Source: a virus
Virus record (IMG/VR): IMGVR_UViG_3300042311_000477
Span: 1 to 36,507 of that record
DNA length: 36,507 nucleotides
Reading direction: 5' to 3' (one strand)
Part shown: positions 1 to 36,507 of the stretch, piece by piece
Layout of the letters: every line of letters begins with the position of its first letter
Numbering within the stretch: the first letter of the stretch is position 1
Made by a program: the position numbers and the translations under genes
The notes under the pieces: generated by a model
Database searches by the model: none
What the model was told of the DNA's origin: nothing
What the model saw: the letters and a program-made list of their open reading frames with translations, nothing else

Positions 1-127
1 CCGCCAGCCTCTGCGCTTCCGCCTGCTGGGCTGCGGCAATGTCGCGGGCGCCCAGCCCGGCGGCAGTCTCAAACCCAGCAGATCGAAGCTGCGCCGCTGT
101 GCGGGCTGATTGTTCCAAAGCCGCCCG
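1..127. repeat. Left copy of 127-bp terminal direct repeat
   Basis: Bases 1-127 are identical to bases 36381-36507, with no mismatch seen. A perfect repeat of exactly this length is what a de Bruijn assembler leaves at the ends of a circular contig when k is 127, so it most likely marks circularity (or a circularly permuted genome) and not a biological terminal repeat. The repeat lies inside a coding region that stays in frame when the two copies are merged. Confidence 0.95.
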
Positions 128-574
128 GTTGGTTTCGGCTTCCGCCACACCTTGGCGTGATCCACCAAAAGCCCGTGCCGCCACCGCCCGAGCCGCACCC
201 TGGCCCTGGGCGACTTGGCGCGAACGCTCAATATCCGCCAGGGTGGTGTCGATCACTTGCTGGGTGTAAGGGTTCTGATAGCCCTCCATCGCCTGCGCCA
301 CTGTTTGGGGCTGATACGCCCCCACTCGGCGGGCTAATTCCTGGGCCTGGGCAATAGTTGGCTGCGCTGCGGTGGCGGCTTGGCCAAACTGCGTGAAAGC
401 TTGCTGCTGCTGCGGCGTAAAACCCGCCACCAGTTCGCCAGTATATGCTTGGTAAGGCCGATCAGCCGCCGTCTGTGCCCGGCCATAAACATCCAAGGCG
501 CGGGCCTTGAACTCAGGGTCAACACTCTGAGTTTGGGTCTGGGATGTGGTCTGCTTTCCGCCGCCCTTACTCAT
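1..574 (-). CDS. N-terminal part of a virion-associated protein split by the contig ends
   Basis: Leftward gene starting at ATG 574, which overlaps the stop of the GNAT-like gene as ATGA. It stays open to base 1 and continues at 36380 down to the stop at 36064, giving a full protein of about 296 residues. The N-terminus is Ser/Thr/Gln-rich, followed by VDPEFKARALDVYGRAQ, a proline-tyrosine segment near YQAYTGELVAGF, and a Gln/Ala-rich helical region. I recognise this as a type of conserved uncharacterised protein found beside ejection and tail genes in short-tailed phages. A virion or internal-protein role is inferred from its place between the tail genes and the large internal proteins. No catalytic motif is visible. 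Confidence 0.8.
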   Translation of the reverse strand, partial: MSKGGGKQTTSQTQTQSVDPEFKARALDVYGRAQTAADRPYQAYTGELVAGFTPQQQQAFTQFGQAATAAQPTIAQAQELARRVGAYQPQTVAQAMEGYQNPYTQQVIDTTLADIERSRQVAQGQGAARAVAARAFGGSRQGVAEAETNRAALEQSARTAAQLRSAGFETAAGLGARDIAAAQQAEAQRLA

Positions 575-945
575 GGCGTGATCTCCTTGGAAACTGTGGT
601 CATTATACCTGTAAATCCTTGTGCTTTCAAAGCACGAACCCACCCAGGACGCCCGGTGCCGGTCAGTTTAGTACACCCAAAAGACCGCCCATAAACAACC
701 AATGATGGGATCATATCGACTATTTGCTCCAACCGCCCGCCAACCAGCCAAGCGTGAAGCACGGAAAACTTCGGATATTCGATAATCTCGGTGACGATGG
801 CGGCTTCCGGCGCGGGCCAGAAGGTGAACCGCCCTTCTTTTACACCAGCCTTAACGTCCGCCAGATCGTGCGTATTCCCGGCGTAATCCAAGGCATCTTG
901 GAGCCAGCCGGAACACCGCTCAAATTCAGCATCTAATGGCGTCAT
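571..945 (-). CDS. GNAT-fold-like phage protein (possible internal virion protein)
   Basis: 124-residue protein. ATG 945 is preferred because it overlaps the upstream stop as ATGA; an upstream in-frame codon at 993 would force a 52-base overlap. The C-terminal half has the layout of an acetyltransferase fold: a beta segment around VVYGRSFGCTKL, then GRPGWVRALKAQGF, which resembles the last strands and helix of GNAT proteins. Similar small GNAT-like proteins occur next to internal virion genes in T7-like phages. The canonical acetyl-CoA loop is not clear, so catalytic activity is uncertain and the role may be structural. Confidence 0.6.
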   Translation of the reverse strand: MTPLDAEFERCSGWLQDALDYAGNTHDLADVKAGVKEGRFTFWPAPEAAIVTEIIEYPKFSVLHAWLVGGRLEQIVDMIPSLVVYGRSFGCTKLTGTGRPGWVRALKAQGFTGIMTTVSKEITP

Positions 946-1148
946 AGGGACGAAGCCGAAATCACCCCGGAATTGGAAACCTCGATGCTCCATCGGGTTC
1001 CATCCGGGGACTGAAGGATCAGCCGACCAGGGGACACTTCGACATCGCGGTTCCGCTTGTGGTTTTCCGCATCGGCGCGCTCAATCAAAGACCGCACCGT
1101 CTGATCGTCAATCTGAGAATATATTGGGCGAGCCTGGGGCAACCTCAA
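942..1148 (-). CDS. Small conserved phage protein of unknown function
   Basis: 68-residue protein starting with TTG at 1148, which overlaps the upstream tail gene stop as TTGA. It is coupled downstream to the GNAT-like gene as ATGA. The N-terminal half is charged and helical. The C-terminal half is a beta hairpin-like region with SPDGTRWSIEVSNSGVISA, a pattern common in small tail-associated proteins. No enzymatic motif is seen. The tight coupling on both sides suggests co-translation with the tail protein and the GNAT-like protein, and so a virion assembly role. Confidence 0.65.
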   Translation of the reverse strand: MRLPQARPIYSQIDDQTVRSLIERADAENHKRNRDVEVSPGRLILQSPDGTRWSIEVSNSGVISASSL

Positions 1149-2908
1149 CGGCGTGACCCCGGCTGTGCGTTGAGCCGGAAGTTACCAACCCGCCAATCGC
1201 CTAACTCTACTGCCTCCACCCGGAAGGAAACCTGGCGGGCGGAGAACCGGACATCGGTGTACTGGGACGAAATGGTGTAAGGCCCATATGTGGTTTCTGT
1301 CCCTTCCGGGGCAAACCGGGTCTTGAACTCCACACTCACGCTACCCTGGCTGCGCTCGTCAGGGACAACCTGTTTGGCGACCATAATCTGATCGCCATTC
1401 CCCAACTCAATCGGCCCGGCTTCAGCGTAGAGAGTGGCGCCGTCATAGTTATAGCCCACTTCATGGTCATAGAAATAACCAGACGGATCGAACAGAGCCG
1501 GGTTCTGAAATACGCCATTGGAAATACCAGTGGTGCGGGCAATACTACCGATCATCCAAGTATTTTCGTGGTAATTCCACACCACATAACTGTCGCACTC
1601 AGACGAGCCTTCAGACGGGTAATGCCACCAAACCTCTTCATAATCCACATTTACCCAAGCCGCTATCTTGGCGGTTTGGTTGTAATTAATGTTGCGGAAA
1701 ATATAGTCGCTGACGGTTGAGTCTAGTTTCTTCACCGTACCGTCAAAAAGATAGAAGGCGCCATCACCCATCCAAACGGCGCCATTATCCAAGCTAACAG
1801 AAGCCTGGGGGCTGATAACCCCGCAACCAAACCCAATCCGCTCAAAACCATATACGAACGGCGGACCCTGATAGACCGCCAAATGGGCATCGGTGGTTGT
1901 CAGCAACAAGGTGCCATAGCGTGTGCGCTCCCCGCAAACCAAGTTACCAGAAGTCGCCAACTCATAATCGCCCGCTTGGTTTGTCGCTGCTGGCGTCCAA
2001 GTGGTGTTGTCTTCCTGATCTGACCATTGGACCTTGCGGCCATTACCATCAGCGCCCAAGGCAAACAGAAACCGCTCGCCGGTTACAATGATGGCGTTAT
2101 TGTTAGTTGGCGCATTCGTGATAATCGCAGCCCGCGTAGAAGCACCTAAATCCCATTCGTAAATACTACCTTCGTCAGACCGGCACGCCACCAAATATTC
2201 GCCCCAGTTGTCCAAGACCCAGGTAGATGCGTCAAGAATACCAGCCGCACTCAACTGAGGACGCGGTGTGCCATAGGTGCTTGAACCATAGGTCCAAACA
2301 CCATAGCCCACAGCGTTTTCGCTATCCGTGCGCCCCACGCTGATTTCATACTTGTAAGTCGCGCTGCCTTGATTGGTTTCGGTGGTGGATGCGTTGCTGG
2401 AAGCCGTCACCGTATAGGCATTGGCGTTAGTAACGGTCACAATGTAATCGCCAGATAGCGTAATCCCGCTCGACCCAATAGCCGTACCAGAACTGAAGTT
2501 AGCGGTGTCGCCGGTTGTTAGCCCGTGGCTGGTATCCGCCACAGTAACAGTAGGCGAGCCAGAAACTGTGCTGAAGGCGTTAGACAGAGAACCCGTTTCA
2601 CGGATCGGCGTGATATTCTGCGGCGCCGTATTGGCCTTCAAAGCATACAGCTTCGCCGCACCGCCAGCCGCAATAACCGTATCGCCATCGTTCTCGCGCC
2701 AAGCATGAGAACCACGCATAACGCCAGTAACCTGAACGTTCACATAAGAACCGCCAGACGCATACTGACGCTTCCGCCACCCACCAACAGGCTGCAACGT
2801 GCCTTCAATCCACCGCACCAGATTGGAATCGTACCACCGCCCGGCGGCTTGGTATTGGGTCCCCTGGCGATAAATCCCCGGCGGGAGTTTAAGCGGAATA
2901 TACGGCAT
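1145..2908 (-). CDS. Tail hub / DNA-stabilisation-like beta-propeller protein (P22 gp10-like)
   Basis: 587-residue protein. The N-terminus is the PLKLPPGIYRQGTQYQ type, followed by GRWYDSNLVRWIEGTLQPVGGW, typical of short-tailed phage tail accessory proteins. Residues of about 110-190 form a Ser/Thr-rich Ig-like insertion (TVADTSHGLTTGDTANF). The rest is rich in Trp/Gly/Tyr blades such as WSDQEDNTTWTPA and GAVWMGDGAFYLFDG, consistent with a propeller closing the tail tube, as in the P22 gp10 family. The start at 2908 has GGTGAAG about 8 bases upstream. It follows the small membrane-protein gene and couples to the 68-aa gene. The family assignment is from sequence character only. Confidence 0.65.
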   Translation of the reverse strand: MPYIPLKLPPGIYRQGTQYQAAGRWYDSNLVRWIEGTLQPVGGWRKRQYASGGSYVNVQVTGVMRGSHAWRENDGDTVIAAGGAAKLYALKANTAPQNITPIRETGSLSNAFSTVSGSPTVTVADTSHGLTTGDTANFSSGTAIGSSGITLSGDYIVTVTNANAYTVTASSNASTTETNQGSATYKYEISVGRTDSENAVGYGVWTYGSSTYGTPRPQLSAAGILDASTWVLDNWGEYLVACRSDEGSIYEWDLGASTRAAIITNAPTNNNAIIVTGERFLFALGADGNGRKVQWSDQEDNTTWTPAATNQAGDYELATSGNLVCGERTRYGTLLLTTTDAHLAVYQGPPFVYGFERIGFGCGVISPQASVSLDNGAVWMGDGAFYLFDGTVKKLDSTVSDYIFRNINYNQTAKIAAWVNVDYEEVWWHYPSEGSSECDSYVVWNYHENTWMIGSIARTTGISNGVFQNPALFDPSGYFYDHEVGYNYDGATLYAEAGPIELGNGDQIMVAKQVVPDERSQGSVSVEFKTRFAPEGTETTYGPYTISSQYTDVRFSARQVSFRVEAVELGDWRVGNFRLNAQPGSRR

Positions 2909-2914
2909 TGCGCT

Positions 2915-3094
2915 TCACCGCTTCCATTTCAGAATGGATTGGACCGTCTTGGTTTCGTAAATCCGAATTGCGGTCCAGATTATTGTAAAAGCCGCCGCAC
3001 TAGCAGGCAGAACCTGAGCCAATGTCCCGATCATCGTGGCCACTGAAATGGCGTCCACAACGTGTTTGGCGGTTTCGTTGTGATCTAGCGCCAT
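2915..3094 (-). CDS. Small holin-like membrane protein (59 aa)
   Basis: 59-residue gene (ATG 3094, TGA at 2915). The sequence begins MALDHNETAKHVVDAIS and has a hydrophobic stretch at about residues 18-45 with a proline near the middle (LAQVLPASAAAFTIIW), then a charged tail ending KWKR. One long or two short membrane passes are possible. Comparable small proteins sit among tail genes in many metagenomic podoviruses and are often called holins. The true lysis genes lie far downstream (29073-30757), so this could be an antiholin, a second holin, or a virion membrane protein. Confidence 0.65.
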   Translation of the reverse strand: MALDHNETAKHVVDAISVATMIGTLAQVLPASAAAFTIIWTAIRIYETKTVQSILKWKR

Positions 3095-3097
3095 GGT

Positions 3098-3388
3098 TCA
3101 GCCTTCTATCAATTTCTGCCCGCTAAAGGCCAGAAGCATTTGCCCGGTTTGTTCATTTGACCGGACCATTTCATTCCGAAAACTTTCCACCGCTGCGCCC
3201 GTCTGGCGCTGTTGCTGGCTGTTTTCGATCATCAAAATGGGAAGCCAAGCCATTGAACAAGCCCACTCATCCACTTCCTTGCCGGTATTTGGATTGGTCC
3301 CACGCACCTGAATGAACCAGGCGCAATCCAACTTCCGGCAGGGGTTAAAGCCATCTAGCGGGCAGTTATGTTTGGCTTCGATCTGCAT
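3098..3388 (-). CDS. Small cysteine-containing phage protein
   Basis: 96-residue protein. The N-terminal half carries four cysteines (C9, C17, C22, C44) in the pattern NCPLDGFNPCRKLDCAW...DEWACSMAW, which could bind a metal. The C-terminal half is a Gln-rich helix (IENSQQQRQTGAAVESF). Its start overlaps the stop of the collar fibre gene as TGATG. I recognise the pattern as a conserved uncharacterised phage family but know no function for it. It may be a chaperone or accessory factor for the fibre or the membrane protein on either side. Confidence 0.65.
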   Translation of the reverse strand: MQIEAKHNCPLDGFNPCRKLDCAWFIQVRGTNPNTGKEVDEWACSMAWLPILMIENSQQQRQTGAAVESFRNEMVRSNEQTGQMLLAFSGQKLIEG

Positions 3389-4161
3389 CAGTCTTTAGTC
3401 GCCAAGATGACATCGACGTAAGAAACGGCGAGATTGATAGCGGTGCCGGTGAAGGTGTGGGTGTGGGAACTACCACCACCAGTAGCGTCACTGGTAAATG
3501 TGTGAGTATGTGCCCCAGTTGTATTTGTTGTAAAACTTGTGTTTGCAGAACTTGCCGCAACAATACTATACGCCAAATCACTCGCGATATTATTTACACT
3601 TGAACCAAAACTCCCAGAACTTGGCGAGGAACCAAATGGATAATGAGAGTGATCGCCATTACTAGCTGTTGTGCCAGCATGAGTATGGCTAGGAATTTGG
3701 TTTGTCGTAAGTGTTGTATCACCAACCGTACCAGCCACTGCCTGAGAGGCGAACGCAGTGGAAAACGCCACACTACCGCCAGAACTGGCGGAACCAGAAA
3801 CAACCCGAAGCGCCTTATCATTATGCGTGGTTGATTTCGTCCAGCCAGTAGGTGCCGCCGTCTGGGCAAACAACATCACCGTGCCAGATGGGAAAGCGTC
3901 AACCTTAGCTGTCACCGCTGGTAGTGTTAGCGTATTGCTACCCGCTATCGCTGTTGCCTGAAGATTGATACTGCCAGAGGTAGAGCCAACAAACTTAGCC
4001 AAGGTGCCAATTTTAATACTTACCGCCGTACCGCCACCATTAGCCGCAAAAACAGCATCAATCAGGTCCATATCGGTATTCAACTTACCGCCCCAGCTAT
4101 CGGCAGAAGACCCAACTTCCGGCTTCGTTAGCCCCAGGTTGGTGGTGGTGGTATCAGCCAT
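3388..4161 (-). CDS. Tail fibre with C-terminal collar domain
   Basis: 257-residue protein. The N-terminus ([21 protein letters not shown]) is the usual start of collar-type fibre proteins. The middle contains [18 protein letters not shown], the hallmark of phage tail-collar domains. The C-terminal half is Gly/Ser/Thr-rich and holds several HxH motifs (SHTHAG, DHSHYP, AHTHTF, SHTHTF). In T4 gp12-type fibres such histidines bind metal in an intertwined trimer; that mechanism is family knowledge. The gene is one of three or four fibre genes in a row and probably forms a receptor-binding tip. It follows the repeat-protein gene directly, without a gap. Confidence 0.82.
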
Positions 4162-4746
4162 TTATTGCACCCTTGTCCATGTCTCAGCGCCATCCGGTAT
4201 CGCTGTCCAAGTATTAGACACCGGGGCTGCTGGGGTCCAAGCCTCTGAACCATCTGCAATCGGTGTCCATATTGTAGCGGAATCAGCCGATTGGGTCCAT
4301 ATTTCTGTGCCATCTGGAATGTTTGACCACTTGAGAATGGCCGATACTTCCATGGCTCCAGAGGCAGAAAAAGCCGCTGCCCCCGAAACAACCATCTGGC
4401 CGGCAACAGATAGGCTCCCAATGCCTTCTATCGTCACCGCGCCCAGGTAAACCACCACCCCGGAAGCCGTTACATCCGCCACCCCATCTATGGCGACAGC
4501 GCCATTTTGGATGCGCTGGGCAGTGGCGGCTAGATCACCAACCCCGTCTATGGCGACCTGGCCCTGCTGTATACTTTGGGCTGAAACCGCAAGATCGGCG
4601 ATACCATCAATCTGCGCCGCCCCTGCCGCTGTTATATTGGCCGAAACGGCTAAATCAGCCGTGGCGTCAATCGCAACCTGACCCTCAACAATCGCCCCAG
4701 ATAGCGCCGCGAATGGGGTCTGGGCGAAGGTTGAGAAGCCAAACAT
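4162..4746 (-). CDS. Tail-region protein built from exact 20-aa and 10-aa repeats
   Basis: 194-residue protein with a regular layout: a 21-residue N-terminus; six consecutive 20-residue repeats (residues 22-141) of the form GxVAIDGxADLAVSAxxxxx; a 3-residue linker; then five 10-residue repeats (145-194) of the form DGxExWTxxx. The parts add up to the full length. Repeat 6 is the most diverged. Such repeats suggest an extended beta fibre or solenoid, and the Trp-Thr repeats could bind sugars, as in other phage adhesins. That is inference. It lies between a short conserved gene and the collar fibre, so it is likely a fibre shaft or tip component. Confidence 0.7.
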   Translation of the reverse strand: MFGFSTFAQTPFAALSGAIVEGQVAIDATADLAVSANITAAGAAQIDGIADLAVSAQSIQQGQVAIDGVGDLAATAQRIQNGAVAIDGVADVTASGVVVYLGAVTIEGIGSLSVAGQMVVSGAAAFSASGAMEVSAILKWSNIPDGTEIWTQSADSATIWTPIADGSEAWTPAAPVSNTWTAIPDGAETWTRVQ

Positions 4747-4749
4747 TTG

Positions 4750-4983
4750 TTAAACCCCTAAAGCGACCTTGATTTCATCTGGCGTTGCAGCCGTATCAAT
4801 CGCCGTCTGCATGGCGGAATACTTATCACGAATTGCCTGACGCGCAGCTTCTGCTGCCACAGCATCAACGCCAGGGATTTGCTTCATGATGATTTCATCA
4901 TGCGGCTTGAACTCCTCCGCACGGGCCGCACGGCGCATATCATGCGCGATGGCCTTGGCCTTGATTATGTCAATTCGGATCAT
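4750..4983 (-). CDS. Small conserved tail-region protein
   Basis: 77-residue protein. ATG 4983 is chosen because it overlaps the upstream stop as ATGA; an upstream in-frame start at 5007 would add eight residues within the previous gene. It is mostly helical and charged, with MRRAARAEEFKPHDEIIMKQIPG followed by an Ala-rich helix ending in IKVALGV. It resembles small proteins seen next to tail-fibre genes in many phages, which may be fibre-assembly or chaperone-like. I know no proven function. Confidence 0.65.
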   Translation of the reverse strand: MIRIDIIKAKAIAHDMRRAARAEEFKPHDEIIMKQIPGVDAVAAEAARQAIRDKYSAMQTAIDTAATPDEIKVALGV

Positions 4984-5180
4984 TGATCTTCCTCCACATA
5001 GGTCCAAGCCCCCCGAAACAGACGGTCTGACGGGATGTCAGCGACATCCACGATCTTGTATGGCTTACCCTTCGGCACATCCTTGGCGGCGATTTCCTCA
5101 ATCGTCAGACCGCATTCGGGGGCTGGAATAATGATAGCAACTCCGCCTTCGTCTGTGGGAAATATGATGCGAGAGTTCAT
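4980..5180 (-). CDS. Small conserved tail-region protein
   Basis: 66-residue protein with a good ribosome site (GGAG, 6 bases before ATG 5180). It begins with a beta-rich part (RIIFPTDEGGVAIIIPAPEC) and contains YKIVDVADIPSDRLFRGAW, a sequence pattern found in many phages next to a partner like the 77-aa gene. The two genes overlap as ATGA and are probably a functional pair, perhaps fibre-assembly factors. Function is unproven. Confidence 0.68.
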   Translation of the reverse strand: MNSRIIFPTDEGGVAIIIPAPECGLTIEEIAAKDVPKGKPYKIVDVADIPSDRLFRGAWTYVEEDQ

Positions 5181-5189
5181 GGTTGGCTC

Positions 5190-6488
5190 CTAACGGAAAA
5201 TAGCGACATGAACTTGAGTCGCGTCATAAACATTAGTTGATGCTGTTTGCCCCGATACAACTTTGCAAGATGTTGTATTTACCGGATAAGTCGATAACTG
5301 CCTATCACCAATGGCGTTGTTTGCCTCCCCAGCGGAACCCACCACAGCATAATTCGAATCCGGCATTGTAAATGATAAATTTATTGTATATTGCCCAGTT
5401 CCATTGTCGGTTAAACTTGTAACCCCAGCACTACCCCTAATAGCAATCGTCCCCGTCCCATTAAAATTCACCCAAGCCCGGCATCCATACGCGGTGGCAA
5501 CGGAGCCGTAGCCGGAGTTGAATTGAAGGTTGCCGCTAGTGTCAAGGCGCATACGTTCAATGTCGTTAGTACCAAACAACATTGGGGTGTTACTCTGGGT
5601 AAGCAAATAAGTATAATTATCTCCTGCGCGCATATCTATTGCGGAAGCGGTACCGCCGCCACCGCCAGTATATTCGGCTCTAAATTTACCAATATTAGCC
5701 CCAGATGTGTCAGTGGTTATTGAACGGACAGTCTGGGTTCCTGAACCACTTACATCTAATTTGTAACCCGGCGAACTCGTCCCAATCCCCAACCTGTTAT
5801 TAGTATCATCCCAAAACAGATTACTATTGTCCTGGCTATATACCCCAGACGCGCCAGCAAACACCACAGAGCCAGCGGTGAAGGCTGTGGGTGTGCCGGT
5901 GCCGCCATTAGCTACCGGCAACGTGCCAGAAACATGGGTTGTTAGACCAATCTTACCCCAGCTTGGAGCCGTACCAACACCACCGGAAATCAGCGCGCTG
6001 CCAATAGCAACGTCAGCCAACTTAGAAAGCGCCGTGGTGCCGCTGGCATAAAGCAAATCACCAATGGTGTAAGATGATTGCCCCGTACCGCCATTTGCGG
6101 CGACCAATGTGCCGCCAAGAGAAATGGCGCCATAAGAAGCCGTTGATGGCGTCAGGCCAGTAGAACCCCCATCAACCGAAGTAACCGTCCGTGAAGCTGG
6201 CAGAGTAATAAAGACATCCTTAGACCCAGCGCCAAAATCAACCGCGCTTCCGCCATTACTGGAAGAAAGGATCGTGGTGCGCGCAAGAGTGGATGGGCTG
6301 GTGAAGGTTGCAATACCAACCTCCCACCCAACCCCACTCTGGTCAGCAATGGTGTAATAAGTCGTGTCGCCTGTATCTAAAACGGAATCAAACGTGCGAA
6401 ACCGATCAACTGCACCAGCCAGCGTGAAGTTACCCGTGCCAGTGGTGGTGGACGTTTCTCTTACACGATCCGCAATAACAAACGCCAT
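5190..6488 (-). CDS. Long tail fibre / adhesin
   Basis: 432-residue protein. The N-terminus (MAFVIADRVRETSTTTGTG) is typical of a tail-fibre attachment part. It is followed by a long Gly/Ser/Thr-rich shaft with repeated VAANGGTGQSSYTIGDLLYA and LPVANGGTGTPTAFTAG segments, then NRLGIGTSSPGYKLDVSGSG, a motif common before the C-terminal part of fibres. The C-terminus is beta-rich with no chaperone-type protease visible. Base composition is more AT-rich than the head genes, as often seen in exchangeable fibre genes. The start has GAGG about 9 bases upstream. Confidence 0.78.
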   Translation of the reverse strand: MAFVIADRVRETSTTTGTGNFTLAGAVDRFRTFDSVLDTGDTTYYTIADQSGVGWEVGIATFTSPSTLARTTILSSSNGGSAVDFGAGSKDVFITLPASRTVTSVDGGSTGLTPSTASYGAISLGGTLVAANGGTGQSSYTIGDLLYASGTTALSKLADVAIGSALISGGVGTAPSWGKIGLTTHVSGTLPVANGGTGTPTAFTAGSVVFAGASGVYSQDNSNLFWDDTNNRLGIGTSSPGYKLDVSGSGTQTVRSITTDTSGANIGKFRAEYTGGGGGTASAIDMRAGDNYTYLLTQSNTPMLFGTNDIERMRLDTSGNLQFNSGYGSVATAYGCRAWVNFNGTGTIAIRGSAGVTSLTDNGTGQYTINLSFTMPDSNYAVVGSAGEANNAIGDRQLSTYPVNTTSCKVVSGQTASTNVYDATQVHVAIFR

Positions 6489-6499
6489 TTCACCAACCT

Positions 6500-6892
6500 C
6501 TATTCAAGCGTGATGTCGAGATCACCAGCCGGGATACGGAATACATCGCCGGAGCCAATTGTCTTGGAAACCGTCAATTCGCCGTAAGCCAGCATATTGC
6601 CGGAAGTCAGCGCATCAAAAACCGCCACATAGGTAATGGTTCCCCAAGACCCCGTTGCCGCGTCAAACTCAACCGCGCTGCTATTAGTGCTGGCGTTGCC
6701 GCTGGTGGTCATTGTGACCGCCTTGCGGGCGTAACCATTGCCAGAGACTTCCGTGCCGCCACCGCCCTCGCCAGGCGCCGCCGTAAACAGACCAAGGTAG
6801 AGGCTCCCAGACGGCGAAGAAAACGCCGTGCCGGTGAACACATAGGCCATGATCTTGTTTTCAAGATAGTTGGTGAAGGCGTTTGTTGTCAT
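6500..6892 (-). CDS. Minor tail / fibre-associated structural protein
   Basis: 130-residue protein. The start ATG 6892 overlaps the adaptor stop as TAATG. It has the pattern SLYLGLFTAAPGEGGGGTEVSGNGYARKAV, followed by a beta-rich domain with WGTITYVAVFDA and a C-terminal VFRIPAGDLDITLE. This is a widespread small phage structural family usually annotated as a tail-fibre protein. It sits between the head-tail adaptor and the long fibre, fitting a neck or fibre-attachment role. Confidence 0.7.
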   Translation of the reverse strand: MTTNAFTNYLENKIMAYVFTGTAFSSPSGSLYLGLFTAAPGEGGGGTEVSGNGYARKAVTMTTSGNASTNSSAVEFDAATGSWGTITYVAVFDALTSGNMLAYGELTVSKTIGSGDVFRIPAGDLDITLE

Positions 6893-7518
6893 TAGCCAAA
6901 ACTCCTTGCCCGCATCCGAAGGGCGCTGGTTGCCATCCGGCTCCGCTCATCGGAAACCTTCAGATCGTTAAGGCACCGCTCATAAAGCGTTCCCCAGGTA
7001 GAAATACGCTGATCGTCCTGTAAATAGGGCGCAGCCTGCAAAAGCGCGCCATATAGGTACAGATCAGGCGAATCCGTCAGAAGCCAATTCGTTGTATTGG
7101 AAACCGAAAGCGCGGGGATCGTGGCGTAATAGGTCAACTCGCCAGTATAGGCGGACCCGCTATCCGGCGCCGGGACAACCTGAAACTGCTGGCCAATCTG
7201 CGTATAATAGATCGGCTTGCCGGTGGTCCCGTTGGCACCCTTCAAAAGCGCCGCTTGGTCTGGCGAAACGAACTCCATTACCGTGATCGGGTTTGTGTTA
7301 ATCTGGTAGCGGATGCTTTCAAGCCAATCAGCCGGGACGGCGCTGTACTCGCTATCCAGCGTCGCCGTAGCCCGCTCCACCATGCGCCTGTGGCGGATGT
7401 TCCGGTTGAACTGCGCCTCCGCCAAGGTGATGAAATCAGGAATAACCGCCGTCAAATCGGACCTATTCAGCCAATCCCCGATAGAAGCCTGGAGGGTGGA
7501 ATAGTTGGAAATCGCCAT
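6892..7518 (-). CDS. Head-tail adaptor (SU10 / T7 gp11-like)
   Basis: 208-residue protein. The N-terminus (NYSTLQASIGDWLNRSDL) followed by IPDFITLAEAQFNRNIRHRRM is characteristic of the podovirus adaptor family, which binds under the portal and joins it to the tail. The middle is beta-rich (EFVSPDQAALLKGANGTTGKPIYYT). The C-terminal part is helical (YLYGALLQAAPYLQDDQRI). Position between the head genes and fibres supports the call. Confidence 0.78.
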   Translation of the reverse strand: MAISNYSTLQASIGDWLNRSDLTAVIPDFITLAEAQFNRNIRHRRMVERATATLDSEYSAVPADWLESIRYQINTNPITVMEFVSPDQAALLKGANGTTGKPIYYTQIGQQFQVVPAPDSGSAYTGELTYYATIPALSVSNTTNWLLTDSPDLYLYGALLQAAPYLQDDQRISTWGTLYERCLNDLKVSDERSRMATSALRMRARSFG

Positions 7519-7520
7519 AT

Positions 7521-8147
7521 CTATTCACCCCTTGAAGCTGCCGCATGGGCACAGGAAAACTCAAAGCCCCCGATATGGCGCACCTGATGGCTGATATCGT
7601 GGTCTAACATCACCTTAAAACCTGTTTCCCTGGCTGACCGGCAGAACCAGATGTCCTCTCCGCTATATACACCATTTTGATAGTGAATGAAAAACCATGG
7701 TTTCGGCATTTTCTGGAAAACTTCAGCCTTGATCAGCATTAGCCCCATGCCGATAGCTGCCACCGATTCCAGCCCCGTATCGTTCTGCTCCGTGTAAACC
7801 CGCTCGGTGGTGGTATCGTCACGGAAAGCCACCGACTGAAGGGGAAGTTTACGCGTGCTGTAATTAGCCGCGACAATCGCCTCATCGCGCTGCAACAGCC
7901 TGAAGATGGCGTCCTTTGGGAACCTCATATCAGCGTCAATAAACAGGATATGCGTGGCGCCTGCATCCAAGGACGCCTGCGCCAGTTCCTGCCTTTGATT
8001 AACGATCAGCGTCCCTTGGTTCTGGAACAGAAGCACCCTGTCCCTGGTTGCCGCCGTATGGGCCGCAACGCACCGCGCCAAGTCAAAGGCAAACCCGCTG
8101 TCCACCACATCGCGGCAGGGGACACAGACTGACACCGTTGCCTGCAT
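7521..8147 (-). CDS. GT-A-type glycosyltransferase (GT2-like)
   Basis: 208-residue protein with a nucleotide-sugar binding start (VSVCVPCRDVVDSGFAFDLA), QRQELAQASLDAG, and the metal-binding DAD at residues 71-73 in HILFIDADMRFP. The C-terminal VYSGEDIWFCRSARETGFKV matches the ED-type catalytic region of family 2 enzymes. It probably transfers a sugar to a virion or host-surface acceptor. It lies between the adaptor and the 101-aa head gene, so it is expressed with structural genes, which favours modification of the particle. Substrate is unknown. Confidence 0.8.
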   Translation of the reverse strand: MQATVSVCVPCRDVVDSGFAFDLARCVAAHTAATRDRVLLFQNQGTLIVNQRQELAQASLDAGATHILFIDADMRFPKDAIFRLLQRDEAIVAANYSTRKLPLQSVAFRDDTTTERVYTEQNDTGLESVAAIGMGLMLIKAEVFQKMPKPWFFIHYQNGVYSGEDIWFCRSARETGFKVMLDHDISHQVRHIGGFEFSCAHAAASRGE

Positions 8148-8452
8148 TACACGCGCCCTGGCCTTGTTCTAAAAAACCTATTCGAAGGATCATTTAGCCA
8201 TTTCTTCATGGCAACCGGATCATCCACAATACCCTTCATCTTCAAATCATAAAAAACCGCCAGCGGAATGGATGCCACCTTGTTCCATTCACCATAACGC
8301 CCGTGATCTTCATTGAACTGCGCCTTATTGGCGTCAATAATTGCAGACACATCCTGGCGTTTTTCAATAATCGCCGTGTCTGTGGTGTCATCATAATGCC
8401 AGTAAGAAGAAATCCCACTTACCGGATCAATGTTGAAAATCTTGTCAGCCAT
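8147..8452 (-). CDS. Conserved protein between capsid and neck genes
   Basis: 101-residue protein with AAGGTGG just upstream of ATG 8452; this site forms part of a small hairpin. It begins with a beta-like segment (NIDPVSGISSYWHYDDTTD) and ends with the strongly patterned MKKWLNDPSNRFFRTRPGRV. This protein type follows the capsid gene in many SU10-like and podovirus genomes. Its function is unknown to me; a head-completion or neck role is inferred from position. Its stop overlaps the glycosyltransferase start as TAATG. Confidence 0.68.
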   Translation of the reverse strand: MADKIFNIDPVSGISSYWHYDDTTDTAIIEKRQDVSAIIDANKAQFNEDHGRYGEWNKVASIPLAVFYDLKMKGIVDDPVAMKKWLNDPSNRFFRTRPGRV

Positions 8453-8455
8453 AAG

Positions 8456-8494
8456 CCACCTTTTAGGTGGGGCTGGCAGTCACCCGCCAGCCCC
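8456..8494 (-). other. Tandem stem-loops after the capsid gene
   Basis: Directly after the capsid stop (8502) is a 9-bp perfect stem (GGGGCTGGC at 8469-8477 with GCCAGCCCC at 8486-8494, 8-base loop). It abuts a second stem (CCACCT 8456-8461 with AGGTGG 8465-8470, 3-base loop). In the leftward message the second stem holds the ribosome site of the 101-aa gene. There is no U-run, so this is not a classical terminator; message stabilisation or reduced downstream translation is more likely. Confidence 0.6.
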
Positions 8495-8501
8495 GTTGCC
8501 A

Positions 8502-9467
8502 TTACGAAGTCGTCAGGTCAGCAGCGATACCATGCGCGGCTTCCTGGCGAACCATGAGGCCGTATTCGCAAAGCATCATACGCTTTTCAGCGTCGCCGGT
8601 CTTCGCCAGGTCCATGGTCTGGATCGGACGCAGGATCGCCGTCGCCGCGTATTCCGGGTCAAGCACGAAAGCATCGCGCTCACGCTGGAAGCGGTTAGGC
8701 ACCACAGACACCGCGCCGAAGTCAGACACATAAACGTCAGCCGCACCGATAATCACAGTCGGACGCGGAGTGGCCTGATTGTAGCGGATTTCGGCAATGC
8801 CAGCGAAGCCGCTGACGGTCTGCTTGTTGAACGGGCCGACCATCAGAATCTTCGGCGTACCGCCTTCGGTCCACACCTGGGCAATAACGTCCTTCAGGAT
8901 GGTTTCCGTGAAGGTGCGCTGAGTGCCGTCAACGCGGGTAGCGTTCACCACACCGTTAGACACAGTCGGGTCAGAACCGCCAGCGCCCTTGTTGGTGTTG
9001 GTACGCAGGAAGGCAGGCAAGCCAGCCGTCTGACGCGCCGTGGTGTTGTTACCAGCGTTCGCGGCCTTGGACGCCAGCAGCGTGGCTTCCATGTCGCGCT
9101 TCAGTTCCGCACCGTTCTTCGCCATCTGATAGGCGAGTTCGGAACGGCGACCAGCCTTGTCCACGCTCTCCAGGGTGCCGGAGATAACAACCGTCTTACG
9201 GCTGATCTGCGTATAGTTACCCAGGCGAGAAGTGGCCGTCACGGAATCGAAGGACGAAATGTCATCGCCTTCAAGCGCCGCGTTGGTGGTGGAAGCCGCC
9301 GCCAGGCTGTCCGTCTGCCACTCGAAGAACGTGTTCTTCACGTTCACGCGGGCAGTGTTAGACTGGAACGGGGTTTCTTCCGGCGAGATGTTGTAGATCA
9401 CATTCGCCAGGTCTTCACGGATGCCCTTGGCATCATAACGCGTGAAGGTGTTGGTAACGATAGTCAT
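8502..9467 (-). CDS. Major capsid protein, SU10-type HK97 fold
   Basis: 321-residue protein with a strong ribosome site (AAAGGA, 8 bases before ATG). The N-terminus ends in the pattern IREDLANVIYNISPEETPFQSN. It contains FFEWQTDSLAA, then SRKTVVISGTLESVDKAGR, and near the end VSDFGAVSVVPNRFQRERDAF, all typical of the DUF5309/SU10 major head family. The gene lies just after the scaffold and before the neck genes, as expected, and is followed by a strong stem-loop. Confidence 0.9.
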   Translation of the reverse strand: MTIVTNTFTRYDAKGIREDLANVIYNISPEETPFQSNTARVNVKNTFFEWQTDSLAAASTTNAALEGDDISSFDSVTATSRLGNYTQISRKTVVISGTLESVDKAGRRSELAYQMAKNGAELKRDMEATLLASKAANAGNNTTARQTAGLPAFLRTNTNKGAGGSDPTVSNGVVNATRVDGTQRTFTETILKDVIAQVWTEGGTPKILMVGPFNKQTVSGFAGIAEIRYNQATPRPTVIIGAADVYVSDFGAVSVVPNRFQRERDAFVLDPEYAATAILRPIQTMDLAKTGDAEKRMMLCEYGLMVRQEAAHGIAADLTTS

Positions 9468-9480
9468 AGCCTATATCCTT

Positions 9481-10494
9481 TCAGAGAAGCGCCGCTAGAA
9501 CACTAGCAGCATCGTTGACAGTCCCGGTTTTAGCGAGACGCTGCTTTGCACGGGTTACATCTGAAACACTTCTATTCCCCGGCGCGGACGCCTGAGAACC
9601 CGGCCTAACTGGACGCATTACCTGTTGAGGCTTAACCGCCGCCTGCGCCTTGCGCTGGCCTTGATCGTAAAGCATGGCTTTACGCAAGATCGCAACGTGT
9701 TCGGCCTTGTGCAAACTGTTGATCTCAACTTCATTAAGACCTTGGTTCGTCAGCCAATCACGAAGCTGCTTCTTGCCCTCAGTGGCAATTTTCTCATCCT
9801 TCCATTCGGGAATAACCTCTGGAAGGCGAGCCGCCTGTCCAACCAGAATGGCCTTCATCTGCTCGGCAGTCTGTTGCTCGAAAGTCTGGTTCAAACGATC
9901 CTGTTCAGCCTTTATCGCTGACATTTTCGCGACCCGGTCTTCCTGAACCTTTCGCCATTGCCGCTCCAACCGAGTAGCGTTAATCGGGTCTTCTTCATAA
10001 AGACGATCCCAATCAGGCTGCTGCTCGATCTGTGCGGTGGACTGCAACTGCTGCTGTAAGGCCCCTAGAAGCGTCGCATACTGCGCCCGCTCTTGCCGGA
10101 TGGCTTCAGCTTCCGCATGGAACGCCTTGCGTTCTTCCGCCAGTTGCTGCGTCTTCCGGCTATAGTCCGCCTGCCGCGAATACCCCCGCGCCAATTCGTC
10201 AAGCGTGACCTCTACTTCCTCGCCAGCGACCTTTACTTTGATCGACTCGGGAAGCCTTTCGTGAGGTTGCTCTTCGCCCTGGGCTTCGTCTTCACTTTCA
10301 GCGGTTTCCTCAACGGTTTCGTCAGAAGCCTGCGCCTCTGTTGCCTCCGTTTCGGTGCCCTCCGCTTGCGCTTCGGGCTGCTGCGCCTCACCGACCTGGG
10401 TGTCACCGTCATCGGTGGCCAGAATATCGGCTATGGCATCTTGTGCCTGGTGGATGCCGATCCCTTGTACGGGGTTGCCGGACGATTCAGACAT
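9481..10494 (-). CDS. Capsid scaffold protein
   Basis: 337-residue protein (ATG 10494; an in-frame TTG lies one codon upstream). The first third is very acidic and low in complexity (Glu/Ala/Gln/Thr). It is followed by IKVKVAGEEVEVTLDELARG, a small beta-hairpin, then YSRQADYSRKTQQLAEERK, the typical start of a long coiled coil to about residue 230. The C-terminus is basic (RAKQRLAKTG), as expected for the shell-binding helix of scaffolds. Position between portal and capsid supports it. No protease domain is visible. Confidence 0.86.
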   Translation of the reverse strand: MSESSGNPVQGIGIHQAQDAIADILATDDGDTQVGEAQQPEAQAEGTETEATEAQASDETVEETAESEDEAQGEEQPHERLPESIKVKVAGEEVEVTLDELARGYSRQADYSRKTQQLAEERKAFHAEAEAIRQERAQYATLLGALQQQLQSTAQIEQQPDWDRLYEEDPINATRLERQWRKVQEDRVAKMSAIKAEQDRLNQTFEQQTAEQMKAILVGQAARLPEVIPEWKDEKIATEGKKQLRDWLTNQGLNEVEINSLHKAEHVAILRKAMLYDQGQRKAQAAVKPQQVMRPVRPGSQASAPGNRSVSDVTRAKQRLAKTGTVNDAASVLAALL

Positions 10495-10510
10495 CAAACT
10501 TCATCCTCTC

Positions 10511-10759
10511 TCAAAAACGCCTTTCGGCGATGGCTGCGGCCACTTTTCCGCTATCAATAACGGCTTGAAGCGCCCGCAAGAACTCATGCATCCCACGCAT
10601 TGTCGCGTGGATATACTTCTGGTCAGCCTCAAATTTGGCGACCTTCCATTCATCAAACAACTGCTTCTCGACCAATTCCACCGCCGCCTTCAGCGTCGGA
10701 TCATTCATCAGTCGGAGAGCGTCATTCCCCGCCGCAATCTGGGAGGCAAAATCAACCAT
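10511..10759 (-). CDS. Small helical head-region protein
   Basis: 82-residue protein. ATG 10759 is preferred (GGGTGG about 6 bases upstream); a GTG at 10768 would add three residues. It overlaps the end of the portal gene by 8 bases. The sequence is almost entirely helical (AAGNDALRLMNDPTLKAAVE, FDEWKVAKFEADQKYIHATM). Similar small helical genes sit between portal and scaffold in related phages. It may be a head accessory protein. Its function is unknown. Confidence 0.62.
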   Translation of the reverse strand: MVDFASQIAAGNDALRLMNDPTLKAAVELVEKQLFDEWKVAKFEADQKYIHATMRGMHEFLRALQAVIDSGKVAAAIAERRF

Positions 10760-12938
10760 AAGGACCACCCGCCATAGAACCCGGCGCCATATTGGCCCCC
10801 ATCACTTGCGGCACCTGTTGACGCTGCATCATCTGCATTTGACGCATCGCCTCACGATCCCGCTCCATGGAAGCCCTGATCTGCGCCACATCAATCTGCG
10901 CGCCATAACGGGCCTGCATTTCCGCAATCTTCACCATCAGATCGGCTTCCATCTGATCGCGCTGCAAGTCGTCCTTGCGGACCATTTCCTCACGGCGCAA
11001 TTCCAATTCAGCCGCCTTCTTCTGAATGTCAGCCTGGATCGCCGCCATCTGCGCCTGGGCCAGCATTTCTTCCGGCGAAGGCTTAGGCTGCTGCGGCGGC
11101 ATTGGCGGCATCTGGGCCGGATCGCTGAAGAACTGCGTGGCGTCCTTATATCCAGAAAGCGCCAATATCTGCACCAGGGTATTCCGATACTGCGCCAAGC
11201 TGACCAGCGGATTATCAATCCCCGCCTGCTGCAAAATCTGCTCCTGCTTGGCAAGAACCGTGGTCAACACCGCAACTTTTTCCTGCTCAGTCCCACCACC
11301 AAGCGCGATATTGATAATCACATCCATATTGGCGTCCCAACTACGCGGATCAACCGGCACAAACTGCCCACGCAACCGCACCATGCGCTCTGCGCGCTGG
11401 TTCTGGACCGCTAACTTCAGCAAGCCCGTGAATAGCCGCTTCATGCCGCTTTCCGCAAAGATACGGGCAATCAACTCAATCCGCTGCTGGGAAGCCGATA
11501 CAGTAGCCGCAACCGCCGCGCGGGTAGAGGACTGCAAACTATCCGCCGCTAAGCCAGCAGCGGCCTTGGTGATGCCCGTGCGGCTTTCCTTCATGGCGTC
11601 CATGTAGTCCAACATCGGAAACGCCTGCTGGCCCACAAACGGCATAGAGAATGGCTGAACCATCCCCGGCGCCCGCATACGGATAACACCACCCACTTCC
11701 GTATTCAGCACATCGTCAACATTAACCTGACCCTCGACCACGCCAACACGCGGATGGATCGCAAGCGCCAGGCTGTCCAGCATATTCCGCTGGATGTTGG
11801 ACTTGATAAGCTGAATGTCCATCACCTGATCGGCGACAGACAAACCAAAGAACGTATGTGGCTCAGGGTCCGGGCAGAACACCGCGAACGGAATCATGTC
11901 CGCCGGTTCATTCCGCATAACCTCATAGCCCTGGCCAACCGTGCAAATGCGGCGCAGTTCCGCAATGCCATCGCCATCCATGTCGATCCGCACATAGGAC
12001 TCAACATAGAGAACCTTCTTCGCCGCAATGTCAGAACGGTTAGCGAGTTCAATGGTAGCCTGCGGATTACGAATAAACCGCTCCTCATTGTCCTCCAACT
12101 CGTCAACTTCATTGGCGTAAGGCTCAACCTCGTCCTTCTCATACCCCATCGCCACCAACTCGCTCACCGTGGCAATACGGCGATGGGCCACAATTGACGC
12201 ATCATCCAGGCTGATAGCGTCGCGGCTCACCAGCAATTCTTCGGGAGGCACCGCTGCAATACGCAGCCGCCCTTTGTCTTCCCGGCGCACCACACGCACA
12301 TCATACATGGCTGGCCCCGGCAGACCAGTTTGCGGATCGACATCACCAGCGTAAGCCACCATAACCTGAACATCACAAGAAGGATCAGAATTAAGGACCG
12401 CCAGCGCCGTATCATCCAAGCCACTCATATCAACGGTTTGCACTTCAACCTGGGAATCCCAAAAGAACTTGATAATCCCCATCTTCCGCACCAAGGCGTC
12501 CTTGAAGGCGGAATAGAAAATCTCAAAACCCGGATTGTCCCGCGTCAGCACATAATTGATGTAATCCGTCGCCTGCTCCGCCGCCGCCACATCTTCGGCG
12601 CCATTGGGGGCAAACTCCACAATCTTCTGGCTACCAAAGAACACACGCATCAGGCTCGGCAAGATCGCCTGAACCGTGTCCCGCACATCACGGCTAACAA
12701 CCTGGGAACGCCCGTCTTCCTCATTCCCAAATGGCGCACCACGGTAATACTCAGTCGCCATCGCCCGCAAAGGCGAAATGGTGTTATCAATGTAATCCAC
12801 CGCATCGTCGATTTCCGAGGCGACAATTGCCTGAATGTCGATCTCATTCGGCAAGTCAGCGTCCATCCCCGCATCAACCGCCATATCGGTCATGCTCTCG
12901 GTGATGGTTTCGACCAAATCGGAAATCTTGGGGTCCAT
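10752..12938 (-). CDS. Portal protein (P22/SU10-like)
   Basis: 728-residue protein, the usual size of P22-type portals. Seen features: acidic N-terminus; YRGAPFGNEEDGRSQVVSRD, which is the classic portal pattern; FKDALVRKMGIIKFFWD; a central stem-wing region with PHTFFGLSVADQVMDIQLIK; and a long Met/Gln/Ala-rich C-terminal coiled coil (roughly residues 600-710) resembling the barrel of P22 portal. It forms the dodecameric DNA channel. It lies just before the scaffold and is separated from the terminase by glycan and accessory genes, which is unusual. Confidence 0.88.
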   Translation of the reverse strand: MDPKISDLVETITESMTDMAVDAGMDADLPNEIDIQAIVASEIDDAVDYIDNTISPLRAMATEYYRGAPFGNEEDGRSQVVSRDVRDTVQAILPSLMRVFFGSQKIVEFAPNGAEDVAAAEQATDYINYVLTRDNPGFEIFYSAFKDALVRKMGIIKFFWDSQVEVQTVDMSGLDDTALAVLNSDPSCDVQVMVAYAGDVDPQTGLPGPAMYDVRVVRREDKGRLRIAAVPPEELLVSRDAISLDDASIVAHRRIATVSELVAMGYEKDEVEPYANEVDELEDNEERFIRNPQATIELANRSDIAAKKVLYVESYVRIDMDGDGIAELRRICTVGQGYEVMRNEPADMIPFAVFCPDPEPHTFFGLSVADQVMDIQLIKSNIQRNMLDSLALAIHPRVGVVEGQVNVDDVLNTEVGGVIRMRAPGMVQPFSMPFVGQQAFPMLDYMDAMKESRTGITKAAAGLAADSLQSSTRAAVAATVSASQQRIELIARIFAESGMKRLFTGLLKLAVQNQRAERMVRLRGQFVPVDPRSWDANMDVIINIALGGGTEQEKVAVLTTVLAKQEQILQQAGIDNPLVSLAQYRNTLVQILALSGYKDATQFFSDPAQMPPMPPQQPKPSPEEMLAQAQMAAIQADIQKKAAELELRREEMVRKDDLQRDQMEADLMVKIAEMQARYGAQIDVAQIRASMERDREAMRQMQMMQRQQVPQVMGANMAPGSMAGGPYG

Positions 12939-12949
12939 TGTCTATCCAA

Positions 12950-13423
12950 TCAATCTTCTGATTCGGCCTCGGTTTCTTCCTCACTCTCGCGTGGAAGCAT
13001 AACCTTTGCCATCAACACAACCTCACGCTGGCGCTTCGTCATTGCCTTCGTAATCGGCCCGCCAACTAACCACGCACTACACGTCCGCGACGCCGCGCAC
13101 TTGAACTCCAACAATTCGCAATAACCCAAATTCGCCGCTTCAGACACTTCGGGCGCATACGTCTCATCGTTGCTCTCTTCTCCCTGGATGCCCTTAACAA
13201 TACACGCCATCATTTCCGGGGTCTGGATGAACGCGGCGCAATTACCACACCGCATCGTCTTAGCCTCATCAGCAGTCGTATTCCATTCCTTCGCCCGGAG
13301 TTTCCAGAAGAAATCATCTTCTTCATTCGGGTTAGCAGGACCATAACCGAAATCCTTAAACGCACGGTCACGGTACTCCACATTTTCTTCAAGATCATAA
13401 GTCGCCTTCGGGCATTGCATCAC
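12950..13423 (-). CDS. Cysteine-rich, probably metal-binding head-region protein
   Basis: 157-residue protein starting GTG 13423 (GTGA overlap) or ATG 13420. It has a cluster of six cysteines: C59 and C62 (RCGNCAAF), C74 (MMACIVKG), C102 (LGYCELLEF), C109 and C115 (KCAASRTCSAW). This spacing resembles high-potential iron-sulfur protein folds, and the same pattern is widespread in uncultured phages upstream of the portal. An iron-sulfur or zinc site is inference. The C-terminus is acidic. The N-terminal AFKDFGYGPANPNE is also conserved in this protein type. Confidence 0.68.
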   Translation of the reverse strand: MMQCPKATYDLEENVEYRDRAFKDFGYGPANPNEEDDFFWKLRAKEWNTTADEAKTMRCGNCAAFIQTPEMMACIVKGIQGEESNDETYAPEVSEAANLGYCELLEFKCAASRTCSAWLVGGPITKAMTKRQREVVLMAKVMLPRESEEETEAESED

Positions 13424-13737
13424 ACCAACTCCGTAACCGAAATAATCGGGCTACCCGCACCACCCCCCTTGATCGCCGCCAACTTCCAGCCAGGCTTTAC
13501 AGCAAAAATCTCAACCCAGTTTGCGGGTAAAAGAGAGGATTCGTCCGTAGCTGTAGGGTTATGATTAATAGCAATATGCACATGGTTCCCCGTTGTCGCC
13601 ACACGGATAGCCGTTGTCTGCGCCCCAAAAGCGGGGGTTTGTGTGCTGGTGGTGGGGTTATTGATCACATGGACACCATTCATCTCGAAAACCTGATGAA
13701 TAACGTGCCCCGTATCATCTTTCATCTGGCGGCTCAT
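13420..13737 (-). CDS. Small beta-rich structural protein
   Basis: 105-residue protein, starting ATG 13737 with ATGA overlap to the previous gene. It is beta-rich, with VIHQVFEMNGVHVINN, TTAIRVATTGNHVHIAINHN, and a C-terminal LAAIKGGGAGSPIISVTELV. It resembles small head or neck decoration proteins found next to the Cys-rich gene in related phages. No catalytic motif is visible. A decoration or head-completion role is inferred from context. Confidence 0.65.
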   Translation of the reverse strand: MSRQMKDDTGHVIHQVFEMNGVHVINNPTTSTQTPAFGAQTTAIRVATTGNHVHIAINHNPTATDESSLLPANWVEIFAVKPGWKLAAIKGGGAGSPIISVTELV

Positions 13738-14042
13738 TTGGATTTCTCCTTGTTACGGGCCGAAATAGCCTTTGCCTTCGCCTTGGCGTCCGCCTTACTG
13801 GAAGCACCCCACGCCTGCAACGATTTCAGCAGGGGCGTGGGTTCACCCTTCGCTTCCCGCTCCGGCCCCGGCGCATTACCCATGCGCGCCAGGAAACTCG
13901 CCCGGCGGGGATTGTCGCCAGATTTCACCGGGGGCTTCAAATTGGAACCAGGGTTTGCCGCCTCATAAGACCGGCGCCCGGCCTCATTCAGCCCGCCAGA
14001 TGCAGCCTTGCCAGCTTTGCGGGTCCAGGCTGGGGATTTCAT
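13734..14042 (-). CDS. DUF6321-like small basic protein
   Basis: 102-residue basic protein. The pattern PAWTRKAGKAASGGLNEAGRR followed by RRSYEAANPGSNLKPPVKSG, DNPRRASFLARMGNAPGPE and LQAWGASSKADAKAKA is the signature of a phage and marine-virus family I recall as DUF6321. The family function is unknown; the positive charge suggests DNA or RNA contact, or packing inside the head. It is coupled on both sides by ATGA overlaps. Confidence 0.75.
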   Translation of the reverse strand: MKSPAWTRKAGKAASGGLNEAGRRSYEAANPGSNLKPPVKSGDNPRRASFLARMGNAPGPEREAKGEPTPLLKSLQAWGASSKADAKAKAKAISARNKEKSK

Positions 14043-15715
14043 TCTTCACCACCCAGCAAACCAGAACCCAGATACGCCGCTGGCACCGCGCCAGCCAGTG
14101 GGATCATATTGCGCCGGTATAGATCGAAGGCTTCTTGCGGGCTGACGCCAAGGGCCTGGGCAGTGATCGAAAGGCGGTCATTTAACAATTCAGGCACCGT
14201 TTTCGCTTCAGAAGCCAACCCGGTGCGGTTCCCATAAGAGAACCACATCAAAGCTTGCGCGTCAGCAGGCGTCAGGCCAAGCCTATTCCCAACTTCAGAT
14301 GTGATGTCCGAATAGATTGGATATTCGGTTGAAACTTCCTGCCCCCGCACCCCTTGCCCACTAGGCCGCGCCACCAAAATTTCACGCAACTCGGCATCAC
14401 TCATGCCGCGAACAACACCCTTATCATCGGGCGTGTATGCGGCTTTATATTGATCATATAGCTTCTTCGTTTCAAAAGAAGACGCCGGAAGTTGACCTGG
14501 GTTCATGTCATTATAAAGGATATTGATGGCGCGCACGTTATGAACATCCGCAGTGACGCCACTCAAATCGCCAGCGATATTGCGCCCAAACACACTAGGC
14601 TTGGGGTTCTGCGCCAGGGTGGCGGTGCCAGTCAAAAGCCCCTGCGTTAGTGCTGGGTGCTGATCATAGATCATCCCATAACCAGAACCGGGGCCAGTTG
14701 CCGCCTGCACACTCGCCGCATCAATCGGCAATCCACGCGCCATTCGGTTTTGAAGGAATGCTGAGTTTAAGACATTTTGCTCAGTGTCAGTGCGGGGGCT
14801 TGTCCCAGCAATGGCTTGGGCTTCCTGTTGGATGCGCCGCAAAGCCTCCTGGGGGCTTACACCACGTTCCACAAGCTGATCATACATTGGGCGCATATTG
14901 TAGAAAAACGCAGCCCTGGCCGCTTGCATCTGTTCCGGCGTTGCATTCTCTACACCCTCGCCCCGCATGATCCTGGCGATAGGCGCCAGTTCGCCCGTGA
15001 TCCGCTCATAAACCGGCCCATAATTCTCCGCCAATGTCGCAGCAGTACCAGCCCCAGCGCGAGAACCTGGAAGCTGCAATGGCTTACTAGACCCAGCACC
15101 AAGATTCTCAAGACGCAAAGCATCAACCTCACGCCCAATAATCTGCGGGACACCCTCAAGTGTTTTTCCTAATTGCGGCGGCTCAAATACCGTGTCTCCA
15201 GCCTGCGGCTTTAATCTTTCAGAAACCGGCAACGTCATCTGCTGGCGCCGGAAATCCAATACCCGCTGCGATAACTCATTGGCGCGTTCCAAATCAGCAC
15301 CACTCAAAAGCGGAACACCAGCGCCAGGCTGTGGGGCTGTGGCCCGCGCCATCGCTGCCGCCGGGTCCATCGTCGTGCCCGCTGCCCGAGCCGTTGGCGT
15401 AGCTTCTGATGCGCCGCGCATCGCGGCACCCCCGGCGCGCCCAACCATCCCCGCAATCGGAATAGCCCCCAGCAACCCCGCACCCATGGCGCCAGCACCA
15501 CCCACCATGCCGCCAATATCGCCGCGCATAGCTGATCTGCTGATCTGCTCAGAACCCGCCAAAGCATCCTGCAAAGAACCACCTGGCGAAACAACCTGGG
15601 CCACATCGGCAGTTGCCTGTAACGGATTGGACCGCACATAATCATAAGCCTGGCTCAACAACCCAGGCAGGGTAGAAAATAGAAACCTCTGCCGTGGGTC
15701 AACCGTTTCAGACAT
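14039..15715 (-). CDS. Large internal-virion-like protein with Gly/Ala-rich hydrophobic segments
   Basis: 558-residue protein. ATG 15715 is chosen because GAGGG lies about 5 bases upstream; a TTG at 15727 is in frame but unlikely. The N-terminal third contains hydrophobic Gly/Ala stretches (IGGMVGGAGAMGAGLLGAIP) like those of ejection proteins. The C-terminal half has a conserved globular part with VTADVHNVRAINILYNDMN and GLTPADAQALMWFSYGNRTG, seen in uncharacterised phage proteins. The last residues are again hydrophobic. It probably travels in the head or acts in DNA delivery. This is inference. Confidence 0.6.
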   Translation of the reverse strand: MSETVDPRQRFLFSTLPGLLSQAYDYVRSNPLQATADVAQVVSPGGSLQDALAGSEQISRSAMRGDIGGMVGGAGAMGAGLLGAIPIAGMVGRAGGAAMRGASEATPTARAAGTTMDPAAAMARATAPQPGAGVPLLSGADLERANELSQRVLDFRRQQMTLPVSERLKPQAGDTVFEPPQLGKTLEGVPQIIGREVDALRLENLGAGSSKPLQLPGSRAGAGTAATLAENYGPVYERITGELAPIARIMRGEGVENATPEQMQAARAAFFYNMRPMYDQLVERGVSPQEALRRIQQEAQAIAGTSPRTDTEQNVLNSAFLQNRMARGLPIDAASVQAATGPGSGYGMIYDQHPALTQGLLTGTATLAQNPKPSVFGRNIAGDLSGVTADVHNVRAINILYNDMNPGQLPASSFETKKLYDQYKAAYTPDDKGVVRGMSDAELREILVARPSGQGVRGQEVSTEYPIYSDITSEVGNRLGLTPADAQALMWFSYGNRTGLASEAKTVPELLNDRLSITAQALGVSPQEAFDLYRRNMIPLAGAVPAAYLGSGLLGGEE

Positions 15716-16601
15716 TGCAGCCCTCAAAAATCATGTCCAAGGCCCCAATCGGCAACCGCAACACAACCGCCGCCGCATCCATGACCCCGTAACTAAATAA
15801 CACATTTTCCGGGGTAATTACCAACCCCGAATTGAACTCAATCTGCTCCGCCTCAAACAAGAAAATGGGGGACACCCGCGTCACATCCCAAGTATCCGCA
15901 TCATACTCCACCAGCCTATGCGCGTAATAAATCGGCTTCTTGCCATTCTTCTCGCCCATGCGGCGATGCAAACAAGTCACCAAACGGCCCTTATGCGGTA
16001 CAATCTGGCTGGAACCACTCCACCCCACCAAATCTGCCCGACCATCCCCGTAAAACATGGGTTCTAACACCGGGCTACCGCCAAACTTGTACACAGAAAC
16101 CGGGCAAAACCAATGCACTAGCTTCAAATCTTGCCCATCTACATAAATGCCCCAGTTTTTTTCCTTTTTCTCGCCATTTGGCGACAAAAGCACCTGTTTC
16201 TCCGTCATAACCGGGGAAACTGGCGCCAAAACCATCGTGTTTGCATCATTTCGGCTGGAATGCCCGCTGGCCAAACCCCACCAGGCCCCCTTCCAGGCAA
16301 ACAGCCGCATATCCTCCAAGCCGTCTTTGCAGACCAGGGACTGCCTGATCTCCGTATCGTCGATCTGGACCGCTGATAACTGCGCCAAGCTGGCGGTATC
16401 CATCTCCACCAGCCAATTTACCGTATCCGGCGCACTACCCTTGATCCAAATGGAGCCACTGGGCAACAGACGATAGTTCAACGTGCGGACCACCGCCCTG
16501 ATCTTGTCCCCATCCCACGCAATCGATGGATTACAAGCCGCCATTTCACTAGGCAGCTTGATCTCCACGCGCTCCGCGCCAGGAAACTGGCTTAAAATCA
16601 C
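15708..16601 (-). CDS. GH130-like five-bladed propeller protein (glycan-active)
   Basis: 297-residue protein starting GTG 16601 (GTGA overlap). Motifs include NPSIAW (residues 24-29), VVRTLNY (37-43), GLEDMRLFAW, GWSGSSQIVPHKGRLVTCLH and FSYGVMDAAAVVLRL. The order of repeated blades and the Arg/Glu/Asp positions resemble GH130 mannoside phosphorylases and related glycosidases. It follows a GT25 and a methyltransferase, so the three may build or trim a glycan on the virion or host surface. Catalytic activity is not proven. The start of the next gene lies inside its last codons. Confidence 0.65.
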   Translation of the reverse strand: MILSQFPGAERVEIKLPSEMAACNPSIAWDGDKIRAVVRTLNYRLLPSGSIWIKGSAPDTVNWLVEMDTASLAQLSAVQIDDTEIRQSLVCKDGLEDMRLFAWKGAWWGLASGHSSRNDANTMVLAPVSPVMTEKQVLLSPNGEKKEKNWGIYVDGQDLKLVHWFCPVSVYKFGGSPVLEPMFYGDGRADLVGWSGSSQIVPHKGRLVTCLHRRMGEKNGKKPIYYAHRLVEYDADTWDVTRVSPIFLFEAEQIEFNSGLVITPENVLFSYGVMDAAAVVLRLPIGALDMIFEGCNV

Positions 16602-17158
16602 GCCACTTTCTCAAACAACATCAGCGTATTCCGCCCCCAAGGGGCAGGCTTGCGCCGCGTTGTCTCCTGAAACATGGCGCTCTCCACCACCAAATTACGG
16701 AACCCATGCTGGCCAAACTTCTCCACCCAGTATTCCGCCGTCTGCTCATTCACATGATGGTGCCCACCCTGGCCGGGCACCGCATGACACATCAACACAC
16801 GATCCGCACACCGCATGGTGGCAAACCAGTTATCCTCATACTTGGCGTCAACGTGTTCCACAAACTCCGTGGAAATACACAAGTCAAACCGCTGCCCAAC
16901 GTCCAGTGGTCCCTTGGTATAATCATGCAAGATAATCGGGCCGCACTTCGCCTTCAGAATAGCGTCGGGGTGCCCCTCTACCCCCAACACCCGGCACCCC
17001 ATGTCCTGGAACCACTTCAGATTGACCGCCGTGCCACACCCGACATCAATCACAGACTCAACGCCATACTCCAACAGCAGCCAGCCCCAGATATCCGGCG
17101 TGAACGTGTGCCCGTCGCCTTCCTCATAATAGCCGCCCAAATGCGCCATCTCGTTCAT
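16598..17158 (-). CDS. Class I SAM-dependent methyltransferase
   Basis: 186-residue protein with motif I VIDVGCGTAVNLKWF (residues 36-50), the acidic end of strand 2 at GVEGHPDAI, and the motif II/III region FDLCISTEFVEHVD. The C-terminal GGHHHVNEQTAEYWVEKF and a final beta strand fit the Rossmann core. The start at 17158 overlaps GT25 as ATGA; a second ATG lies three codons downstream. Neighbouring sugar genes suggest a sugar or small-molecule O-methyltransferase. DNA methylation motifs such as DPPY are absent. Confidence 0.82.
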   Translation of the reverse strand: MNEMAHLGGYYEEGDGHTFTPDIWGWLLLEYGVESVIDVGCGTAVNLKWFQDMGCRVLGVEGHPDAILKAKCGPIILHDYTKGPLDVGQRFDLCISTEFVEHVDAKYEDNWFATMRCADRVLMCHAVPGQGGHHHVNEQTAEYWVEKFGQHGFRNLVVESAMFQETTRRKPAPWGRNTLMLFEKVA

Positions 17159-17760
17159 GCGTGAACCTCGCTCGACATTTTACCCTGCAACGTCAACTGG
17201 CTGACCAGTTCGGGCAACACCGTCAGCACCTTCAACTTGGGCAACACCTTCTGCTCAAGCAAAATATCAACCGGCATATTCGCTGGCTTGGTGTACTCAA
17301 TCAACGTAGGAATGGCCCTGGCGCGCCACCAAATAGCCGCCGTGCAAAGGGGATATCTTACGTCATAGAGTTCGTCTTTGTGCTTGCGCTTCCACTTTTG
17401 ATCGTCAACGCAGCAACTCTGCAAGTAAACCCCATCCACATCATCATCCACCTTGGCGCGGATAGCGGCCCACCTCTCCAGAAAGTTTTCCGGTAAAACC
17501 ACATCATCCTCGAACACCATAAACTCGTCCGCTTGGTCATGCTCCGCCAGGTTCCAAGCCATGTGATGGCTCAACACCAGCGCCGTAGCACCCCGCGTCA
17601 CAAAATAATCCGAGTGCATCGGTATCTCAGACTTGATCTGCATCGACTTGCCGTAGATGCCCCAGACCCAAGTTACCGGAACGCCTTCGCGCTCAAATTC
17701 CTGCTGAACACGCGCCGTGCGTTCCGGTGTCTCTCGCAGCGAAATACAATAGTACTTCAC
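17155..17760 (-). CDS. Glycosyltransferase family 25 (LPS-type)
   Basis: 201-residue protein. The N-terminus (YCISLRETPERTARVQQEFE) is typical of GT25 (LgtB/LpsA-like). It has RGATALVLSHHMAWN and the acidic FEDDVVLPENF motif at residues 83-93. It starts with GTG (GTGA overlap) with AGGAA upstream. It probably adds galactose or glucose to a surface or virion glycan; the acceptor is unknown. The HNH gene just upstream is inserted in the same operon and does not disturb it. Confidence 0.8.
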   Translation of the reverse strand: MKYYCISLRETPERTARVQQEFEREGVPVTWVWGIYGKSMQIKSEIPMHSDYFVTRGATALVLSHHMAWNLAEHDQADEFMVFEDDVVLPENFLERWAAIRAKVDDDVDGVYLQSCCVDDQKWKRKHKDELYDVRYPLCTAAIWWRARAIPTLIEYTKPANMPVDILLEQKVLPKLKVLTVLPELVSQLTLQGKMSSEVHA

Positions 17761-18224
17761 TTCACTTTCCTAGAAAGGTAAAATTCATGATAAAATCCTC
17801 TATCTTTAAGATATGAGGCTGCTCTCTCCAAAAGATCAGGACTGTCTTTTGCCATACCTAAAACAGTATTGCATGGTAGACATAAGATTCCCCTAAATTC
17901 CCCAGTTTCATGATTGTGATCTATGGCGTATCCTCTTTTTCGGTTATTATAAACCATCAGATCGGGAAGTTTTGACGAACAAATAGCGCAACCGCCATTT
18001 TGGCGCTCCAACGCTTCAAGTAATTCGCCAACAGTTAAAGAGTATTTGTATTTAAGATGTTGCTCCAATCGCTTTTTGGGTGTTCGACTATTCCAATATG
18101 ATTTTTGCATTTCTTTGGAGCAGGCAATACACTTTGATTGCCCTTTCCAAAAATCAGAAGAAATAGGCTTTTCTGCTTTACACCCATGACAAAATTTTAA
18201 TGAAGCGTCTAACACGCCCATCAT
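17757..18224 (-). CDS. HNH endonuclease, endonuclease VII-like (probable homing/free-standing)
   Basis: 155-residue protein. Two zinc-type Cys pairs at the N-terminus (C12/C15, C32/C35) are followed by the endonuclease VII core: C79/C82, the catalytic DHNH at residues 102-105 (GYAIDHNHETGEFRGIL), and C115/C118 (LCLPCN). It is clearly more AT-rich than the genes on both sides, with Lys/Asn-rich codons, which marks it as a recent arrival. It sits between TerL plus its small partner and the glycan block, with ATGA and GTGA overlaps, so it was accepted without breaking the operon. Confidence 0.85.
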   Translation of the reverse strand: MMGVLDASLKFCHGCKAEKPISSDFWKGQSKCIACSKEMQKSYWNSRTPKKRLEQHLKYKYSLTVGELLEALERQNGGCAICSSKLPDLMVYNNRKRGYAIDHNHETGEFRGILCLPCNTVLGMAKDSPDLLERAASYLKDRGFYHEFYLSRKVK

Positions 18225-18385
18225 TTCTTTTTACCTTTTTGCGAGGCCCACATATTATCAATAAGATTTGGGAATGGGCGCCCCGCTGCCTTGGCCCTGG
18301 ACATCGCCGCAGCCTTCTTGCCGGGCGACAACTTCTTTGGCTTCGGCAAACCCTTGGGCCGATCTTTGTCCCACACTTCTTTCAT
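18221..18385 (-). CDS. Small basic protein coupled to the large terminase
   Basis: 54-residue Lys/Arg-rich protein. ATG 18385 overlaps the terminase stop as TGATG; an upstream in-frame ATG at 18487 lies inside terL and is unlikely. The sequence contains KGLPKPKKLSPGKKAAAMSR and PFPNLIDNMWASQ. I recognise this as a small family found next to terL in many phages. It may bind DNA or the packaging motor. Its function is unknown. Confidence 0.68.
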   Translation of the reverse strand: MKEVWDKDRPKGLPKPKKLSPGKKAAAMSRAKAAGRPFPNLIDNMWASQKGKKK

Positions 18386-19932
18386 CACACTACCCCTTTC
18401 ACATTCCGCCGGATTGGCTGGCCCCACCTTATAGCATATCCACCACCACCACTGGCTACCGCCGCCGTGGTGGCGAAGGTAAGACAAAAGGCGTCCGCCT
18501 TGTCAGGGCTGCGCCCCAACCGCCGCTTCATCTGCGCCTTCGGCTCAATCTGTATCTTGCCCGCACTGGTGACAGTGTAGAGGGGGCCACACAACTCATC
18601 CACCAAAGCCTCATCATTGGGAATGGTGCAATCCCGCTGCTCAAACCATTCCCTGGCCTTCCACCACAATTCATCCCTCAACCGGCTGAACCGGTGCCCA
18701 TCCAAGGCAGGCAACTCAGCGACGTTGATCCCACGGACGGGGAGGTTGAGTTCTCTGAGCCGATCCACCACGCCCGCGCCAAGCCCAATCACATCGACCA
18801 AAATCTCCGTGGGCCGCATACCGCCCGGCGTCGCATCCCACTCCACCTTGATCATGCCGCAAGTCTCCATCAGGTCCTTGCCGCGCCACATCTTAATCGG
18901 CTCCGTGATCGCATTGCCCCGGCGCTTGGCCAGGGTAGTGCTGTCATCGCCAAATCTTGCAACATCCAAACCCCATACCACGGGCGCCGTTTGGCTGGGT
19001 TCCACCTGTCTAGTAGTGGCAGACTCTATCAGATGCCGCGCAATCAACGCATCGTCGTCGCCACTAGGGAACTCACCCAACACACGAACCCGGTACTGGT
19101 TTGACCCGTCGCCATACTGCGACGCCATGTCCTCAAGAAACGCCTTGTCCACCGTGTCCGCATCGTGACAACTAACCCGCTTACCCCACCACCGCTTGCG
19201 GTTCTTGTTGAACGCATCATAGAAATAACCCTGGCTGCGCGTGGGGTTGCCAGTCATTACGACCTTGGCGCCCTCAGTGGACAAGGCGCCCTGACCAACC
19301 TCGAATACAATATCAGGGACGCCAGATGCCTCGTCAATCACAAAAAGAAGGTTCTCACTGTGGAACCCCTGCAAGGCTTCCGGTTGTTCCCTTCGGCTGG
19401 TTCTGGCCACTGCAAAGCTGTCGGGGACGCCAGCCAATTCGATCTTATCGGACTTGATCTCCAACAGGCGCCGCATTCCCTCGGGCAGCTTGCGGTGCCA
19501 TTTGCCAATCTCGGACCACAGGACATCAGATAACTGGTGCGCCGTATTGGCAGTGCAGACAACCTTGGTGGGCATTCTGGTGAGCAACCACCACAGCACC
19601 AGCCAGGACAAGAACGCTGTCTTGCCGACGCCATGGCCGGAGCGAATCGCCACACGGTCATTACTGGCGATGGCCCTGAGAGCGTCAGCCTGCCACTTTT
19701 GCGGGGTGGCGCCAAGCATGGATTCAACGAACAGAACTGGGTCCGTCGCCAACTGCTCAATAATCGCCGCCTGTTCATCGGCAGTGGGGGCGGCAGGGGG
19801 TGGGGGTGCTATTGGGCTTGTGTCTTGGTACGCTGGGGGTGGGGCTTGGACGCCATTGGTCTCCGCTTCGGCAGCGGCTCGCGCCGCCGCCTCCGCTGCT
19901 AGTCTAGCCCGCCGTTTGGGTCTGCCTGCCAT
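18385..19932 (-). CDS. terL: Terminase large subunit
   Basis: 515-residue packaging ATPase and nuclease. After an Ala/Pro-rich N-terminus come Walker A SGHGVGKT (98-105), Walker B LLFVIDEAS (195-203) and the coupling motif TGNPT (227-231). The RNase H-like nuclease shows GLDVARFGDD (D323), VDVIGLGAG (D380) and SPDKADAF (D477/D480). It is the motor that packages DNA into the prohead. The portal lies nine genes downstream, farther than in most phages, because the HNH, glycan and accessory genes are in between. Confidence 0.93.
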   Translation of the reverse strand: MAGRPKRRARLAAEAAARAAAEAETNGVQAPPPAYQDTSPIAPPPPAAPTADEQAAIIEQLATDPVLFVESMLGATPQKWQADALRAIASNDRVAIRSGHGVGKTAFLSWLVLWWLLTRMPTKVVCTANTAHQLSDVLWSEIGKWHRKLPEGMRRLLEIKSDKIELAGVPDSFAVARTSRREQPEALQGFHSENLLFVIDEASGVPDIVFEVGQGALSTEGAKVVMTGNPTRSQGYFYDAFNKNRKRWWGKRVSCHDADTVDKAFLEDMASQYGDGSNQYRVRVLGEFPSGDDDALIARHLIESATTRQVEPSQTAPVVWGLDVARFGDDSTTLAKRRGNAITEPIKMWRGKDLMETCGMIKVEWDATPGGMRPTEILVDVIGLGAGVVDRLRELNLPVRGINVAELPALDGHRFSRLRDELWWKAREWFEQRDCTIPNDEALVDELCGPLYTVTSAGKIQIEPKAQMKRRLGRSPDKADAFCLTFATTAAVASGGGGYAIRWGQPIRRNVKGVV

Positions 19933-20135
19933 GAGAGCCTGATTCTATCCTAAATTTTCACGGGGGGTAAAGGGACGTTTTGCCTTTTTGCCCCCACCCC
20001 ACGGGGGGGGTAAACATACATATCCTGCCACCAGCCCGCCCCCGCCGCTTTTCGAAGGGGGGGGTTGGGCGGTGGGGTGGCAGAATAACCAGAAACCCGT
20101 GGAACCGCATAAGGTCCATTATGTAAAATTCCACG
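19933..20135 (-). other. 203-bp G/C-run intergenic region between small and large terminase
   Basis: No gene is seen here. The + strand has G runs at 19962-19967, 20003-20010 and 20057-20064. The last is followed by GGG, GG and GGGG (to 20077), which meets the simple rule for a G-quadruplex. The pattern CACGGGGGG..TAAA occurs twice (near 19960 and 20001). A weak leftward promoter is possible: TTTACC (19966-19971), 18-base spacer, TAGAAT (19942-19947), which would start transcripts very close to the terL ATG. The packaging site might be here or within terS. All of this is inference. Confidence 0.45.
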
Positions 20136-20690
20136 CTAACCCTTTGATTTCGCTCGCTTATTGGGTTTTGGCAATTCGGCATCATTTCCTATTTTCTGTA
20201 TGGCGTCGCCCGTCTCTGGATCGACGTCAACTATCTGATTTCGCTGCTTTTCTTCTTTGATCCGCTGATTAATGCGCTGGGATGCCAGCTTCAGGGCTTC
20301 CACATAGCTTTCGCCTAGTTCCACCTGATGCTGAACCTTGTCGCCATAAACCCTGGGCGCAATCTTTCCGACATACCAGCGTCTTGCGTCGAACTTTAAC
20401 CGGGCGCGCTGCGGATCATCCGTATTATTTTCGGTTGCTTCTTTGATGGCTGTCTCGGCAACGACGTGTGCCATCTGCATGCGCGCCCGCGCGTACTGTA
20501 CCTGCCACTCCGGGTCTTGCAGCCATCCATTGATCACACACCATGAAGGCATGCCCTCCATCTTAATGATATCAATCATTAAAACGCCCCGAGATATCAT
20601 TTCGAGGATGCGCGGCATGTGATCTTCCGGCAACCAAATCGGCGTCAACCTACCCACATCATACCCCTCTCGCCATTCATGCGCTGCCAT
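20136..20690 (-). CDS. terS: Terminase small subunit (Sf6-like)
   Basis: 184-residue protein. It has an N-terminal HTH-like part (LEMISRGVLMIDIIKMEGMP, SWCVINGWLQDPEWQVQYAR), a central helical part (RARMQMAHVVAETAIKEATE), then RLKFDARRWYVGKIAPRVYG and DKVQHQVELG, which is the typical core of Sf6-like small terminases. The C-terminus is charged. It recognises the packaging site and hands DNA to TerL. It lies directly upstream of terL, separated by the G-rich gap, and overlaps the end of the 142-aa gene by 14 bases. Confidence 0.8.
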   Translation of the reverse strand: MAAHEWREGYDVGRLTPIWLPEDHMPRILEMISRGVLMIDIIKMEGMPSWCVINGWLQDPEWQVQYARARMQMAHVVAETAIKEATENNTDDPQRARLKFDARRWYVGKIAPRVYGDKVQHQVELGESYVEALKLASQRINQRIKEEKQRNQIVDVDPETGDAIQKIGNDAELPKPNKRAKSKG

Positions 20691-21105
20691 AGTGCGCCAC
20701 CAACTTGTCCAGCCCCTTGATCACTTCCGTAAGCGCCCGCTGCGGGTTCCAGCCTTTGCATTCCGCCAGCCCATAGACTGTGCCGCGCCCCAAGACACAC
20801 CAGCTTAACGCGCCCGTGACATCGCTGCCAGCAGCATGGAACGCGTCCCGGTAACTCTCAGCGGCTTGCCGTTTGGTCCTGATCTGCCCAGCCCCAGCCA
20901 TCTTGTGGCCCGGCCTAATCCCTTTCCCAGCCCCATCCACGCCTTGCTGATAGTCTTCCAGATACCGCACAGCCCCCGCATATTGCGCGTCTGTGATTGC
21001 GCCGCCTTCAAGCAACTTATCCGGCATCCATCCATTACTCGCCATTGTCTCATCCTCTACATCAGGCCCGAAATCCACCACCTCTTCCGCGAAATCTCGG
21101 CCCAT
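20677..21105 (-). CDS. Conserved phage protein with C-terminal HTH-like region (DUF6456-like)
   Basis: 142-residue protein with GAGG 5 bases before ATG 21105. The N-terminal half has TDAQYAGAVRYLEDYQQGVD and the C-terminal half has LSWCVLGRGTVYGLAECKGW and LTEVIKGLDKLVAHYG. The order resembles DUF6456-type proteins of alphaproteobacterial phages, in which the last helices form an HTH-like domain. A DNA-binding or packaging accessory role is possible, because it sits just upstream of the small terminase. This is a family-style match from memory, not a search result. Confidence 0.6.
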   Translation of the reverse strand: MGRDFAEEVVDFGPDVEDETMASNGWMPDKLLEGGAITDAQYAGAVRYLEDYQQGVDGAGKGIRPGHKMAGAGQIRTKRQAAESYRDAFHAAGSDVTGALSWCVLGRGTVYGLAECKGWNPQRALTEVIKGLDKLVAHYGSA

Positions 21106-21115
21106 GGTTGCCTCT

Positions 21116-21661
21116 TTAGATTGGGATTTCGTCCTGCATCAACTGCCCTTTCCTTACCACCTTGGCCTGGGGAAAAGCAGCCTTGATCTCACTGATAGGC
21201 GAAGCCCCTTTCAGAACCCTCCCCACCTCTTCCACCGTCCAAACCTCCGCGTTCCACCCTTCCGCCTTAGCCCGCGCCAAGATCGCTTGGGCATGGGTAT
21301 CATCCTGACAGATGCAGATGGTGCCGCGCTCCTCCTCATCAGCCCGCACAGTCACCAGAGGCCCCGGAAGCGGTTCATAGCCTGCTGCCAGTGCTTCTGC
21401 GGCCAATGCCTTCCAAGCCCTCATCATCATGGCGTCCAGTTCCGCCATATCCTCACCCGCCATTGTCGCTTGCCGGTGCATATCCTCTGCCGCCTGAAAC
21501 CGCTCCCTTGTCGCGGGCGACACCAGACGCGGGAGCCTATCAAAACCCCATTTCTTTTCCAACCAAGACACCAGGGCATCCAGCGCACCCGCCTGCTTTG
21601 TTCGCCATACCCATTCGCCTTTCGCCTCTTTCAGCGGTGGGATAATTTCTTCTTTCGCCAT
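21116..21661 (-). CDS. Uncharacterised protein downstream of the repeat array
   Basis: 181-residue protein. ATG 21661 is chosen because GGGAAGAAG precedes it; an in-frame start at 21730 would place 23 residues inside the repeat-array side. It is Glu/Ala/Trp-rich, with WVWRTKQAGALDALVSWLEK, RLVSPATRERFQAAEDMHRQ, and a C-terminal alpha/beta part (DTHAQAILARAKAEGWNAEV). I do not recognise a family. It is the first gene after the array, so its expression may respond to whatever binds there. Confidence 0.6.
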   Translation of the reverse strand: MAKEEIIPPLKEAKGEWVWRTKQAGALDALVSWLEKKWGFDRLPRLVSPATRERFQAAEDMHRQATMAGEDMAELDAMMMRAWKALAAEALAAGYEPLPGPLVTVRADEEERGTICICQDDTHAQAILARAKAEGWNAEVWTVEEVGRVLKGASPISEIKAAFPQAKVVRKGQLMQDEIPI

Positions 21662-21728
21662 TACTTCTTCCCATTCCAGTTGTGGTGCTTGTGTGCCTTT
21701 GGCCCCTAAGATTGGGAACCACTTAACC

Positions 21729-21865
21729 ACTCGCGCGTGCGACTAGTGTGCTAGCACTAGTCGTACGTGCGAGTAGTGTTTCCCTTAGGGGCCATCGACT
21801 AGCACGCACACCCAAATGTGCTAGTAAAGTGCTAGTGGATGGGGTGTTTTCCACCCCACTAGCAC
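21729..21865. repeat. CTAGCAC repeat array with 46-bp inverted repeat (candidate origin or operator)
   Basis: The core (A)CTAGCAC / GTGCTAG(T) occurs at about 21748-21757 (as the palindrome GTGCTAGCAC), 21798-21805, 21818-21825, 21829-21836 and 21858-21865. Two copies lie as direct repeats 11 bp apart, about one helix turn. The left part is a large inverted repeat: arms 21729-21748 and 21755-21774, with 18 of 20 bases paired around the 6-base centre TGCTAG. The right part is a 10-bp inverted repeat (21829-21838 and 21856-21865). The array lies between the prim-pol helicase gene and the 181-aa gene. Iterons of an origin or sites for a repressor are the best explanations. Confidence 0.75.
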
Positions 21866-21868
21866 ACA

Positions 21869-23935
21869 TTATTGGCCCTCCAAAAACGGCCTTGGCGCCA
21901 CCAATTTCATCTGCGCCAGCTTCTCTGGACACACGTTATAGTTGCTGCGCTTGTGGCGATTTGCCGGGCTTGGACCGTTCACTGGGAAGATGGTGCCTTC
22001 CTCCTGCCAAGCCTGCAAGATGTTCTTGGCTTGCTGGTCTGACACCTTCCCGGTGGCGGTCAGTACTTGCCATGCGGCGCCTTCTGTGGCGGTTGGCTTG
22101 GCCGCATAGAAATAGTGCTTGCCATCCTCCATGAAGCCTTTCTGAAGGGTTTCTAGGATCGCCACACACTCTGCCATGCTGAGATTGCCAAATGGGCTTG
22201 GCGGCTCCCAGGGCAGTGCGGCGGCTATGATCTCGCCGTTCTCGATCTCGATGGCGGTCAGCTTGTACCACTCGGCTTCTTGGGCTGGCGCGTAGTTTGA
22301 TTTGGCGCTGTCGATCCGAATGTAGGACCGGCGCTCATCAGCTTGCACCCCGAAGGCGCCTGCTTCCTCCGCTGTCATGGTGGTGAGTGTCAGCATTACC
22401 CGCACCGCCCCTGAGATCGAAGAAGCCCCGCGAACCCGGTCCATATCGCCTGGCGTACTGGTGCCTTTGCGGTCATGGTGCAGGATCAGCACCGCCATAT
22501 CCAGCCGCTGCGCCAGGGTGCGGAATGCTGCCACCACTTGGCGCATCGCTGTGTTATCGTTTTCTTCGCTGTCATGGAGTTCTGCCAGCGGATCGCAAAC
22601 CAGAAGATCGGCCTGCTCTTCCATGCAGATGCGTTCCAGTTCCTGCATTGCCTGGGTGGGTTCGATCTGCCCGGTGCTTAGGTTCCTGGCGAACAGGGTG
22701 CCTACGCTATATGGGCCGCACCGTATGATCTGGTGCATGGCTTCGCTGCTGGCGGCTTGGGCCTTGATGGCGGCGGCATAGCGGCGCTGCTGTTCGTCTT
22801 TGTCATCTTCGGTGTTGTAGTTGACGATTGTCAGCTTGGCTTCTGGCCGGAACCCGCCAAACGGCTTGCCCTGCGCCCCCGCCAGTGTCCAGCCCACTGT
22901 CATGGATGATTTGCCGCCTGCGCCCTGGCCGCTGAGAACCGTCACCGCCCCCCGCAGCAGATAGCCTTGCACCAGCCAGGGCCGCTTGGGGATTTCGGTG
23001 GGGGAGAACTGTCCCACATCCTGCCAGAGTGCCGGGCGCGGCTTGCCATCCTCTGTGGTGGCTTCTTGGGCAGCTTGTGTGGCTTGCGCTACTGGTGCTG
23101 CCCTATCAACCTTCACAAGCCCTCTAGCCGCTCTTTCCAGCGTGTAGCGCACCTTCATCCTGAACTCTGCCTCACCCCGCCCAGGGCGCCGGAAATCCAC
23201 CTTGCTGGCGTACTGGGGCCAGCCTTCCGCCACCACTTCTTCTTCTGTTGGCAGGCGCCCCAGCTTGGCCTTCAGATCGGCAACCACTGCCAGGACAGTA
23301 TCGCGCATATACTGTTCCCGCCCATCCGTGATGGTGCCTTGCAGCCCGAGTGGGCCGGGCGCGTGAACCACCGGAGACACTGAACCGGAACCATGGATAA
23401 CATCCTGGCAGATCAAATCCACCATGCTGTCAGTCAGGCTTGGCAAGCCCAGGTCATCCACATGGGCATCAACGTCCCAGGAGTACTGGCGCCCGCTGGC
23501 GTGGACCGAAGGCGGCGCGACAATAAAGCCGCCATCACCCCGGATATCCATGCCCGGCAGGATGCCCTTGCGTGTGGGAACTTTGCGCCCTGGGTGGCTG
23601 AAGAAGCGGTGGCACCCGCCGCCGCCGGTCAGCGACACTGGGCCTGCGCCCAGCCGGTCAAGGATTTGCTGTTCTGTGGCGGCGCCCAGTTCGCCATCGA
23701 AATCCAGCACCACCAAGTTGGAAATGGCGCCGGTCACGATCCCCACGCCCATGGTGGGATCGGCAAACCAATCCTGAATCTCGGCTTCGGTAGCGCGTCG
23801 GTTTTGGAACTGGTGCCAGGGAATGGCGGGTATCTTCTCGCCCCGCCGTACGGGCACCACGGACCACCCGCGCCGTAGGTAGTAAAGCGCCCATTCTTTC
23901 GCCGGGGCTGATAGGCTTGGTGCGGTCAGTGACAT
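21869..23935 (-). CDS. Primase-polymerase / RepA-like helicase fusion
   Basis: 688-residue protein with GGGGAAGAAG before ATG 23935. A GTG at 23995 is an alternative start adding 20 residues. N-terminal prim-pol domain: LDFDG (D78, D80), SLTGGGGCHRFF (101-112), GMDIRGDGGFIVAPPSVH (128-145). C-terminal RecA/RepA-like ATPase: Walker A GQGAGGKSS (336-344), Walker B LLVCDPLAELH (444-454), HHDRKG (486-491). A winged-helix-like tail follows. It probably primes and unwinds at the origin. With no DNA polymerase in the genome, host polymerase must be used. The repeat array follows its stop. Confidence 0.85.
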   Translation of the reverse strand: MSLTAPSLSAPAKEWALYYLRRGWSVVPVRRGEKIPAIPWHQFQNRRATEAEIQDWFADPTMGVGIVTGAISNLVVLDFDGELGAATEQQILDRLGAGPVSLTGGGGCHRFFSHPGRKVPTRKGILPGMDIRGDGGFIVAPPSVHASGRQYSWDVDAHVDDLGLPSLTDSMVDLICQDVIHGSGSVSPVVHAPGPLGLQGTITDGREQYMRDTVLAVVADLKAKLGRLPTEEEVVAEGWPQYASKVDFRRPGRGEAEFRMKVRYTLERAARGLVKVDRAAPVAQATQAAQEATTEDGKPRPALWQDVGQFSPTEIPKRPWLVQGYLLRGAVTVLSGQGAGGKSSMTVGWTLAGAQGKPFGGFRPEAKLTIVNYNTEDDKDEQQRRYAAAIKAQAASSEAMHQIIRCGPYSVGTLFARNLSTGQIEPTQAMQELERICMEEQADLLVCDPLAELHDSEENDNTAMRQVVAAFRTLAQRLDMAVLILHHDRKGTSTPGDMDRVRGASSISGAVRVMLTLTTMTAEEAGAFGVQADERRSYIRIDSAKSNYAPAQEAEWYKLTAIEIENGEIIAAALPWEPPSPFGNLSMAECVAILETLQKGFMEDGKHYFYAAKPTATEGAAWQVLTATGKVSDQQAKNILQAWQEEGTIFPVNGPSPANRHKRSNYNVCPEKLAQMKLVAPRPFLEGQ

Positions 23936-23997
23936 GGCTTCTTCCCCGGAAATTCGCTGTGTGGCGGGTACTCTGGGTCTTTGAGTGGGATGCACAT
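23926..23997 (-). CDS. Candidate 23-aa leader peptide overlapping the prim-pol start
   Basis: Micro-ORF with a strong ribosome site (GAGGAAACA before ATG 23997). It encodes MCIPLKDPEYPPHSEFPGK followed by KPCH, and stops at 23926, 10 bases inside the prim-pol gene start. The prim-pol ATG at 23935 lies within its last codons in another frame, so its translation could couple to, or limit, prim-pol translation. It might instead be chance: the same ribosome site could serve the GTG at 23995 that would extend prim-pol. Confidence 0.4.
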   Translation of the reverse strand: MCIPLKDPEYPPHSEFPGKKPCH

Positions 23998-24024
23998 TGT
24001 TTCCTCGTTCTCTTGCGAAAGGAG

Positions 24025-24050
24025 AGGCGGCAATCGTTTAATTGCCGCCT
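24025..24050 (-). other. 10-bp stem-loop upstream of the prim-pol gene
   Basis: AGGCGGCAAT at 24025-24034 pairs perfectly with ATTGCCGCCT at 24041-24050 around a 6-base loop. It lies between the small zinc-protein stop (24059) and the micro-ORF. In the leftward direction it is followed by CTCCTTTCGC with no U-run, so a terminator is doubtful. An attenuator, RNA processing site or protein-binding site is possible. Confidence 0.55.
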
Positions 24051-24058
24051 TGGTGTTG

Positions 24059-24244
24059 TTAATCTTCGGCCTCTGGTTTTGCCTTGGCTTCTTTGGCTTG
24101 GCTGCACCATTCATGGGGCCGCACCAGCACCCAGCGATACCCGCTGTGCGATGGTGCTAACCGGCATTCACCTTGCCGACTGTCAGCGGGTAGATACCAC
24201 TGACAGTTGGCGCAAGTGATGTCGCGGGGGTGCTTAACCCTCAT
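24059..24244 (-). CDS. Small four-cysteine zinc-binding-like protein
   Basis: 61-residue protein with C11/C14 (ITCANCQWY), C27 (GECRLAP) and C47 (HEWCSQ), a common phage mini-zinc-domain pattern (CxxC, GEC, DWC/EWC). It ends in a charged Lys/Glu/Ala tail. The start overlaps the SSB-like gene stop as TAATG. It belongs to the replication block; DNA binding or a structural zinc site is inferred. Confidence 0.7.
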   Translation of the reverse strand: MRVKHPRDITCANCQWYLPADSRQGECRLAPSHSGYRWVLVRPHEWCSQAKEAKAKPEAED

Positions 24245-24915
24245 TAGAACGGTAGGGGTTTAGCAACTTGCGGCGTTGGCGGAGGTAGCGGAGCCGCGCT
24301 CTGGGGGACAGGTGCTGCCACACTTTGCGCGCCAGCCGATCCAGCCGAAGGCAATTCTGCCGGACGCGGTACCCACTTAATGATCGCGAAGTTCGGGGTG
24401 TAGTTGGAGCCATGCTTTCCCTTTACCTCCGTAGCGCCCTGGAACTGGACCACCGGCAACAGCCCTTGGGCTTTCTCCGGCGCAGCTTCATATTGGCTAT
24501 GCAGGGTGTCAATCGCGGCCAGAACTGCGTTGGCGTTGCTGCTGAACTCACGGACAGTGCGGTTGCCATCCAGCAAACGCATGGCGAAGCCTTGCTTTGG
24601 CTTCGCGGCATTGCCGCGTTCGTCCACCCCGTAATCGCCAACCGGGCACGGGGGCAGAGGCTGGCCAATCTTCACCAGTGACCGCACTGGCGCCATGCCT
24701 GCCTTGAAAAACAGCCACCCAACTTGGATATTCTCCATATCCGCGACGAAGGCAGGCTGTTGGAAGGAAACATCTTTTTCCTGCTTCTCCCACCGCCCAT
24801 TGATTTCCACGCGCTGGCTGAACTTCAGGCGCCCGGCCTTGGCGTTGTAGTTGACCAGGGGCAGGAAATCACCGCTTGCGGTTTCGCTGCCACCAATTGA
24901 AAGCCCTAAACCCAT
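24244..24915 (-). CDS. ssDNA-binding-like replication/recombination protein
   Basis: 223-residue protein with GGAG about 8 bases before ATG 24915. It has an N-terminal beta-rich region (SGDFLPLVNYNAKAGRLKFS), then ADMENIQVGWLFFKAGMAP, KQGFAMRLLDGNRTVREFSS and FQGATEVKGKHGSNYTPNF. This pattern recurs in proteins beside exonuclease genes of alphaproteobacterial phages. The C-terminus is Pro/Ala-rich and ends KPLPF, roughly like the flexible tail of SSB, though not acidic. An OB-fold SSB role is inferred from context. Confidence 0.6.
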   Translation of the reverse strand: MGLGLSIGGSETASGDFLPLVNYNAKAGRLKFSQRVEINGRWEKQEKDVSFQQPAFVADMENIQVGWLFFKAGMAPVRSLVKIGQPLPPCPVGDYGVDERGNAAKPKQGFAMRLLDGNRTVREFSSNANAVLAAIDTLHSQYEAAPEKAQGLLPVVQFQGATEVKGKHGSNYTPNFAIIKWVPRPAELPSAGSAGAQSVAAPVPQSAAPLPPPTPQVAKPLPF

Positions 24916-24940
24916 CTGAATGCTCCATATTTCCAGAAAT

Positions 24941-24965
24941 GCGCCACATTTGGGCAGCGTGGCGC
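24941..24965 (-). other. Stem-loop in the nuclease-SSB gap
   Basis: GCGCCAC at 24941-24947 pairs with GTGGCGC at 24959-24965 (11-base loop), in the 57-base gap between the exonuclease stop and the SSB-like start. No U-run follows in the leftward direction. It may tune SSB-like expression or mark an RNA-processing site. Confidence 0.45.
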
Positions 24966-24972
24966 CTGCTGC

Positions 24973-25740
24973 TTACATCCCGTAAATCTCTTTCCGGGCT
25001 GCTTCTGCGGCTGGATCGGACCAGTAGAAGCTATCTACATCCGGCACCAGCAAACTGATCAATTCATTCTTATCCGCCGAGATCGCCAGGAACCGGCGCA
25101 GCCGGTTAGCAATAGCCTGAAGGTGCGCCCAGTGATCCGCGACCCCTTCAAGCTGATAGACCGCCACCTTCTTTGGTGAGCAGTACGCGAATCGGCAGAT
25201 TTGGTTTGTATGGACAACGTACCCACTACCCTGCCGGGCATGGCTGCTGCTGATCTGGCCCGGCACCCGCTCCGTGGTCTTCAGGTCCAGCACCAGCCCA
25301 TGATCCTGCCAATAGAAATCCAGATACCCCACCAGATCGGGCAGACCCTCGCCCAGCGGCTTGCTGATCTTGTGCTGATGCTGGCCTTCTTCCGGCGCGG
25401 TAGGAACGCCATACTGGCGGAGTTCAGCGAGTGCCACCGGCACAGTGTCTTGGACCACCTTGCGCTGTGCCTCGCGGCGGGGATCGCCAGACAGGGCAGT
25501 CAGCCTGTCATATTCGGCCAGGGCAATGGCAATGCAATCATCCACCGGCTTTTCTGGATCAAACAGGCCAGCCGATACGCCTGCCTCAATGGCGGTGCCG
25601 CGATGGGCTGAAGCCCCCACCGGCAGGCGCCGCTTCAACAAGTAGGACATGGCCCAGGCGGCAGGCTGCGCCGCGTAGGTGTTCAGGCTAGAAGCCGACA
25701 GATGGCCAATGCCATGCGTTGCAAAGGGGTCTTGGGTCAC
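24973..25740 (-). CDS. PD-(D/E)XK nuclease, Cas4/RecB-like
   Basis: 255-residue protein starting GTG 25740 (GTGA overlap with rusA). The motif LSASSLNTYAAQPAAW resembles the N-terminus of RecB-like nucleases. Also visible: SAHRGTAIEAG (H46, E52), LPDLVGYLDFY (D141) and VLDLKTTERV (D152, K154), which make up the catalytic core. No Cys cluster for a 4Fe-4S site is seen, so it is Cas4-like only in the nuclease core. It probably processes DNA ends in recombination-dependent replication together with the SSB-like protein and RusA. Confidence 0.8.
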   Translation of the reverse strand: MTQDPFATHGIGHLSASSLNTYAAQPAAWAMSYLLKRRLPVGASAHRGTAIEAGVSAGLFDPEKPVDDCIAIALAEYDRLTALSGDPRREAQRKVVQDTVPVALAELRQYGVPTAPEEGQHQHKISKPLGEGLPDLVGYLDFYWQDHGLVLDLKTTERVPGQISSSHARQGSGYVVHTNQICRFAYCSPKKVAVYQLEGVADHWAHLQAIANRLRRFLAISADKNELISLLVPDVDSFYWSDPAAEAARKEIYGM

Positions 25741-26135
25741 GGGTTTGCCTCGATGATTAGGATATAACCGGGCTTGCCCGAGTACATCTTTGAAAGGTGT
25801 AGCTTGATAATCTGGCTATCGTCGTCCCACAGGATGCCATTGGCGGCATCCAGGACCAGCTTCGCCAGGTTGTCCAGATCAGGCTTTCCGGTGTGTTCCA
25901 AATCACCAGCCAAGGCGGCTTCCTGTTTCTTTTTGGGCCAGGATTTTGGAATCGGCATCAGGACCATAACATCGACACAAACCGGCACGGAGCCAAAGGA
26001 ATCATATGGGGAAATAAATGCCCGAATTGTTTCCTCTGCCTTCCGGGTTTTGGCTGGCGTATAGGCGCCGTGCTTGCCGAATCGGGGGCGACCCTTGGCA
26101 ACCGGTTCAATGGGGATGGTGATACAGGTTCTCAC
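25737..26135 (-). CDS. rusA: RusA-family Holliday junction resolvase
   Basis: 132-residue protein starting GTG 26135. It has IEPVAKGRPRFGKHGAYTPA, RKAEETIRAF, and the acidic catalytic region GKPDLDNLAKLVLDAANGIL followed by WDDDSQ (D86, D88, D96, D104-106). The length fits RusA. The enzyme cuts four-way junctions formed in recombination and replication. Its ribosome site (GGGGG, about 8 bases before GTG) partly lies in the third hairpin of the element upstream, so translation may be controlled by RNA folding. Confidence 0.85.
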   Translation of the reverse strand: MRTCITIPIEPVAKGRPRFGKHGAYTPAKTRKAEETIRAFISPYDSFGSVPVCVDVMVLMPIPKSWPKKKQEAALAGDLEHTGKPDLDNLAKLVLDAANGILWDDDSQIIKLHLSKMYSGKPGYILIIEANP

Positions 26136-26145
26136 GGTTGAACCC

Positions 26146-26257
26146 CCGCCAGCACAGTTCGGGAGGGGATATTGAAAGTGCTGGCGGAGGTATCCGCACC
26201 GCGCGGATTTAACCGGCAGACTGTCGCGGGTTCGTAGTAGTCGCGCCGGTCTGCCGG
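26146..26257 (-). ncRNA. Compact three-hairpin element between repressor and rusA (candidate cis RNA or origin)
   Basis: Three perfect inverted repeats follow each other with 4-base linkers. In leftward order: (1) CCGGCAGAC-type 9-bp arms at 26213-26221 and 26249-26257, with an inner CGCG/CGCG stem at 26225-26228 and 26242-26245; (2) a 6-bp stem at 26192-26197 and 26203-26208 with a 5-base loop; (3) a 10-bp stem, CCGCCAGCAC at 26146-26155 with GTGCTGGCGG at 26178-26187, 22-base loop. The element starts 19 bases after the repressor stop and ends 10 bases before the rusA GTG. It lies in the leftward transcript. It is not a tRNA: no cloverleaf fits. A structured leader or replication signal is possible. 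Confidence 0.6.
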
Positions 26258-26276
26258 GCGCGCAATGGTTGGGAGG

Positions 26277-26558
26277 CTAGTTACCATCGCGCGCATCCTT
26301 GGAGGGCAAATGTCCGTCCCGGTGTCCGGTACAGATATGTGCCCAAATCTGGTTTGGCGTTACCTCATCGGTAGCGCACATTTCAATAACAGGTATCAGC
26401 CGCACGATAGGCGGCGCAATACCCCCATATTCACCGCGATATGTCAGCCAGATCAGCCACCGGCTGGCGGTGGCGGTTGATACGCCAGCCGCCTCAGCCA
26501 GATCGCGGAGCGTGTAGCCGTTCTGCTGCAACAGCTTTCGATAGGGGAGGTGATCCAT
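26277..26558 (-). CDS. Repressor-like HTH regulator
   Basis: 93-residue protein. ATG 26558 is preferred because the candidate promoter sits immediately upstream; longer in-frame forms up to 26630 would run through the promoter. Residues 16-35 (TLRDLAEAAGVSTATASRWL) form a clear HTH of the XRE/Cro or MerR type. The remainder (GGIAPPIVRLIPVIEMCATD) is a short effector or dimer part. It faces the rightward unit from a divergent promoter pair, like CI or Cro. Whether it is a lysogeny repressor or an early-gene regulator cannot be told here. Confidence 0.75.
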   Translation of the reverse strand: MDHLPYRKLLQQNGYTLRDLAEAAGVSTATASRWLIWLTYRGEYGGIAPPIVRLIPVIEMCATDEVTPNQIWAHICTGHRDGHLPSKDARDGN

Positions 26559-26565
26559 GGTCCGA

Positions 26566-26594
26566 AGGATAGTGATGAAAAAATTTCGCGTCAA
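26566..26594 (-). promoter_or_regulatory. Leftward promoter for the regulator (leaderless start likely)
   Basis: TTGACG (26589-26594) and TATCCT (26566-26571) on the minus strand are separated by exactly 17 bases. Only 7 bases lie between the -10 box and ATG 26558, so the transcript should begin at or next to the start codon. No good ribosome site is present. This matches the leaderless cI message of lambda PRM in layout. Confidence 0.65.
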
Positions 26595-26608
26595 GCGCAT
26601 TTTTTCTG

Positions 26609-26637
26609 TTGACGTTCTTTTTTGAGGCAATTAGAGT
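26609..26637 (+). promoter_or_regulatory. Rightward early promoter
   Basis: TTGACG (26609-26614) and TAGAGT (26632-26637) are separated by 17 bases. The first rightward gene begins 41 bases downstream with an AGGAG site. The -35 boxes of this promoter and the leftward one form an inverted repeat (CGTCAA, 14 bases, TTGACG), so one bound protein could block both. Confidence 0.68.
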
Positions 26638-26677
26638 CAAGGAATAACGACAAACCACCGCAAGCAGGAGATCGAAA

Positions 26678-26992
26678 ATGAACTTTGCAAATCACATCGG
26701 TTACTCTGACATAAACCCATGCGAAATCGTGCGCCGCATTAGCGCCCGCACTATCGAGGTCCGCCCCATGAACGCGGTGCGCGCCAATCCTACCGAAGAC
26801 ATGGGCTTTCAGCCCGGTGGCTTCGTTGGTCACTTCTCCGACCAAGACAAGCAACGCTGGACCATCACCAGCAACCCAGAAGCCCGCACCCTTCTCATCC
26901 GTTTGCACAAGGATGGTAAATGGCGCGGCAGCAATGGTGATCGCTATCTCCTGGCTGTGAAGCCAATCAAGTTTTACGATTACAACTTCTAA
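26678..26992 (+). CDS. Conserved early protein of unknown function
   Basis: 104-residue protein with AGGAG 7 bases before ATG. The pattern IGYSDINPCEIVRRISARTI, followed by MGFQPGGFVGHFSDQDKQRW and a C-terminal YLLAVKPIKFYDYNF, is a widespread uncharacterised family in phages and plasmids. The function is unknown to me. It is the first gene of the rightward unit and is followed by an intrinsic terminator, so it may be made alone at high level early on. Confidence 0.78.
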   Translation: MNFANHIGYSDINPCEIVRRISARTIEVRPMNAVRANPTEDMGFQPGGFVGHFSDQDKQRWTITSNPEARTLLIRLHKDGKWRGSNGDRYLLAVKPIKFYDYNF

Positions 26993-27048
26993 GCCTGATT
27001 TCTCAGGCAAGCGCAGGCTTCCCCCTGCGCTTTTCTGAGCAATCAGGC
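26993..27048 (+). terminator. Intrinsic terminator with competing outer stem (attenuator-like)
   Basis: AAGCGCAGG (27009-27017) pairs with CCTGCGCTT (27024-27032) around a 6-base loop and is followed by TTCT, a good rightward terminator. Just before it, GCCTGA (26993-26998) pairs with TCAGGC (27003-27008). The same GCCTGATT (26993-27000) can instead pair with AATCAGGC (27041-27048), enclosing the terminator. AATCAGG occurs twice (27041 and 27051). Alternate folds suggest controlled read-through into the next genes. Confidence 0.75.
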
Positions 27049-27066
27049 TCAATCAGGAGAACTATC

Positions 27067-27183
27067 ATGGATTACTTGAAACATCGCTCCGCCACTTGGT
27101 GGATGCTGGCGATTTTGCAGGGCATTGGCTTCGCCGCCTGCTTGCTGCTGATCATCATCCTGTTTGCAATGGGTGGCGCATGA
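27067..27183 (+). CDS. 38-aa single-pass membrane peptide
   Basis: Starts at ATG 27067 with AGGAG 7 bases upstream. The protein is MDYLKHRSATWWM followed by a long hydrophobic stretch (LAILQGIGFAACLLLIIILF) and a short end. It has the form of a small inner-membrane peptide: basic N-terminus, one pass. It overlaps the next start as ATGA. Host takeover, superinfection or lysis control are possible; none is proven. Confidence 0.65.
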   Translation: MDYLKHRSATWWMLAILQGIGFAACLLLIIILFAMGGA

Positions 27184-27416
27184 GCGAGGATGACCACGCG
27201 GAACACATCGCCGCGATAACCGAGAAAATGAAGCAGTCTTTCTATGAAGTCGCTGATGGTGAAACCCCTGCGGATGCGCTGTTTGCCGCCACCATGGCGC
27301 TTGCCTGCTTCATTTATGACATCACCAACCATGGCGCAGAAAATACCCTGGCGAAACGGTCTGCCGAATTGTTGGTGGATGCGGTGACGCACATGGTGAA
27401 GGAGAATCTGAGTTGA
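27180..27416 (+). CDS. Small acidic early protein
   Basis: 78-residue protein beginning MSEDDHAEHIAAITEKMKQS. ATG 27180 is preferred by its ATGA overlap with the membrane peptide; a longer in-frame form would start at 27096 inside it. It is helical with a central hydrophobic part (LFAATMALACFIYDI). No known family is recognised. It probably acts as a small early regulator or host-interaction protein. This is inference. Confidence 0.6.
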   Translation: MSEDDHAEHIAAITEKMKQSFYEVADGETPADALFAATMALACFIYDITNHGAENTLAKRSAELLVDAVTHMVKENLS

Positions 27417-27631
27417 GCGACCTAGAAACCCTGCGCGCCAAGCTGGCGATAGCAGAAAACGAAGTGATCCGCATTCAATATGCGGATGATTTCTGTTTCT
27501 CGAATGGTTCCTATGACAGTCTTGCAAAGGTGCGGGATGAACTGAAATGGGAACTGATGGAGGCGGAAGCTGCTGCCCGCCAAAAAGCAGCAGGCATCGC
27601 AACAGCAAGTGGAGAACCCGGTAATGAATAA
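27413..27631 (+). CDS. Small helical early protein
   Basis: 72-residue protein starting TTG 27413 (TTGA overlap) with AAGGAG upstream. It has two helices (LETLRAKLAIAENEVIRIQY and VRDELKWELMEAEAAARQKA) that could form a coiled coil. Function unknown. It overlaps the next gene by 8 bases. Confidence 0.6.
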   Translation: MSDLETLRAKLAIAENEVIRIQYADDFCFSNGSYDSLAKVRDELKWELMEAEAAARQKAAGIATASGEPGNE

Positions 27632-27968
27632 GATGGAAATCTTAAAAATGGCTTTTGATAAAGCCTCTACCCCAAAAGAAGTTATTGCCTTGGCGAAAGA
27701 AATGGTGGCGTTCCTAGGAGAACGTGAAATCCAAAAGATTGAACTTTTGCCTGCGCCAATAACGCAGAAAAAACGACGCCCAAAATACTGGCAAGAGGAA
27801 GAAATAGAATTACTGAAAACGTTGAATAAGCGCGGCAAAACAGTGTCAGAAGTCGCTAAAATCTTAGGGCGGTCTATCGGTTCAATTGAGATGGCTAATT
27901 ACCGCCTTAATTCTGGCAATTGGACGATTGTCCCAAAACCCAGCCAACAAACAAAGAAAATCGCATGA
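27624..27968 (+). CDS. Myb/HTH-like DNA-binding protein
   Basis: 114-residue protein. ATG 27624 is chosen over a GTG at 27609. The N-terminal part is helical (MEILKMAFDKASTPKEVIAL). Residues of about 53-97 (RPKYWQEEEIELLKTLNKRG, KTVSEVAKILGRSIGSIEMA) form a Myb/SANT- or GcrA-like HTH. It is AT-richer than its neighbours, which suggests recent arrival. It is probably a transcription regulator of the phage or host. Confidence 0.7.
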   Translation: MNKMEILKMAFDKASTPKEVIALAKEMVAFLGEREIQKIELLPAPITQKKRRPKYWQEEEIELLKTLNKRGKTVSEVAKILGRSIGSIEMANYRLNSGNWTIVPKPSQQTKKIA

Positions 27969-28384
27969 ACACCGTCCGCGTGTCCATCAAAATGACCAGC
28001 AACATCCCCTCCCAAACCGATCTGTTTGTTGAGGTGGATGATATCAGCCAACCAGCCTGGCGCCCACTCGCCGCCTTCGCCAGCATCAAAGCAGCGGCGA
28101 AGTGGCTACAGGAAGAAGGCTTTACCTACGTCGTCGGAACCAATGGAGTTTATAGTCGTGACACCGCAACAGCGCGAAAGAATGCGCTTACTGAATACCG
28201 CCATGTTGATGGCGGAAGAAGGTCTGATGAAAAGGGCCTTAATGAAGAACAGCAGCAAGCCTGTGGAGTTCGACGGATTACGGAAAAACTGGGACGTTTG
28301 GGTGCGACTCTCAGACCAAGACCGGGTTCTGTGGCAGGCAATCAACGCAGTGAAACAGCAGATCAAAGGAACATGGACAGATGA
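27965..28384 (+). CDS. Early protein with a long C-terminal overlap (possible stop-loss or overprint)
   Basis: 139-residue reading frame starting ATG 27965 (ATGA overlap). The first ~60 residues look real (RVSIKMTSNIPSQTDLFVEV, FASIKAAAKWLQEEGFTYVV). From about residue 60 to the stop it overlaps another frame (28143-28403) and becomes Arg/Gly/Gln-rich, as a shadow frame would. The true product may end early through frameshift, or the extra tail may be real. No good ribosome site precedes it. Confidence 0.45.
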   Translation: MNTVRVSIKMTSNIPSQTDLFVEVDDISQPAWRPLAAFASIKAAAKWLQEEGFTYVVGTNGVYSRDTATARKNALTEYRHVDGGRRSDEKGLNEEQQQACGVRRITEKLGRLGATLRPRPGSVAGNQRSETADQRNMDR

Positions 28385-28403
28385 AGACGAAGATGAAAAT
28401 TGA
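28143..28403 (+). CDS. Early protein with acidic C-terminus
   Basis: 86-residue protein starting ATG 28143 (GGA 4 bases upstream). It has helical, globular-looking sequence (RLLNTAMLMAEEGLMKRALM, WDVWVRLSDQDRVLWQAINA) and an acidic end (DEDEDEN). It overlaps the 27965 frame by 242 bases. Composition favours this as the real protein in that stretch. No known family is recognised. Confidence 0.5.
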   Translation: MEFIVVTPQQRERMRLLNTAMLMAEEGLMKRALMKNSSKPVEFDGLRKNWDVWVRLSDQDRVLWQAINAVKQQIKGTWTDEDEDEN

Positions 28404-28632
28404 AATCATGAAGGATGTACCAATTCCGCCGAAGCGCCAGCGTGGCAGACCGCCGGGCAGCAAGTATCCGTTTGATCGGCTGGAGGTTGGCGAAAGTTTC
28501 TATGTGTCTGGCGCTAAGGTAAAGCCCACATCAATGGCGTCCATTACATCTCGGCAAAACCGGATGCTGGTGCCGAAGAAGTTTACCACCAGGACAACTC
28601 CTAAAGGAACAACCGTTTGGAGGGTGGAGTGA
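28381..28632 (+). CDS. AT-hook-like small protein
   Basis: 83-residue protein; start ATG 28381, or ATG 28393 as an alternative. The motif PPKRQRGRPPGSKYPFDRLE contains an AT-hook-like RGRP core, followed by GESFYVSGAKVKPTSMASIT and LVPKKFTTRTTPKGTTVWRV. This pattern occurs in many small phage proteins of unknown function. DNA binding is inferred. It ends with GTGA overlap to the next gene. Confidence 0.68.
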   Translation: MKTKMKIEIMKDVPIPPKRQRGRPPGSKYPFDRLEVGESFYVSGAKVKPTSMASITSRQNRMLVPKKFTTRTTPKGTTVWRVE

Positions 28633-28994
28633 CCAAACCCCGCGCCCCCTTACGCTACGGACCTGGCCGCGCCATTCATCCAGAAGTAAGAAGGGCGCGG
28701 GAAGCATACATTGGTGAAGCCTTGCAACGCGGCGAAACCTTCCACCAGATCGCCGCGCATTTTGAGGTGGATACCGAGACAGTGAAGCGGTGGTGGAATA
28801 AAACCCACCATTCGACAAAGTATGAGAACGTCTTCGATAAAGAACGAAAGTGCCTATCCTGCGGCGAAATGTTTTGGAGCGAAGGGCCGCACAATCGGCG
28901 GTGTATCAGATGTAAAAGCCACCGGCCTGCTGATACGCCTTATGAACCCGGCGGATATGGCAACAGTGGCCACAAAAAAGAACCCCGGCGCTAG
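28629..28994 (+). CDS. HTH plus zinc-ribbon regulator
   Basis: 121-residue protein starting GTG 28629 with GGAGG upstream. An N-terminal HTH (ALQRGETFHQIAAHFEVDTE, TVKRWWNKTH) is followed by a zinc site: C75/C78 (KCLSCGEMFW) and C92/C95 (RCIRCK). The combination suggests a DNA-binding activator, perhaps of late genes. It is the last gene of the rightward unit; its stop codon lies in the loop of the terminator. Confidence 0.72.
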   Translation: MTKPRAPLRYGPGRAIHPEVRRAREAYIGEALQRGETFHQIAAHFEVDTETVKRWWNKTHHSTKYENVFDKERKCLSCGEMFWSEGPHNRRCIRCKSHRPADTPYEPGGYGNSGHKKEPRR

Positions 28995-29003
28995 GCCGGG
29001 GTT
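28981..29003. terminator. Bidirectional terminator between converging units
   Basis: AACCCCGGC (28981-28989), 5-base loop, GCCGGGGTT (28995-29003), then TTAGTTT on the right. On the other strand it is followed by CTTTTTT. It stops the rightward early unit and the leftward lysis unit. The stop codon TAG of the HTH/zinc gene is in the loop (28992-28994). Confidence 0.88.
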
Positions 29004-29072
29004 TTAGTTTACATCGCAAGAGGAAACGTCATGCTACCCGCCGGGCAGGAGAACCCGGTAAGCGCAATATAG

Positions 29073-29231
29073 TCACTTCTTACGGGATTTACCAGCCTCA
29101 GAAAGAGCAATGGCGAGAGCCTGCTTTTCGGATTTCACCACCGGGCCTTTCTTGGACCCAGAGTGCAATTTGCCGGCCTTGTATTCTCTGAAAACTTTGG
29201 AAATCTTCTTGTCAGCCTTAGTCGGTTTCAT
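29073..29231 (-). CDS. DUF6496-like small basic protein
   Basis: 52-residue basic protein, ATG 29231 overlapping the endolysin stop as ATGA. The pattern KVFREYKAGKLHSGSKKGPV followed by VKSEKQALAIALSEAGKS is a conserved small phage family that I recall as DUF6496. Function unknown; it may bind nucleic acid. It is the last leftward gene before the terminator. Gap 29004-29072 has only a weak CCGGG/CCCGG hairpin. Confidence 0.75.
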   Translation of the reverse strand: MKPTKADKKISKVFREYKAGKLHSGSKKGPVVKSEKQALAIALSEAGKSRKK

Positions 29232-29749
29232 GCTTTTGATACTTGCATTTTAATGGCTTCAGCTTCCACTTCATCGACACGGCGAAGCCATCCCTTACCG
29301 AATGTAGCATAGATCGGGAGAGCTTTGTAGAAAGCCCTGCGCTCATCCGAAAACTTTTTCACCAGTTCAGTCGGGTCTTCTGCGTTTACCATAACAAGCG
29401 TCTTTGGCCCAATAGCACCATCCGGTGTAGCCCCCACAGCTATCTGAAGCAGCTTCGCCGCCCGGCCTGGACCCCCGTTTACCGCCATATCGAACACTAC
29501 CAGATCGACCCCGGCAGGGAGATCATCGCACCTAGCCTTATCCCAATAGCGCGTCTTATACAGATTCAGCAGGTGTTCCTGGGGGATATTCCGCAGTTCT
29601 TCCTTGCTCACATCCCGGCCAAGATACTCCCTATAAACAGCCAGCGTCACACCCTTCATGGTTGCCCCGCCGGGGTCTTTCGGGTGGTCAGCCCAACCAC
29701 CTTCATGGTGAAGGATTGTCTTTAGGGCGTGTGGGAATGCTTCTTTCAT
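29228..29749 (-). CDS. Endolysin, glycoside hydrolase family 108-like
   Basis: 173-residue protein with HHEGGWADHPKDPGGATMKG: the EGGW (residues 16-19) with catalytic Glu16 is the family hallmark. It is followed by GVTLAVYREYLGRD and a C-terminal peptidoglycan-binding region (GATPDGAIGPKTLVMV). It degrades the cell wall at lysis. The gene overlaps the holin stop as ATGA. Confidence 0.88.
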   Translation of the reverse strand: MKEAFPHALKTILHHEGGWADHPKDPGGATMKGVTLAVYREYLGRDVSKEELRNIPQEHLLNLYKTRYWDKARCDDLPAGVDLVVFDMAVNGGPGRAAKLLQIAVGATPDGAIGPKTLVMVNAEDPTELVKKFSDERRAFYKALPIYATFGKGWLRRVDEVEAEAIKMQVSKA

Positions 29750-30264
29750 TTCCGTGCCATCCTATTCATCGCTTCGGTCTTTTCTTTACTGCCAGCAGAA
29801 GACCCAAAATAATAAGCCACCACGCCGCCCCAGGCAGTCCCCAGGGTGCCAAGCATCACCAACATAGCCTCAGACCCGCCATGTGTGGGAAGCCCATTCT
29901 TCAGCATAAAAAACAAGGCGCCAAAGTATCCGGTGGTTATCAAACCCGCTAGGATACGGGGCGTCCAATCCTTGGTGGCGATTTCACGGTTTCGCGCGCT
30001 ATCCCGGTCAGCATTGGCAATGCGTTCCAAGTCAATGTCTAGTTCCCGCATCTTAACGGCGAACTCTTGTTCAGCCTGCTTCAGCGCCAGAAGTTGTTCT
30101 GGCGTGGCTTTGGAGGCAGCTTGTACAAGTTCGTCTTCGGTGCCATCCGGCTTACCTAATAAAGCCTCAGAAATGGCGCGCGTGGCCATGCCAGCCAGCG
30201 GTCCGCCAACAGCGGTGGCGATACTCGGGGCAACCGTGCGAACAAGGTTAAGGAGTTGGTCCAC
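29746..30264 (-). CDS. Holin of the three-TM (gene-transfer-release) type
   Basis: 172-residue protein with a hydrophobic N-terminal part (VAPSIATAVGGPLAGMATRA), a long amphipathic middle (LLALKQAEQEFAVKMRELDI, RDSARNREIATKDWTP) and two C-terminal membrane segments (ILAGLITTGYFGALFFML, MLGTLGTAWGGVVAYYFG). This is the layout of the 3TM holin family. It opens the inner membrane for the endolysin. Confidence 0.82.
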   Translation of the reverse strand: MDQLLNLVRTVAPSIATAVGGPLAGMATRAISEALLGKPDGTEDELVQAASKATPEQLLALKQAEQEFAVKMRELDIDLERIANADRDSARNREIATKDWTPRILAGLITTGYFGALFFMLKNGLPTHGGSEAMLVMLGTLGTAWGGVVAYYFGSSAGSKEKTEAMNRMARK

Positions 30265-30265
30265 A

Positions 30266-30757
30266 CTATTTCTCCAGCATAAAGGTTAGGTTTTGATGCC
30301 GTGGGTAGGTTACAGTTCTTTCACCTTCAGGGCATTTATATTTAATGGTGGCAAGCAATGTTGCCCTGCCAGCCGCTATCGTTTCTTTATCGGATATGTC
30401 CAATAAATAAGTAAATATATCAACCTCTGGCCCTGCTGGCCCCGTAAATTGCGTCATGCTTGGTGTGGCGGAGTGTATAACACTGGCGCTATCTCTCACC
30501 GTCACATCAAAGTCTTCCACGGAACAATCATCCCGCCGTTTAATGCGCGCCACAGTTACTGTAACAGGTTGCCCAATCTTAGCAGGCTCAATTTTAAAGT
30601 GTTCTGGCGCCCAAATGATGATTTCATTCTTAAACCAGCCAAACTTTTCGCCAGCCGAATAACCCCCAACCGCCAAAGCAAAAGCGGCGGTTGCAAATTG
30701 CACAAGCGGAGTGATTTTAGGCAACTCCATTATTCGTCTTCCGTTTTTAGCTGCCAT
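30266..30757 (-). CDS. Membrane-anchored protein of the lysis region
   Basis: 163-residue protein (ATG 30757; ATG 30730 is an alternative with GGAAGA upstream). A single N-terminal membrane segment (LVQFATAAFALAVGGYSAGE) is followed by a soluble beta-rich domain (VTVTVARIKRRDDCSVEDFD, AGRATLLATIKYKCPEGE). It sits just upstream of the holin. Topology fits a periplasmic domain with one anchor, so a spanin-like or superinfection role is possible, but coiled coil and lipobox are lacking. Confidence 0.6.
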   Translation of the reverse strand: MAAKNGRRIMELPKITPLVQFATAAFALAVGGYSAGEKFGWFKNEIIIWAPEHFKIEPAKIGQPVTVTVARIKRRDDCSVEDFDVTVRDSASVIHSATPSMTQFTGPAGPEVDIFTYLLDISDKETIAAGRATLLATIKYKCPEGERTVTYPRHQNLTFMLEK

Positions 30758-30765
30758 AATGGTCC

Positions 30766-32718
30766 TTACTGAAGGATGCCGGGCACCTGTCCTGCAAGGG
30801 CGCCTGCGCCCGCCGGAATGGTGACGTTCAACCTCTGTTGATTGGCTAATTCACGTTGCCGGGCTTGGGCCATTTGTGTCAGGATTTTCATTTGCGCCAT
30901 CGGGTCAGTCTCAAACAACCGCTGGCCCATAATGTCCTGCGCCCTGCCGCCTGTCGCCGTGCGAAGGGCGCGTAAGCCTGTCCCCGCCGCTGCGCCAAGT
31001 GCCGCTGCGCTGGTGGGGTCATAGCCGCCGAGATAGCCAATCCCAAGACCACCGCCAGCACCAGCACCGGCGCCCACCAATTCCTGGCCTAGCAACCGGC
31101 GGGCAGTGGCGGAACCACCAAGCACCTGAGACTGAAAGCCCCGCATCCCGGTTTCTGTTTCAAGAAACCGGCGCAGCAGTTCAAACTTCAGCTTGCCTGC
31201 GTCCTTGTTGCCCGCCACCGCTTCCAAGGCGGTGCGGATCAATTCCTTTTGGCGGGCATCGCCAAAGAAGGAATTAACGATATTCCGCTCGCCTTTAACC
31301 TTGCTGATCTGTTCGCGGATTTTCGCCATCAAGCCATTCGAGAACTCGGCCAATTCGTCCGGGTTCATCTTCGCTAAGCGGTCACGCAAATCTTGCGGGC
31401 GCATGGAAGGAGAAAAGACATCCTTGCCCAATTGCTGGGCGCGCAGCAAAGCAGAAGGCTCGGCGTAAAGCGCGCGGGCTTCTTGATACAGGCTACGCCC
31501 GTCAACCTTGGTGATATCATCCAGGGTGCCCACAATACGCTCACGAAAGGGCTTCAGCAGATTTGCCGCCCCAACATCACCAGTGCGGAACAGGGTATCA
31601 ATTTCCTGATCCAAGCCCATCTTCAAGTAATGAAGATCGCGGGCCGTTGGTGCGCCCCTGAAATTCACCGTTTCGCCAACCGCCTGGGCTTCTTCCCTGG
31701 CGCGGCGTTCCGCACGGTTGCGGTAACGGGTAGGAATGCGCTCAACGGTTTCGGCTAATTCACCCTCAGCAACCGGGCGGGCAGAAGCAAATGCCCGCTG
31801 ATAAGCCGGAACCGCGTCTTGCTGGCGCTGGGCGCGAAGCGCAAGGCTGCGCTCATACGCATCTTCTACGTCACCAAATACCGCGCGCAAACCAGCATCC
31901 ACTCGATCCCCGGCGCCAGCAGTCCGCGCGCGTAGTAAATCAGCAGCGGTTTGGCGTGTAGCCCCCGGCGCTTGTGCCAAGGCTTCAGCGGCAGTCATGC
32001 CCTGCTCGCCAAGGCGCTCCGCCAGTGTCACCGGCTGGCCTGGAACGCCCGCCTGGCGGGCCGCGATGGCGGCTTCAATATCCGCCGCTGCTGTTCCTGG
32101 CGCGATACCACCAAGGCGCCTTTCGGCCTCTGGCGCACCACCCCTGATCCCACGATAAGCGGCCTGGAGCCGATCTACAGCAAGCGGCGCCACACCACCC
32201 ACAACACCACCAGCAGCGCCACCAAGTGCCGCGCCACCGGCTGCGCTGGACAAGCGTTCCCCAAGACCGCCTTCGCCTTCACCAAAGCCTTGAAGGGCGC
32301 CAGTAGCCGTACCAGTTACGGCGCCTGTGCGGGCGCCTTGGGCAATACGCGCTCCCATACCAGCGGCGCGGGCCACGTTGGCCGCACCAGCAGCGGCAGA
32401 AGCGCCCCCAGTGGCGGGCGCTGCAAGACCAGCCGCAATAGCGGTGGGAATGGCGCCCGCTACTTCGAAAGCCCCAGCGCGAATCGGGTTTTGCTCACGA
32501 TATTGGGCAAGGCTGGCGCGCTCTTGTTCCAGGGCGGTTTCGTATGGTGTGCCACCAAACAAAGAACGCAGGGCAGCGGTGGCTTCTTCACCACCACCAA
32601 AAGTAAGCCCCTGCAAAGCGGCAGCGGCGCCGCCCGGCAACACCGCAACCGCCGCTTGTTGGCGGCGAGTGTTTTGGGCAATCAGCCGATCAATAAGGGC
32701 GGATACGCTATCGCTCAT
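30766..32718 (-). CDS. Internal virion / ejection protein with Gly/Ala-rich membrane-active segments
   Basis: 650-residue protein. The N-terminal third is full of hydrophobic Ala/Gly runs (AIPTAIAAGLAAPATGGASA, GGAALGGAAGGVVGGVAPLA), as in P22 gp16/gp20-like ejection proteins. The middle is helical and charged. The C-terminal part again has Gly/Ala-rich segments (ELVGAGAGAGGGLGIGYLGG). It is coupled to the next large protein by ATGA. It probably forms part of the trans-envelope channel for DNA entry. Confidence 0.72.
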   Translation of the reverse strand: MSDSVSALIDRLIAQNTRRQQAAVAVLPGGAAAALQGLTFGGGEEATAALRSLFGGTPYETALEQERASLAQYREQNPIRAGAFEVAGAIPTAIAAGLAAPATGGASAAAGAANVARAAGMGARIAQGARTGAVTGTATGALQGFGEGEGGLGERLSSAAGGAALGGAAGGVVGGVAPLAVDRLQAAYRGIRGGAPEAERRLGGIAPGTAAADIEAAIAARQAGVPGQPVTLAERLGEQGMTAAEALAQAPGATRQTAADLLRARTAGAGDRVDAGLRAVFGDVEDAYERSLALRAQRQQDAVPAYQRAFASARPVAEGELAETVERIPTRYRNRAERRAREEAQAVGETVNFRGAPTARDLHYLKMGLDQEIDTLFRTGDVGAANLLKPFRERIVGTLDDITKVDGRSLYQEARALYAEPSALLRAQQLGKDVFSPSMRPQDLRDRLAKMNPDELAEFSNGLMAKIREQISKVKGERNIVNSFFGDARQKELIRTALEAVAGNKDAGKLKFELLRRFLETETGMRGFQSQVLGGSATARRLLGQELVGAGAGAGGGLGIGYLGGYDPTSAAALGAAAGTGLRALRTATGGRAQDIMGQRLFETDPMAQMKILTQMAQARQRELANQQRLNVTIPAGAGALAGQVPGILQ

Positions 32719-34868
32719 TGAAACAGCCTTTCAGCGTTAGGGATACCAAGTTGACGGGCTAGTTCACGCGCTGCTTGTTGGGTAAGTGCGCCACTCTGAA
32801 TGCGGTTAGTCAATTCAGCAACAACCGCAGGGCGCTGGGCTTCTGGAACCGCGTTAGATTGTGCTTGCTGGCTTCCAGGAATCGGACGCGCCTCTGGTAG
32901 ATCACGGCGCGGCGGGATTACTCGACCCGGCTCCACACCATAACCGCGCGCCAGATCGCGGTAAGCGTCCGCTTCAACGTCATAGGCTTCACGGGCAGAT
33001 GAATACCGGCTTTCTGCTTCACGCAGCAGTTGGGCGCGAAGTTCTGGCGAGAAGGCGGCGCCACCATTCAAACGGGCGATAAAGCCACCCAGCCGATCCA
33101 TAACACTGGCACTAGCGACAATCTGCCCGGCTTCGTTTTCACGAACCACAGAAGTCGGGTCCAGCATCTTCGCAAAGGCGAATGTGAGGTTAATGTCATT
33201 CAAGCGGCTTGGCGTTTCACGCGCAACACCATCACGAATGGCGCGGATTTGTGGCCCCATCTGCAAGAACTCTTGAACCGGCTTCTGCGCGCCAAACTGG
33301 GTGCGGAGTTCGCCTTCAAGAGAAACTTGCTGTTGGCGTGTTGGCTGCTCGCTTTCCCGCGTTCCAGGCACCACAGAAATACCGCCGTCTTGCGTCACCT
33401 GATAAACCTTATTCGGGTCATAGAGTTGCGGCGAACCCAAAGAAGCGAAGTATGCCTGCGCCTCTGTGTTGGTTAGGGCGCGGGCGCCCCGTTGCTGCGC
33501 CGCCTGGAGATCAAGTTGTGTCAGCAACTTTAGGGCTTCGCCGGGCGGGAGTGCTTGCAATGTCGCCGCCAGTTCCGGTGTCATCGAAACCCCACGCGGG
33601 CGCAAAGACACCCCAGGCAAACTACTGGGGGCTGCTGGGGTGGGGGCTGTGATCTGCGCCTGGGTGGGTGTTAAAGAAGGCTGTTGGCGCTGCTGGGGTG
33701 GCTGGAAGCCAAGATCAACACCGCGTTGCAAAACATCTTCAGGAATTACGCGCCCAACTTCCTGAACCGACATGGCATTGACAAGGCGCCGCATGATATT
33801 CGGGTCAGATAGATCAATTTCTTGATTTGGGCTGACGCCAACACGTTGGGCAACTGCCTGGATATACGCAGGCGTGTTGTTTTCGGAAGGCGGCGCCCAG
33901 CGGCTCACGATTTGGTCAATCGTGTTCAAGCCGCGTTGACCATAAAGCTGAAGTTGGCGAACCGAAGCCGCCACCCCTTCTTCCGGCGTTTGGAAAACAG
34001 CGAAGCGCCCATCAGTGCCAATCGCGTTTGGCTGATTGGCGAAAGACAGATTAAGCGGATTATTCGTGCGAACCCCGCGCACCTCTTGGGGGTCTTGTCC
34101 TGGCGCAGTCCGCAATACCGGTACCTCGCCTGGGGCTGCTGGCGCCGCCTGTGTCTGTGCGCCAGTTGCCGCCTGCTGGACAGCATTGCCCAACAGCGTG
34201 GCTTGCTGTGGCGTCAAGTTGCCCTGCATCCGCTGAGCGATAATCTGGCTCAAAGCCTGCTGTTGGGATCGCTGCTGCGCGATTGGCGCCATTTGCGCCA
34301 GCATTGTGGGTTGACGCCCACCCAAAATGGCGAAGGCGTCAGTGAGTGCTGCCAAACCAAGCAACGTATTACCGCTTACGCCACTAGAAGGCGCTACGGA
34401 CGCCTGTTGTGGTGCGGGAACCGGCGCGGGGAGAATTGCTGCTGGTTGCGCCTGCGGAGGTGGTTGATATTGCGGGACAGATACAATTTCAGCGGTGGGA
34501 CGAACTACGCGCTCTTGAACCGGCGCTAAAGGAGGTGTTGGTTGCCGATCGCCAGGGCGGAGAGGGGCTTGTTCTGGCATCCCCATACCAGGCGAAAAAC
34601 CTCCAGGCGCAGGCTGGACAGCCAAAGAACCGGGTAGATCACCCTCCATACCAAGGAATGGCCTATTCCCAGTTGCCAATACTCGCTGTGTTTCCGTCAA
34701 AACATTAAGTTGGTTTTGCAAATCTTCTCTTGAATAAGGAGAAGTTTGCCCAGGCTGAAACCGCAAAGAACGCATTCCACCAGATTGCGCCTCGAGCATA
34801 TCAAGATATGACGCGATTTCACCGCGACTTAGGTCTTGTATAGGCCGCACACCAAATGTTTCACCCAT
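32715..34868 (-). CDS. Large internal virion protein with peptidoglycan-hydrolase-like domain
   Basis: 717-residue protein; ATG 34868 (AAGG about 8 bases upstream). The N-terminal 260 residues are Pro/Gln/Ala-rich and low in complexity. Residues of about 264-373 hold RTNNPLNLSFA, GRFAVFQTPEEGVAASVRQL, RGLNTIDQIVSRWAPPSENN and TPAYIQAVAQRVGVSPNQEI, the signature of the P5-like virion muralytic/structural family. The C-terminal half is helical and charged. It probably opens the cell wall during infection. The exact chemistry is unproven. Confidence 0.75.
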   Translation of the reverse strand: MGETFGVRPIQDLSRGEIASYLDMLEAQSGGMRSLRFQPGQTSPYSREDLQNQLNVLTETQRVLATGNRPFLGMEGDLPGSLAVQPAPGGFSPGMGMPEQAPLRPGDRQPTPPLAPVQERVVRPTAEIVSVPQYQPPPQAQPAAILPAPVPAPQQASVAPSSGVSGNTLLGLAALTDAFAILGGRQPTMLAQMAPIAQQRSQQQALSQIIAQRMQGNLTPQQATLLGNAVQQAATGAQTQAAPAAPGEVPVLRTAPGQDPQEVRGVRTNNPLNLSFANQPNAIGTDGRFAVFQTPEEGVAASVRQLQLYGQRGLNTIDQIVSRWAPPSENNTPAYIQAVAQRVGVSPNQEIDLSDPNIMRRLVNAMSVQEVGRVIPEDVLQRGVDLGFQPPQQRQQPSLTPTQAQITAPTPAAPSSLPGVSLRPRGVSMTPELAATLQALPPGEALKLLTQLDLQAAQQRGARALTNTEAQAYFASLGSPQLYDPNKVYQVTQDGGISVVPGTRESEQPTRQQQVSLEGELRTQFGAQKPVQEFLQMGPQIRAIRDGVARETPSRLNDINLTFAFAKMLDPTSVVRENEAGQIVASASVMDRLGGFIARLNGGAAFSPELRAQLLREAESRYSSAREAYDVEADAYRDLARGYGVEPGRVIPPRRDLPEARPIPGSQQAQSNAVPEAQRPAVVAELTNRIQSGALTQQAARELARQLGIPNAERLFQ

Positions 34869-34872
34869 AATC

Positions 34873-35346
34873 TTACCTTCCAAGCAAAGACGGCACCCGA
34901 ATCGCCACAGGGCGGGGCAGATTCATCGCCATTGGTGAACGTGTTTGGGGCGCCTGGGGCGCGGGCATTGGGAGCAAGCCTGGGACTTGGGCAAACTGTT
35001 GCTGGGGCTGCTGCATAGCAGGCATCAAATCAGCAGGATTACCGCGCCCGGATTGCACATCGAACGCCTTCATTAAATTTTTGGCGGCACTACCCGGTGT
35101 ACCAGAAGCCGCGCCAAAAGCATCGCCAATGGAAATAAGCCCTAAAGCATTACGCTGTTCTGGGCTAAACCGAGCGAATGGATCAGGGCGCGCTGGCTCT
35201 GGTACTCGCGGCGCATTAGTGGCTTGGCCAGCGGTAGCCCCTTCTGCATAGAACTCCGGCCCAGATGCAGGCATTGTTGGGTTTTGTTGCCCACCAAATC
35301 CTAAAAGCCCGCCAAGACTGTTGATTATATCTGAAAAGCCGAGCAT
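34873..35346 (-). CDS. Small internal-virion-like protein
   Basis: 157-residue protein starting ATG 35346, one base after the stop of the PAPS-reductase-like gene. The N-terminus is hydrophobic (LGFSDIINSLGGLLGFGG); the middle contains FSPEQRNALGLISIGDAFGA, which is a pattern of phage internal proteins; the C-terminus is Pro/Gln-rich. It is probably the smallest of the ejection group. Function is inferred from context. Confidence 0.6.
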   Translation of the reverse strand: MLGFSDIINSLGGLLGFGGQQNPTMPASGPEFYAEGATAGQATNAPRVPEPARPDPFARFSPEQRNALGLISIGDAFGAASGTPGSAAKNLMKAFDVQSGRGNPADLMPAMQQPQQQFAQVPGLLPMPAPQAPQTRSPMAMNLPRPVAIRVPSLLGR

Positions 35347-35347
35347 C

Positions 35348-36064
35348 TCAATGATACCCCTTCCATTCGGGTTCGTCGCCATAATCTTGAATAATATGAC
35401 TGGCGGCGATTGTTTTCCTTATTTCACTAATCCTTTTTAACACAATTTGTTTTTTCACTTCGGGAAGATTTTTAATCCTTTGGGCATTCTCATCAAGATA
35501 AGCTGTGCAATCCCAACAATCTCTACCAGTTTTTTCGCCGTTCCTGTACCCTTCTGGTATTTCAGCCCCCACAGCCTTCAAGTACGAAAAAACCTTTTCG
35601 TCACTCCAATCGTAAATGGGAAAATTATACTTCTTGCCATTCACCACATCGCCATGGCGGATGGATGATTGTCGGGCATCAGATCGCCTCTGGCCCCTAA
35701 CAATTTCAGTCGCGCCCATAGCGTCAATGGCATGGAAAAGCGGAAGCCATACATTTTCAGCGCAGCAATTCAGATAAGACTGAACCAATGGAGCGTCACT
35801 TTTGAAGAACTGCCGCCCAAAAGAAGTATTATTCACAACAACAACATCAGAGGGATAGCCATTTTTGGCTATCTGGCTCGGTTGATCGCTTTTGATCTCA
35901 ATAAAATTGGGCAGAACATTCTTCCATTTCTCCATGTAAGAAATGGTTTCTGGATATGCGGCGCCAGTATTAAGCCACACAACTGGCAAAGTATCCCACT
36001 CGGCTTTCAACAAATAAAGACAGGCTAAACTGTCTTTGCCGCCGGAAAATTGCAAAACTTTCAT
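35348..36064 (-). CDS. PAPS-reductase-like PP-loop protein with CC/CxxC iron-sulfur ligands
   Basis: 238-residue protein. The PP-loop SGGKDS (residues 7-12) and LNTGAAYPET (31-40) identify the adenylyl-binding family. C100/C101 (LNCCAENVWLPLF) and C183/C186 (RDCWDCTA) match the 4Fe-4S ligands of APS reductases and DndC-type proteins. VRGQRRSDARQSSIR matches the substrate loop. The C-terminal catalytic Cys (ECGLH type) is missing; the end is EPEWKGYH. It is AT-richer than neighbours and sits inside the virion genes, so it looks like an inserted cargo gene (moron). Confidence 0.82.
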   Translation of the reverse strand: MKVLQFSGGKDSLACLYLLKAEWDTLPVVWLNTGAAYPETISYMEKWKNVLPNFIEIKSDQPSQIAKNGYPSDVVVVNNTSFGRQFFKSDAPLVQSYLNCCAENVWLPLFHAIDAMGATEIVRGQRRSDARQSSIRHGDVVNGKKYNFPIYDWSDEKVFSYLKAVGAEIPEGYRNGEKTGRDCWDCTAYLDENAQRIKNLPEVKKQIVLKRISEIRKTIAASHIIQDYGDEPEWKGYH

Positions 36065-36507
36065 TAGAACAAAGCCGCCGCAGAGAGAAGGCCAGCAGCA
36101 GTGCCGCCGATTTGACTGACTGTTTGTCCAGCCCCCTGCGTCACTGCCTGTGTGCCAGATGTAGTGGTTGTCATTGGATTTGGGAAGAACCCAAGCGCCT
36201 GCTGCAAGATGCTAAGTTGTTCCAGCGGATAGCCGCGCTCTTCGGCAAACCGCTTATAGGTATCTTCAAGCCGGGCTTGTTCAAGCTGCTGCTGGGCGCC
36301 ACCGGCGCCAAATAGGCCCTGGGCGCCTTGCGTAAGTGCCGCCTGCTCTGCGGCGCCTAGTTGCCCAAGTTGCCCCGCCGCCGCCAGCCTCTGCGCTTCC
36401 GCCTGCTGGGCTGCGGCAATGTCGCGGGCGCCCAGCCCGGCGGCAGTCTCAAACCCAGCAGATCGAAGCTGCGCCGCTGTGCGGGCTGATTGTTCCAAAG
36501 CCGCCCG
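36064..36507 (-). CDS. C-terminal part of the virion-associated protein split by the contig ends
   Basis: Continues the gene starting at 574 across the join. The Ala/Gln-rich helical part (EQSARTAAQLRSAGFETAAG, EAQRLAAAGQLGQLGAAEQA) is followed by ERGYPLEQLSILQQALGFFP and a Gly/Ala/Thr-rich hydrophobic end (VSQIGGTAAGLLSAAALF). The stop at 36064 overlaps the PAPS-reductase-like start as TAATG. A frame that seems to begin at 36498 is only an internal Met of this gene. Confidence 0.8.
   Translation of the reverse strand, partial: RAALEQSARTAAQLRSAGFETAAGLGARDIAAAQQAEAQRLAAAGQLGQLGAAEQAALTQGAQGLFGAGGAQQQLEQARLEDTYKRFAEERGYPLEQLSILQQALGFFPNPMTTTTSGTQAVTQGAGQTVSQIGGTAAGLLSAAALF
36381..36507. repeat. 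Right copy of 127-bp terminal direct repeat
   Basis: Identical to bases 1-127. Joining the two ends keeps the virion gene in frame and gives a circle of about 36,380 bp. Confidence 0.95.

Follow-up and report, generated by a model that had tools for sequence, protein, structure and literature searches.

The intergenic region behind the replicase gene of this virus very likely contains a replication origin made of iterons and hairpins, which the replicase would recognize through its own C-terminal winged helix. The window, meaning the whole 36,507-nucleotide stretch that was analysed, has ends that overlap by 127 bp, and is therefore a circle of ~36.4-36.5 kb. The replicase (708 amino acids; 21869-23995, minus strand) combines a Prim-Pol domain (residues 36-176; Pfam PF09250, E 4e-33), a RecA-type, AAA_25/RepA-like helicase (residues ~318-590; Pfam PF13481, E 2e-34) and a predicted C-terminal winged helix. 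RSF1010 RepA (1g8y; E 5e-13) was the only PDB sequence match of the helicase. The winged helix (residues ~605-694) is encoded by 21914-22183 on the minus strand and is the predicted origin-binding domain. The next gene after the array is a 181-residue ORF without a family match (21116-21661, minus strand). Its ATG is at 21661, so the gap between the replicase stop and this gene is 207 bp (21662-21868), which is the candidate origin region. A 142-residue ORF, terS and terL follow. No RepC match was found among the subset of window ORFs scanned around the replicase.

The word CTAGCAC/GTGCTAG occurs six times in the window, at 21748 (-), 21751 (+), 21799 (+), 21818 (-), 21829 (-) and 21859 (+), and all six copies lie within 118 bp (21748-21865). 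The sequence-only reading had reported at least five copies between the replicase and the next gene, two of them direct copies 11 bp apart, and no other such cluster in the window. All of this was borne out, the direct pair being 21818-21824 and 21829-21835 on the minus strand. The largest number of copies of any 7-mer in a 120-bp span was six in the real sequence and at most five (in 3 shuffles) among 200 dinucleotide shuffles. With the array masked, the best remaining 7-mer cluster in the window had three copies in 120 bp. A cluster of short words beside the putative initiator gene, a trait of iteron origins, is thus present (six in 118 bp, 0/200 shuffles).

What the earlier reader had overlooked is that the words lie within nested inverted repeats. 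The copy adjoining the replicase stop (21859-21865, +) belongs to a first hairpin at 21829-21865, whose arms (21829-21838 and 21856-21865) pair perfectly and each hold a CTAGCAC. An inner inverted pair, ACTAGCAC at 21798-21805 and GTGCTAGT at 21818-21825, takes in the copy at 21799-21805 (+). The copies at 21748 and 21751 overlap to form the palindrome GTGCTAGCAC (21748-21757), which is the tip of a large imperfect hairpin at 21702-21793 (arms ~21702-21748 and 21755-21793). Here 21726-21748 and 21755-21777 are 87% complementary around a 6-nt loop. No other 95-nt segment of the window folds as stably as this hairpin (-67.7; mean -25.6, sd 7.9; runner-up -50.5), and the 190-nt array has a fold z of -9.9 with DNA parameters. 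The real element therefore extends over ~21702-21868. It includes an A/T-centred palindromic core, CCCTTAGGG, at 21782-21790. Cores of the CCTWWAGG-like, A/T-centred type, a pattern chosen after the arrays had been inspected, occur in 21/38 arrays of various word classes against 6.9 (sd 2.4) in shuffles. The core is possibly an opening or priming point.

Hairpins directly after a stop codon could also act at the RNA level, ending or attenuating the replicase transcript with the repeats as a by-product. The hairpin at 21829-21865 is in the right place for this, and pRN1 has a separate terminator hairpin there too (PMC4234260). We consider this reading very improbable. The array region matched no Rfam family, and a scan for terminator-like sites on the transcribed minus strand showed nothing convincing. 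Furthermore, a terminator requires neither words outside the stem nor a change linked to that of a DNA-binding domain.

A scan of viral contigs yielded 68 related loci, and the arrays were surveyed in those with the replicase 3' end and downstream DNA. A hairpin/repeat array occupies this position behind the replicase in about 60 relatives, with the most distant loci forming the exception. In the relatives a dense array with nested inverted repeats follows the replicase stop, and position, density and hairpin architecture are conserved family-wide while the word is not. At least four copies of one 7-mer in 230 nt were found in 29/31 class representatives, compared with 3.0% of 1555 background stretches. 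The folding of nearly all arrays goes far beyond that of shuffles (DNA-fold z -2.2 to -9.9), whereas the four distant contrast loci without such arrays (L064, L065, L066 and L186) gave z of -1.9 to +0.7. The TGCARYTGCA class has few exact repeats (2-4 copies of a 7-mer) and its hairpin predominates.

About 20 different repeat words were recorded, including those of cultured plasmids and two cultured phages. The viral contigs gave CTAGCAC, TGCARYTGCA, CCGACGCA, ATCGGGG, TGCTCCAGTAA, TGCGACAGTAA, GATTTGCAC, AATCCGGC, GCATCAAA, CCGTAACAC, TGCAACA and CGCAACAC. Later scans added AGAAGTGCGGG, TAGGGCGCA, TGGCGCA, AAACCCTGTG, CCATGC, CCCCGGAAGT, GCATCGAA, TTGTGGCGCA and ACTTGCACG. Conservation of the repeats in relatives, proposed earlier as a check, takes the form of an identical array in the close ones; across the family the word differs, changing with the replicase C-terminus. 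A Rhizobium phage with a related helicase has no array just downstream of it. A replicase of the window's family with a GCATCAAA array is also present in the genome of a cultured bacterium, Rhodovarius crocodyli (contig NZ_SACL01000012.1; L091/L061), at a locus that is probably a prophage. Phage C72C1 was uninformative as a comparison, since its DNA similarity is limited to one 538-bp stretch in the terminase large-subunit region and its replication gene is different.

Arrays accompany the RepA-like helicase across unrelated gene neighbourhoods. The same design is found behind this helicase in Microvirga terrae pR24_3, M. lotononidis, Methylobacterium indicum pVL1_6, Rhodoplanes serenus plasmid 1, Rhodoferax phage P26218 and Microcystis phage Mae-Yong1326-1. 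The arrays and hairpins of the Microvirga, Methylobacterium and Rhodoplanes plasmids lie at L201:3593-3760, L203:3587-3752, L202:3599-3780 and L204:3596-3830, and their words form a set of AGGTGGGGCA, AGGTGAGGA, AGGTGGGG and AAGGTGACGCA types. In the Microvirga and Methylobacterium plasmids toprim is a separate gene. Phage P26218 is a cultured lytic phage. Its array and hairpin (L200:2850-3060; words CTGCTAC/TGCTACAA) come one small gene beyond the RepA-like helicase and are followed by another small gene that precedes terL; they are not described in the available part of its genome paper.

The P26218 array upstream of terL, together with terS ~1 kb downstream of the array in the window, would suit a packaging (pac/cos) or recombination site. 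This is disfavoured because the array also stands beside the helicase in two plasmids without an annotated terminase, Microvirga pR24_3, which has no annotated phage genes either, and Methylobacterium pVL1_6. The word also tracks the replicase C-terminus, and we regard a packaging or recombination site as extremely improbable. A telomere-resolvase target or a MITE, both suggested by the palindrome, was rejected. The place of the array beside the helicase is fixed in all groups, which argues against a mobile element, and no resolvase match was found among the proteins scanned.

The word follows the ~100 C-terminal residues of the replicase, not the helicase and not the primase. Loci L005 and L007 share 77% of linker and 91% of helicase residues with the window, but 100% of the last ~118 residues, and their array is identical. 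L006 is closer in the helicase (96%), but its C-terminus is only 61% identical (67/57% by region) and its word is different. At the DNA level, strong divergence between window and L006 is confined to ~22211-21672 (identity 0.38-0.77); over ~21190-21671, most of the next gene, they are 95-100% identical. For L005 the reverse holds, with the ~22211-21672 cassette identical and most of the next gene at 77-97%. The C-terminus and the array thus move between conserved flanks as one cassette. The next gene is not the specificity partner, because it is near-identical in L006 despite the different array.

Another helicase family, with 24% identity to that of the window, showed the same: L026 and L032 have 100% identical helicases, C-termini at 49% and different words. 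In a third group helicase and word disagree. By the helicase tree, L053 goes with L056 and L050 with L054/L055; by word, the partners are L050 and L053 on one side and L054/L055 and L056 on the other. When helicase DNA was put to AU tests, the word grouping was rejected (p 3e-10, 2e-9 and 5e-8). The C-terminal DNA was compatible with the word grouping and rejected the helicase grouping (p 1e-6). Whole-family Spearman correlations of array similarity with Prim-Pol (0.50), helicase (0.52) and C-terminus (0.54) gave no separation; the informative tests for linked exchange are the discordant pairs and the AU tests. The array and the N-terminal primase vary independently of each other. Prim-Pol is present in the window, L061 and L026, L189 has a weak Toprim match and L054 has no Pfam primase. 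L026 and the window are ~99% identical in Prim-Pol and 24% in the helicase; here the entire set of helicase, C-terminus and origin has been swapped behind a common primase.

These exchanges bear on the idea that the array is an operator, with sites for a repressor or activator (an HTH regulator, or the replicase regulating itself) that switch between the replication and packaging blocks. The array does have replication genes on one side and the terminase/late operon on the other, and there is a weak HTH match at 26277-26630. No copy of CTAGCAC occurs near that HTH-like gene (26.3-26.6 kb) or elsewhere in the window outside the array, and no sigma-70-like promoter was found in 20600-22400. Arrays accompany the helicase where the next genes differ, Microvirga pR24_3 included, and a different word comes with a different replicase C-terminus even where the next gene is 95-100% identical. 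The sequence-only reading had left origin and operator side by side. The evidence strongly supports the origin, and a regulatory array now seems quite unlikely.

Alternatively, the origin could be read by a host protein or another phage protein, with C-terminus and array exchanged together merely as neighbours. Since the two adjoin, a crossover to either side takes them along together, and plain linkage accounts for part of their joint inheritance. We nevertheless find this alternative unlikely. Hundreds of flanking bp are conserved on both sides while exactly these two parts change, and the same linked change is seen in two helicase families that are 24% identical to each other. The third argument comes from the predicted structure. 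AlphaFold2, run with 24 family members as input, predicted a winged-helix fold for the replicase C-terminus, with residues 605-694 at pLDDT 84-92. PDB fold matches were weak, the best (E 0.013) being to PadR/MarR winged-helix regulators. The model of the L026-type C-terminus was poorer (mean pLDDT 65; helices and a terminal strand pair) and was not relied on. Wing positions 678 and 679, which are A678/N679 in the window, discriminate array classes in three independent contrasts. RR at 678-679 is unique to the eight CCGACGCA loci, and in a comparison of all classes these positions are two of only three columns that separate the CCGACGCA class. Since RR stays with the CCGACGCA word although the C-termini are otherwise down to 44% identical, the alignment points to residues 678-679 as specificity residues, beyond simple linkage.

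GC skew was considered as supportive evidence only. On the closed circle of the window the minimum of the detrended cumulative skew is 112 bp from the array, and the skew jumps there from ~0.02 to 0.18 and then decays round the circle, even though the genes on either side of the array run on the same strand. The minimum was within 301 bp of the array in 6/11 contigs, which have common ancestry and gene order. Four cultured replicons, namely two plasmids of Microvirga, one of Methylobacterium and Rhodoferax phage P26218, showed no skew break at the array, and the skew evidence was downgraded for this reason. A skew change at the array, proposed earlier as a check, is therefore a feature of the window lineage and not of the cultured relatives. 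In the late-gene half, skew falls steadily with distance from the array without a second switch (window, G002, G003 and G005). The break in the phage lineage may stem from the late operon.

Our proposal is that the C-terminal winged helix of the replicase binds the CTAGCAC words, as iterons, inside and beside the large hairpin. The hairpin and A/T core next to these words would be where the RepA-like helicase ring assembles, after which the Prim-Pol domain of the same protein would prime on the exposed single strand. Family-wide, array and C-terminal domain are swapped jointly as a specificity cassette. For binding of the words by the replicase, the indirect pointers are the linked exchange and the wing residues. 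Protein-DNA binding, strand opening, priming and origin function are inferred here by analogy with pRN1, RSF1010 and P4 (PMC4234260) and with Cch2 (PMC7581432).

A broader reading, plausible enough to state but held tentatively, is that these replicases form a widespread, self-contained helicase-initiator family of phages and alphaproteobacterial plasmids in which the wing reads a hypervariable iteron/hairpin origin by a wing-to-word code. The cassettes would circulate under diversifying selection, for example for escape from satellites or origin-directed nucleases. To our knowledge, the start of replication in dsDNA phages is seldom known from sequence. In this family one rule locates a candidate origin: the gene of a RepA-like helicase is directly followed by a hairpin rich in repeats. 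The origin word can be read directly from the sequence and its likely reading domain can be named. Almost every group has its own "address word", and the start site appears to be traded with the matching DNA-reading end. The word/domain pairs point to origin specificity as a trait that changes fast and is traded, much like that in the conflict between PLE and ICP1. Because there are ~20 natural pairs, including those of cultured replicons, the recognition code is testable by simple swaps.

Several known systems resemble this one. In SaPI Rep and SCCmec Cch2 the C-terminal domain of the helicase recognizes short repeats directly downstream of its own gene, and for Cch2 binding of the downstream repeats by this domain has been shown (PMC7581432). 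The predicted DNA-binding C-terminus, the placement of the repeats directly downstream of the helicase gene and the covariation match. However, the window helicase is of the Pfam AAA_25/RecA type, nearest to RSF1010 RepA and not of the SaPI Rep/Cch2 type, the replicase carries a fused N-terminal Prim-Pol, the repeats lie in and beside one large hairpin, and the family has many word classes. In pRN1 of Sulfolobus, the origin stem-loop is just 3' of the gene for ORF904, a primase/helicase/winged-helix protein; its authors noted a similar loop in Bordetella phage BIP-1 and described the recognition motifs as "not yet identified" (PMC4234260). Both replicases join Prim-Pol, helicase and C-terminal winged helix (the latter by structure prediction here) in one protein, with a large stem-loop just 3' of the gene whose structure is kept while its sequence changes. 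The helicase of pRN1 is SF3 and there are no iterons, whereas the window has a RepA-like helicase and words that offer an explicit candidate motif.

The alpha protein of phage P4 likewise has primase, helicase and winged helix in one chain, the winged helix being the part that binds the origin repeats (PMC4234260). Such an arrangement is predicted here as well, but the P4 primase is of the Toprim type, and the array in the window forms a large hairpin immediately next to the gene. RSF1010 (IncQ) has iterons, stem-loops for priming and separate RepA, RepB' and RepC proteins, of which RepC reads the iterons (PMC4234260). Its RepA-type hexameric helicase is related to that of the window by sequence (1g8y, E 5e-13), and iterons plus stem-loops are common to both; in the window one polypeptide would do the work of the three. 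In the PLE satellites of Vibrio phages, the RepA DNA-binding domain and ori covary and are exchanged as a module, as swap experiments demonstrated, and the ori modules are targeted by the nuclease Odn (PMC8263062). Modular exchange of origin and initiator DNA-binding domain is the likeness, the role of the winged helix being predicted here. The PLE domain is an N-terminal RepA_N, whereas the winged helix here is C-terminal and part of the helicase protein of complete phages, and there are many more classes (~20 words). The literature searched, the coverage of which was incomplete, contained no description of these arrays. The functional kind is already known, being the SaPI/pRN1/P4 type of replicon, though by helicase type the window belongs to neither pRN1 nor SaPI. 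What is new is the RepA-like helicase type and the broad swapping of origin specificity.
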